From Antedon bifida (taxonomy: Eukaryota; Echinodermata; Crinoidea; Comatulida; Antedonidae), in NCBI GenBank assembly GCA_963402885.1, contig OY727101.1:8628917-8692916 (forward strand): a stretch of 64,000 bases of DNA. Reading direction: 5' to 3'. This document shows, one piece after another, positions 1 through 64,000 of this stretch (its first letter is position 1; the number at the start of each line of letters is the position of its first letter). Position numbers and translations under genes: made by a program. The notes beneath the pieces are model-generated. The model searched no databases, had not been told where the DNA came from, and saw only the letters and a list, made by a program, of their open reading frames with translations.

Positions 1-246
1 TGTTATTATTTTGTCAGTTTGGGGAACTATATTTTGCATTCTGTCAAATAAAATCAATGTATAGATATTATATATGCATACTTGACTTTCATAAGGAAAT
101 TTGTCAAAGGACTTTCTTACTCTTCTACCTTCTTTTTCTTAACGTGTACTGATAATGCCATTCCATTGTGTAATCAGTCACGTAATTTATAAATTCTGAT
201 TAAAATATTACATTTTCCCATTAACATTTTCATGTAAATATTTCAG

Positions 247-421
247 AATCAACCGGAGAATGCAGGTCAAAGTGCAAAACAGTGTGCACCTTGTGGTCCA
301 GACAATGGAAATGCTGGATACGTGAGGGCAAATTTCATGTCTGGTGATAATGGTGCTCCATTTTTTCCATTTCATGGTATACATAATTACCCAGCTATTG
401 CTGGAAACACAAGATTGCAAG
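247..421 (+). CDS. PKHD1L1-like exon, copy A1
   Basis: The exon is open from a CAG acceptor to a GTATGT donor, ending in phase 1. It encodes a stretch with GDNGAPFFPFHGIHNYPAI, followed by GNTRLQ. This resembles the post-helix region of fibrocystin-L that precedes a VTF-type strand. Splice sites are canonical, and the phase matches the next exon at 743. Confidence 0.7.
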
Positions 422-742
422 GTATGTAAAAGCATGACATAATCTGGTCCTTACTTGGACAAACCTAGTCCTTACTTGGACAAACCAGTTGAGTTCTATT
501 GCAGGAAACGCATACTCATACTGTTTACACATGAAGCTGAATGCTTATTTGGATAACATAAAATTGCCATTGTATCCAAGTTATCACCACTGTAATGTTG
601 AGGTTGTCCCTTAGTACTGTTTTATCATAAAATATGTCTTTAATATCGGAATACATTTTTGGTGAAACAATTACCAAATGAATATATTTCAACATACTTA
701 TTTATTTACAAATAAAGGTATTTTGCTCTTTCTTATCAATAG

Positions 743-860
743 ATGTCACATTCGCTCATTTTGATACTGCGTGTAAGAAAGATCATTACGCTACTATGAC
801 CAATCCATCAAATGATGATGGTATCCACCCAATGTCCGCTGTAGGTACTGTACAAAGAAG
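743..860 (+). CDS. PKHD1L1-like exon, copy A1 (VTFAHF)
   Basis: The exon is entered in phase 1 from 421 and reads DVTFAHFDTACKKDHYATMT, followed by NPSNDDGIHPMSA. It resembles the family segment in which a beta strand is followed by a conserved MTNP-like motif. It ends in phase 2 at a GTAACA donor. The paralogous B copies lack this exon through a roughly 300 bp deletion. Confidence 0.68.
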
Positions 861-1050
861 GTAACAGTCAGAGACAAGAACAGGGTTTACATACATATAC
901 CTAATTTAGGGTAAGTACTAATAGTATTTATCCTATATATCTACGGACCACTTGCATTTATCCAAGTTACGTAAATGTAAATCATTGTGTATCCTTACTT
1001 GCTAGTTGCATTATTTTCATCAACCTAGTACACTTACCTACAATACTTTT

Positions 1051-1358
1051 TGTAATGTACCGATTTACAATACAAATAAGTGAGAGAGAGACAAGTTCTG
1101 TTATAGTTGAAAGCTAGCACTGAAGTGTTTATTCTTTATTCTACATCTACTATATATAATAACAATATCGGTAATGGGTAATTAATCTGTCAAGGTGGAA
1201 TGTTTAGTGGTCTCAGCAGAGGGGTCTACTTTAGCCATTAGTGACCATTAAGTAGCCAGGGTTATATAGAAGTGGGTTAACATAATATATATGGTAACAG
1301 GTGAAGGAAGTATAAATAATTGGTAGCAAGTAATATTAATCAAGTTCAATACATTACA
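1051..1358 (-). repeat. 3' LTR of Gypsy copy 1
   Basis: This 308 bp repeat begins TGTAATG and ends CATTACA. It is the downstream LTR with respect to the minus-strand element. It matches 6758-7067 except for a handful of substitutions and short indels. Confidence 0.92.
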
Positions 1359-1372
1359 TTCCCTCCCTTCTA
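1359..1372 (-). other. Polypurine tract of Gypsy copy 1
   Basis: Immediately inside the 3' LTR the minus strand reads AGAAGGGAGGGAA. This is the expected place and composition for the plus-strand primer of an LTR element. Confidence 0.7.
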
Positions 1373-1579
1373 TTATAAACAATTCTAAGCTATTTATTTA
1401 TAATTGAATCAAAGCAGCACTGTACTAAGTTATGGTTTAATAACACTTTAAATGTATATGGTATAATGCACTGTATAAAGTAAAACATAAGATCAACATT
1501 TTAAATTGTCCAGTAATAATGTCCATAAAAGTTTCTATATTTCAGTTATTAAAAATGTCCATATCTTTCCGGCGGTTTT

Positions 1580-2970
1580 CTATCGCGAGTAAGGTATACT
1601 CTTCGCTGAGCAGTAATAGACTGTGCTTCGACAGTCGATTGTGATGTTTCCACTGTTCAGATTTGGATTAATGAGCATTGGAGGTAATTGTGGAGGATCA
1701 TCTTTGTTTGTAAGCTGTTTATCCTGAGTTTGAACAGGCCTATAACGCTTCCTGATATGGTCGGCATGACGACGACAAACTCGTCCATCTTCTAGTTTTG
1801 TCTTGAATGAGATGCGACCGGATTTTAATATTATTGTTCCGGGTAACCATTTCAGATTTTGTCCTCTAAAGTTCTTTATATACACCTACTCTCCTTCTGC
1901 AAAAGTGCGTTCTTTGCATGACGATCATGGGCTAATTTCTGTTTTTCAAGTTGAGTGATAACACGATCTGCTTGATAAGGGTGTAAAAGATCAAAATGCG
2001 TTTTCAATTTTCGGCCATTCAGTAATTCTGCTGGTGTTTTGCCAGTTGTGCTATGAGGTGTATTTCTATATTTAAATAGGAATCTTGAATTGTTTTTTTT
2101 TTTAACTTTATTTGGTAATCAAGGTTAAAAAACAATAAAATATAATACATAGAAAATAGAAAAACAATTGCACGGAAAAAACAGGCCTTGATTACAAGGA
2201 ATGCCAAGAAAAGTTAAAAACTTATTTCCACTTGGGTCCTAAAAACAAGAAACTGATAACAAGAACATACAAATTACAACATAAGAATCTTGCGACTTTT
2301 GTTTCGATATATCCATCTTTCGTACGTTTCATTGTTTCTTTAAATGTGCGTACAGCACGTTCCGCAAGACCATTCGATGATGGGTGATATGGGGCTGTTA
2401 AAGAATGTCTTATTCCATTTCGCTTTACGAATGTATGAAATTCATCACTGGTGAAACATGTTCCATTGTCGGATACTATTTTATCTGGCAATCCATGCGA
2501 TGCAAATATAAGCCTGAGCTTATCCACTGTGGTATTTGTCGTTGAGGAATTTACCGGAATTACCTCAAGCCATTTTGAGTATGCATCGTATTAAAAACAT
2601 TTTTCCAATAAATGGTCCAGCACAGTCGATATTTAATCGTGACCATGGTCTATTTGGCCAATTCCATGGGTGCAATGGTGCTTTAGGTGGTAAAGTTTGA
2701 TTGGATTGGCATGTATCGCACTGCTTTGATATGTCTTTGTCCATATTAGGCCACCATAACGAATCCCGAGCAAAACTTTTCATTCTGACAATTCCAGTAT
2801 GACCGTCATGTAGTGCTTGTAGCAACTGTTTTCTACCAGGCTGTGGAACAACAATTCTATTTTCCCACAAAATACATCCATCTTGTGTAGAGAGTTCTCT
2901 TTGTCAGATCCATCCAATATGGTTGCAAGTTTTCAATTTTTGGATTAGTATTGGGCCAACCCTTTTCAAT
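1580..2970 (-). pseudogene. Gypsy copy 1 integrase region
   Basis: Integrase-type remains of the Gypsy element. Visible parts are an N-terminal zinc-binding pattern (HDGHTG and later CDTCQ), the catalytic-core signature SDNGTCF, and HPSSNGLAERAVRTFK, followed by a C-terminal region near 1580-1885. A nested retroposon (2088-2285) interrupts it. It is broken, and the family function is DNA integration. Confidence 0.85.
2088..2285 (-). mobile_element. Nested poly-A retroposon in Gypsy copy 1
   Basis: About 198 bp flanked by a 7 bp target duplication AATCTTG (2081-2087 and 2286-2292). The + strand starts with a T-rich run, so the inserted strand is minus with a poly-A tail preceded by an AATAAAGTT-like end. 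It resembles the 3' end of a LINE, or a SINE sharing that tail. It is present at the same place in all three Gypsy copies. Confidence 0.75.
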
Positions 2971-2989
2971 GTAGTAAAGAACTCGAGAA

Positions 2990-3600
2990 AGTGTTGGATC
3001 TTTAACCGTCCAACCTTTAATATCTGCTGTGGAAACTGGAGATTGGTTCATTGGCTCCATCAATAGAACAGTTTCGGCAGGTTGTGGAATTGATTCTGGT
3101 TTTCCTGGCAATGGTAATCTGCTTAAGGCATCCGCATTGGCATGGGACTTTGGGACTTTCAGTTTGAATCTTAATGTATATTTGTATGTACCTAATTTCA
3201 GTGCCCAACGTTGGATTCTAGCTGATGCTTGGCTGGGCACAAGTCTGTCCTCATTAATAAGACCCAGCAATGGCTTATGGTCTGTTACCAATGTGAAATG
3301 TCTACCATAAATGTAAGACTGAAATCGCGTTACCCCGAAAACGCATGCCAAACCTTCTTTCTCAATTTGCGAATACTTTTTTTCCGCTTCTGCAAGTGTT
3401 CTAGATGCAAATGCGATTGGTCTTCCTGTACCGTCACTTTGTCGATGTGCTAACACAGCCCCAATTCCATATTGAGATGCATCACACGATAATATTATTT
3501 CCTTTTTTGGATCATAATGTGCAAGAGGAAAGTAGCAATTCCTTTGATTTATCAAAAGTAGATTGTTCTAAATTTGTCCAGTTCAAAGCTTTATCCTTAC
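2990..3600 (-). pseudogene. Gypsy copy 1 RNase H region
   Basis: The region contains [14 protein letters not shown], a REKEG-like segment and TDHKPLLGL, typical of the RNase H domain that follows reverse transcriptase in Ty3/Gypsy pol. In the family it degrades the RNA strand of the hybrid. It is part of the broken element. Confidence 0.87.
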
Positions 3601-4310
3601 GAAGTAAGGCATATAACAGAGCAATTAAGTGTGTGGATAAGTTTGGTAAAAACTTCATAATAAGATAATAATCCCAAATAAGCTCTCAGTTCTGTCAAGT
3701 TTTGAGACGCTGGAGCATCTTTAATTGCTCTCACTTTGGCGTTTGTGGGATGCAATCCCTCTTTGTCGATCAGGTGTCCCAAATAACCAACAGATTTAAC
3801 CATAAAAACACACTTACTCTTTTTTAGACGAAGTCCAGCATCTGCCAGTCGCTTTAGGACGGTTTCAAGAGTTTCGAAATGCTCAAAGTCATTCTTTCCT
3901 GTAATTAATATATCGTCCAGGTATACTGTAACACCTTTAACTCCTTGTAATAGTCCTTCCATGACATGCTGGAAAATCGCTGGTGCTGAAGAGACTCCAA
4001 ACGGCAACCGTGTATATTGTAAAGTCCCTTTTGAGTGTTGATTACAACATATTTTCGAGAATCTTTATCCAAGAGTAATTGTTGGTACGCTTGTGACATA
4101 TGTCCAATTTAGTAAATTTTTCTTCGGGGCAAAGGATACTGATCAACTTTGGCTGCTTTATTTACAGTAATTTTGTAGTCACCACAGATCCTAATGGTAG
4201 ATTTATCTGCCTTAAGTACCGGAACTATTGGTGCAGCCCAGTCTGAAAACTGTATAGGTTCAATAATGCCTTCTCGTTGTAAGCGATCAAGTTAGTCATC
4301 TACTTTCTGT
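3600..4310 (-). pseudogene. Gypsy copy 1 reverse transcriptase region
   Basis: The reverse transcriptase signature blocks are visible: SQAYQQLLLD, PFGVSSAPAIFQ, and the catalytic YLDDILITG, then GYLGHLIDKEG. The order and spacing are those of Ty3/Gypsy. It is part of the broken element. Confidence 0.9.
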
Positions 4311-4379
4311 CGCAAAGCATACGGAACATTTCTGGCTTTGCAAAATTTTGGCATTGTCTCTTTATCAACATACATTTTT

Positions 4380-5029
4380 GCTTCAGTACCCTTAAGGGTA
4401 CCTAGTTCATCTTTAAATATTTCTTGGTATTTACCAAGCAGTGAACTTAAATCTAATTGGTTTATTACCTTGATTTGTTGCCAGTCCAACTTTATAAACT
4501 GAAGCCAGTCTCGACCAATTAGGGTAGGTCCATCTGTTCGCACAATCGTTAACGGTAATATTGTAGTAGTACTCTGGTATGTAACTTCAGCATTAATTTT
4601 ACCCAAAACATCCATTATTTGTCCAGTGTACGTACGTAGCTTAACTGACGAAGGTTCAAGTTTTCTTTCAGGCCATAATTGCCTAAATTTCGTCTGCGAC
4701 ATTATTGATACCGAGGCTCCTGTGTCAATTTCCATTTCAGTATCCAAACCATCTAACAGTATCTTAACTTTCATAGGTGGAGGACTAGACGTGGTCTTTA
4801 TTCCAAATAATTCTTCATACATTTCTGTAGCTATGTTGCTTGGTTTATCTGCCACAACATTGTTAACTGTTTGGGGCTTCCCCTTCTTTTTGCTAAGACA
4901 AACAGATTGAATGTGTCCTACCTTGTTACAATAATGGCAAGTTGTTTGCTTAAAATAACATTTGTCTGGCAAATGGTTATTCTTTCCACAGCGAAAACAT
5001 GGTTTCGACTTCTTATTTGTATTTGACAT
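4380..5029 (-). pseudogene. Gypsy copy 1 nucleocapsid zinc knuckles and protease
   Basis: Two CCHC-type knuckles (CFRCGKNNHLPDKC and CHYCNKVGHIQSVC) are followed by an aspartic protease signature DTGASVSIM and a TLIGRDWL segment. This is the normal link between gag and pol in the family. Confidence 0.88.
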
Positions 5030-5030
5030 A

Positions 5031-5700
5031 ACTAGTTTTTATGGCTTCATAAGATTATGTTAACACAATATATGTGCATAAATTGCAATATTATAGCATA
5101 ATTATCGAATTTTAAAAAGTGGACATTTTTGCCATTTTTCGAAATAATTCCTTTTTTCCCCCGCATTGAAATTTTCGAAAAATGGCAAAATTTCGACCCT
5201 TTTATTTGTTTACATAACTAGTTACTATGGCTCTATAAGATGATGTTAACACAATATATATACATAAATGACAATATAATAGCATAATTATTGGATATTA
5301 AAAAGTGAACATTTGCAAATTTTCGAAAAATTCCTTCGGTCCCCAGCAGTGAAATTTTCGAAAAATGGCCAAATACTTACCCTTTTATTTTTTGACTTAA
5401 CTAGTTTTTATGTCTCCATAAGATGATGTTAACACAATATATGTGCATAAATTGCAATATTATAGCATACTTATTGAATTTTAAAAAGAAGAAAATTTGG
5501 CAATTTTTCTAAAAAATTCCTTTGGTCCCCCGCAGTGAATTTTTCGAAAAATGTCAAAATTTAGACCTTTTTATTTTTTTACACAACTAGTTACTATGGC
5601 TTTATAAGATGATGTTACCATAATATATGTGCATAAATGGCAATATTATAGCATAATTCTTGAAGTTTAAAAAGTGGAAATTTTGGACATTTTTTGAACA
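5031..5700. repeat. About 185 bp minisatellite, 3.6 copies, inside Gypsy copy 1
   Basis: Repeats begin at about 5031, 5217, 5400 and 5586 (periods 186, 183, 186), each opening ACTAGTT(T/A)(T/C)TATG. Each copy contains inverted arms around TTTTCGAAAA separated by a C-rich loop. The array separates the gag-coding side from the zinc-knuckle side of the element. It is not normal for this position in Gypsy elements. The same array is present in copies 2 and 3. Confidence 0.88.
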
Positions 5701-5709
5701 ATTCCGTAA

Positions 5710-6740
5710 ATTTTGACTTCTTTTTGTAAGCAATTTTGTTTACATTTTCAACTGCAGCTGCAGAGGTTGGCTGCGCCAGATCTCTTACATTTCTTGTTGC
5801 AGTTTCGATGCTAGTTGCAATTTCAACAGCTTTTTCCAGTGTCAGTGCTTTTTCTGCCAAAAGACCAAATTCCGTGATTACGGACGCCAAAAACTAGATG
5901 ATCTCGTAACATTGTATTGAGCGAGGCTCCAAAGTTACAGAATTCTGCCATCGATCGCAGCGATGTCATAAATTCAGGCACTGTTTCATTATCACGTCGA
6001 AAGCGTGAGTTGAATTTGTATCGCTGTACAATTTCACTAGGCACATGGACTGTGATGCCCATTCATAGCTGTTACCAGCTCATCGAATGTTTTATCCTTG
6101 GGTTTTTCTGGTGTAACCAAATTTCGTAAAAGCTTATAAGATGATGGGCCAATAACTGTTAACAGTGTTGCTTGTTTCTTCTCCTCTGTAGTAATTTCTT
6201 TTGCCTTGAAATACAAGTTACTTACTTACTTATTTGTTTTCATAGCTATTCCCAATATTGGGGACATTTCGCCGTCATTGACATTATGTTGATATAGCAC
6301 AACTTTTCTTAATTTTATGAGAGACGTTAATTTTGATGAGAAGGTCATGGAACACTAATTAATTTTAAAAACAACTAAAAACCTGGGACCTGTAACCCTG
6401 ACGGGTACTCTCCCTCCGGGTCAAAGGGATCCCGAAACTCATCGGTGGGCAGGGGCGCTCATCTCCCTGTTCAGGACTATTCCTGATGATTACCCAACCT
6501 ATTTACATTTAAAATTAAAATCAAACATCAAGACATAACTTAATCAACTTAATGACTACTGGACATAGTAGTTATTGTCTTCTATAAAAGATGCTGGAAG
6601 CACTTCCTTATATAGTCTTCTTCTTCTGTCTGTTGTTCTTCTTCTTCCTCAGACTCTAGTCTAAAGTCTAAACGCTCAACAAACTGTGACCAATCTTCCC
6701 TTCCTTCAATAAATTCTTCAATTTTGCCAATAAGGGCCAT
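5710..6740 (-). pseudogene. Gypsy copy 1 gag region
   Basis: Gag-like remains start 17 nt inside the 5' LTR with an ATG at 6740 (MALIGKIEEF). A later part contains a DHLVFGVRN segment typical of metazoan Gypsy capsid. It is interrupted by a nested insertion at about 6216-6666 and borders the minisatellite. It is broken. Confidence 0.75.
6216..6666 (-). mobile_element. Nested retroposon 3' end in Gypsy copy 1
   Basis: About 450 bp absent from normal gag. On the minus strand it ends with an AAGTAAGTAAGTAA tail (+ strand TTACTTACTTACTT at about 6218-6231), typical of a LINE or its SINE partner. The body contains a GC-rich stretch around GACCCGGAGGGAGAGTACCC. Exact edges and target duplication are unclear. 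It is shared by all three Gypsy copies. Confidence 0.6.
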
Positions 6741-6757
6741 TCTCGTCGCCACTGTAG
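6741..6757 (-). other. Primer-binding region of Gypsy copy 1
   Basis: The minus strand just inside the 5' LTR reads CTACAGTGGCGACGAGA before the gag ATG. The TGG start is typical of a tRNA primer-binding site. The tRNA is not identified. Confidence 0.5.
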
Positions 6758-7067
6758 TGTAATGTACCGATTTACAATACAAATAAGTGAGAGAGAGACA
6801 AGTTCTGTTATAGTTGAAAGCTAGCACTGAAGTGTTTATTCTTTATTCTACATTTACTATATATTATAATAACAATATCGGTAATGGGTAATTAATCTGT
6901 CAAGGTGGAATGTTTAGTGGTCTAAGCAGAATGTCTACTTTAGCCATTAGTGACCATTAAGTAGCCAGGGTTATATAGAAGTGGGTTAACATAATATATA
7001 TGGTAACAGGTGAAGGAAGTTTAAATAATTGGTAGCAAGTAATATTAATCAAGTTCAATACATTACA
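6758..7067 (-). repeat. 5' LTR of Gypsy copy 1
   Basis: This 310 bp repeat matches 1051-1358, begins TGTAATG and ends CATTACA. CTTTT follows as the target duplication. Confidence 0.92.
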
Positions 7068-7088
7068 CTTTTCATTTAATCTTAACAG

Positions 7089-7279
7089 TAAAGTTAATCT
7101 TTCTGATTGCGTGGAGATGGATTGTGATGCATTTAAGAAAGCAATGATCAGAGATGAAGATGGTGGAATTCTAGGAGGATCACGGCCTGGTTATGTTATT
7201 CCTGATTCTCCATACGAGTGGGATAGAGATCCGAGACGTGGACTTAAAATTCCTTATGATGAAAAATGTCCACATAAAG
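7089..7279 (+). CDS. PKHD1L1-like exon, copy A1 (DCVEMDCDAFKK)
   Basis: This 191 nt exon continues phase 2 from exon 743-860 across the intron that holds the Gypsy element. It reads SKVNLSDCVEMDCDAFKKAM, then a region with DEDGGILGGSRPGYVIP, then YDEKCPHKG. This parallels the family segment with VNL, DCDAxKK, RDLDGS and HKG. It ends in phase 1 at a GTTGGT donor. In intact relatives the next exon begins II and contains INGPQDHGWC; here that exon is absent. Confidence 0.8.
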
Positions 7280-7319
7280 GTTGGTTGTCTGCTTTAATGT
7301 TGAATTTTAGCTTTTGTAA

Positions 7320-7985
7320 ACTGTGATTCTTCCCTAAATCTTTCCTCCTATTAAAGTTGCACTCTTGAAACAAGACCAGTCCATTCACCGAAAATTTTTA
7401 CGGATATGTACAGGAAGATTATTCCATAAGGTTGATGCTCTATAGTTAAACATTCTCTTTCCATAAATATTGTTCCATGCTGGAACATTTAGAGTTTTTG
7501 TTGATTGACTTCTTGTATTTTTTGTGTGAAAAGTGTCCATAAATTTGAATAGATTTGTTAAATAAGATGGTGCTAAACCCTGTAGGCATTTAAATAGCAT
7601 AATTAATAAATCATTTTCCCATCTGTCATGGACACTCTTCCATTTTAGTGAGGACATCAATTCTGTTATAGGGGTGTACATATCAGCATAAAGAATGATT
7701 CTAGCTACTCTATTTTGAAGTACTTGAAGACGATTAACAAGTTCTAAGTTACAATTTGACCAAACATTACTACAGTAATCAAAACAAGGTAATACTATTG
7801 CATTAGCAAGTAGTCTTAAAGCAAAATTTGGAATATAATATCTTAATCTACGAATAATACCGATACGTTGTGATACTCTAGAAGCTACTTGTTCAACATG
7901 CTGTTTCCATGACATAAGTGAATCAAATGTATTAGTCCAAGATATTTAAAATTGTCAACTCTTTCGACATCATTGCCATTAATAG
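7320..7985 (-). mobile_element. LINE fragment (C-terminal part of ORF2) in copy A1
   Basis: On the minus strand, 7385-7915 reads MSWKQHVEQVASRVSQRIGI, RRLRYYIPNF, LPCFDYCSNVWSNC and ASTLWNNLPVHIRK. The 5' continuation to about 7980 has VDNFKYLGL. This is the region after the reverse transcriptase domain in CR1/L2/Jockey-type non-LTR elements. The element is 5'-truncated and begins directly against the host segment WVPEDPN. It replaces the conserved INGPQDHGWC exon and the first part of the region encoding IWVPEDPN, so insertion was accompanied or followed by a host deletion. It is shared by A1, A2 and A3. Confidence 0.85.
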
Positions 7986-8228
7986 AAAGAGAAATATGGG
8001 TTCCAGAAGATCCAAACGATCAGTTCATGCCAACTCCTGACTCCAGCATTTATGGCGAGAACTATTTTGATCGCGATTGGCAGACTCTTTGGATACTTAT
8101 ACGTGGTAGTGACCCAATTGACATCATCACTACACCGGTTATAATGGTTGACTTTGGTGTGGCTCCTGTTGATGTTTTCTATGAAGAAGATCTTGTTAAC
8201 AATCTTGCCAGTTTGGTATATATAATAA
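7986..8228 (+). CDS. PKHD1L1-like exon remnant, copy A1 (WVPEDPN to NNLASLV)
   Basis: It encodes WVPEDPNDQFMPTPDSSIYG, ENYFDRDWQTLWILIRGSDP and IDIITTPVIM, ending NNLASLV. This matches the family region with GENYFD and NLVKNLALFL. The 5' part of the ancestral exon is missing. A possible acceptor (CCATTAATAG, exon from 7986) lies within the LINE fragment, and joining from 7279 in phase 1 keeps the frame (EREIWVPEDPN). A GTAAAT donor after 8228 leaves phase 1, which fits the next exon. Whether this splice is used is unknown. Confidence 0.65.
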
Positions 8229-8379
8229 GTAAATAGCTTTCTTTAACCATATTAAAGTATCACATAATCTATCTAGATTTCTTCTTTTTTCAGTTTCATA
8301 TGTTTAGAAATGAGTTGAATTTTATTTAATTACCTATTCTTTTAATATGTAAACAATAATTAATATTTTTTCCTTACAG

Positions 8380-8576
8380 GCAATTCAACCCTTGAACATG
8401 ATGAGTTAGTTAACCTTCAAGCAGAAATTGTTAATGCAGCACAAACCGGTACTTTGTACGAGAGTCTTGAAGTTGAGGTTATTAGCAATGACCGATCCTT
8501 CTCCCCCAGCTGAAGACCCAACAAGGGGTGTGAGAGCAACAAATACAACAGGAGGTCCAAGTACAGGAAATGAAAC
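8380..8576 (+). CDS. PKHD1L1-like exon, copy A1 (STLEHDELVNLQAEI)
   Basis: The CAG acceptor and GTAAGT donor are clear. The exon reads STLEHDELVNLQAEIVNAAQ and TGTLYESLEVEV in one frame, like the family segment with LSELQ and ILG. The second half reads MTDPSPPAEDPTRGVRATNT in a different frame, which is the one that fits the next exon. The same frame change is in all five copies, so it predates their duplication or hides splicing not visible here. Confidence 0.65.
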
Positions 8577-8756
8577 GTAAGTCACATTTTAAGAAGTAAT
8601 GAGTTGAAGTAGAGTTTTCTGTAGAGTTACTGTAGTATAGAACTGGCTTGTATCGTCTTGTCCAAAGTCTTAAATTGTATTCTCATGTGTGGCGTGCAAC
8701 AAACATAACCATAATGCCTATATCATTACAAACCAACATAACTAATTGGTTCACAG

Positions 8757-8910
8757 GTATTCTGAGAAGCAAGCTGAAGAAGAGGCATCTAGTGACCAAG
8801 GAGTAGAAATCATCTATCAATTCCAAAGCACAATGAGTATACGTTTAAGGCTGATGCTATGGAGAACCATCCATTTGAGGTTCAGCCTTGCATCTCTATA
8901 TTGGATACCA
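8757..8910 (+). CDS. PKHD1L1-like exon, copy A1 (YSEKQAEEE)
   Basis: It follows phase 2 from the previous exon and reads YSEKQAEEEASSDQGVEIIY. The later part, EYTFKADAMENHPFEVQPC then ISILDT, lies in a shifted frame. The B copies keep one frame through FEIQPCISILDT. The region aligns with the family segment near QPSVKATDSDG. The donor is GTGAGT. Confidence 0.55.
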
Positions 8911-9047
8911 GTGAGTGTAGGTTTTAACACAATTCTTTCTAAACTCCAATATACTGTAGGCTATCAAGCTTTGGTAATACACCATAGGTTTGATACAAAT
9001 ATTCTACGAAAAAAAGGAATTATTCAATGATTTTTTGATTTTTTCAG

Positions 9048-9374
9048 GCTGAAATTGTGCAAAATCTGGGACATTCTTCACATCCATGGAAAATGCCCAG
9101 GAGTATCTGATGCAGAGCTCGTCAACAACAACACTGTAGATATAATCCATGGCTGGGCCAATCTGTCGGGAAGTGGTTACTTCTTTGAATTCAGCATTGT
9201 TTATTCCAACTCATCCACGCTAGAAGGTATCAACTCAACAGAGTTTTCTGTCATTGAGGGTGTTTTCCACATATCAATCGCAGATCAACAGTAAAAGTTT
9301 TGGAGAAATTTAATGTTCAGTTTAATCTAATTGAAGATTTTACAACGGATATTGCAGAACATCTGGATTCCAAG
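9048..9374 (+). CDS. PKHD1L1-like exon, copy A1 (GWANLSGSGYFFEF)
   Basis: It contains AEIVQNLGHSSHPWK, GVSDAELVNNNTVDIIHGWA, NLSGSGYFFEFSIVYSNSST and NSTEFSVIEG, parallel to the family's SSCWANYTDL and GKNYKIEF region before the membrane anchor. Copy A lacks the FTDLAI residues kept in copy B. The HPWK part is one base out of frame with GVSDAEL in A1, whereas A2 has one A fewer and stays open. The last part, FNVQFNLIEDFTTDIAEHL, is in another frame and ends in phase 0 at a GTTGGT donor. Confidence 0.68.
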
Positions 9375-9400
9375 GTTGGTGATTTTTTAATTAATTAAAA

Positions 9401-9687
9401 GTCATTTTCAAATTGTCAATGCAGTTCTCTCTCTAATTAACCATCCATCTTCTATTTAATACTGCATTATAATTCAAAAATCACCATCAATTGTAGACTA
9501 GTGATGTATCCAATCTAAGAGCAACTTCTTTTTGAAGACTACAGTCCATTTCAAATATTCAATGCAGGTCTCCCTCTATTTAACCCACTACCTTCTATTA
9601 ATACTTCCCCTACCCCAATTTTAAAAGCATCTTCAATTGTAGACTATTGTATCCACTCTAAGAGCAACTTATGTTGAAGACTAGCCA
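9401..9687. repeat. 143 bp tandem duplication in intron of copy A1
   Basis: Two diverged copies, opening CAATGCAG at 9417 and 9560, share AATTGTAGACTA and CTAAGAGCAAC. The same pair occurs in A2 (about 34283-34570), B1 (about 23230-23492) and B2 (about 53500-53764), so it predates the A/B split. Confidence 0.75.
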
Positions 9688-10059
9688 AAAGTACCTACAA
9701 GTCGACACTCCCATAAAAATCCAATTACAGACTACTTTCAAATTTGATTTCATCGGCTGTATAAATCGCCTCAAATTAAAGACAAGCCAATAGCCAAGGA
9801 CATATCAACCTTGAAGAATTATAATGCAATTGCTGTAGTTGCGGGTGAAAACGATTTAAACACGGCACATCTTTTTTTAAAAAAAATAGGCATTGTTGCT
9901 GGTACAATGCAAACTTCACTCTCACAAAGCATAAACACCTTAAAAACCAGAATCTCGCCAAAACCTAGATTATCTCAAAATATTTCCTGCCCTTTATATA
10001 GTCCGTACAGCTTATTACCCACACAGTACATATCTTTTACTTACCTGTTCTGCCAGTAG

Positions 10060-10114
10060 GTAATTGAAAAATCAGCAAATTTTGTCAAATTAACAAGTGG
10101 CAACACTTGTACAG
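10060..10114 (+). CDS. Small tail exon, copy A1 (VIEKSANFVKL)
   Basis: A 55 nt exon with an acceptor ending CCAGTAG and a GTAAGA donor. Entered in phase 0 from 9374, it reads VIEKSANFVKLTSGNTCT and leaves in phase 1, the phase used by all following small exons. It is unrecognised outside this context. Confidence 0.55.
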
Positions 10115-10158
10115 GTAAGAAGAATAAGAAAAACTTATTTTATTGTGTTTTTCTATAG

Positions 10159-10937
10159 GAGATAACCCAGAAGCCTAGAAGTAGAAATGAATACTTTTAC
10201 AGGTAAGCTTTAATATAGTTTATAAACAAAGTATGTAAAATGAGAATACTTCTTTTGCTAATAGAAGAGACAATTCCAGAGTGCCATAAAATCAAGACCA
10301 TATATTTGTTGTTTTAAACATGGACAAAAAATTTATGGTAGATCTTAAGTTCTTCAATGCAATCAGTGCAATCAAAGTACTTAATGTACAGATAGATATT
10401 AGGAATATATTAAATTGTTAACTTTTCTTTTATTATTGATCAGCAGATGAAACTTTTAAAGAAGAAGAAAACATCACAGGTAAGCTTATAAAACATTACT
10501 AATAAAAATCTATACCAGCTGGTGCTGAGGTGAGGTGAAATTAAGATTGACTCTTTCTATGAAGTTCTTTTTTAGTGTTAAAATTAATTAATCCATGTCC
10601 CATTTTCCATTCCAATCTGTCCCTCTGTCATAAGAAATGTTTAAGAGTTGTGCAACTGTAGATGCCGGAAATGGCACTTATCAGACACAAATTAGATTTT
10701 CGTAAACATTACATTCTTAACATTTTATTGTTGTTTATCAGCAGATGATGCTGATAGTTATGGACAACTAGAAATTGCCACAACATCAGGTAAGTCTACT
10801 ACAATATTAGCAGCAAAACATTTGAAAACACAAATGTACAATGTATCAAGAACGAAAATGTATAAAATATTAATGTTATAAATTGTTTTTGTTTACTACT
10901 ATAGGAGATGACCTATACAACCATGACGATCTCACAG
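10159..10937 (+). CDS. Ladder of four small exons, copy A1
   Basis: Exons are 10159-10202 (44 nt), 10447-10479 (33), 10745-10789 (45) and 10905-10937 (33), each with an AG acceptor and a GTAAGC or GTAAGT donor. Read in phase 1 the last three give DETFKEEENIT, DDADSYGQLEIATTS and GDDLYNHDDLT. They are short and acidic, each begins with D or GD and ends with T or S, and each length is a multiple of three. The first exon (DNPEA, then EVEMNTFT) is one base short of that pattern in both A1 and A2. Phase continuity into the terminal exon supports real exons, perhaps optional cassettes of a stalk or cytoplasmic tail. Confidence 0.62.
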
Positions 10938-11015
10938 GTAAGTTTATATTTAAAAAGGTTCGTTCTTCACATGCCAAAGAGCATTCAATTGGTTAAAGAG
11001 CAGTGCATATATATG

Positions 11016-11218
11016 ATTAGACTGGGTTCCAGCCCATAAATAGTAAAGATAAATAATTTGGCACATATGGTATGATAACCTACGTCATTCTTATCGGATG
11101 TTTGCAGGCATGCAAATCGATTTCTTCACATATTTCCCCAGTGCGTAAATCTGAGTATTATATTATACGTATAAAACGCCATATGTGCCAAAATTTACGG
11201 GCTGGAACACAGTCTAAT
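11016..11218. repeat. Foldback element, about 203 bp, in last intron of copy A1
   Basis: The left arm, ATTAGACTGGGTTCCAGCCC, continues to TTTGGCACATATGG at 11069. It is matched by the reverse complement of 11179-11218 (CCATATGTGCC to AGTCTAAT). The left arm has a 15 bp AT-rich extra stretch. No target duplication is clear. It may be a MITE, or it may form a hairpin in RNA. Confidence 0.7.
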
Positions 11219-11514
11219 ATAGGATGGATGTCTGAGGTTGTCATATGTACCTGTAGGCCTATACTTCTGTATTTAAGCATTTTAATTGGAATATTGTTGA
11301 ACATTAAAGGGAAAGAGATCAATATAGTGTTATTTTTGAACAAGTACAGTACTACAGTAGTTATAAAATATGGGCCGGTTGTTGGTCGCAAATATTCAAT
11401 TTCTCGATTCCAAGTGGATAGCTGTTATGTGACATCAAAATAGGACAAATTTAGGACAAATACATCTGTAAGAGATGATAGAATAATTGCATTTTTGTTT
11501 TTCTCATTTTGCAG

Positions 11515-11588
11515 GCAAGAAAGAGGTAGCGAAATTGTTGTCCTGGATTCTCAATTCAAAATTGGATAATTATAAGGATGAAAGTTAA
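11515..11588 (+). CDS. Terminal coding exon, copy A1
   Basis: The acceptor is TTTTGCAG. Entered in phase 1 it reads KKEVAKLLSWILNSKLDNY, then KDES and a stop at 11586-11588. A2 has 8 extra bases after KKEVAKLL and so a different C-terminus. A polyadenylation signal is 1.9 kb downstream. Confidence 0.5.
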
Positions 11589-11898
11589 GAATGAAAAAAT
11601 GATGCTGATGAATTTTTGATTTTAAAAGGTTTGAAAATAGATATAACATAACGTATGTTAACGTTCTGATTGATATACTTGTTTTTAATAGTGTTACCAT
11701 ATCAATTTGTCAGGCTGTTGCACCTAAGGGCGCGTTTATACAACACGCTATTACACGCATATTCAACACGCCTACGAGAAGTGTGTTCTATAACATCGAA
11801 GAGATTCCGTGTAATGAGATTTTAATTGCAAAAAAGGCTACTTGGCTGAATCCTAACATTTTGTGGATTCCCGGTTGCTGTTATTATTATAAATAATA

Positions 11899-12660
11899 GT
11901 GTAATTTGATATTTGGGCTACAATAGTCTATAGATTATAGCATGGATTAATTAGTTTAAACTAATTGATACATGGTTATATACTACAAGTTGATCAATTT
12001 GGAAATGTTTGCAATATTAAAAGTGTAATTTGATATTTGGACTACAATAGTCTATAGCATGTATTAATTAGTTTAAACTAATTGATTCCGTAAATCTTCT
12101 AATTGTAACCCTGGGTTATTATTTTTTGATTGTTTTTTAGGGTGGGTTACTATTAGAAGTGGGGGGGGGGGGGGAAGGGGGATTCCTATTGGAGTAGTGG
12201 GTTATTATTACTAATCTTAAATTAGGCACCTGAAAATAGTAAGGCACCTGAAAATAGTAACCCACCCCAACTTTTCCGGTCAGCAAATCATAGAAAAATA
12301 ATAAAACAGTACGAATAAATAAATTTGTTTGAACTTTATTTTATAAACTCAAAAACACTCAGTCCTCCCGAGATCAACATGCATTATCTCCTTATTTTCA
12401 AAATATTGCTGCATAATAAACGACCAGTCTTAATGTCATTTTTTCAATAGTTTTTGTGACTCTAATAATAACCTCCCCCATGGGTTACTAGTAGTAGTAG
12501 TGGGTTATTATTATAGATTGACTTATAAGTTGGGTTACTACTAGAAGGGGGGTTACTATTAGAGTGTGGGTTACTATTAGAATTGACGGTACATGGTATA
12601 ATACAAGCTGATCAATTTGGAAATGTTCACAATATTAAAGTGTAATTTATTAAGTTATTC
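11899..12660. repeat. 124 bp tandem repeat, second copy split by MITE
   Basis: A unit starting GTGTAATTTGATATTTGG begins at 11899 and again at 12023. Both contain the palindrome TTAGTTTAAACTAA. The second is interrupted at 12088-12589 and resumes with TACATGGTATAATACAAG. Confidence 0.75.
12088..12589. mobile_element. MITE-like element, 502 bp, unit 1
   Basis: Imperfect terminal inverted repeats start CCGTAAATCTTCTAATTGTA and end (reverse complement) CCGTCAATTCTAATAGTAAC. It interrupts a tandem repeat whose first copy shows the empty site. The inside carries many GGGTTACTATTAGA-like blocks in both directions and a run of about 14 G. There is no coding capacity. The target duplication is short or unclear. 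Confidence 0.75.
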
Positions 12661-13466
12661 AGTGATTAAATATTTCAAAGTATTTCAGCTAGAATGTCAA
12701 TGTTTCTAATTTATTTTTCTTTACATTATGATCATTTATTTATACATAAAAATCATCACATATAAGACAAGAACAATTGTCCTGTAATTGATCCTGCTGG
12801 AGATAGATTTCATACATGTTAAAAACGTCAAATGTTTTTAAAAAAATTACCGGTATGAATATGAAAATATGAAGCACAATTAGTGTAGTATGTTCCTTAA
12901 TAAAATTCTTAAAATTAATACTGTAACAGACTGAAATTAGGAACTATCCAGTGTATGTTAGATTCAATTAATAGTATTCCTAACACAGTACATTACTGTA
13001 GCAGCTTTGAGCGAGTAGCCAGATTTCTAATTCTTACATGATTGTACAGTAGAACAAATCATCAATAAAATAATCCAATACTTTTACTGGATTTGGACAT
13101 CAGATGAATCTCTGATGAATCTAAAGATGTTAAAAACCACATGGACAATTGTTATTTAAATATTTTCAACGTCATGACAATACAAATTACATATTTAGAA
13201 TATGACATCAACTAAGAACAATATAGCCATAGAAAATGAGAAAAACTGCAACCAGCTGCCCAAGAACATTTACTCCATCAACACATCAGACACTAGGCCT
13301 ATATGAAAAGGAAAAAGACATTATTAATGTTAACACAACGAGTACCAGACAACATAACTCTTTTGGGATCATTTCAGCCACCAGTTATTGCGGCCGTCAG
13401 TTATGCCAGTACATTTTTTTTTTAAATTTATTTTACATGTGCCAATAAGTATGTGTGATTTTTATA
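12661..13466. other. Probable 3' UTR or flank of copy A1, no gene
   Basis: AT-rich, no convincing reading frame. It ends with a candidate polyadenylation signal, so it may be the 3' untranslated region. Confidence 0.4.
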
Positions 13467-13472
13467 AATAAA
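13467..13472 (+). terminator. Candidate polyadenylation signal, copy A1
   Basis: AATAAA followed by a GT-rich stretch (GTTGTTTTGTTTCCGTGTTG). The same arrangement is at 40124 in unit 2. Confidence 0.4.
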
Positions 13473-13499
13473 GTTGTTTTGTTTCCGTGTTGGTTTTAT

Positions 13500-14050
13500 T
13501 CTGCAAATTGTGGTTTTTTAAATGTTGGAAATTAGTTTATTTATTATTAGTTACCATTACCAATATTAATAATTAATATTCATTTTATCGATAACAGGAT
13601 TATGGTTTCTGTATCAAGTTATAAACTCCAAGTGCATAAGAAATGAAGAAGTACAATTAAAAAAACGGGAAATATTGTGTTTATGAGATGAGCCTTGTTG
13701 TGTGGGGTATCATGTATAATAATGATATGCAGAAATAAGAAAAGACGTAAACAAAAGAAATATACGATTAATTATTATAATTAATCATTAAAACTAGATG
13801 GTAGATTAGTAAAATTTGTTTTGTATTAAGACACATTGATTAGTATTTATCGGCTGTTTAATAATTAATTAATATTTACTATATTCATAAAAACATTGCG
13901 CGGCTGATACTTGACTAGATACTAAACTAGTTTAATGGCCATTTAGTTCTGTGTTTATTTATGGCTATTTGGAGGCCTCCTTTTGTTTGGTGCGCATACA
14001 AAAGTGGGCCCGATCATCCGTTTAACACCCATACGCGAATCCTGGGCGAA
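13500..14050. other. Intergenic spacer, nothing recognised
   Basis: AT-rich sequence with short palindromes such as AATTATTATAATTAAT. No gene or named repeat seen. Confidence 0.4.
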
Positions 14051-14055
14051 TATCT

Positions 14056-14390
14056 ACTAGGCCTATTCTAGGCCTACCTAGCTAGGCTTAGGCTAGGGCC
14101 TAGCCTAGGCCTACCTAGCTAGGCTTAGGCTAGGGCCTAGCCTAAGAAAGATAAGCTAAATAGGCCTAGCTAGGCCCCTAGGCTAGTTATTTGGCCCTAA
14201 TTAATAGCGATATACAGTACTATGCGGCGACTATAATAGGCTAGGCCTAACCTTTTAGCTTAGCTGACTAGGCCTATGCAACTAGTTTTTAAAATTGGTA
14301 CCAACTCACCTCACGCCCAGCCAGGCGGCAAAGGCCGCATCACTTAGACCTAGGCTAGGCCTTCTAGGCCTAGAATAGAAGACACCGAAA
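14056..14390. repeat. TAGGCCTA/CTAGGC palindrome-rich tract, unit 1
   Basis: Dense overlapping TAGGCCTA, CTAGCTAGG and GGCCTAGCC words. A block near 14062-14145 is present twice here but once in unit 2 (40715-40755). It has low-complexity, satellite-like character. Confidence 0.8.
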
Positions 14391-15053
14391 ACAAATTAAA
14401 AGACATGCCTCTAGGACCTAGAATTATTTATAAATTTGGTGAAACAGAATTTAGCCATTTAATTATTTTGTTTTATATAAATTGTAGCCTTAAGGATTGA
14501 CAGAAAATAAACTTAGATAGGGGTCAATCGGTTGATTTTACTTCCCTCTTTTTAGTGTAAAATGGCCTTAAGGGTAATAATAAACTCCCCTTAGCACAGC
14601 GATTGTGGTATGAAAACGTTAAGGGGAAAGACAAAAAGGGTTATATCTGCCATTTTACCTACAAAATATAAAAAAAGTTTGTATCGTATTATTGGAATCA
14701 TTAACATATATGTTGAAACGCAAAAAAGAATATATTTAGCCGATATTTTGGTTTAAAACGGTTGGAATACCATCTTTCCCACTACACCTGTACAAAACCA
14801 TTTGCATAACAACGCCGACATACCACCAACGATGAGATATAAATTCTTTTCTAAACACGTAACGAAGAGAACTATAATTCCTTTTTTTCTGACATTCAAT
14901 TGTTAGTCATTCGCGGCGGTCAACGCGCCACACTGTTGAATTTTGATGTTGTTAATCTTTTACATTATATTATCCTAAATTAACCTGACTCTCTAAATAT
15001 CTCTCTTTCAAAATAAAAGAAAAGCATTTTATATTTATTTTTAAAAAAAGAAA

Positions 15054-15136
15054 TCCGTAGAGATTCGAACCCCAGCCAGTAGAGCTGAGAGAATTCAATC
15101 CAAACGATAGTTACTAGAGCACTACCCGTTATGCCA
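15054..15136 (-). repeat. tRNA-like element (SINE head), minus strand
   Basis: The minus strand has an A-box-like ATAACGGGTAGTGCTC and a B-box GGTTCGAATCT, followed by TTTCTTTTTTT, a Pol III-type terminator. It lacks a convincing cloverleaf and CCA end, so it is called a SINE or tRNA relic, not a tRNA gene. Confidence 0.55.
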
Positions 15137-15285
15137 CAATGTACACGAGTAATAAAAGGTGACAATAGTAAGTCTTATACGCGCTTCATATTACGTCATT
15201 CTAATCGTTACGTCATAAATTTGCATATATCATGACGTACTTTTGAGGAAACGAATCTAGTTTTAACCTAATTGCTATTAACCAG

Positions 15286-15590
15286 AGGGCCGGATAGCTC
15301 AGTTGGTAGAGCGTCGTGGAACACGATTATCGTGGGTTCAAACCCCATGCCGGTCGGTGGAAAAGAGTTAAAGCTATGCGAGCTTCTGTGTTTGGGGTTC
15401 ACAGATTTAAACGTCCCCCTTTCCACCACACATTATGAGGCAATAACATCAAAGCATCTGATGTGTGGTACCCCCAAGGCTGTGAGAGAGCCTTACCGTG
15501 CTAGAGGCAAGGGAGCACACCATCATTTTTTTTTTTGGCTTCCCGCCTCTTTCCGATCTCGTAAATTTTATGTTTGGCGCCCTCAATTTT
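15286..15590 (+). repeat. tRNA-derived SINE, unit 1
   Basis: The head GCCGGATAGCTCAGTTGGTA gives a good D arm (GCTC/GAGC) and A box, and GTGGGTTCAAACCCC is a strong B box. The anticodon arm does not form a normal 7-nt loop with T33, so it is not a working tRNA. A roughly 230 bp body follows and contains a run of about 10 T. Confidence 0.75.
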
Positions 15591-16150
15591 AAGAACACCT
15601 TAAGTTATGTCAGAAAATTAGGAACAAATAAATAGAAATGTGTAAAGATGCCGATGCCTAGCCTGGCTAGTGTATTCTCTCTATTTATTTAAATACATAT
15701 GCATTATTGTAATAAATAATTTCACAATTTCTGTGTGAATTATTAACTTTGAACAAACGAACATTATTCCAAACCATGTACTACATTTTACTGTGTTTGA
15801 TCATGAATAAATGAAATGAATTAAGTGAATAATTGATCATGAGAAATCAAAACAACTGATACAATGAATTAAATGATAAACAACAGCAGCCATCCAACCA
15901 ACCCATTGATTGCTACTCCTATACAAATATTGATCAGTTGGTATGCCGTGCGTTATTATGCAAATGAGTTGGTGCAGGTGTAGTGGGGAAGATGGTATTG
16001 TTATTCATTGCGGTCAACACGCCACACTGTTGAATGTTGATATTGTTGATTATTCAAATCTTGTAAGAAAAACTATTTCTCCGGGCGGGAACCTAGCAGA
16101 TCCCCTCATTTAGTTTGAAAGAAATCCATCTGGAAAAGATCTACACACAT

Positions 16151-16637
16151 GTTCTAGCTATTCCAAATCCATTATAAAAATAATACCATTTATAATGCAA
16201 ATGGCGAATGTAAAAAAAAACAGACGTTAAGGCGAAATCGCAAAATTATATTTGTTGACAAATGTTATGGACATTTTAATTCACGTTCATTCCCCTGATA
16301 TAGTATAGTTTAAACTACACACTGTTCTAGCTATTCCAAATCCAGTATAAATTATAATACCATTTATAATGCGATGTAGGCCTAGGCCTAAATGGCGAAT
16401 GTTAAAAAAACAGACGTTAAGGCGAAACAGTAAAATTATATTTGTTGACAAATTTTATTGAAATTTTAATTCACGACTGCTTTAATCTCACTCTTCCCTG
16501 ATATAGTGTAGTCAAAACTACTATCACACATGTTCTAGCTATTCTAAATCCACTAAAAAATAATAATACCATTTATAATTTGCAATGTAAATGGCGAATG
16601 TTAAAAAAACAGACGTTAAGGCGAAATAGTAAAAAGA
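16151..16637. repeat. Three-copy tandem repeat (173-208 bp), unit 1
   Basis: Copies begin GTTCTAGCTATTC at 16151, 16324 and 16532. Each contains AATGGCGAATGT and CAGACGTTAAGGCGAAA. A TAGGCCTAGGCCTA block is inserted only in the middle copy. Confidence 0.85.
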
Positions 16638-16639
16638 GC

Positions 16640-17980
16640 TGTCCCCAATTAAACGGTTCTACTATAATATAAATGTAGGCCTACACTATAATAGCTTATG
16701 AGAAGAAAAATTTACTACACAAATGTTATAATGTAAAAGAAAAATACTAGTATCAAGTTTTTTTTTTAAAATAACTTAGGCGCACTTTTAGTAAAAAAAA
16801 ATGTTGTAAATGTATAGTAGAACCATAGGCATCATATTTTGAAAAATAAAAAATGTCCAAATCATCTAAAATTCTAGTAAATTACCCAATTTTTATACTA
16901 AAGATAAATAAATACATATAGAATTATTGTACCAAATTTGAACAAAATTGAAGTTGGTTAAGTATTTTTCCACGATGGTTTTTGAATGATGTTTTTACAG
17001 TTTTATTTTATCCAAATAATACTAAATTTCTATCACTAATAAAAATCTAACTTTTCGATATACTGTATTACAATTTTGGAATTAAATACTCTTTTATGAG
17101 TGGAACACACTTATGCTATTAAATATTACTTAACTTTTTTTCCCCGTTATTATTTGAAACCTACGCGAAATAATAAGAGAGGACGCTGTTTTACTGGTAA
17201 TAGATATGGTTATTATGTGTTGTATTCTTCCGCTCGAGTATTCTTTAACCCCACAGACTACATCGCCCAGATAAATAGCGAGATCCTAAATATTTTTGTA
17301 TTCTTATATACTATAGGAAAGATGATTCCATTTTGCTAAAGGAACCTTTAGAAATACAATAGCTTTATTTATTTGCAGTTTATTCAACAAGAAACGGAAA
17401 CTAAATATCTAAATAAATAAAGTATAGACATAATGAATTAAATTAATAAGTACTTTTAGTACGAGAAAATGTATTATCAATGGGCAAAATGTGTAGCATT
17501 GATGCCATAAAAAAATAAATTGACGAGTATCGGTAAATATTAGGCTTAGCTCGTGGTTCAGTGTAGCGGAGGAAATTCACTTTAGCTGCGTATCCTTATT
17601 ACCACAACGCGAGAGAAATTGGCCTAACGGGTAGGCCTAGGACTTGTAGTGTGGGGGGCCTAGAAAGTCAAGCAGAGTGCCTCGGCCAACCTACGTTCCC
17701 TAGTAGGTAGAATGTTAATTTAGACCAGGCCATTTTTAAATAGGGCTGTATAGCGGAAATAGTTCTGGTGGTTCTACTTATATTTATTTGTATTAAATGA
17801 TTTACCAAATCCTATACTTATACTACCTTAACATAAGAATTAGTAATAAACTAATAATTACTTCTACGGGAAAATATTTTATATCGACGGGGCAAAAAAT
17901 ATCTGCATTCTTAAACAATAAGTTGACGAGTCTCAAAAAGTGTGGGCCTGCACGAACCTCCTGCGGGGAAGTTTGATTTC
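16640..17980. other. Intergenic spacer, nothing recognised
   Basis: AT-rich. Short open frames here do not resemble known proteins and are not flanked by coherent splice sites. Confidence 0.4.
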
Positions 17981-17983
17981 GGC

Positions 17984-18560
17984 CTAGCCTAGGCCTAGGC
18001 CTAGCTGGCCTATCCGTTGTATTGTATTGTATAGCAATACACATTTTATACTTAGCTAGGCCTAGGCCCCTAGCTAGTAGTTTTTTTATTGACATGTGGA
18101 AGGATGTCTTCGTATCAAATTAGCTTTGGATACAAATTGTTTTTTTTAAGGTAAAGTGGTTGCAACAATAGAATAGGCCTAGGCCTATCATAATAATAGG
18201 CCTAGGCCTAGTATTAGCTCTAGGCCTACTAGGCCTATAGTCTATTATAGCTCTAGGCCTAGTTAGGCTAGCTAGGCCTATATGACAGATCTGTTTTCTT
18301 CTTCTTTCTTTTATGGGAATGGGTTAGGCCTAGGCCTAAGGCCTAGCTAGGCTAGTATTATTACTATAAAGGCTATATCGTTAGTCTAGTATCAAGCTAG
18401 CCTAGGCCGAAGACCCTATATTCAATTAGGTTTTCTGTTGACAGCTTTCATTCTAAAAACTAGGAAATGTAATTTTGGTTTAAGGTTTATTTTTTTTAGG
18501 CCCAGCAGGCTAGCCTACAAGCTGGGACCTATCATCCTAGTATTGGCCTAGCCTATTTTA
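17984..18560. repeat. TAGGCCTA palindrome-rich tract 2, unit 1
   Basis: Blocks of overlapping TAGGCCTA occur at 17984-18010, 18055-18080, 18173-18275 and 18325-18355. In unit 2 the 3.0 kb element sits inside the equivalent tract. Confidence 0.8.
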
Positions 18561-19562
18561 TACCAATACCTAATAAATACAGTACAATCTATTCGCATGT
18601 CCTATATTAAACACCAAACCAAAGACTATTCAGGGTTATATGTAACAAATACGATGTAAATAGGCCTATATGCTTTTTATAAATCAACTTCAGTTCCAAA
18701 AAGTCAATATTTATATAGTTAAAAACAAGGAATATTTAAATAACGCTAACTGTTACGCCGTACACATCTTTTGATCGATTCAATAAGCAATATTTTATAA
18801 TTCGAGATCTGTGCTGACTTGTCTGTGTTCTTGGGTGATTCTTCAGACAAGACATAAAGTTGTTGGTCACTGTCTGTACGACCTAATAATTAATAATTAA
18901 TTAAAAAATTAGTAGAATTGTTATTGTTTCTTCAGAAGAAAAAAATCTCAAAATGACCAACAGAAGACGACTGTGTTTTGAAGCATCACATATTAGAAGA
19001 CAAGACCCAGATGGACATTTACTGTATTCTATTTGAAGGAAAAGGTAATCTTATAATAGGCTTACTAATATTTTATGCAGTGTAGTGAAATTCAGGCATC
19101 ACTGCATCAGTGGAAAATTCAGAATGTTAACACCAGACCATGATTTACTGGCTAATTGTTAAAAAGTGATATATTGTGATATATGCAGTAGTTATTTGAA
19201 AAAAATCATAAATCATTAATTAAAAATACTGTTGCAGCCAATGGCGCAATTGCAGATAATTCTTCTTTTTATAAAAAAAAGTGCAAAAAAGAATTATAAG
19301 GCTTCCATTTCAGCAGGGCTTGATTTTTGTTTTTGTTGTGACTAGCCCACTGGGCAAGATAACTTAACTTAATTATATTAAGCCTATAGTTTAAGTAAAT
19401 GCTAAATTAAATTATAAATAAACAACTATAAAATAAAATTATTTTTAATTTACACTAAAATATGTTTTAATGTTAATAATAAATTAAGTACAAAGTACTG
19501 TAAAATATTTCATCCCAATTGTTAATTAACTTAATCAACAGGTAAGTATAATGTTCCCTTAG
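18560..19562. other. Flank upstream of copy B1, no firm gene
   Basis: AT-rich. A short stretch near 18950-19043, with an acceptor-like TTTCTTCAG before it and a GTAATC after it, could be a decayed upstream PKHD1L1 exon, but the reading frame is not convincing. Confidence 0.3.
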
Positions 19563-19708
19563 GTTGCTTTCTTGGATATTGGAGAAGTTACTGTAGAAGG
19601 TCCAGCGGTTGTATACATTTCATAATGGCTTCAGTCCTGCTATCGGGATGTTTGGTACTTCAGGACTAACAATTCAGGATAATGTAATTCACCACACAGT
19701 TGGAGCAG
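19563..19708 (+). CDS. Beta-helix exon, copy B1 (VAFLDIGEVTV)
   Basis: It reads VAFLDIGEVTVEGP, then in a shifted frame NGFSPAIGMFGTSGLTIQDN and VIHHTVGAG. This is the parallel beta-helix region of fibrocystin-L (compare the family's GVFGT and DNVIH motifs). Relative to A2 an 8-base loss breaks the frame. The donor is GTAAGC. Confidence 0.72.
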
Positions 19709-19761
19709 GTAAGCAATGCCAAAATACTTCTCTTTCCCTTATATAGTAACTTACATTTTAG

Positions 19762-20221
19762 ATTAATCTGCTGTTCTGTCTTTCCTGGTACATATCAAGA
19801 CCGCTACAATGCTGAGGATATATCGTGGCCAGCAGGTATTGAAATTGAGAGCTCCAGAGATGTCATCCTACAAGACAACACTGTGGTAGGCTCTGAGATG
19901 GTGCTGTACCATGTCAGTGGGGAGATTGTGACGTTGAAAGTCAATGGAGCAACAACGAAGGCCATACTTCTTTGCACGGTGTTCATGACGAGGGATGGTC
20001 AGAGAGACTGCACACAGATTGCCAATTTCTTCATCTGGAAGAATTGGGATTATGGAGTCTTTTTCCAAATGACTGATCTTGTTCTTGCTGACAACAACAT
20101 CGGGGTGATGCCATTTGTCATTGAGCCATCTTCTCTTAGTCATGAAGCTGTTGATAAGTATGTGTGAGAATGGACGTTTATAATTGGTACAAGCCTGTTC
20201 TTTGATTGCGATGAGTTACAG
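19762..20221 (+). CDS. Long beta-helix exon, copy B1 (WKNWDYGVFFQ)
   Basis: It opens with FPGTYQDRYNAEDISWPAGI, then EIESSRDVILQDNTVVGSE, RDGQRDCTQIANFFIWKNWD and LADNNIGVMPF, SSLSHEAVDKYV. It is a strong match to the family's helix coils (VLQDN, GITNFLTWKNFDYG, DNSVGVLP). The family-conserved IIGTSLFFDCDELQ near the 3' end is in another frame. The reading frame is otherwise long and open. The exon is a 460 nt stretch between AG and GTAGGT. Confidence 0.82.
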
Positions 20222-20686
20222 GTAGGTTCAGTAAGATTTAACATTAAATAGCATGTTACAAACCGAATACTGTATATATGTAAAAATCATAATGAATGAA
20301 ACAATGTTAATGACGATGAAATAAAAGTGGGAAACCAAAAAAAAAAAAAAAAAGATATAAACAGTTTCAATAAATATGAACATTTTTATTATTCATTTTA
20401 AAAGATGTTTTTTTTTTTTCTGTATTTCAATTTTTATTATATTTTCATTTTGGGGAACTCTATTTTGCATTCTGTCAAATAAAATCAATGTATATTTATT
20501 ATACAGTATATGCATACTTGACTTTCACTCGAAAGGAAATTTGTCAAAGGACTTTCTTACTCTTCTACCTCCTTTTTCTTAACGTGTACTGATAATGCCA
20601 TTCCATTGTGTAATCAGTTACGTAATTTATAAATTCTGATTAAAATATTACATTTTTCCATTAACATTTTCATGTAAATATTTCAG

Positions 20687-20851
20687 AATCAACCGGAGAA
20701 TGCAGGTCAAAGTGCAAAACAGCGTGCACCTCGTCCAGAGAATGGAAATGCTGGATTCGTGTGGGCAAATTTTCATGTAATGGTGCTCAATTTTTTCAAT
20801 TTCATGGTATACATAATTACCCAGCTATTGCTGGAAGCACAAGATTGCAAG
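20687..20851 (+). CDS. PKHD1L1-like exon, copy B1 (NQPENAGQSAK)
   Basis: Homologous to 247-421. It keeps NQPENAGQSAKQRAPRPENG but has lost bases around the GDNGAP segment, so the frame changes before the donor. Confidence 0.6.
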
Positions 20852-21229
20852 GTATGTAAAAGCATGACATAATCTGGTCCTTACTTGGACAAACCTAGTC
20901 CTTACTTCGACAAACCAACAACTGCCATTGTTTGAGTTCTATTGCAGGAAACGCATACTCATACTGTTTACACATGAAGCTGAATGCTTATAGGTACAAA
21001 GAAGGTAGCAGTCAGAGACAAGAACAGGGTTTACATACATATACCTAATTTAGGGTAAGTACTAATAGTATTTATCCTATATATCTACGGACCGCTTGCA
21101 TTTATCCAAGTTACGTTATTGTAAATCATTGTGTATCTTTACTTGCTAATTGCATTATTTTCATCAACCTAGTACACTTTCTGTACCTACAATACTTTTC
21201 ATTTAATCTTAACACTACAGTAAAGTTAA

Positions 21230-21847
21230 AAAGACCCCCTTCCCTACGTTTTTTAGATCTAATTTAAGGTCACAAACTACAATTAATGTAAAAATAAATA
21301 TTATATGGTAACTTTTTTGTCTTTAAATGGTTAAAAATGTGAAAAATAAGTTGATTCTAGTAATTTTAGCGGCCCGCTATAAATCCCAAAATGCATTGCG
21401 TGCGGATTGATATTTTTGTTTTTCTTCTGTAATTCACCCACTTTTTGATTGATCGTGAGGCCAAAACAAATGGAAGACTCATAAATTTTCACCGAAAGTA
21501 CCAGGTTTTCCCCATTTTGTATCAACGGAGTCTGGCAAATATAGAAAGACAATTAATGCAGCAACTATACAACGTCAGGCTAGGTATATAACTAGCATAC
21601 GATATTCGTACGTTACCGATGTTTACCGGCTAGGCCTACAAAACTCAGCCTAGCTAGGCTAGACCTAAAGACTGCCCACGAGAGGTCATTCGCCGCGAGC
21701 TACATAGGTAGTGCATTGTTTCTCACTTTTTATCATAATTTACCATAAAACGTACATTTAAGACAAGGAATGACCTTGTTTAATGTTTTTAAAGTAATAT
21801 ATATGTATTATTTTTACAAAACGTCACAAATTGAAGGGAAGGGGTCT
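21230..21847. mobile_element. MITE, 618 bp, in copy B1
   Basis: Terminal inverted repeats are AAAGACCCCCTTCCCT at the left and AGGGAAGGGGTCT at the right. It is flanked by TTAA on both sides (21226-21229, 21848-21851), although TA is an equally consistent target duplication. The homologous place in A1 (near 7093) has a single TTAA and no element. No transposase is present. TTAA would point to a piggyBac-type origin, TA to Tc1/mariner. Confidence 0.85.
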
Positions 21848-21851
21848 TTAA

Positions 21852-22010
21852 TCCTTCTGAGTGCGTGGAGATGGATTGTGATGCATTTAAGAATGCAATG
21901 ATCAGAGACGAAGATGGTGGAATTCTAGTAGGATCACGGCCTGGTTATGTTATTCCTGATTCTGCATACGAGTGGGACAGAGATCCGAGACGTGGACTTA
22001 GAATTATAGG
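21852..22010 (+). CDS. PKHD1L1-like exon remnant, copy B1 (CVEMDCDAFKN)
   Basis: Homologous to 7089-7279. It reads CVEMDCDAFKNAMIRDEDGG, then SRPGYVIPDSAYEWDRDPRR, then ends early after GLRIIGL. The HKG end of the exon has decayed. Confidence 0.65.
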
Positions 22011-22213
22011 ATTATAGAATTTCAAACATGATGGTTACAGACATCAATGGTAGTAAAATCTTTTATCTAATCTGCTCTTTTCATTAAGGTATCATTGGTA
22101 CAGAAGACTGCATATGGCATGAATCAGTTTTATATGTTTAGAAATGAGTTGAATTTTATTTCATTGCCTATTCTTTTAATATCTAAACAATAATTAACAT
22201 TTCTTCCTTATAG

Positions 22214-22410
22214 GCAATTCAACCCTAGAACATGATGAGTTAGTTAACCTTCAAGCAGAAATTGTTAATGCAGCACAAACCGGTACTTTGTACGAGAGTC
22301 TTGAAGTTGAGGTTATTAGCAATGACCGATCCTTCTCCCCCAGCCGAAGACCCAACAAGGGGTGTGAGAGCAACAAAAACAACAGGAGGTCCAAGTACAG
22401 GCAATAAAAC
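22214..22410 (+). CDS. PKHD1L1-like exon, copy B1 (STLEHDELVNLQAEI)
   Basis: Homologous to 8380-8576 with the same internal frame change. The acceptor is TATAG and the donor GTAAGT. Confidence 0.62.
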
Positions 22411-22589
22411 GTAAGTCACATTTAAGAAGTAATGAGTTGAAGTAGAGTTTTCTGTAGAGTTACTGTTGTAAAGAACTGGCTTGTATCGTCTTGTCCAAAG
22501 TCTTAAATTGTATTCTCATGTGTGGCTTGTAACGAACATAACCATAATGCCTATATCATTACAAAACAACATAACTAATTGGTTCACAG

Positions 22590-22732
22590 GTATTCTGAGA
22601 AGCAAGCTGAAGAAGAGGCATCTAGTGACCCAGGAGTAGAAATCATCTATCAATTCTCAAGCACAATGAGTATACGTTTACAACGGCTGATGCTATTTGA
22701 GATTCAACCTTGCATCTCTATATTGGATACCA
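22590..22732 (+). CDS. PKHD1L1-like exon, copy B1 (YSEKQAEEE to ISILDT)
   Basis: Open in one frame from YSEKQAEEEASSDPGVEIIY to FEIQPCISILDT. The donor is GTGTAG, weaker than GTGAGT in copy A. Confidence 0.6.
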
Positions 22733-22852
22733 GTGTAGATTTAACACAATTCTTTCTAAACTCCAATATAGGCTATCAAGCTGTGGTAATACACCATAGG
22801 TTTGATACAAATATTCTACGAAAAAAAAGGAATTATTCAATGATTTTTACAG

Positions 22853-23200
22853 GGTGAAATTGTGCAAAATCTGGGACATTCTTCACATCCATGGAAAATG
22901 CCCAGGAGTATCTGATGCAGAGCTCGTCAGCAACAACACTGTAGATATAATCCATGGCTGGGCCAACTTCACTGATCTTGCCATTAATCTGTCAGGAAGT
23001 GGTTACTTCTTTAAATTCAGCATTGTTTATTCCAACTCATCCACGCTAGAAGGTATCAACTCAACAGAGTTTTCTGTCATTGAGGGTGTTTTCCACATAT
23101 CAATCGCAGATCAACACTAAAAGTTGTTGAGAAATTTGATGTTCAGTTTAATCTAATTGAAGATTTTACAATGGATATTGCAGAACATCTGGATTCCAAG
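22853..23200 (+). CDS. PKHD1L1-like exon, copy B1 (GWANFTDLAINLSG)
   Basis: It contains GVSDAELVSNNTVDIIHGWA and NFTDLAINLSGSGYFFKFSI, keeping the FTDLAI residues that copy A lacks, so B is closer to the ancestral sequence here. It ends at the same GTTGGT donor as A. No tail exons follow. Confidence 0.7.
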
Positions 23201-23492
23201 GTTGGTGATTTTTTAATTAATTATAAGTCATTTTCAAATTGTCAATGCAGTTTTTCTCTCTAATTAACCATCCATCTTCTATTTAATACTGCATTATAAT
23301 TCTAAAATCACCATCAATTGTAGACTAGTGTATCCAATCTAAGAGCAACTTCTTTTTGAAGACTACAGTCCATTTCAAATTTTCAATGCAGGTCTCCCTC
23401 TATTTAACCCACTACCTTCTATTAATACTTCCCCCTACCCCAATTTTAAAAGCATCTTCAATTGTAGACTACCGTATCCACTCTAAGAGCAA

Positions 23493-24590
23493 CAAACGTT
23501 ACTGTTACCATGAATAGGTATAATAAGTTCAATTTATCCACGGAGGCCCAGATCAACACAGGGTTGCTCTTCCCAGCTTCTCGAACTTCACTAAATTCTT
23601 ATTGGATGCTACACACACAGATCCTCTCAATTTAAGATGCAGGCGAGCATGTTCATACATGCATATACATACTGTACATTAATTAAACAAATATCCAGTC
23701 AAATGTGTGTACAACAGGGTCATTGTTTAGAAATTGAGCAACGCATTGCTTTTTCAACCTTTGACATCCATTGACAGTTTTCATTTGAGCACCCACAGAG
23801 AAGGTACCTTAAGTTAAAATGTCAGACTATGCGAATGAATCTAAGGAAGAAGAGTGCTAGCAGTGGATCTAATCAACTATTGTAAGTATTAAGCCTAAGA
23901 AATAAATATTTAGAATAATTATTCTTTGTGTTGAAGTATACAGTGCCAGTAACTACTGTTTATGTGTACACTAAACTGTTTGCCAGTCCAAACTTCTAGC
24001 ATTCTCTTTATTTGCCTTCTTTCCTTCTTTGGAAACTTAAGATTATATAATCGTTGGGAAAACTAACATTATCAGCTCTATCACTCATTATTTCTGGTCA
24101 TTAATGGTGATGATTTTTATATTTTTAATTAATAAACAATTTATTGAATCATGGCAATGATTGTTATTAGATTGAGAGAAAATAATTATAAATAGACCAC
24201 CATGGTTCCTTAGGCAGGAATACTCTCATTGCCTTATTCTTCGGATGAGATGTAAAGCCGTTGGTCCTGTGTACTTAACAGTGCACATTAAAGAACGTGG
24301 TACACTGTTTGAAAAAAGTAGGGGATTGTCTCCCGGTGTGCTGATCTGGTAGGCGCTGCACTGCTGGCTGTCGAGGGTCCGTGGAGGGCCTAATCCGAAT
24401 TTCCTCAGTTTCCAGTAAAGCTTGAGGACCAGAATAATACATTATAATAACACAGGTTGTGTTAAAATACTTCTATAAAGGAACATTCTTACATTGGAAA
24501 GTGTTAGTTCTGTAATTGTAACTTATTTTTCCCTGAGGTTTTTGTCTGGCACTTATTCATTCGATAGTGACACTTATTTATTTGTTTCAG
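23493..24590. other. Spacer between B1 and A2, with possible SINE
   Basis: Copy B homology ends after CTAAGAGCAAC. About 24190-24420 carries a block, TTCTTCGGATGAGATGTAAA followed by AACAGTGCACATTAAAGAAC, of a type often seen in dispersed metazoan SINE or LINE tails. The same block is at 54470-54700. No gene seen. Confidence 0.4.
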
Positions 24591-24748
24591 ATTATTATGA
24601 GCCACATTATTCAGTTGCTTTCTTGGATATTGGAGAAGTTACTGTAGAAAGTCCATCGTTTGTACGTGAATATACATTTCATAATGGCTTCAGTCCTGCT
24701 ATCTGGATGCAATTCAGGATAATGTAATTCACCACACAGTTGGAGCAG
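24591..24748 (+). CDS. Beta-helix exon, copy A2 (YYEPHYSVAFLDIGEV)
   Basis: After a TTTGTTTCAG acceptor it reads DYYEPHYSVAFLDIGEVTVE, then SPSFVREYTFHNGFSPAI. It matches the fibrocystin-L helix segment with YSLAFLNLGDV. A 20-base loss relative to B1 follows and shifts the frame. The donor is GTAAGC. Confidence 0.75.
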
Positions 24749-24801
24749 GTAAGCAATACCAAAATACTTCTCTTTTCCTTATATAGTAACTTACATTTTA
24801 G

Positions 24802-24944
24802 ATTTTAGACAACAACATTGGGGTGATGCCATTTGTCATTGGGCCATCTTCTCTTAGTCATGAAGCTGTTGATAAGTATGTGTGAGAATGTAGTCATCGT
24901 TTATAATTGGTACAAGCCTGTTCTTTGATTGCGATGAGTTACAG
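24802..24944 (+). CDS. Truncated helix exon, copy A2 (DNNIGVMPF)
   Basis: Only the 3' part of the 460 nt exon seen in copy B remains: DNNIGVMPFVIGPSSLSHEA, then in another frame SSFIIGTSLFFDCDELQ. The donor is GTAGGT. Confidence 0.7.
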
Positions 24945-25434
24945 GTAGGTTCAGTAAGAATATAAACATTTGTAGCATGTTACAAACTGAATACTGTAAT
25001 TAAGCAATTATGATGAATTAGATTAGATAATGTATAAATGTAAAAATCATGATGAATGGAACAATGTTAATGACGATGAAATAAAAGTGGGAAACCCAAA
25101 AAAGACACAAAAAAAAGATATAAACATTTTCAATAAATATGAACATTTTTATTATTCATTTTAAAAGATTTTATTTCTGTTTTTCAAATGTTATTATTTT
25201 GTCAGTTTGGGGAACTATATTTTGCATTCTGTCAAATAAAATCAATGTATAGATATTATATATGCATACTTGACTTTCATAAGGAAATTTGTCAAAGGAC
25301 TTTCTTACTCTTCTACCTTCTTTTTCTTAACGTGTACTGATAATGCCATTCCATTGTGTAATCAGTCACGTAATTTATAAATTCTGATTAAAATATTACA
25401 TTTTCCCATTAACATTTTCATGTAAATATTTCAG

Positions 25435-25609
25435 AATCAACCGGAGAATGCAGGTCAAAGTGCAAAACAGTGTGCACCTTGTGGTCCAGACAATGGAAAT
25501 GCTGGATACGTGAGGGCAAATTTCATGTCTGGTGATAATGGTGCTCCATTTTTTCCATTTCATGGTATACATAATTACCCAGCTATTGCTGGAAACACAA
25601 GATTGCAAG
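25435..25609 (+). CDS. PKHD1L1-like exon, copy A2
   Basis: The same as 247-421, with the same splice sites and phase. Open throughout (GDNGAPFFPFHGIHNYPAI). Confidence 0.7.
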
Positions 25610-25930
25610 GTATGTAAAAGCATGACATAATCTGGTCCTTACTTGGACAAACCTAGTCCTTACTTGGACAAACCAGTTGAGTTCTATTGCAGGAAACGCA
25701 TACTCATACTGTTTACACATGAAGCTGAATGCTTATTTGGATAACATAAAATTGCCATTGTATCCAAGTTATCACCACTGTAATGTTGAGGTTGTCCCTT
25801 AGTACTGTTTTATCATAAAATATGTCTTTAATATCGGAATACATTTTTGGTGAAACAATTACCAAATTAATATATTTCAACATACTTATTTATTTACAAA
25901 TAAAGGTATTTTGCTCTTTCTTATCAATAG

Positions 25931-26048
25931 ATGTCACATTCGCTCATTTTGATACTGCGTGTAAGAAAGATCATTACGCTACTATGACCAATCCATCAAA
26001 TGATGATGGTATCCACCCAATGTCCGCTGTAGGTACTGTACAAAGAAG
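25931..26048 (+). CDS. PKHD1L1-like exon, copy A2 (VTFAHF)
   Basis: The same as 743-860, open and in phase with its neighbours. Confidence 0.68.
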
Positions 26049-26238
26049 GTAACAGTCAGAGACAAGAACAGGGTTTACATACATATACCTAATTTAGGGT
26101 AAGTACTAATAGTATTTATCCTATATATCTACGGACCACTTGCATTTATCCAAGTTACGTAAATGTAAATCATTGTGTATCCTTACTTGCCAGTTGCATT
26201 ATTTTCATCAACCTAGTACACTTACCTACAATACTTTT

Positions 26239-26546
26239 TGTAATGTACCGATTTACAATACAAATAAGTGAGAGAGAGACAAGTTCTGTTATAGTTGAAA
26301 GCTAGCACTGAAGTGTTTATTCTTTATTCTACATCTACTATATATAATAACAATATCGGTAATGGGTAATTAATCTGTCAAGGTGGAATGTTTAGTGGTC
26401 TCAGCAGAGGGGTCTACTTTAGCCATTAGTGACCATTAAGTAGCCAGGGTTATATAGAAGTGGGTTAACATAATATATATGGTAACAGGTGAAGGAAGTA
26501 TAAATAATTGGTAGCAAGTAATATTAATCAAGTTCAATACATTACA
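26239..26546 (-). repeat. 3' LTR of Gypsy copy 2
   Basis: 308 bp, TGTAATG to CATTACA. A polypurine tract lies just inside it. Confidence 0.92.
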
Positions 26547-27275
26547 TTCTCTCCCTTCTATTATAAACAATTCTAAGCTATTTATTTATAATTGAATCAA
26601 AGCAGCACTGTACTAAGTTATGGTTTAATAACACTTTAAATGTATATGGTATAATGCACTGTATAAAGTAAAACATAAGATCAACATTTTAAATTGTCCA
26701 GTAATAATGTCCATAAAAGTTTCTATATTTCAGTTATTAAAAATGTCCATATCTTTCCGGCGGTTTTCTATCGCGAGTAAGGTATACTCTTCGCTGAGCA
26801 GTAATAGACTGTGCTTCGACAGTCGATTGTGATGTTTCCACTGTTCAGATTTGGATTAATGAGCATTGGAGGTAATTGTGGAGGATCATCTTTGTTTGTA
26901 AGCTGTTTATCCTGAGTTTGAACAGGCCTATAACGCTTCCTGATATGGTCGGCATGACGACGACAAACTCGTCCATCTTCTAGTTTTGTCTTGAATGAGA
27001 TGCGACCGGATTTTAATATTATTGTTCCGGGTAACCATTTCAGATTTTGTCCTCTAAAGTTCTTTATATACACCTACTCTCCTTCTGCAAAAGTGCGTTC
27101 TTTGCATGACGATCATGGGCTAATTTCTGTTTTTCAAGTTGAGTGATAACACGATCTGCTTGATAAGGGTGTAAAAGATCAAAATGCGTTTTCAATTTTC
27201 GGCCATTCAGTAATTCTGCTGGTGTTTTGCCAGTTGTGCTATGAGGTGTATTTCTATATTTAAATAGGAATCTTG

Positions 27276-27473
27276 AATTGTTTTTTTTTTTAACTTTATT
27301 TGGTAATCAAGGTTAAAAAACAATAAAATATAATACATAGAAAATAGAAAAACAATTGCACGGAAAAAACAGGCCTTGATTACAAGGAATGCCAAGAAAA
27401 GTTAAAAACTTATTTCCACTTGGGTCCTAAAAACAAGAAACTGATAACAAGAACATACAAATTACAACATAAG
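27276..27473 (-). mobile_element. Nested poly-A retroposon in Gypsy copy 2
   Basis: Same insert as 2088-2285, flanked by AATCTTG (27269-27275, 27474-27480). Confidence 0.75.
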
Positions 27474-29930
27474 AATCTTGCGACTTTTGTTTCGATATAT
27501 CCATCTTTCGTACGTTTCATTGTTTCTTTAAATGTGCGTACAGCACGTTCCGCAAGACCATTCGATGATGGGTGATATGGGGCTGTTAAAGAATGTCTTA
27601 TTCCATTTCGCTTTACGAATGTATGAAATTCATCACTGGTGAAACATGTTCCATTGTCGGATACTATTTTATCTGGCAATCCATGCGATGCAAATATAAG
27701 CCTGAGCTTATCCACTGTGGTATTTGTCGTTGAGGAATTTACCGGAATTACCTCAAGCCATTTTGAGTATGCATCGTATTAAAAACATTTTTCCAATAAA
27801 TGGTCCAGCACAGTCGATATTTAATCGTGACCATGGTCTATTTGGCCAATTCCATGGGTGCAATGGTGCTTTAGGTGGTAAAGTTTGATTGGATTGGCAT
27901 GTATCGCACTGCTTTGATATGTCTTTGTCCATATTAGGCCACCATAACGAATCCCGAGCAAAACTTTTCATTCTGACAATTCCAGTATGACCGTCATGTA
28001 GTGCTTGTAGCAACTGTTTTCTACCAGGCTGTGGAACAACAATTCTATTTTCCCACAAAATACATCCATCTTGTGTAGAGAGTTCTCTTTGTCAGATCCA
28101 TCCAATATGGTTGCAAGTTTTCAATTTTTGGATTAGTATTGGGCCAACCCTTTTCAATGTAGTAAAGAACTCGAGAAAGTGTTGGATCTTTAACCGTCCA
28201 ACCTTTAATATCTGCTGTGGAAACTGGAGATTGGTTCATTGGCTCCATCAATAGAACAGTTTCGGCAGGTTGTGGAATTGATTCTGGTTTTCCTGGCAAT
28301 GGTAATCTGCTTAAGGCATCCGCATTGGCATGGGACTTTGTCAGTTTGAATCTTAATGTATATTTGTATGTACCTAATTTCAGTGCCCAACGTTGGATTC
28401 TAGCTGATGCTTGGCTGGGCACAAGTCTGTCCTCATTAATAAGACCCAGCAATGGCTTATGGTCTGTTACCAATGTGAAATGTCTACCATAAATGTAAGA
28501 CTGAAATCGCGTTACCCCGAAAACGCATGCCAAACCTTCTTTCTCAATTTGCGAATACTTTTTTTCCGCTTCTGCAAGTGTTCTAGATGCAAATGCGATT
28601 GGTCTTCCTGTACCGTCACTTTGTCGATGTGCTAACACAGCCCCAATTCCATATTGAGATGCATCACACGATAATATTATTTCCTTTTTTGGATCATAAT
28701 GTGCAAGTACTCTGCAGGAAAGTAGCAATTCCTTTGATTTATCAAAAGTAGATTGTTCTAAATTTGTCCAGTTCAAAGCTTTATCCTTACGAAGTAAGGC
28801 ATATAACAGAGCAATTAAGTGTGTTGGATAAGTTTGGTAAAAACTTCATAATAAGATAATAATCCCAAATAAGCTCTCAGTTCTGTCAAGTTTTGAGACG
28901 CTGGAGCATCTTTAATTGCTCTCACTTTGGCGTTTGTGGGATGCAATCCCTCTTTGTCGATCAGGTGTCCCAAATAACCAACAGATTTAACCATAAAAAC
29001 ACACTTACTCTTTTTTAGACGAAGTCCAGCATCTGCCAGTCGCTTTAGGACGGTTTCAAGAGTTTCGAAATGCTCAAAGTCATTCTTTCCTGTAATTAAT
29101 ATATCGTCCAGGTATACTGTAACACCTTTAACTCCTTGTAATAGTCCTTCCATGACATGCTGGAAAATCGCTGGTGCTGAAGAGACTCCAAACGGCAACC
29201 GTGTATATTGTAAAGTCCCTTTTGAGTGTTGATTACAACATATTTTCGAGAATCTTTATCCAAGAGTAATTGTTGGTACGCTTGTGACATATGTCCAATT
29301 TAGTAAATTTTTCTTCGGGGCAAAGGATACTGATCAACTTTGGCTGCTTTATTTACAGTAATTTTGTAGTCACCACAGATCCTAATGGTAGATTTATCTG
29401 CCTTAAGTACCGGAACTATTGGTGCAGCCCAGTCTGAAAACTGTATAGGTTCAATAATGCCTTCTCGTTGTAAGCGATCAAGTTAGTCATCTACTTTCTG
29501 TCGCAAAGCATACTGAACATTTCTGGCTTTGCAAAATTTTGGCATTGTCTCTTTATCAACATACATTTTTGCTTCAGTACCCTTAAGGGTACCTAGTTCA
29601 TCTTTAAATATTTCTTGGTATTTACCAAGCAGTGAACTTAAATCTAATTGGTTTATTACCTTGATTTGTTGCCAGTCCAACTTTATAAACTGAAGCCAGT
29701 CTCGACCAATTAGGGTAGGTCCATCTGTTCGCACAATCGTTAACGGTAATATTGTAGTAGTACTCTGGTATGTAACTTCAGCATTAATTTTACCCAAAAC
29801 ATCCATTATTTGTCCAGTGTACGTACGTAGCTTAACTGACGAAGGTTGCTTAAAATAACATTTGTCTGGCAAATGGTTATTCTTTCCACAGCGAAAACAT
29901 GGTTTCGACTTCTTATTTGTATTTGACATA

Positions 29931-30595
29931 ACTAGTTTTTATGGCTTCATAAGATTATGTTAACACAATATATGTGCATAAATTGCAATATTATAGCATA
30001 ATTATCGAATTTTTTTGCCATTTTTCGAAATAATTCCTTTTTTCCCCCGCATTGAAATTTTCGAAAAATGGCAAAATTTCGACCCTTTTATTTGTTTACA
30101 TAACTAGTTACTATGGCTCTATAAGATGATGTTAACACAATATATATACATAAATGACAATATAATAGCATAATTATTGGATATTAAAAAGTGAACATTT
30201 GCAAATTTTCGAAAAATTCTTTCGGTCCCCAGCAGTGAAATTTTCGAAAAATGGCCAAATACTTACCCTTTTATTTTTTGACTTAACTAGTTTTTATGTC
30301 TCCATAAGATGATGTTAACACAATATATGTGCATAAATTGCAATATTATAGCATACTTATTGAATTTTAAAAAGAAGAAAATTTGGCAATTTTTCTAAAA
30401 AATTCCTTTGGTCCCCCGCAGTGAATTTTTCGAAAAATGTCAAAATTTAGACCTTTTTATTTTTTTACACAACTAGTTACTATGGCTTTATAAGATGATG
30501 TTACCATAATATATGTGCATAAATGGCAATATTATAGCATAATTCTTGAAGTTTAAAAAGTGGAAATTTTGGACATTTTTTGAACAATTCCGTAA
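29931..30595. repeat. About 185 bp minisatellite in Gypsy copy 2
   Basis: Same array as 5031-5700, with TTTTCGAAAA inverted arms in each copy. Confidence 0.87.
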
Positions 30596-31101
30596 ATTTT
30601 GACTTCTTTTTGTAAGCAATTTTGTTTACATTTTCAACTGCAGCTGCAGAGGTTGGCTGCGCCAGATCTCTTACATTTCTTGTTGCAGTTTCGATGCTAG
30701 TTGCAATTTCAACAGCTTTTTCCAGTGTCAGTGCTTTTTCTGCCAAAAGACCAAATTCCGTGATTACGGACGCCAAAAACTAGATGATCTCGTAACATTG
30801 TATTGAGCGAGGCTCCAAAGTTACAGAATTCTGCCATCGATCGAAGCGATGCCATAAATTCAGGCACTGTTTCATTATCACGTCGAAAGCGTGAGTTGAA
30901 TTTGTATCGCTGTACAATTTCACTAGGCACATGGACTGTGATGCCCATTCATAGCTGTTACCAGCTCATCGAATGTTTTATCCTTGGGTTTTTCTGGTGT
31001 AACCAAATTTCGTAAAAGCTTATAAGATGATGGGCCAATAACTGTTAACAGTGTTGCTTGTTTCTTCTCCTCTGTAGTAATTTCTTTTGCCTTGAAATAC
31101 A

Positions 31102-31552
31102 AGTTACTTACTTACTTATTTGTTTTCATAGCTATCCCCAATATTGGGGACATTTCGCCGTCATTGACATTATGTTGACATAGCACAACTTTTCTTAATT
31201 TTATGAGAGACGTTAATTTTGATGAGAAGGTCATGGAACACTAATTAATTTTAAAAACAACTAAAAACCTGGGACCTGTAACCCTGACGGGTACTCTCCC
31301 TCCGGGTCAAAGGGATCCCGAAACTCATCGGTGGGCAGGGGCGCTCATCTCCCTGTTCAGGACTATTCCTGATGATTACCCAACCTATTTACATTTAAAA
31401 TTAAAATCAAACATCAAGACATAACTTAATCAACTTAATGACTACTGGACATAGTAGTTATTGTCTTCTATAAAAGATGCTGGAAGCACTTCCTTATATA
31501 GTCTTCTTCTTCTGTCTGTTGTTCTTCTTCTTCCTCAGACTCTAGTCTAAAG
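31102..31552 (-). mobile_element. Nested retroposon 3' end in Gypsy copy 2
   Basis: Same insert as 6216-6666, with the AAGTAAGTAAGTAA-type tail on the minus strand. Edges are approximate. Confidence 0.58.
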
Positions 31553-31643
31553 TCTAAACGCTCAACAAACTGTGACCAATCTTCCCTTCCTTCAATAAAT
31601 TCTTCAATTTTGCCAATAAGGGCCATTCTCGTCGCCACTGTAG

Positions 31644-31953
31644 TGTAATGTACCGATTTACAATACAAATAAGTGAGAGAGAGACAAGTTCTGTTATAGT
31701 TGAAAGCTAGCACTGAAGTGTTTATTCTTTATTCTACATTTACTATATATTATAATAACAATATCGGTAATGGGTAATTAATCTGTCAAGGTGGAATGTT
31801 TAGTGGTCTAAGCAGAGGGTCTACTTTAGCCATTAGTGACCATTAAGTAGCCAGGGTTATATAGAAGTGGGTTAACATAATATATATGGTAACAGGTGAA
31901 GGAAGTTTAAATAATTGGTAGCAAGTAATATTAATCAAGTTCAATACATTACA
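31644..31953 (-). repeat. 5' LTR of Gypsy copy 2
   Basis: 310 bp, followed by CTTTT (31954-31958). Confidence 0.92.
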
Positions 31954-31974
31954 CTTTTCATTTAATCTTAACAG

Positions 31975-32165
31975 TAAAGTTAATCTTTCTGATTGCGTGG
32001 AGATGGATTGTGATGCATTTAAGAAAGCAATGATCAGAGATGAAGATGGTGGAATTCTAGGAGGATCACGGCCTGGTTATGTTATTCCTGATTCTCCATA
32101 CGAGTGGGATAGAGATCCGAGACGTGGACTTAAAATTCCTTATGATGAAAAATGTCCACATAAAG
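31975..32165 (+). CDS. PKHD1L1-like exon, copy A2 (DCVEMDCDAFKK)
   Basis: Identical in structure to 7089-7279. It is in phase across the Gypsy-bearing intron and ends with CPHKG in phase 1. Confidence 0.8.
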
Positions 32166-32205
32166 GTTGGTTGTCTGCTTTAATGTTGAATTTTAGCTTT
32201 TGTAA

Positions 32206-32868
32206 ACTGTGATTCTTCCCTAAATCTTTCCTCCTATTAAAGTTGCACTCTTGAAACAAGACCAGTCCATTCACCGAAAATTTTTACGGATATGTACAGG
32301 AAGATTATTCCATAAGGTTGATGCTCTATAGTTAAACATTCTCTTTCCATAAATATTGTTCCATGCTGGAACATTTAGAGTTTTTGTTGATTGACTTCTT
32401 GTATTTTTTGTGTGAAAAGTGTCCATAAATTTGAATAGATTTGTTAAATAAGATGGTGCTAAACCCTGTAGGCATTTAAATAGCATAATTAATAAATCAT
32501 TTTCCCATCTGTCATGGACACTCTTCCATTTTAGTGAGGACATCAATTCTGTTATAGGGGTGTACATATCAGCATAAAGAATGATTCTAGCTACTCTATT
32601 TTGAAGTACTTGAAGACGATTAACAAGTTCTAAGTTACAATTTGACCAAACATTACTACAGTAATCAAAACAAGGTAATACTATGCATTAGCAAGTAGTC
32701 TTAAAGCAAAATTTGGAATATAATATCTTAATCTACGAATAATACCGATACGTTGTGATACTCTAGAAGCTACTTGTTCAACATGCTGTTTCCATGACAT
32801 AAGTGAATCAAATGTAAGTCCAAGATATTTAAAATTGTCAACTCTTTCGACATCATTGCCATTAATAG
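32206..32868 (-). mobile_element. LINE fragment in copy A2
   Basis: Same CR1/L2/Jockey-type fragment as 7320-7985. One base is missing near 32685 compared with A1, which shortens the open frame to 32271-32567 (MYTPITELMSSLKWKSVHDR onward). Confidence 0.83.
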
Positions 32869-33111
32869 AAAGAGAAATATGGGTTCCAGAAGATCCAAAC
32901 GATCAGTTCATGCCAACTCCTGACTCCAGCATTTATGGCGAGAACTATTTTGATCGCGATTGGCAGACTCTTTGGATACTTATACGTGGTAGTGACCCAA
33001 TTGACATCATCACTACACCGGTTATAATGGTTGACTTTGGTGTGGCTCCTGTTGATGTTTTCTATGAAGAAGATCTTGTTAACAATCTTGCCAGTTTGGT
33101 ATATATAATAA
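32869..33111 (+). CDS. PKHD1L1-like exon remnant, copy A2
   Basis: Same as 7986-8228, open from the possible LINE-borne acceptor to GTAAAT. Confidence 0.65.
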
Positions 33112-33262
33112 GTAAATAGCTTTCTTTAACCATATTAAAGTATCACATAATCTATCCAGATTTCTTCTTTTTTCAGTTTCATATGTTTAGAAATGAGTTG
33201 AATTTTATTTAATTACCTATTCTTTTAATATGTAAACAATAATTAATATTTTTTCCTTACAG

Positions 33263-33459
33263 GCAATTCAACCCTTGAACATGATGAGTTAGTTAACCTT
33301 CAAGCAGAAATTGTTAATGCAGCACAAACCGGTACTTTGTACGAGAGTCTTGAAGTTGAGGTTATTAGCAATGACCGATCCTTCTCCCCCAGCTGAAGAC
33401 CCAACAAGGGGTGTTAGAGCAACAAATACAACAGGAGGTCCAAGTACAGGCAATGAAAC
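33263..33459 (+). CDS. PKHD1L1-like exon, copy A2 (STLEHDELVNLQAEI)
   Basis: Same as 8380-8576 with the shared internal frame change. Confidence 0.63.
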
Positions 33460-33639
33460 GTAAGTCACATTTTAAGAAGTAATGAGTTGAAGTAGAGTTT
33501 TCTGTAGAGTTACTGTAGTATAGAACTGGCTTGTATCGTCTTGTCCAAAGTCTTAAATTGTATTCTCATGTGTGGCGTGCAACAAACATAACCATAATGC
33601 CTATATCATTACAAACCAACATAACTAATTGGTTCACAG

Positions 33640-33793
33640 GTATTCTGAGAAGCAAGCTGAAGAAGAGGCATCTAGTGACCAAGGAGTAGAAATCATCTAT
33701 CAATTCCAAAGCACAATGAGTATACGTTTAAGGCTGATGCTATGGAGAACCATCCATTTGAGGTTCAGCCTTGCATCTCTATATTGGATACCA
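33640..33793 (+). CDS. PKHD1L1-like exon, copy A2 (YSEKQAEEE)
   Basis: Same as 8757-8910. Confidence 0.55.
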
Positions 33794-33930
33794 GTGAGTG
33801 TAGGTTTTAACACAATTCTTTCTAAACTCCAATATACTGTAGGCTATCAAGCTTTGGTAATACACCATAGGTTTGATACAAATATTCTACGAAAAAAAGG
33901 AATTATTCAATGATTTTTTGATTTTTTCAG

Positions 33931-34256
33931 GCTGAAATTGTGCAAAATCTGGGACATTCTTCACATCCATGGAAATGCCCAGGAGTATCTGATGCAGAGC
34001 TCGTCAACAACAACACTGTAGATATAATCCATGGCTGGGCCAATCTGTCGGGAAGTGGTTACTTCTTTGAATTCAGCATTGTTTATTCCAACTCATCCAC
34101 GCTAGAAGGTATCAACTCAACAGAGTTTTCTGTCATTGAGGGTGTTTTCCACATATCAATCGCAGATCAACAGTAAAAGTTTTGGAGAAATTTAATGTTC
34201 AGTTTAATCTAATTGAAGATTTTACAACGGATATTGCAGAACATCTGGATTCCAAG
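33931..34256 (+). CDS. PKHD1L1-like exon, copy A2 (GHSSHPWKCPGVSDAEL)
   Basis: One A fewer than A1 in the GGAAA run. VQNLGHSSHPWK therefore continues in frame into CPGVSDAELVNNNTVDIIHG and WANLSGSGYFFEFSIVYSN. This is the only copy open across that joint. It could be the ancestral state or a secondary change. Confidence 0.7.
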
Positions 34257-34941
34257 GTTGGTGATTTTTTAATTAATTATAAGTCATTTTCAAATTGTCA
34301 ATGCAGTTCTCTCTCTAATTAACCATCCATCTTCTATTTAATACTGCATTATAATTCAAAAATCACCATCAATTGTAGACTAGTGATGTATCCAATCTAA
34401 GAGCAACTTCTTTTTGAAGACTACAGTCCATTTCAAATATTCAATGCAGGTCTCCCTCTATTTAACCCACTACCTTCTATTAATACTTCCCCTACCCCAA
34501 TTTTAAAAGCATCTTCAATTGTAGACTATTGTATCCACTCTAAGAGCAACTTATGTTGAAGACTAGCCAAAAGTACCTACAAGTCGACACTCCCATAAAA
34601 ATCCAATTACAGACTACTTTCAAATTTGATTTCATCGGCTGTATAAATCGCCTCAAATTAAAGACAAGCCAATAGCCAAGGACATATCAACCTTGAAGAA
34701 TTATAATGCAATTGCTGTAGTTGCGGGTGAAAACGATTTAAACACGGCACATCTTTTTAAAAAAAAAATAGGCATTGTTGCTGGTACAATGCAAACTTCA
34801 CTCTCACAAAGCATAAACACCTTAAAAACCAGAATCTCGCCAAAACCTAGATTATCTCAAAATATTTCCTGCCCTTTATATAGTCCGTACAGCTTATTAC
34901 CCACACAGTACATATCTTTTACTTACCTGTTCTGCCAGTAG

Positions 34942-35819
34942 GTAATTGAAAAATCAGCAAATTTTGTCAAATTAACAAGTGGCAACACTTGTACAGGTAA
35001 GAAGAATAAGAAAAACTTATTTTATTGTGTTTTTCTATAGGAGATAACCCAGAAGCCTAGAAGTAGAAATGAATACTTTTACAGGTAAGCTTTAATATAG
35101 TTTATAAACAAAGTATGTAAAATGAGAATACTTCTTTTGCTAATAGAAGAGACAATTCCAGAGTGCCATAAAATCAAGACCATATATTTGTTGTTTTAAA
35201 CATGGAAAAAAATTTTATGGTAGATCTTAAGTTCTTCAATGCAATCAGTGCAATCAAAGTACTTAATGTACAGATAGATATTAGGAATATATTAAATTGT
35301 TAACTTTTCTTTTATTATTGATCAGCAGATGAAACTTTTAAAGAAGAAGAAAACATCACAGGTAAGCTTATAAAACATTACTAATAAAAATCTATACCAG
35401 CTGGTGCTGAGGTGAGGTGAAATTAAGATTGACTCTTTCTATGAAGTTCTTTTTTAGTGTTAAAATTAATTAATCCATGTCCCATTTTCCATTCCAATCT
35501 GTCCCTGTGTCATAAGAAATGTTTAAGAGTTGTGCAACTGTAGATGCCGGAAATGGCACTTATCAGACACAAATTAGATTTTCGTAAACATTACATTCTT
35601 AACATTTTATTGTTGTTTATCAGCAGATGATGCTGATAGTTATGGACAACTAGAAATTGCCACAACATCAGGTAAGTCTACTACAATATTAGCAGCAAAA
35701 CATTTGAAAACACAAATGTACAATGTATCAAGAACGAAAATGTATAAAATATTAATGTTATAAATTGTTTTTGTTTACTACTATAGGAGATGACCTATAC
35801 AACCATGACGATCTCACAG
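34942..35819 (+). CDS. Small tail exons, copy A2
   Basis: Five exons: 34942-34996 (55 nt), 35041-35084 (44), 35329-35361 (33), 35627-35671 (45), 35787-35819 (33). They match A1 exactly in length and splice sites, including the 44 nt exon that is one short of a multiple of three. The peptide is acidic (EKSANFVKL, DETFKEEENIT, DDADSYGQLEIATTS, GDDLYNHDDLT). Confidence 0.6.
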
Positions 35820-35897
35820 GTAAGTTTATATTTAAAAAGGTTCGTTATTCACATGCCAAAGAGCATTCAATTGGTTAAAGAGCAGTGCATATATATG

Positions 35898-36100
35898 ATT
35901 AGACTGGGTTCCAGCCCGTAAATAGTAAAGATAAATAATTTGGCACATATGGTATGATAACCTACGTCATTCTTATCGGATATTTGCGGGCATGCAAATC
36001 GATTTCTTCACATATTTCCCCAGTGCGTAAATCTGAGTATTATATTATACGTATAAAACGCCATATGTGCCAAAATTTACGGGCTGGAACACAGTCTAAT
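35898..36100. repeat. Foldback element in copy A2
   Basis: Same as 11016-11218. Here the left arm has CCAGCCCGTAAA, pairing better with the right arm TTTACGGGCTGG than in unit 1. Confidence 0.7.
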
Positions 36101-36660
36101 ATAGGATGGATGTCTGAGGTTGTCATATGTACCTGTAGGCCTATACTTCTGTATTTAAGCATTTTAATTGGAATATTGTTGAACATTAAAGGGAAAGAGA
36201 TCAATATAGTGTTATTTTTGAACAAGTACAGTACTACAGTAGTTGTTATACTTGTTTTTAATAGTGTTACCATATCAATTTGTCAGGCTGTTGCACCTAA
36301 GGGCGCGTTTATACAACACGCTATTACACGCATATTCAACACGCCTACGAGAAGTGTGTTCTATAACATCGAAGAGATTCCGTGTAATGAGATTTTAATT
36401 GCAAAAAAGGCTACTTGGCTGAATCCTAACATTTTGTGGATTCCCGGTTGCTGTTATTATTATAAATAATAGTGTAATTTGATATTTGGGCTACAGTAGT
36501 CTATAGATTATAGCATGGATTAATTAGTTTAAACTAATTGATACATGGTTATATACTACAAGTTGATCAATTTGGAAATGTTTGCAATATTAAAAGTGTA
36601 ATTTGATATTTGGGCTACAATAGTCTATAGCATGTATTAATTAGTTTAAACTAATTGATT

Positions 36661-37161
36661 CCGTAAATCTTCTAATTGTAACCCTGGGTTATTATTTTTT
36701 GATTGTTTTTTAGGGTGGGTTACTATTAGAAGTGGGGGGGGGGGGGAAGGGGGATTCCTATTGGAGTAGTGGGTTATTATTACTAATCTTAAATTAGGCA
36801 CCTGTAAATAGTAAGGCACCTGAAAATAGTAACCCACCCCAACTTTTCCGGTCAGCAAATCATAGAAAAATAATAAAACAGTACGAATAAATAAATTTCT
36901 TTGAACTTTATTTTATAAACTCAAAAACACTCAGTCCTCCCGAGATCAACATGCATTATCTCCTTATTTTCAAAATATTGCTGCATAATAAACGACCAGT
37001 CTTAATGTCATTTTTTCAATAGTTTTTGTGACTCTAATAATAACCTCCCCCATGGGTTACTAGTAGTAGTAGTGGGTTATTATTATAGATTGACTTATAA
37101 GTTGGGTTACTACTAGAAGGGGGGTTACTATTAGAGTGTGGGTTACTATTAGAATTGACGG
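36661..37161. mobile_element. MITE-like element, unit 2 first copy
   Basis: Same as 12088-12589, with the same terminal inverted repeats. Confidence 0.75.
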
Positions 37162-38164
37162 TACATGGTATAATACAAGCTGATCAATTTGGAAATGTTT
37201 ACAATATTAAAAGTGTAATTTATTAAGTTATTCAGTGATTAAATATTTCAAAGTATTTCAGCTAGAATGTCAATGTTTCTAATTTATTTTTCTTTACATT
37301 ATGATCATTTATTTATACATAAAAATCATCACATATAAGACAAGAACAATTGTCCTGTAATTGATCCTGCTGGAGATAGATTTCATACATGTAAAAAACG
37401 TCAAATGTTTTTTAAAAAATTACCGGTATGAATATGAAAATATGAAGCACAATTAGTGTAGTATGTTCCCTAATAAAATTCTTAAATTTAATACTGTAAC
37501 AGACTGAAATTAGGAACTATCCAGTGTATGTTAGATTCAATTAATAGTATTCCTAACACAGTACATTACTGTAGCAGCTTTGAGCGAGTAGCCAGATTTC
37601 TAATTCTTACATGATTGTACAGTAGAACAAATCATCAATAAAATAATCCAATACTTTTACTGGATTTGAACATCAGATGAATCTCTGATGAATCTAAAGA
37701 TGTTAAAAACCACATGGACAATTGTTATTTAAATATTTTCAACGTCATGACAATACAAATTACATATTTAGAATATGACATCAACTAAGAACAATATAGC
37801 CATAGAAAATGAGAAAAACTGCAACCAGCTGCCCAAGAACATTTACTCCATCAACACATCAGACACTAGGCCTATATGAAAAGGAAAAAGACATTATTAA
37901 TGTCAACACAACGAGTACCAGACAACATAACTCTTTTGGGATCATTTCAGCCACCAGTTATTGCGGCCGTCAGTTATGCCAGTACATTTTTTTTTAAAAT
38001 TTATTTTACATTATAAAATATGGGCCGGTTGTTGGTCGCAAATATTCAATTTCTCGATTCCAAGTGGATAGCTGTTATGTGACATCAAAATAGGACAAAT
38101 TTAGGACAAATACATCTGTAAGAGATGATAGAATAATTGCATTTTTGTTTTTCTCATTTTGCAG

Positions 38165-38283
38165 GCAAGAAAGAGGTAGCGAAATTGTTGACATCAAATC
38201 CTGGATTCTCAATTCAAAATTGGATAATTATAAGGATGAAAGTTAAGAATGAAAAAATGATGCTGATGAGTTTTTTATTTTAA
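38165..38283 (+). CDS. Terminal coding exon, copy A2
   Basis: Same acceptor as 11515. It reads KKEVAKLLTSNPGFSIQNW, then IIIRMKVKNEKMMLM, to a stop at 38281. Compared with A1 it has 8 more bases after KKEVAKLL, hence a longer tail. Which form is ancestral is not known. Confidence 0.5.
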
Positions 38284-38745
38284 AAGGTTTGAAAATAGAT
38301 ATAACATAACGTATGTTAACGTTCTGATTGATATACTTGTTTTTAATAGTGTTACCATATCAATTTGTCAGGCTGTTGCACCTAAGGGCGCGTTTATACA
38401 ACACGCTATTACACGCATATTCAACACGCCTACGAGAAGTGTGTTCTATAACATCGAAGAGATTCCGTGTAATGAGATTTTAATTGCAAAAAAGGCTACT
38501 TGGCTGAATCCTAACATTTTGTGGATTCCCGGTTGCTGTTATTATTATAAATAATAGTGTAATTCGATATTTGGGCTACAATAGTCTATAGATTATAGCA
38601 TGGATTAATTAGTTTAAACTAATTGATACATGGTTATATACTACAAGTTGATCAATTTGGAAATGTTTGCAATATTAAAAGTGTAATTTGATATTTGGGC
38701 TACAATAGTCTATAGCATGTATTAATTAGTTTAAACTAATTGATT

Positions 38746-39246
38746 CCGTAAATCTTCTAATTGTAACCCTGGGTTATTATTTTTTGATTGTTTTTTAGGG
38801 TGGGTTACTATTAGAAGTGGGGGGGGGGGGGAAGGGGAATTACTATTGGAGTAGTGGGTTATTATTACTAATCTTAAATTAGGCACCTGTAAATAGTAAG
38901 GCACCTGAAAATAGTAACCCACCCCAACTTTTCCGGTCAGCAAATCATAGAAAAATAATAAAACAGTACGAATAAATAAATTTCTTTGAACTTTATTTTA
39001 TAAACTCAAAAACACTCAGTCCTCCCGAGATCAACATGCATTATCTCCTTATTTTCAAAATATTGCTGCATAATAAACGACCAGTCTTAATGTCATTTTT
39101 TCAATAGTTTTTGTGACTCTAATAATAACCTCCCCCATGGGTTACTAGTAGTAGTAGTGGGTTATTACTATAGATTGACTTATAAGTTGGGTTACTACTA
39201 GAAGGGGGGTTACTATTAGAGTGTGGGTTACTATTAGAATTGACGG
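38746..39246. mobile_element. MITE-like element, unit 2 second copy
   Basis: Same as 12088-12589; second member of the local tandem duplication. Confidence 0.75.
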
Positions 39247-40123
39247 TACATGGTATAATACAAGCTGATCAATTTGGAAATGTTTACAATATTAAAGTGT
39301 AATTTATTAAGTTATTCAGTGATTAAATATTTCAAAGTATTTCAGCTAGAATGTCAATGTTTCTAATTTATTTTTCTTTACATTATGATCATTTATTTAT
39401 ATATAAAAATCATCACATATAAGACAAGAACAATTGTCCTGTAATTGATCCTGCTGGAGATAGATTTCATACATGTTAAAAACGTCAAATGTTTTTTAAA
39501 AAATTACCGGTATGAATATGAAAATATGAAGCACAATTAGTGTAGTATGTTCCCTAATAAAATTCTTAAATTTAATACTGTAACAGACTGAAATTAGGAA
39601 CTATCCAGTGTATGTTAGATTCAATTAATAGTATTCCTAACACAGTACATTACTGTAGCAGCTTTGAGCGAGTAGCCAGATTTCTAATTCTTACATGATT
39701 GTACAGTAGAACAAATCATCAATAAAATAATCCAATACTTTTACTGGATTTGAACATCAGATGAATCTCTGATGAATCTAAAGATGTTAAAAACCACATG
39801 GACAATTGTTATTTAAATATTTTCAACGTCATGACAATACAAATTACATATTTAGAATATGACATCAACTAAGAACAATATAAAAATAGAAAATGAGAAA
39901 AACTGCAACCAGCTGCCCAAGAACATTTACTCCATCAACACATCAGACACTAGGCCTATATGAAAAGGAAAAAGACATTATTAATGTTAACACAACGAGT
40001 ACCAGACAACATAACTCTTTTGGGATCATTTCAGCCACCAGTTATTGCGGCCGTCAGTTATGCCAGTACATTTTTTTTTTTAATTTATTTTACATGTGCC
40101 AATAAGTATGTGTGATTTTTATA

Positions 40124-40129
40124 AATAAA
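40124..40129 (+). terminator. Candidate polyadenylation signal, copy A2
   Basis: AATAAA followed by GTTGTTTTGTTTCCG, as in unit 1. Confidence 0.4.
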
Positions 40130-40695
40130 GTTGTTTTGTTTCCGTTTTTGTTTTATTCTGCAAATTGTGGTTTTTTAAATGTTGGAAATTAGTTTATTTA
40201 TTATTAGTTACCATTACCAATATTAATAATTAATATTCATTTTATCGATAACAGGATTATGGTTTCTGTATCAAGTTATAAACTCCAAGTGCATAAGAAA
40301 TGAAGAAGTACAATTAAAAAAACAAGAAATATTGTGTTTATGAGATGAGCCTTGTTGTTTGGGGTATCATGTATAATAATGATATGCAGAAATAAGAAAA
40401 GAAATATACGATTAATTATTATAATTAATCATTAAAACTAGATGTTAGATTAGTAAAATTTGTTTTGTATTAAGACACATTGATTAGTATTTATCGGCTG
40501 TTTAATAATTAATTAATATTTACTATATTCATAAAAACATTGCGCGGCTGATACTTGACTAGATACTAAACTAGTTTAATGGCCATTTAGTTCTGTGTTT
40601 ATTTATGGCTATTTGGAGGCCTCCTTTTGTTTGGTGCGCATACAAAAGTGGGCCCGATCATCCGTTTAACACCCATACGCGAATCCTGGGCGAAT
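40130..40695. other. Intergenic spacer, nothing recognised
   Basis: AT-rich, equivalent to 13473-14050. Confidence 0.4.
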
Positions 40696-40699
40696 ATCT

Positions 40700-40985
40700 A
40701 CTAGGCCTATTCTAGGCCTACCTAGCTAGGCTTAGGCTAGGGCCTAGCCTAAGAAAGATAAGCTAAATAGGCCTAGCTAGGCCCCTAGGCTAGTTATTTA
40801 ATTTTGGCCCTAATTAATAGCGATATACAGTACTATATGCGGCGACTATAATAGGCTAGGCCTAACCTTTTAGCTTAGCTGACTAGGCCTATGCAACTAG
40901 TTTTTAAAATTGGTACCAACTCACCTCACGCCCAGCCAGGCGGCAAAGGCCGCATCACTTAGACCTAGGCTAGGCCTAGAATAGA
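40700..40985. repeat. TAGGCCTA-rich tract, unit 2
   Basis: Equivalent to 14056-14390 but with one fewer copy of a roughly 40 bp block. Confidence 0.8.
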
Positions 40986-41664
40986 AGACACCGACAACAA
41001 ATTAAAAGACATGCCTCTAGGACCTAGAATTATTTATAAATTTGGTGAAACAGAATTTAACCATTTAATTATTTTGTTTTATATAAATTGTAGCCTTAAG
41101 GATTGACAGAAAATAAACTTAGATAGGGGTCAATCGGTTGATTTTACTTCCCTCTTTTTAGTGTAAAATGGCCTTAAGGGTAATAATAAATTCCCCTTAG
41201 CACAGCGATTGTGGTATGAAAACGTTAAGGGGAAAGACAAAAAGGGTTATATCTGCCAATTTACCTACAAAATAAAAAAAAAGTTTGTATCGTAATTGGA
41301 ATCATTAACATATAATTATGTTGAAACGCAAAAAAGAATATATTTAGCCGATATTTTGGTTTTAAACGGTTGGAATACCATCTTTCCCACTACACCTGTA
41401 CAAAGCCATTTGCATAACAACGCCGACATACCACCACCAACGATGAGATATAAATTCTTTTCTAAACACGTAACGAAGAGAACTATAATTCCTTTTTTTC
41501 TGACATTCAATTGTTAGTCATTCGCGGCGGTCAACGCGCCACACTGTTGAATTTTGATGTTGTTAATCTTTTACATTATATTATTCTAAATTAACCTGAC
41601 TCTCTAAATATCTCTCTTTCAAAATAAAAGAAAAGCATTTTATATTTATTTTAAAAAAAAAAGA

Positions 41665-41748
41665 AATCCGTAGAGATTCGAACCCCAGCCAGTAGAGCTG
41701 AGAGAATACAATCCAAACGATAGTTACTAGAGCACTACCCGTTATGCC
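41665..41748 (-). repeat. tRNA-like element, minus strand, unit 2
   Basis: Same as 15054-15136: B box GGTTCGAATCT and A-box-like ATAACGGGTAGTGCTC on the minus strand. Confidence 0.55.
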
Positions 41749-41897
41749 ACAATGTACACGAGTAATAAAAGGTGACAATAGTATAGTCTTATACGCGCTT
41801 CATATTACGTCATTCTAATCGTTACGTCATAAATTTGCATATTCATGACGTACTTTTGAGGAAACGAATCTAGTTTTAACCTTGCTATTAACCAGAG

Positions 41898-42195
41898 GGC
41901 CGGATAGCTCAGTTGGTAGAGCGTCGTGGAACACGATTATCGTGGGTTCAAACCCCATGCCGGTCGGTGGAAAAGAGTTAAAGCTATGCGAGCTTCTGTG
42001 TTTGGGGTTCACAGACTTAAACGTCCCCCTTTCCACCACACATTATGAGGCAATAACATCAAAGCATCTGATGTGTGGTACCCCCAAGGCTGTGAGAGAG
42101 CCTTACCGTGCTAGAGGCAAGGGAGCACACCATCATTTTTTTTGGCTTCCCGCCTCTTTCCGATCTCGTAAATTTTATGTTTGGCGCCCTCAATT
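41898..42195 (+). repeat. tRNA-derived SINE, unit 2
   Basis: Same as 15286-15590, with a slightly shorter T run. Confidence 0.75.
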
Positions 42196-42756
42196 TTAAG
42201 AACACCTAAGTTATGTCAGAAAATTAGGAACAAATAAATAGAAATGTGTAAAGATGCCGATGCCTAGCCTGGCTAGTGTATTCTCTCTATTTATTTAAAT
42301 ACATATGCATTATTGTAATAAATAATTTCACAATTTCTGTGTGAATTATTAACTTTGAACAAACGAACATTATTCCAAACCATGTACTACATTTTACTGT
42401 GTTTGATCATGAATAAATGAAATGAATTAAGTGAATAATTGATCATGAGAAATCAAAACAACTGATACAATGAATTACATGATGAACAACAGCAGCCATC
42501 CAACCAACCCATTGATTGCTACTCCTATACAAATATTGATCAGTTGGTATGCCGTGCGTTATTATGCAAATGAGTTGGTGCAGGTGTAGTGGGGAAGATG
42601 GTATTGTTATTCATTGCGGTCAACACGCCACACTGTTGAATGTTGATATTGTTGATTATTCAAATCTTGTAAGAAAAACTATTTCTCCGGGCGGGAACCT
42701 AGCAGATCCCCTCATTTAGTTTGAAAGAAATCCATCTGGAAAAGATCTACACACAT

Positions 42757-43240
42757 GTTCTAGCTATTCCAAATCCATTATAAAAATAATACCATTTATA
42801 ATGCAAATGGCGAATGTAAAAAAAAACAGACGTTAAGGCGAAATCGCAAAATTATATTTGTTGACAAATGTTATGGACATTTTAATTCACGTTCATTCCC
42901 CTGATATAGTATAGTTTAAACTACACACTGTTCTAGCTATTCCAAATCCAGTATAAATTATAATACCATTTATAATGCGATGTAGGCCTAGGCCTAAATG
43001 GCGAATGTTAAAAAAACAGACGTTAAGGCGAAACAGTAAAATTATATTTGTTGACAAATTTTATTGAAATTTTAATTCACGACTGCTTTAATCTCACTCT
43101 TCCCTGATATAGTGTAGTCAAAACTACTATCACACATGTTCTAGCTATTCTAAATCCACTAAAAAATAATAATACCATTTATAATTTGCAATGTAAATGG
43201 CGAATGTTAAAAAAACAGACGTTAATAAGGCGAAATAGTA
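42757..43240. repeat. Three-copy tandem repeat, unit 2
   Basis: Copies open GTTCTAGCTATTC at 42757, 42930 and 43138, as in 16151-16637. Confidence 0.85.
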
Positions 43241-43244
43241 AAAA

Positions 43245-44590
43245 GAGCTGTCCCCAATTAAACGGTTCTACTATAATATAAATGTAGGCCTACACTATAA
43301 TAGCTTATGAGAAGAAAAATTTACTACACAAATGTTATAATGTAAAAGAAAAATACTAGTATCAAGTTTTTTTTTTTAAATAACTTAGGCGCACTTTTAG
43401 TAAAAAAAAATGTTGTAAATGTATAGTAGAACCATAGGCATCATATTTTGAAAAATAAAAAATGTCCAAATCATCTAAAATTCTAGTAAATTACCCAATT
43501 TTTATACTAAAGATAAATAAATACATATAGAATTATTGTACCAAATTTGAACAAAATTGAAGTTGGTTAAGTATTTTTCCACGATGGTTTTTGAATGATG
43601 TTTTTACAGTTTTATTTTATCCAAATAATACTAAATTTCTATCACTAATAAAAATCTAACTTTTCGATATACTGTATTACAATTTTGGAATTAAATACTC
43701 TTTTATGAGTGGAACACACTTATGCTATTAAATATTACTTAACTTTTTTTCCCCGTTATTATTTGAAACCTACGCGAAATAATAAGAGAGGACGCTGTTT
43801 TACTGGTAATAGATATGGTTATTATGTGTTGTATTCTTCCGCTCGAGTATTCTTTAACCCCACAGACTACATCGCCCAGATAAATAGCGAGATCCTAAAT
43901 ATTTTTGTATTCTTATAATAACTATAGGAAAGATGATTCCATTTTGCTAAAGGAACCTTTAGAAATACAATAGCTTTATTTATTTGCAGTTTATTCAACA
44001 AGAAACGGAAACTAAATATCTAAATAAATAAAGTATAGACATAATGAATTAAATTAATAAGTACTTTTAGTACGAGAAAATGTATTATCAATGGGCAAAA
44101 TGTGTAGCATTGATGCCATAAAAAAATAAATTGACGAGTATCGGTAAATATGTAGGCTTAGCTCGTGGTTCAGTGTAGCGGAGGAAATTCACTTTAGCTG
44201 CGTATCCTTATTACCACAACGCGAGAGAAATTGGCCTAACGGGTAGGCCTAGGACTTGTAGTGTGGGGGGCCTAGAAAGTCAAGCAGAGTGCCTCGGCCA
44301 ACCTACGTTCCCTAGTAGGTAGAATGTTAATTTAGACCAGGCCATTTTTAAATAGGGCTGTATAGCGGAAATAGTTCTGGTGGTTCTACTTATATTTATT
44401 TGTATTAAATGATTTACCAAATCCTATACTTATACTACCTTAACATAAGAATTAGTAATAAACTAATAATTACTTCTACGGGAAAATATTTTATATCGAC
44501 GGGGCAAAAAATATCTGCATTCTTTAAACAATAAGTTGACGAGTCTCAAAAAGTGTGGGCCTGCACGAACCTCCTGCGGGGAAGTTTGAT
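43245..44590. other. Intergenic spacer, nothing recognised
   Basis: Equivalent to 16640-17980. No gene seen. Confidence 0.4.
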
Positions 44591-44591
44591 T

Positions 44592-44910
44592 TCGGCCTAG
44601 CCTAGGCCTAGGCCTAGCTGGCCTATCCGTTGTATTGTATTGTATAGCAATACACTTTTTATACTTAGCTAGGCCTAGGCCCCTAGCTAGTAGTTTTTTT
44701 ATTGGCATGTGGAAGGATGTCTTCGTATCAAATTAGCTTTGGATACAAATTGTTTTTTTTAAGGTAAAGTGGTTGCAACAATAGAATAGGCCTAGGCCTA
44801 GGCCTATCATAATAATAGGCCTAGGCCTAGTATTAGCTCTAGGCCTACTAGGCCTATAGTCTATTATAGCTCTAGGCCTAGTTAGGCTAGCTAGGCCTAT
44901 ATGACAGATC
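44592..44910. repeat. TAGGCCTA-rich tract 2, unit 2
   Basis: Equivalent to 17984-18275. The tract resumes at 47948 after the 3.0 kb element. Confidence 0.8.
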
Positions 44911-44952
44911 TGTTTTCTTCTTCTTTCTTTTATGGGAATGGGTTACAAAAAT

Positions 44953-45635
44953 GTTCTATAGAATTCTATAAAAAAAAATTCTATAGAAGATCTATAGAAT
45001 TTTCTATAGATTTTCTATAAAGTTTTTTATAGAAACAATCTATAGAAATTCTATGGAAACTCTATGAAAACTCTATGGAAATTCTATAGATATTTCTATG
45101 GAAACTCTATGAAAATTCTATGAAAACTCTATGGAAACTCTATAAAAATTCTATGGAAACTCTATAAAAATTCTATGGAAACTCTATAAAAATTCTATGG
45201 AAACTCTATAAAAATTCTATAGAATTTCTATGGAAACTCTATAAAAATTCTATGGAAACTCTATAAAAATTCTATGGAAACTCTATAAAAATTCTATAGA
45301 ATTTCTATGGAAACTCTATAAATATTCTACGAAAACTCTATAAAAATTCTACGGAAACTCTATAAAAATTCTATGGAAACTCTATAAAAATTCTATGGAA
45401 ACTATAGAAATTCTATAGAAATTCTTTGGAAACTCTATAGAGATTCTATAGAAACTCTATAGAAATTATATAAAGCTCTATAGAAATTCTATGGAGACTC
45501 TAAAGAAATTCTATAGAAACTCTGTAAAAACTATAATAGGTCTATAGAAACTTTATAGAAATTATATAAAGCTCCATAGAAATTATATAGAGCTGTATAC
45601 AAATTCTATAACATTTTCTATAGAACTTTTATGAA
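44953..45635. repeat. 22 bp (2 x 11 bp) TTCTATAGAA-type array
   Basis: The regular core is GGAAACTCTATAAAAATTCT + AT, repeated in phase from about 45125 to 45400, with looser copies on both sides. Each 22-mer is two related 11-mers ending CTAT. The word TTCTATAGAA is itself a palindrome. The spacing is close to one helical turn per half unit. Confidence 0.85.
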
Positions 45636-46897
45636 AAAGTTTCACTTTTCTATAGAAACCCAACAACTTTCTATAGAAAATGAGTAGCCAAACAATGTTT
45701 ATTTTCTATGGGTGGTTGAGATCTTCAGCTTGAAATAAATACAAGTCCGCTATTAGACCTTCTTTCATGCGACAGCAAATCGTTTGTTAGGCATAGGCGA
45801 AAAGAGTACTGTAATAAAATCTAAAGTCAATTTTTCATCTGTTTCAGTGCGTACTGCAATTTATTGAAATATCAATAAAATATTTAGGATAACAATATAA
45901 AAACGAAATTACACATATACACATAAAAATATACTATTATACACTATTAAATATTGTTTTTGCAGTTGAATAACTAGTAGTTGGTTCGGTGTCTTTTATA
46001 TATATATTCTGGATTGTTTTGGTTGTACCTTGTGGGAAATAGGGATAATATCACTGTAAAAAGATCAAGGTTTTGGATAAATTAAATAACTAATTTAGAA
46101 TTAAAAATATAAAACTAATAATTACACATCAGCATACACTTTACCGGTCAGTTATGAGTTGGAGTAATGAATAAAAGAATTAATAACAAGGTGCAACAAA
46201 ATATACAAAACATAAAAACTATTCAGTATCTTCTTTTTGCTGTGGCTCCTGTGCGCTAACCTTCTGTGTTTTTTTCATCTCTTTTACTTTGTTGGCCAAT
46301 GACTGTCGCAGCAAAAAAACAGCTTTACAGTATAATCTGGTAACGAGATGGCGAGATCTATAAAACAATAGAATAAGGACAGAATTGTTTATTATCATGA
46401 TATAGGCTTAAAACTTGTTGTTTTTATTTAAGCAATGAAGTAGGTCTTTTCTTTTGAAGGCACAAAACGAATTAAATTCTTAATTAGCTAGGCCTAGCTT
46501 CCCTAACCAATCCCAAGTCACCATATGTAGGCCTAGTAGTAGTAGGCCTTACTTTAGCTGGCTTGTTGGCCTGATTCTCATAGGCCTACTACTATTTAGG
46601 CCAAAAAGCATAGATTCTTTATTATGTAACTCATATATGGTATGTGTAAGCTAGGTTAATAATACAATACTAATTAACCAACCTTTGGCTAAGACTGTAC
46701 ATGATTCAAAGTATTCATCTTTCTTCAAATAAAATTAGAGGCTAGCTTGCTTGGCTGCTACACAATTAAAATCCTCCCGCCGATTTTCTTCTTGCAGTTG
46801 CACCAAGCTATCCCATGAGGCACTGCATGCACGGACCAATCCATTATGGCTTGGAGTAGTGTTTGTTAAAACCAGGGAGGTGTTAATTAACGACTCC

Positions 46898-47681
46898 CAT
46901 TAATTAAACAATGAAAAATGATAATAGTTGATGATATACAGTAAGCAAAAGTTGATATAATTCAAATACACAGTATTGATAATTAGTTCATGTTAATATT
47001 ACAAATGTGTTCTATAGAATTAAATAAAAATATTTTTATAGAATTTATATCAACTATTCTATAGAATTTCTATAGAATGATTCTATAAAATCTCTATTAA
47101 AATTCTATAGAGATTTCATAGAGTTTATATAGAAAAGCGTTGTATTGTTTGTCTATATTTTGTCCAAGTTAATTAGATTTTCAACAGTCTATAAAGAAAA
47201 ATCATATTCCTTTACATGCAAAATTGTAAAAGGTATTATTGTATTGCTATTGGCAAAATCAAAATGTAACCCCCATTAAGCAATAAAAATTATAATAATT
47301 GATGATATACAGTAAGCAAAAGTTGATATAATTCAAGTACACAATGATAATTGGTTCATGTTAATATCCCTTACAAATTTGTTCAAATTTTGTCAAATCA
47401 AATAAATAGAATTTATATCAAATATTCTATAGAATTTGTTTATAGATTTTCTATAGAATGATTGAATAAAATCTCTATCAAAATTCTATAGAGATTTCAT
47501 AGAGTTTCTACAGAAAAGTGTTATATTGTTTTTCTGTATTTTGTCCAGATTTTAATTTGATTTTCAACAATCTATAAACTGGTAAAGAAAAATCCTATTC
47601 TTTTACATGCAAAATTGCTTATCATATAATTTTTTGTAAGCGATGAAAAAAAAAATTGTTATTGGCAAAATAAAAATGTAA
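46898..47681. repeat. Internal direct duplication in 3.0 kb element
   Basis: 46898-47273 and 47274-47681 share GATGATATACAGTAAGCAAA, ATTCTATAGAGATTTCATAG and TTTACATGCAAAATTG in the same order, with moderate divergence. Confidence 0.8.
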
Positions 47682-47947
47682 TTATCAATCCACTTCATTC
47701 CATGATCTTTCAATAATGGTGAGACAATGTATTAATCACATATATAAATTCATAAATAAATTCTATAGAAATTCTATAAAATTATAGGTTCTATAGAAAA
47801 AAAGAAACATTCTATAGACACAAAATAAATTCTATAGAATTTGAAATATGTTTCTATAGAAATTTTGTACTTCTATAGAATACCATAGAGCTCTATAAAA
47901 TGTTCTATAGAACTCTATAGAATTCTATAGAACTTTTTTGTAAGGGA

Positions 47948-49183
47948 GGCCTAGGCCTAAGGCCTAGCTAGGCTAGTATTATTACTATAAAGGCTATATC
48001 GTTAGTCTAGTATCAAGCTAGCCTAGGCCGAAGACCCTATATTCAATTAGGTTTTCTGTTGACAGCTTTCATTCTAAAAACTAGGAAATGTAATTTTGGT
48101 TTAAGGTTGATTTTTTTTAGGCCCAGCAGGCTAGCCTACATGCTGGGACCTATCATCCTAGTATTGGCCTAGCCTATTTTATACCAATACCTAATAAATA
48201 CAGTACAATCTATTCGCATGTCCTATATTAAACACCAAACCAAAGACTATTCAGGGTTATATGTAACAAATACGATGTAAATAGGCCTATATGCTTTTTA
48301 TAAATCAACTTCAGTTCCAAAAAGTCAATATTTATATAGTTAAAAACAAGGAATATTTAAATAACGCTAACTGTTACGCCGTACACATCTTTTGATCGAT
48401 TCAATAAGCAATATTTTATAATTCGAGATCTGTGCTGACTTGTCTGTGTTCTTGGGTGATTCTTCAGACAAGACATAAAGTTGTTGGTCACTGTCTGTAC
48501 GACCTAATAATTAATAATTAATTAAAAAATTAGTAGAATTGTTATTGTTTCTTCAGAAGAAAAAAATCTCAAAATGACCAACAGAAGACGACTGTGTTTT
48601 GAAGCATCACATATTAGAAGACAAGACCCAGATGGACATTTACTGTATTCTATTTGAAGGAAAAGGTAATCTTATAATAGGCTTACTAATATTTTATGCA
48701 GTGTAGTGAAATTCAGGCATCACTGCATCAGTGGAAAATTCAGAATGTTAACACCAGACCATGATTTACTGGCTAATTGTTAAAAAGTGATATATTGTGA
48801 TATATGCAGTAGTTATTTGAAAAAAATCATAAATCATTAATTAAAAATACTGTTGCAGCCAATGGCGCAATTGCAGATAATTCTTCTTTTTATAAAAAAA
48901 AGTGCAAAAAAGAATTATAAGGCTTCCATTTCAGCAGGGCTTGATTTTTGTTTTTGTTGTGACTAGCCCACTGGGCAAGATAACTTAACTTAATTATATT
49001 AAGCCTATAGTTTAAGTAAATGCTAAATTAAATTATAAATAAACAACTATAAAATAAAATTATTTTTAATTTACACTAAAATATGTTTTAATGTTAATAA
49101 TAAATTAAGTACAAAGTACTGTAAAATATTTCATCCCAATTGTTAATTAACTTAATCAACAGGTAAGTATAATGTTCCCTTAG
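47948..49183. other. Flank upstream of copy B2, no firm gene
   Basis: Equivalent to 18320-19562. It begins with a short TAGGCCTA tract and is AT-rich after that. Confidence 0.4.
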
Positions 49184-49329
49184 GTTGCTTTCTTGGATAT
49201 TGGAGAAGTTACTGTAGAAGGTCCAGCGGTTGTATACATTTCATAATGGCTTCAGTCCTGCTATCGGGATGTTTGGTACTTCAGGACTAACAATTCAGGA
49301 TAATGTAATTCACCACACAGTTGGAGCAG
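49184..49329 (+). CDS. Beta-helix exon, copy B2
   Basis: Same as 19563-19708, including its frame change. Confidence 0.7.
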
Positions 49330-49382
49330 GTAAGCAATGCCAAAATACTTCTCTTTCCCTTATATAGTAACTTACATTTTAG

Positions 49383-49842
49383 ATTAATCTGCTGTTCTGT
49401 CTTTCCTGGTACATATCAAGACCGCTACAATGCTGAGGATATATCGTGGCCAGCAGGTATTGAAATTGAGAGCTCCAGAGATGTCATCCTACAAGACAAC
49501 ACTGTGGTAGGCTCTGAGATGGTGCTGTACCATGTCAGTGGGGAGATTGTGACGTTGAAAGTCAATGGAGCAACAACGAAGGCCATACTTCTTTGCACGG
49601 TGTTCATGACGAGGGATGGTCAGAGAGACTGCACACAGATTGCCAATTTCTTCATCTGGAAGAATTGGGATTATGGAGTCTTTTTCCAAATGACTGATCT
49701 TGTTCTTGCTGACAACAACATCGGGGTGATGCCATTTGTCATTGAGCCATCTTCTCTTAGTCATGAAGCTGTTGATAAGTATGTGTGAGAATGGACGTTT
49801 ATAATTGGTACAAGCCTGTTCTTTGATTGCGATGAGTTACAG
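49383..49842 (+). CDS. Long beta-helix exon, copy B2 (WKNWDYGVFFQ)
   Basis: Same as 19762-20221, with identical landmarks (SRDVILQDNTVVGSE, IANFFIWKNWDYGVFFQ, SSLSHEA). Confidence 0.82.
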
Positions 49843-50308
49843 GTAGGTTCAGTAAGATTTAACATTAAATAGCATGTTACAAACCGAATACTGTATATAT
49901 GTAAAAATCATAATGAATGAAACAATGTTAATGACGATGAAATAAAAGTGGGAAACCAAAAAAAAAAAAAAAAAAGATATAAACAGTTTCAATAAATATG
50001 AACATTTTTATTATTCATTTTAAAAGATGTTTTTTTTTTTTCTGTATTTCAATTTTTATTATATTTTCATTTTGGGGAACTCTATTTTGCATTCTGTCAA
50101 ATAAAATCAATGTATATTTATTATACAGTATATGCATACTTGACTTTCACTCGAAAGGAAATTTGTCAAAGGACTTTCTTACTCTTCTACCTCCTTTTTC
50201 TTAACGTGTACTGATAATGCCATTCCATTGTGTAATCAGTTACGTAATTTATAAATTCTGATTAAAATATTACATTTTTCCATTAACATTTTCATGTAAA
50301 TATTTCAG

Positions 50309-50472
50309 AATCAACCGGAGAATGCAGGTCAAAGTGCAAAACAGCGTGCACCTCGTCCAGAGAATGGAAATGCTGGATTCGTGTGGGCAAATTTCATGTA
50401 ATGGTGCTCAATTTTTTCAATTTCATGGTATACATAATTACCCAGCTATTGCTGGAAGCACAAGATTGCAAG
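50309..50472 (+). CDS. PKHD1L1-like exon, copy B2 (NQPENAGQSAK)
   Basis: Same as 20687-20851 but one T shorter. The frame is not open to the donor. Confidence 0.58.
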
Positions 50473-50850
50473 GTATGTAAAAGCATGACATAATCTGGTC
50501 CTTACTTGGACAAACCTAGTCCTTACTTCGACAAACCAACAACTGCCATTGTTTGAGTTCTATTGCAGGAAACGCATACTCATACTGTTTACACATGAAG
50601 CTGAATGCTTATAGGTACAAAGAAGGTAGCAGTCAGAGACAAGAACAGGGTTTACATACATATACCTAATTTAGGGTAAGTACTAATAGTATTTATCCTA
50701 TATATCTACGGACCGCTTGCATTTATCCAAGTTACGTTATTGTAAATCATTGTGTATCTTTACTTGCTAATTGCATTATTTTCATCAACCTAGTACACTT
50801 TCTGTACCTACAATACTTTTCATTTAATCTTAACACTACAGTAAAGTTAA

Positions 50851-51467
50851 AAAGACCCCCTTCCCTACGTTTTTTAGATCTAATTTAAGGTCACAAACTA
50901 CAATTAATGTAAAAATAAATATTATATGGTAACTTTTTTGTCTTTAATGGTTAAAAATGTGAAAAATAAGTTGATTCTAGTAATTTTAGCGGCCCGCTAT
51001 AAATCCCAAAATGCATTGCGTGCGGATTGATATTTTTGTTTTTCTTCTGTAATTCACCCACTTTTTGATTGATCGTGAGGCCAAAACAAATGGAAGACTC
51101 ATAAATTTTCACCGAAAGTACCAGGTTTTCCCCATTTTGTATCAACGGAGTCTGGCAAATATAGAAAGACAATTAATGCAGCAACTATACAACGTCAGGC
51201 TAGGTATATAACTAGCATACGATATTCGTACGTTACCGATGTTTACCGGCTAGGCCTACAAAACTCAGCCTAGCTAGGCTAGACCTAAAGACTGCCCACG
51301 AGAGGTCATTCGCCGCGAGCTACATAGGTAGTGCATTGTTTCTCACTTTTTATCATAATTTACCATAAAACGTACATTTAAGACAAGGAATGACCTTGTT
51401 TAATGTTTTTAAAGTAATATATATGTATTATTTTTACAAAACGTCACAAATTGAAGGGAAGGGGTCT
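50851..51467. mobile_element. MITE, 617 bp, in copy B2
   Basis: Same element as 21230-21847. TTAA at 50847-50850 and 51468-51471. Confidence 0.85.
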
Positions 51468-51471
51468 TTAA

Positions 51472-51630
51472 TCCTTCTGAGTGCGTGGAGATGGATTGTG
51501 ATGCATTTAAGAATGCAATGATCAGAGACGAAGATGGTGGAATTCTAGTAGGATCACGGCCTGGTTATGTTATTCCTGATTCTGCATACGAGTGGGACAG
51601 AGATCCGAGACGTGGACTTAGAATTATAGG
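51472..51630 (+). CDS. PKHD1L1-like exon remnant, copy B2 (CVEMDCDAFKN)
   Basis: Same as 21852-22010. Confidence 0.63.
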
Positions 51631-51707
51631 ATTATAGAATTTCAAACATGATGGTTACAGACATCAATGGTAGTAAAATCTTTTATCTAATCTGCTCTTT
51701 CATTAAG

Positions 51708-52366
51708 GTATCATTGGGACAGAAGAATCTTGGCAGGCTTTTGAATGCTATGACTACGATTACGCTATGTTGATTATTGAAAGTCTTGATCCTGACACAA
51801 GAATTACGACGTCTTCACCAATCGTCATTGTGTCTAACGGTTATGTTGATTTGATCAATGGACCACAAGATCACGGCTGGTGTCATGGGTACACATGTCA
51901 AGAGCGCATCAGCACATTTATGTCTATCGTTGCAATTGGAGAGACTTATGAGATGTTTATGAGAGTTCAACGAATCCTCAAACGTTATGACTTCATTTCC
52001 TGAACACAGCTCCAGATCAGAAAATAGTTGTCGGCATCTGGTATGCCAATCCTCAACGCTTAGATGTGTACCATCAAGGTCACTATGTCATGCCAAATAA
52101 CAGGCAGCTGGATGGAGATATGTTCATATGGGTTCCAGAAGATCCAAATAGACCAGACGATCAGTTCATGACTCCAGCATTTATGGCGAGAACTATTTTG
52201 ATCGCGATTGGCAGACTCTTTGGATACTTATACGTGGTAGTGACCCAATTGACATCATCACTACACCGGTTATAATGGTTGACGTTGGTGTGGCTTCTGT
52301 TGATGTTGATGACTTCTATGAAGAAGATCTTGTTAACAATCTTGCCAGTTTGGTATATATAATACA
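51708..52366 (+). CDS. Conserved PKHD1L1 exon, copy B2 (INGPQDHGWC)
   Basis: After a TTAAG acceptor it reads IIGTEESWQAFECYDYDYAM, LIIESLDPDTRITTSSPIV and GYVDLINGPQDHGWCHGYTC, then QERISTFMSIVA. This is one of the most conserved parts of fibrocystin-L (VIESLDPDTE, NGYVDLINGPQDHGWC). Later segments IVVGIWYANPQRLDVYHQGH, YVMPNNRQLDGDMFIWVPED and NLASLV lie in more than one frame, and TGA replaces an expected Arg codon after NPQTL. This exon is missing from A1, A2, A3 and B1. Confidence 0.85.
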
Positions 52367-52521
52367 GTAAGTAAATAGCTTTCTTTAACCATATTAAAGT
52401 ATCACATAATCTATCCAGATTTCTTCTTTTTTCAGTTTTATATGTTTAGAAATGAGTTGAATTTTATTTCATTGCCTATTCTTTTAATATCTAAACAATA
52501 ATTAACATTTCTTCCTTACAG

Positions 52522-52718
52522 GCAATTCAACCCTAGAACATGATGAGTTAGTTAACCTTCAAGCAGAAATTGTTAATGCAGCACAAACCGGTACTTTGTA
52601 CGAGAGTCTTGAAGTTGAGGTTATTAGCAATGACCGATCCTTCTCCCCCAGCCGAAGACCCAACAAGGGGTGTGAGAGCAACAAATACAACAGGAGGTCC
52701 AAGTACAGGCAATAAAAC
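52522..52718 (+). CDS. PKHD1L1-like exon, copy B2 (STLEHDELVNLQAEI)
   Basis: Same as 22214-22410, with a CAG acceptor. Confidence 0.62.
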
Positions 52719-52897
52719 GTAAGTCACATTTAAGAAGTAATGAGTTGAAGTAGAGTTTTCTGTAGAGTTACTGTTGTAAAGAACTGGCTTGTATCGTCTT
52801 GTCCAAAGTCTTAAATTGTATTCTCATGTGTGGCTTGTAACGAACATAACCATAATGCCTATATCATTACAAAACAACATAACTAATTGGTTCACAG

Positions 52898-53040
52898 GTA
52901 TTCTGAGAAGCAAGCTGAAGAAGAGGCATCTAGTGACCCAGGAGTAGAAATCATCTATCAATTCTCAAGCACAATGAGTATACGTTTACAACGGCTGATG
53001 CTATTTGAGATTCAACCTTGTATCTCTATATTGGATACCA
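52898..53040 (+). CDS. PKHD1L1-like exon, copy B2 (YSEKQAEEE to ISILDT)
   Basis: Same as 22590-22732, open in one frame. Confidence 0.6.
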
Positions 53041-53159
53041 GTGTAGATTTAACACAATTCTTTCTAAACTCCAATATAGGCTATCAAGCTGTGGTAATAC
53101 ACCATAGGTTTGATACAAATATTCTACGAAAAAAAAGGAATTATTCAATGATTTTTACA

Positions 53160-53472
53160 TCCATGGAAAATGCCCAGGAGTATCTGATGCAGAGCTCGTC
53201 AGCAACAACACTGTAGATATAATCCATGGCTGGGCCAACTTCACTGATCTTGCCATTAATCTGTCAGGAAGTGGTTACTTCTTTAAATTCAGCATTGTTT
53301 ATTCCAACTCATCCACGCTAGAAGGTATCAACTCAACAGAGTTTTCTGTCATTGAGGGTGTTTTCCACATATCAATCGCAGATCAACACTAAAAGTTGTT
53401 GAGAAATTTGATGTTCAGTTTAATCTAATTGAAGATTTTACAATGGATATTGCAGAACATCTGGATTCCAAG
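53160..53472 (+). CDS. PKHD1L1-like exon remnant, copy B2 (GWANFTDLAINLSG)
   Basis: Homologous to 22853-23200 but the first part and its acceptor are deleted. It keeps SNNTVDIIHGWANFTDLAIN and the donor region. Confidence 0.62.
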
Positions 53473-53764
53473 GTTGGTGATTTTTTAATTAATTATAAGT
53501 CATTTTCAAATTGTCAATGCAGTTTTCTCTCTAATTAACCATCCATCTTCTATTTAATACTGCATTATAATTCTAAAATCACCATCAATTGTAGACTAGT
53601 GTATCCAATCTAAGAGCAACTTCTTTTTGAAGACTACAGTCCATTTCAAATTTTCAATGCAGGTCTCCCTCTATTTAACCCACTACCTTCTATTAATACT
53701 TCCCCCTACCCCAATTTTAAAAGCATCTTCAATTGTAGACTACCGTATCCACTCTAAGAGCAAC

Positions 53765-54865
53765 AAACGTTACTGTTACCATGAATAGGTATAATAAGTT
53801 CAATTTATCCACGGAGGCCCAGATCAACACAGGGTTGCTCTTCCCAGCTTCTCGAACTTCACTAAATTCTTATTGGATGCTACACACACAGATCCTCTCA
53901 ATTTAAGATGCAGGCGAGCATGTTCATACATGCATATACATACTGTACATTAATTAAACAAATATCCAGTCAAATGTGTGTACAACAGGGTCATTGTTTA
54001 GAAATTGAGCAACGCATTGCTTTTTCAACCTTTGACATCCATTGACAGTTTTCATTTGAGCACCCACAGAGAAGGTACCTTAAGTTAAAATGTCAGACTA
54101 TGCGAATGAATCTAAGGAAGAAGAGTGCTAGCAGTGGATCTAATCAACTATTGTAAGTATTAAGCCTAAGAAATAAATATTTAGAATAATTATTCTTTGT
54201 GTTGAAGTATACAGTGCCAGTAACTACTGTTTATGTGTACACTAAACTGTTTGCCAGTCCAAACTTCTAGCATTCTCTTTATTTGCCTTCTTTCCTTCTT
54301 TGGAAACTTAAGATTATATAATCGTTGGGAAAACTAACATTATCAGCTCTATCACTCATTATTTCTGGTCATTAATGGTGATGATTTTTATATTTTTAAT
54401 TAATAAACAATTTATTGAATCATGGCAATGATTGTTATTAGATTGAGAGAAAATAATTATAAATAGACCACCATGGTTCCTTAGGCAGGATGCTTTACTC
54501 TCATTGCCTTATTCTTCGGATGAGATGTAAAGCCGTTGGTCCTGTGTACTTAACAGTGCACATTAAAGAACGTGGTACACTGTTTGAAAAAAGTAGGGGA
54601 TTGTCTCCCGGTGTGCTGATCTGGTAGGCGCTGCACTGCTGGCTGTCGAGGGTCCGTGGAGGGCCTAATCCGAATTTCCTCAGTTTCCAGTAAAGCTTGA
54701 GGACCAGAATAATACATTATAATAACACAGGTTGTGTTAAAATACTTCTATAAAGGAACATTCTTACATTGGAAAGTGTTAGTTCTGTAATTGTAACTTT
54801 TTTTTCCCTGAGGTTTTTGTCTGGCACTTATTCATTCGATAGTGACACTTATTTATTTGTTTCAG
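53765..54865. other. Spacer between B2 and A3, with possible SINE
   Basis: Same as 23493-24590. The GGATGAGATGTAAAGCCG block is near 54517. Confidence 0.4.
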
Positions 54866-55023
54866 ATTATTATGAGCCACATTATTCAGTTGCTTTCTTG
54901 GATATTGGAGAAGTTACTGTAGAAAGTCCATCGTTTGTACGTGAATATACATTTCATAATGGCTTCAGTCCTGCTATCTGGATGCAATTCAGGATAATGT
55001 AATTCACCACACAGTTGGAGCAG
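54866..55023 (+). CDS. Beta-helix exon, copy A3
   Basis: Same as 24591-24748 (YYEPHYSVAFLDIGEV). Confidence 0.73.
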
Positions 55024-55076
55024 GTAAGCAATACCAAAATACTTCTCTTTTCCTTATATAGTAACTTACATTTTAG

Positions 55077-55219
55077 ATTTTAGACAACAACATTGGGGTG
55101 ATGCCATTTGTCATTGGGCCATCTTCTCTTAGTCATGAAGCTGTTGATAAGTATGTGTGAGAATGTAGTCATCGTTTATAATTGGTACAAGCCTGTTCTT
55201 TGATTGCGATGAGTTACAG
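55077..55219 (+). CDS. Truncated helix exon, copy A3
   Basis: Same as 24802-24944 (DNNIGVMPFVIGPSSL). Confidence 0.7.
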
Positions 55220-56180
55220 GTAGGTTCAGTAAGAATATAAACATTTGTAGCATGTTACAAACTGAATACTGTAATTAAGCAATTATGATGAATTAGATTA
55301 GATAATGTATAAATGTAAAAATCATGATGAATGGAACAATGTTAATGACGATGAAATAAAAGTGGGAAACCCAAAAAAGACACCAAAAAAAGATATAAAC
55401 ATTTTCAATAAATATGAACATTTTTATTATTCATTTTAAAAGATTTTATTTCTGTTTTTCAAATGTTATTATTTTGTCAGTTTGGGGAACTATATTTTGC
55501 ATTCTGTCAAATAAAATCAATGTATAGATATTATATATGCATACTTGACTTTCATAAGGAAATTTGTCAAAGGACTTTCTTACTCTTCTACCTTCTTTTT
55601 CTTAACGTGTACTGATAATGCCATTCCATTGTGTAATCAGTCACGTAATTTATAAATTCTGATTAAAATATTACATTTTCCCATTAACATTTTCATGTAA
55701 GTATTTCAGAATCAACCGGAGAATGCAGGTCAAAGTGCAAAACAATGGAAATGCTGGATACGTGAGGGCAAATTTCATGTCTGGTGATAATGGTGCTCCA
55801 TTTTTTCCATTTCATGGTATACATAATTACCCAGCTATTGCTGGAAACACAAGATTGCAAGGTATGTAAAAGCATGACATAATCTGGTCCTTACTTGGAC
55901 AAACCTAGTCCTTACTTGGACAAACCAGTTGAGTTCTATTGCAGGAAACGCATACTCATACTGTTTACACATGAAGCTGAATGCTTATTTGGATAACATA
56001 AAATTGCCATTGTATCCAAGTTATCACCACTGTAATGTTGAGGTTGTCCCTTAGTACTGTTTTATCATAAAATATGTCTTTAATATCGGAATACATTTTT
56101 GGTGAAACTTACCAAATGAATATATTTCAACATACTTATTTATTTACAAATAAAGGTATTTTGCTCTTTCTTATCAATAG

Positions 56181-56298
56181 ATGTCACATTCGCTCATTTT
56201 GATACTGCGTGTAAGAAAGATCATTACGCTACTATGACCAATCCATCAAATGATGATGGTATCCACCCAATGTCCGCTGTAGGTACTGTACAAAGAAG
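56181..56298 (+). CDS. PKHD1L1-like exon, copy A3 (VTFAHF)
   Basis: Same as 743-860. Confidence 0.67.
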
Positions 56299-56488
56299 GT
56301 AACAGTCAGAGACAAGAACAGGGTTTACATACATATACCTAATTTAGGGTAAGTACTAATAGTATTTATCCTATATATCTACGGACCACTTGCATTTATC
56401 CAAGTTACGTAAATGTAAATCATTGTGTATCCTTACTTGCTAGTTGCATTATTTTCATCAACCTAGTACACTTACCTACAATACTTTT

Positions 56489-56796
56489 TGTAATGTACCG
56501 ATTTACAATACAAATAAGTGAGAGAGAGACAAGTTCTGTTATAGTTGAAAGCTAGCACTGAAGTGTTTATTCTTTATTCTACATCTACTATATATAATAA
56601 CAATATCGGTAATGGGTAATTAATCTGTCAAGGTGGAATGTTTAGTGGTCTCAGCAGAGGGGTCTACTTTAGCCATTAGTGACCATTAAGTAGCCAGGGT
56701 TATATAGAAGTGGGTTAACATAATATATATGGTAACAGGTGAAGGAAGTATAAATAATTGGTAGCAAGTAATATTAATCAAGTTCAATACATTACA
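56489..56796 (-). repeat. 3' LTR of Gypsy copy 3
   Basis: 308 bp, TGTAATG to CATTACA. Confidence 0.92.
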
Positions 56797-57514
56797 TTCC
56801 CTCCCTTCTATTATAAACAATTCTAAGCTATTTATTTATAATTGAATCAAAGCAGCACTGTACTAAGTTACACTTTAAATGTATATGGTATAATGCACTG
56901 TATAAAGTAAAACATAAGATCAACATTTTAAATTGTCCAGTAATAATGTCCATAAAAGTTTCTATATTTCAGTTATTAAAAATGTCCATATCTTTCCGGC
57001 GGTTTTCTATCGCGAGTAAGGTATACTCTTCGCTGAGCAGTAATAGACTGTGCTTCGACAGTCGATTGTGATGTTTCCACTGTTCAGATTTGGATTAATG
57101 AGCATTGGAGGTAATTGTGGAGGATCATCTTTGTTTGTAAGCTGTTTATCCTGAGTTTGAACAGGCCTATAACGCTTCCTGATATGGTCGGCATGACGAC
57201 GACAAACTCGTCCATCTTCTAGTTTTGTCTTGAATGAGATGCGACCGGATTTTAATATTATTGTTCCGGGTAACCATTTCAGATTTTGTCCTCTAAAGTT
57301 CTTTATATACACCTACTCTCCTTCTGCAAAAGTGCATTCTTTGCATGACGATCATGGGCTAATTTCTGTTTTTCAAGTTGAGTGATAACACGATCTGCTT
57401 GATAAGGGTGTAAAAGATCAAAATGCGTTTTCAATTTTCGGCCATTCAGTAATTCTGCTGGTGTTTTGCCAGTTGTGCTATGAGGTGTATTTCTATATTT
57501 AAATAGGAATCTTG

Positions 57515-57712
57515 AATTGTTTTTTTTTTTAACTTTATTTGGTAATCAAGGTTAAAAAACAATAAAATATAATACATAGAAAATAGAAAAACAATTGCAC
57601 GGAAAAAACAGGCCTTGATTACAAGGAATGCCAAGAAAAGTTAAAAACTTATTTCCACTTGGGTCCTAAAAACAAGAAACTGATAACAAGAACATACAAA
57701 TTACAACATAAG
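57515..57712 (-). mobile_element. Nested poly-A retroposon in Gypsy copy 3
   Basis: Same insert as 2088-2285, between AATCTTG at 57508-57514 and 57713-57719. Confidence 0.75.
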
Positions 57713-60472
57713 AATCTTGCGACTTTTGTTTCGATATATCCATCTTTCGTACGTTTCATTGTTTCTTTAAATGTGCGTACAGCACGTTCCGCAAGACCAT
57801 TCGATGATGGGTGATATGGGGCTGTTAAAGAATGTCTTATTCCATTTCGCTTTACGAATGTATGAAATTCATCACTGGTGAAACATGTTCCATTGTCGGA
57901 TACTATTTTATCTGGCAATCCATGCGATGCAAATATAAGCCTGAGCTTATCCACTGTGGTATTTGTCGTTGAGGAATTTACCGGAATTACCTCAAGCCAT
58001 TTTGAGTATGCATCGTATTAAAAACATTTTTCCAATAAATGGTCCAGCACAGTCGATATTTAATCGTGACCATGGTCTATTTGGCCAATTCCATGGGTGC
58101 AATGGTGCTTTAGGTGGTAAAGTTTGATTGGATTGGCATGTATCGCACTGCTTTGATATGTCTTTGTCCATATTAGGCCACCATAACGAATCCCGGGCAA
58201 AACTTTTCATTCTGACAATTCCAGTATGACCGTCATGTAGTGCTTGTAGCAACTGTTTTCTACCAGGCTGTGGAACAACAATTCTATTTTCCCACAAAAT
58301 ACATCCATCTTGTGTAGAGAGTTCTCTTTGTCAGATCCATCCAATATGGTTGCAAGTTTTCAATTTTTGGATTAGTATTGGGCCAACCCTTTTCAATGTA
58401 GTAAAGAACTCGAGAAAGTGTTGGATCTTTAACCGTCCAACCTTTAATATCTGCTGTGGAAACTGGAGATTGGTTCATTGGCTCCATCAATAGAACAGTT
58501 TCGGCAGGTTGTGGAATTGATTCTGGTTTTCCTGGCAATGGTAATCTGCTTAAGGCATCCGCATTGGCATGGGACTTTGTCAGTTTGAATCTTAATGTAT
58601 ATTTGTATGTACCTAATTTCAGTGCCCAACGTTGGATTCTAGCTGATGCTTGGCTGGGCACAAGTCTGTCCTCATTAATAAGACCCAGCAATGGCTTATG
58701 GTCTGTTACCAATGTGAAATGTCTACCATAAATGTAAGACTGAAATCGCGTTACCCCGAAAACGCATGCCAAACCTTCTTTCTCAATTTGCGAATACTTT
58801 TTTTCCGCTTCTGCAAGTGTTCTAGATGCAAATGCGATTGGTCTTCCTGTACCGTCACTTTGTCGATGTGCTAACACAGCCCCAATTCCATATTGAGATG
58901 CATCACACGATAATATTATTTCCTTTTTTGGATCATAATGTGCAAGTACTCTGCAGGAAAGTAGCAATTCCTTTGATTTATCAAAAGTAGATTGTTCTAA
59001 ATTTGTCCAGTTCAAAGCTTTATCCTTACGAAGTAAGGCATATAACAGAGCAATTAAGTGTGTTGGATAAGTTTGGTAAAAACTTCATAATAAGATAATA
59101 ATCCCAAATAAGCTCTCAGTTCTGTCAAGTTTTGAGACGCTGGAGCATCTTTAATTGCTCTCACTTTGGCGTTTGTGGGATGCAATCCCTCTTTGTCGAT
59201 CAGGTGTCCCAAATAACCAACAGATTTAACCATAAAAACACACTTACTCTTTTTTAGACGAAGTCCAGCATCTGCCAGTCGCTTTAGGACGGTTTCAAGA
59301 GTTTCGAAATGCTCAAAGTCATTCTTTCCTGTAATTAATATTATCGTCCAGGTATACTGTAACACCTTTAACTCCTTGTAATAGTCCTTCCATGACATGC
59401 TGGAAAATCGCTGGTGCTGAAGAGACTCCAAACGGCAACCGTGTATATTGTAAAGTCCCTTTTGAGTGTTGATTACAACATATTTTCGAGAATCTTTATC
59501 CAAGAGTAATTGTTGGTACGCTTGTGACATAATATGTCCAATTTAGTAAATTTTTCTTCGGGGCAAAGGATACTGATCAACTTTGGCTGCTTTATTTACA
59601 GTAATTTTGTAGTCACCACAGATCCTAATGGTAGATTTATCTGCCTTAAGTACCGGAACTATTGGTGCAGCCCAGTCTGAAAACTGTATAGGTTCAATAA
59701 TGCCTTCTCGTTGTAAGCGATCAAGTTAGTCATCTACTTTCTGTCGCAAAGCATACGGAACATTTCTGGCTTTGCAAAATTTTGGCATTGTCTCTTTATC
59801 AACATACATTTTTGCTTCAGTACCCTTAAGGGTACCTAGTTCATCTTTAAATATTTCTTGGTATTTACCAAGCAGTGAACTTAAATCTAATTGGTTTATT
59901 ACCTTGATTTGTTGCCAGTCCAACTTTATAAACTGAAGCCAGTCTCGACCAATTAGGGTAGGTCCATCTGTTCGCACAATCGTTAACGGTAATATTGTAG
60001 TAGTACTCTGGTATGTAACTTCAGCATTAATTTTACCCAAAACATCCATTATTTGTCCAGTGTACGTACGTAGCTTAACTGACGAAGGTTCAAGTTTTCT
60101 TTCAATAATTGCCTAAATTTCGTCTGCGACATTATTGATACCGAGGCTCCTGTGTCAATTTCCATTTCAGTATCCAAACCCTCTAACAGTATCTTAACTT
60201 TCATAGGTGGAGGACTAGACGTGGTCTTTATTCCAAATAATTCTTCATACATTTCTGTAGCTATGTTGCTTGGTTCATCGCTTGGCTCATCTGCCACAAC
60301 ATTTTTAACTGTTTGGGGCTTCCCCTTCTTTTTGCTAAGACAAACAGATTGAATGTGTCCTACCTTGTTACAATAATGGCAAGTTGTTTGCTTAAAATAA
60401 CATTTGTCTGGCAAATGGTTATTCTTTCCACAGCGAAAACATGGTTTCGACTTCTTATTTGTATTTGACATA

Positions 60473-61125
60473 ACTAGTTTTTATGGCTTCATAAGATTAT
60501 GTTAACACAATATATGTGCATAAATTGCAATATTATAGCATAATTATCGAATTTTTTTGCCATTTTTCGAAATAATTCCTTTTTTCCCCCGCATTGAAAT
60601 TTTCAAAATTTCGACCCTTTTATTTGTTTACATAACTAGTTACTATGGCTCTATAAGATGATGTTAACACAATATATATACATAAATGACAATATAATAG
60701 CATAATTATTGGATATTAAAAAGTGAACATTTGCAAATTTTCGAAAAATTCTTTCGGTCCCCAGCAGTGAAATTTTCGAAAAATGGCCAAATACTTACCC
60801 TTTTATTTTTTGACTTAACTAGTTTTTATGTCTCCATAAGATGATGTTAACACAATATATGTGCATAAATTGCAATATTATAGCATACTTATTGAATTTT
60901 AAAAAGAAGAAAATTTGGCAATTTTTCTAAAAAATTCCTTTGGTCCCCCGCAGTGAATTTTTCGAAAAATGTCAAAATTTAGACCTTTTTATTTTTTTAC
61001 ACAACTAGTTACTATGGCTTTATAAGATGATGTTACCATAATATATGTGCATAAATGGCAATATTATAGCATAATTCTTGAAGTTTAAAAAGTGGAAATT
61101 TTGGACATTTTTTGAACAATTCCGT
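60473..61125. repeat. About 185 bp minisatellite in Gypsy copy 3
   Basis: Same array as 5031-5700. Confidence 0.87.
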
Positions 61126-61633
61126 AAATTTTGACTTCTTTTTGTAAGCAATTTTGTTTACATTTTCAACTGCAGCTGCAGAGGTTGGCTGCACCAGATC
61201 TCTTACATTTCTTGTTGCAGTTTCGATGCTAGTTGCAATTTCAACAGCTTTTTCCAGTGTCAGTGCTTTTTCTGCCAAAAGACCAAATTCCGTGATTACG
61301 GACGCCAAAAACTAGATGATCTCGTAACATTGTATTGAGCGAGGCTCCAAAGTTACAGAATTCTGCCATCGATCGAAGCGATGCCATAAATTCAGGCACT
61401 GTTTCATTATCACGTCGAAAGCGTGAGTTGAATTTGTATCGCTGTACAATTTCACTAGGCACATGGACTGTGATGCCCATTCATAGCTGTTACCAGCTCA
61501 TCGAATGTTTTATCCTTGGGTTTTTCTGGTGTAACCAAATTTCGTAAAAGCTTATAAGATGATGGGCCAATAACTGTTAACAGTGTTGCTTGTTTCTTCT
61601 CCTCTGTAGTAATTTCTTTTGCCTTGAAATACA

Positions 61634-62084
61634 AGTTACTTACTTACTTATTTGTTTTCATAGCTATCCCCAATATTGGGGACATTTCGCCGTCATTGAC
61701 ATTATGTTGACATAGCACAACTTTTCTTAATTTTATGAGAGACGTTAATTTTGATGAGAAGGTCATGGAACACTAATTAATTTTAAAAACAACTAAAAAC
61801 CTGGGACCTGTAACCCTGACGGGTACTCTCCCTCCGGGTCAAAGGGATCCCGAAACTCATCGGTGGGCAGGGGCGCTCATCTCCCTGTTCAGGACTATTC
61901 CTGATGATTACCCAACCTATTTACATTTAAAATTAAAATCAAACATCAAGACATAACTTAATCAACTTAATGACTACTGGACATAGTAGTTATTGTCTTC
62001 TATAAAAGATGCTGGAAGCACTTCCTTATATAGTCTTCTTCTTCTGTCTGTTGTTCTTCTTCTTCCTCAGACTCTAGTCTAAAG
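61634..62084 (-). mobile_element. Nested retroposon 3' end in Gypsy copy 3
   Basis: Same insert as 6216-6666. Edges are approximate. Confidence 0.58.
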
Positions 62085-62175
62085 TCTAAACGCTCAACAA
62101 ACTGTGACCAATCTTCCCTTCCTTCAATAAATTCTTCAATTTTGCCAATAAGGGCCATTCTCGTCGCCACTGTAG

Positions 62176-62485
62176 TGTAATGTACCGATTTACAATACAA
62201 ATAAGTGAGAGAGAGACAAGTTCTGTTATAGTTGAAAGCTAGCACTGAAGTGTTTATTCTTTATTCTACATTTACTATATATTATAATAACAATATCGGT
62301 AATGGGTAATTAATCTGTCAAGGTGGAATGTTTAGTGGTCTAAGCAGAGGGTCTACTTTAGCCATTAGTGACCATTAAGTAGCCAGGGTTATATAGAAGT
62401 GGGTTAACATAATATATATGGTAACAGGTGAAGGAAGTTTAAATAATTGGTAGCAAGTAATATTAATCAAGTTCAATACATTACA
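62176..62485 (-). repeat. 5' LTR of Gypsy copy 3
   Basis: 310 bp, followed by CTTTT. Confidence 0.92.
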
Positions 62486-62506
62486 CTTTTCATTTAATCT
62501 TAACAG

Positions 62507-62697
62507 TAAAGTTAATCTTTCTGATTGCGTGGAGATGGATTGTGATGCATTTAAGAAAGCAATGATCAGAGATGAAGATGGTGGAATTCTAGGAGGATCA
62601 CGGCCTGGTTATGTTATTCCTGATTCTCCATACGAGTGGGATAGAGATCCGAGACGTGGACTTAAAATTCCTTATGATGAAAAATGTCCACATAAAG
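62507..62697 (+). CDS. PKHD1L1-like exon, copy A3 (DCVEMDCDAFKK)
   Basis: Same as 7089-7279. Confidence 0.8.
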
Positions 62698-62737
62698 GTT
62701 GGTTGTCTGCTTTAATGTTGAATTTTAGCTTTTGTAA

Positions 62738-63401
62738 ACTGTGATTCTTCCCTAAATCTTTCCTCCTATTAAAGTTGCACTCTTGAAACAAGACCAGTCC
62801 ATTCACCGAAAATTTTTACGGATATGTACAGGAAGATTATTCCATAAGGTTGATGCTCTATAGTTAAACATTCTCTTTCCATAAATATTGTTCCATGCTG
62901 GAACATTTAGAGTTTTTGTTGATTGACTTCTTGTATTTTTTGTGTGAAAAGTGTCCATAAATTTGAATAGATTTGTTAAATAAGATGGTGCTAAACCCTG
63001 TAGGCATTTAAATAGCATAATTAATAAATCATTTTCCCATCTGTCATGGACACTCTTCCATTTTAGTGAGGACATCAATTCTGTTATAGGGGTGTACATA
63101 TCAGCATAAAGAATGATTCTAGCTACTCTATTTTGAAGTACTTGAAGACGATTAACAAGTTCTAAGTTACAATTTGACCAAACATTACTACAGTAATCAA
63201 AACAAGGTAATACTATTGCATTAGCAAGTAGTCTTAAAGCAAAATTTGGAATATAATATCTTAATCTACGAATAATACCGATACGTTGTGATACTCTAGA
63301 AGCTACTTGTTCAACATGCTGTTTCCATGACATAAGTGAATCAAATGTAAGTCCAAGATATTTAAAATTGTCAACTCTTTCGACATCATTGCCATTAATA
63401 G
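62738..63401 (-). mobile_element. LINE fragment in copy A3
   Basis: Same fragment as 7320-7985. The open frame 62803-63333 equals the A1 frame (LPCFDYCSNVWSNC). Confidence 0.84.
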
Positions 63402-63644
63402 AAAGAGAAATATGGGTTCCAGAAGATCCAAACGATCAGTTCATGCCAACTCCTGACTCCAGCATTTATGGCGAGAACTATTTTGATCGCGATTGGCAGA
63501 CTCTTTGGATACTTATACGTGGTAGTGACCCAATTGACATCATCACTACACCGGTTATAATGGTTGACTTTGGTGTGGCTCCTGTTGATGTTTTCTATGA
63601 AGAAGATCTTGTTAACAATCTTGCCAGTTTGGTATATATAATAA
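63402..63644 (+). CDS. PKHD1L1-like exon remnant, copy A3
   Basis: Same as 7986-8228. Confidence 0.65.
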
Positions 63645-63795
63645 GTAAATAGCTTTCTTTAACCATATTAAAGTATCACATAATCTATCCAGATTTCTTC
63701 TTTTTTCAGTTTCATATGTTTAGAAATGAGTTGAATTTTATTTAATTACCTATTCTTTTAATATGTAAACAATAATTAATATTTTTTCCTTACAG

Positions 63796-64000
63796 GCAAT
63801 TCAACCCTTGAACATGATGAGTTAGTTAACCTTCAAGCAGAAATTGTTAATGCAGCACAAACCGGTACTTTGTACGAGAGTCTTGAAGTTGAGGTTATTA
63901 GCAATGACCGATCCTTCTCCCCCAGCTGAAGACCCCCCAGCTGAAGACCCAACAAGGGGTGTGAGAGCAACAAATACAACAGGAGGTCCAAGTACAGGCA
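63796..64000 (+). CDS. PKHD1L1-like exon, copy A3, cut by window end
   Basis: Same as 8380-8576, with CCAGCTGAAGACCC doubled. The exon continues to or past the window edge. Confidence 0.6.

Follow-up and report, generated by a model that had tools for sequence, protein, structure and literature searches.

The 3-kb stretch at positions 44943-47946 of the window, which is the whole 64-kb stretch of DNA that was analysed (C14:8628917-8692916), is a real, recently mobile, non-coding DNA transposon. With a probability of about 0.87, it arose by internal deletion from an animal-type CACTA (EnSpm/TRC) cut-and-paste transposon and is non-autonomous. The original prediction of a non-autonomous transposon was supported: the copies are dispersed and their ends coincide, their target duplications are 2 bp long, and perfect empty sites were found. 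Its suggestion of an undescribed family, with termini that it could assign to no superfamily, was not supported at the level of the superfamily, since CCC ends, the 2-bp duplication and a relative that encodes Transposase_21 led to the animal CACTA/TRC elements. The superfamily of the element is already known and, as a transposon family, it is ordinary.

Structure of the window copy

The host genome that was scanned consisted of 315.6 Mb in 27 contigs. The window contains tandem paralogous units, each some 25-30 kb in length, and in unit 2 a block of approximately 3.0 kb (44943-47946) splits sequence that runs unbroken through position 18326 in unit 1. The relevant features of the window were as follows:

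44943-47946, plus strand: non-autonomous element, very probably of CACTA/TRC type, window copy; length about 3.0 kb, without the left terminal CCC; coincident ends, target-site duplications and empty sites
44943-44970, plus strand: left terminal inverted repeat, CCC missing (TTACAAAAATGTTCTATAGAATTCTATA)
44954-45678, no strand: left subterminal array, 11-bp tandem repeat with 10 exact TTCTATAGAA
46222-46329, minus strand: 36-aa probable relic, similar to the C-terminus encoded by the C14 relative's BEN-domain gene
47010-47134, no strand: right subterminal block 1, TTCTATAGAA-type sites
47406-47516, no strand: right subterminal block 2, within the second copy of a direct repeat
47741-47934, no strand: right subterminal block 3, adjoining the terminus
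47916-47946, minus strand: right terminal inverted repeat, end ...CTTTTTTGTAAGGG
47947-47948, plus strand: remaining (right) copy of the AG target-site duplication
18318-18345, plus strand: unit 1 empty site for the window insertion; the duplicated AG is 18326-18327
18343-18344, minus strand: empty site of the independent insertion L012 (paralogous unit, C14:8.07 Mb); joined flanks equal window 18318-18367, 50/50
44591-44640, plus strand: empty site of a further independent insertion, L016/L017 (other paralogous units), 50/50

The inverted ends of 28 bp were present as predicted, with one difference in 28, and the true right end was located at 47946 (GGG), three bases beyond the predicted 47943. 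The left array contains about 60 units of 11 bp (44976-45636), and the element also carries a direct repeat of roughly 340 bp (46903-47226 and 47275-47617). There were 22 exact copies of TTCTATAGAA in the 64-kb window, compared to 0.24 expected, a number that was reached in none of 100 shuffles; all were inside the element, 10 near the left end and 12 near the right end. The palindromic motif that had been proposed is therefore real and far above chance. The claim that it saturates the whole element applied to the two end regions, which are filled with it, but not to the middle 1.3 kb, where no exact copy was found. A repeated subterminal motif at both ends, a trait of plant CACTA elements, is present in the window element. 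The reported lack of a coding frame was nearly right, the exception being the 36-aa minus-strand stretch, a probable relic.

Minus-strand retrotransposon pieces were also observed in the tandem units (window 1580-5029, 26768-29929 and 57007-60471), where unit 1 gave matches to protease and RNase H, and unit 3 one to reverse transcriptase and another, below the cut-off, to protease; the unit 2 region was about 99% identical to those of units 1 and 3.

Unit 1 reads AATGGGTTAGGCC at the insertion site. Clean insertion with a duplicated AG predicts the left junction AATGGGTTAG/CCCTTACAAAAA, whereas the junction seen was AATGGGTTACAAAAA, with 7 bp between two TTA triplets gone; the right junction, GTAAGGG/AGGCC, was intact. 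The left CCC is absent from the window copy and from its six array sisters, and was probably lost through a 7-bp TTA/TTA microhomology deletion, a route read from these sequences. Since the same left junction is found in the window copy and its six sisters, insertion and deletion most simply predate the amplification of the unit. Loss of the left CCC probably made the window copy immobile, and it would since have multiplied passively along with the tandem unit. A 3-bp GGG duplication, which was hinted at by the window copy alone, was rejected because other copies carry CCC on the left.

Copies, target duplications and empty sites

With 151 bp of the core as query, at least 30 core copies were identified in the 316-Mb genome; the left 158 bp gave at least 324 matches, many of which were shifted matches within the array. 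The core copies represent about 23 insertions, with seven belonging to one amplified insertion and two to a duplicated pair that has the same flanks (L016/L017). The seven form a tandem array on C14 with a spacing of 28.7-34.1 kb and a left junction common to all; about 22 other insertions are spread over 10 contigs. The description of the element as specific to unit 2 held in so far as unit 1 is empty at the site, but six further places downstream on C14 have the same insertion and, outside the window, it was contradicted by the insertions elsewhere in the genome.

Of the 39 loci that were fetched (L009-L047, of which L017 duplicates L016), 21 end CCCTTACAAAAA...TTTTTGTAAGGG, as complete copies do, or nearly so (CCC and GGG). 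Six, the array loci, were without the left CCC, L034 had a damaged left end, and in 11 the stretch that was fetched lacked one end or both. An identical 2-bp duplication flanked 20 of 21 two-ended insertions, and a 3-bp duplication flanked none of them; shuffled flanks gave a mean of 2.7 and a maximum of 10 of 21 with a 2-bp duplication (10000 trials). This count took in L048, which is the full stretch of L015, and left out the duplicate L017, the array copy L011 and L034; L015, L020, L029 and L035-L047 were not entered. The insertion without a clean duplication, L021, lies in a TATA run (AA/TA); when joined, its flanks match the window only with 5 errors. The duplicated sequences were not confined to TA or AT, as AG, CT, TG, GT, CA, CG, TT and GG were also observed. 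The genome-wide search proposed with the original prediction thus found a multi-copy family with coincident ends and defined its target duplications as 2 bp.

The joined flanks of L012 and L016 were identical to uninterrupted window DNA at 50/50 bases, and those of L016 also matched unit 1 at 17978-18027 (50/50). The L012 insertion is in the opposite orientation, 17 bp from the insertion site of the window copy. Because these flanks rejoin in window DNA, the same family struck paralogous copies of the region. In the right part of the element (1.05 kb), L010, L012 and L027 were 100% identical to the window copy and the others down to about 93%; the presence of near-identical copies at different places indicates that part of the family moved recently.

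Three independent insertions (the window copy, L012 and L016/L017) occurred within about 340 bp in paralogous units. This cluster, at window 17978-18367 and 44591-47988, is located in GGCCTA-rich DNA, possibly a preferred target. Solo ends at L056:62-86 (25 bp) and L053:4942-4981 (40 bp) match the family termini and could have been left behind by aborted excision.

No intact autonomous element with CCCTTACAAAAA ends, and no intact helper, was found in the genome. The 7.9-kb locus L048 proved to be a 3-kb copy with two further inserts; an element of roughly 4 kb with the ends AGTCCAGTCAATC...GATTGACTGGACT is nested on its reverse strand (element positions about 3734-7800). L029 contains a nested insertion (1297-4001) with an integrase-like ORF, which was judged to be Polinton-like solely by reading its frames. 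L020 continues into sequence to which no other fetched copy has a match. The lone ends L052-L057 are end fragments adjoining other sequence. In L035/L049 (C1) the left array is followed by ORFs, three of which were scanned and gave no Pfam match, and no right end with one error or fewer was found in 11 kb. L050 and L051 have only the outermost end in common with the family. On C7 (12.3-18.0 Mb, L050) there were 20 ends of the form CCCTTACAAAAAAT(G/T)TTCTATAG, 19 of them on the minus strand, over 5.7 Mb; the flank TATACTA is common to L050 and L051 (C16), and this is a different repeat that is confined to one region. L059 and L060 belong to other Transposase_21 families and have no exact TTCTATAGAA; L060 has a 740-aa Transposase_21 ORF, from another CACTA-type family, and behind it a 164-bp tandem repeat (L060:5918-7245). 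An autonomous relative between the same ends, as had been envisaged, was therefore not found, but a related element on C14 has similar ends and Transposase_21.

The coding relative, its BEN-domain gene and the superfamily

This relative was detected through L047 (C14), which was caught by the array search approximately 3.3 kb from one of the six genomic Transposase_21 matches. It spans C14:9543021-9552883 (9863 bp), has an AA/AA duplication, and is bounded by CCCGTAAGAAAAAAATCTATAGAATTT and ...TTTCTATAGAATTCTATCATTCTACGGG, with the ends CCCGTAAG.../...CTACGGG. Its first 26 bases were identical to those of the family at 20/26 positions, a value equalled by none of 100000 shuffles, and the palindrome is at the same distance from the left end as in the family. 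There were 3 and 2 exact copies of TTCTATAGAA near the two ends (0.02 expected each) and none in the 8.3-kb middle. The plus strand carries a Transposase_21 exon (PF02992, 41.3 bits, cut-off 28.6). A BEN-domain exon is located on the minus strand, between the left array and the Transposase_21 exon; this match was marginal, 0.6 bits over the cut-off (PF10523, 23.8 bits, cut-off 23.2, E 5.3e-5). The coding parts are in separate frames. The C14 element is a relative of the family, not a demonstrated helper. An IS1595-like transposase fragment (PF12762; L047+L058, 10141-10440, minus strand) overlaps the right end of the relative and lies just outside it.

According to the available part of the account by DeMarco et al. 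(PMC1636069), the TRC/CACTA elements in Schistosoma, Tribolium and Aedes end in CCC and are flanked by 2-bp direct repeats. Both features were found in the present family, the terminal inverted repeats of which start with CCC and the target duplications of which are 2 bp, and this combination places the family in the CACTA/EnSpm superfamily. Transposase_21 (tnp2) is absent from the element and present in the C14 relative, which has similar, not identical, ends. This CACTA/TRC family was not found in print in the open-licence PMC literature; a Repbase entry may exist. In the same literature, CCCTTACAAAA gave no transposon paper by title, and among the papers listed for CTATAGAA with transposons none was on the motif by title.

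When the C14 BEN fragment was compared to the genome there were three matches: its own locus, a copy on C9 that has decayed (67% identity, 4 stops) and, more weakly, a sequence on C16 (39%). The C9 locus is a decayed relative of the left half of the C14 element, with array remnants and one exact TTCTATAGAA beside the BEN gene. The probable relic in the window element is a minus-strand stretch (CKAVFLLRQSLANKVKEMKKTQK...) that extends to a stop, about 1.3 kb from the left end of the element; in the C14 relative the C-terminal BEN exon is likewise on the minus strand, at 0.8 kb from the left end. The relic matched the C14 BEN sequence over 27 aa (33% identity, score 47; reached by none of 20000 shuffles) and the C9 copy with a score of 45 (reached by 9 of 20000), in a shuffle test that was run after the match had been noticed. 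By tblastn the match had an E-value of 0.011 without composition correction (44 peptides compared) and, among the matches listed for these peptides, at least three that were presumably due to chance had better E-values. The relic gave 30 genome matches, which coincided with the 30 core copies of the family. On these comparisons, the 36-aa stretch is likely to be a relic of the C-terminus of a BEN gene, which points to an origin of the element by internal deletion from a CACTA-type parent with such a gene.

These data can be accommodated in a model in which a CACTA-type transposase, supplied in trans, would cut at the CCC ends and an accessory protein would bind the TTCTATAGAA palindromes and join the two ends together. 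The palindromic motif near the ends would probably be a docking platform for a helper protein, perhaps the BEN-domain protein encoded by the coding relative. An element-encoded BEN-domain protein would be the likeliest accessory protein because Drosophila BEN-solo proteins bind 10-bp palindromes as homodimers. It had been proposed that the arrays are transposase binding sites; this is plausible, but by analogy with TNPA in En/Spm an accessory protein is more likely to be the binder. TNPA is element-encoded, binds the En/Spm subterminal motif and is needed for transposition, and the subterminal-motif binders of plant CACTA elements vary between families, as stated in the available part of PMC2613891. 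Insv of Drosophila recognises TCCAATTGGA and its variants; as homodimers, BEN-solo factors bind sites that are palindromic (PMC6911014; further accounts in PMC6317261 and PMC7764960, all as available in part). A tentative and, in our judgement, rather doubtful extension is that an animal CACTA lineage adopted a BEN protein for its ends, in the role of TNPA, to which it is unrelated, and on an Insv-type 10-bp palindrome; the element would then be a parasite of that system, and its arrays a dense BEN platform with sites about one helical turn apart.

When the C14 BEN fragment was compared to solved structures, its best matches, both weak, were to 4ix7 (RE55538p, E 0.35) and 4x0g (Bsg25A, E 0.41), followed by two unrelated reductases at E 0.56-0.57. 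We take 4ix7 to be Insv and 4x0g to be Elba1.

There is about an even chance that the element is of the same CACTA-type origin but that its arrays are bound by the transposase or a host protein, or are a satellite grown by slippage, and that the BEN gene is a passenger. The 11-bp period of the left array, and the fact that its length often differs by multiples of 11 bp between copies, are what slippage would give, but the 12 exact right-side palindromes are spread out and form no single tandem run. The lack of an exact TTCTATAGAA in L059 and L060 is also consistent with this alternative, as is the lack of a C14 BEN match there (tblastn, E 0.1), although the fetched stretches may not span these elements. 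In contrast, the diverged C14 element has the same palindrome near each of its ends, and the distance from the left end is equal. Furthermore, of 18 BEN matches elsewhere in the genome, 2 were no more than 6 kb away from any of the 36 CACTA transposase matches, compared to 0.03 expected, and 6 of 20000 random placements reached two such pairs; the 6-kb distance was picked after the match lists had been seen, and the C14 pair is outside the 18. In L063 the transposase exons and the BEN match are on opposite strands. They are on the same strand in L062, where the BEN match (C8:23202368) was below the cut-off and was not recovered by tblastn with the C14 BEN fragment.

It is improbable that the transposase comes from another superfamily with 2-bp duplications, such as ISL2EU, Mirage or a Tc1/mariner-like group. 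ISL2EU and Mirage make 2-bp duplications, and no helper with identical ends was found here, but sequences other than TA and AT also occur as target duplications and the sole coding relative found with similar ends has Transposase_21. Tc1/mariner was rejected on the varied duplications, as opposed to a strict TA. The target duplication of piggyBac and Kolobok is TTAA, and both were rejected on the 2-bp duplications of varied sequence. The combination of CCC ends with a 2-bp duplication, as reported for animal CACTA elements (PMC1636069, available part), also argues for the CACTA assignment. That the stretch is no transposon but a segmental or satellite part of the tandem unit is highly improbable: seven copies are part of a tandem array and the flanks of 6 of the 24 loci compared match the window (paralogous units), but the other 18 do not match, about 22 other insertions are found on 10 contigs with coincident ends and target duplications, and the empty sites refute it.

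Comparison with known systems

In the open-licence PMC literature that was searched, no account was found of a binder of animal CACTA subterminal repeats, nor, in the parts available, of a BEN protein in an animal CACTA element (PMC5704228 was not relevant). A BEN gene together with a BEN-solo-type palindromic end motif in a CACTA-type element makes the question of the end binder directly testable. A eukaryotic BEN end reader, if true, would join work on CACTA elements with work on the BEN-like fold of Tn3, in whose bacterial transposase the domain that reads the inverted repeat has such a fold (PMC9579193, available part).

Among animal elements, SmTRC1 of Schistosoma mansoni and the TRC elements of Tribolium castaneum and Aedes aegypti have, as here, terminal inverted repeats that start with CCC, a 2-bp duplication and truncated copies, and they have Transposase_21 in the coding member, which is matched here by the C14 relative (PMC1636069). 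The present family differs in its terminal repeat sequence and its dense palindromic subterminal arrays, and in having a BEN-domain gene in a coding relative, for which there is no mention in the available part of that account. In plants, En/Spm and Tgmt* have a short terminal inverted repeat and many short subterminal motif copies at both ends, as does the present element, and their deleted copies that keep the ends are movable in trans; their terminal repeat, however, starts with CACTA and Tgmt* makes a 3-bp duplication. TNPA and TNP1 are not called BEN proteins in the part of PMC2613891 that was available. The motif here is itself a 10-bp palindrome. It has the size and symmetry of the Insv site TCCAATTGGA, but the centres differ (AATT against TATA). 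Insv and Elba1 are host chromatin proteins, whereas the BEN domain described here is in a transposon relative. A parallel to the proposed role is DBD1 of Tn3 TnpA, a BEN-like fold that reads transposon inverted repeats; it is bacterial and is part of the transposase itself, whereas the BEN protein here would be a separate one (PMC9579193, available part).
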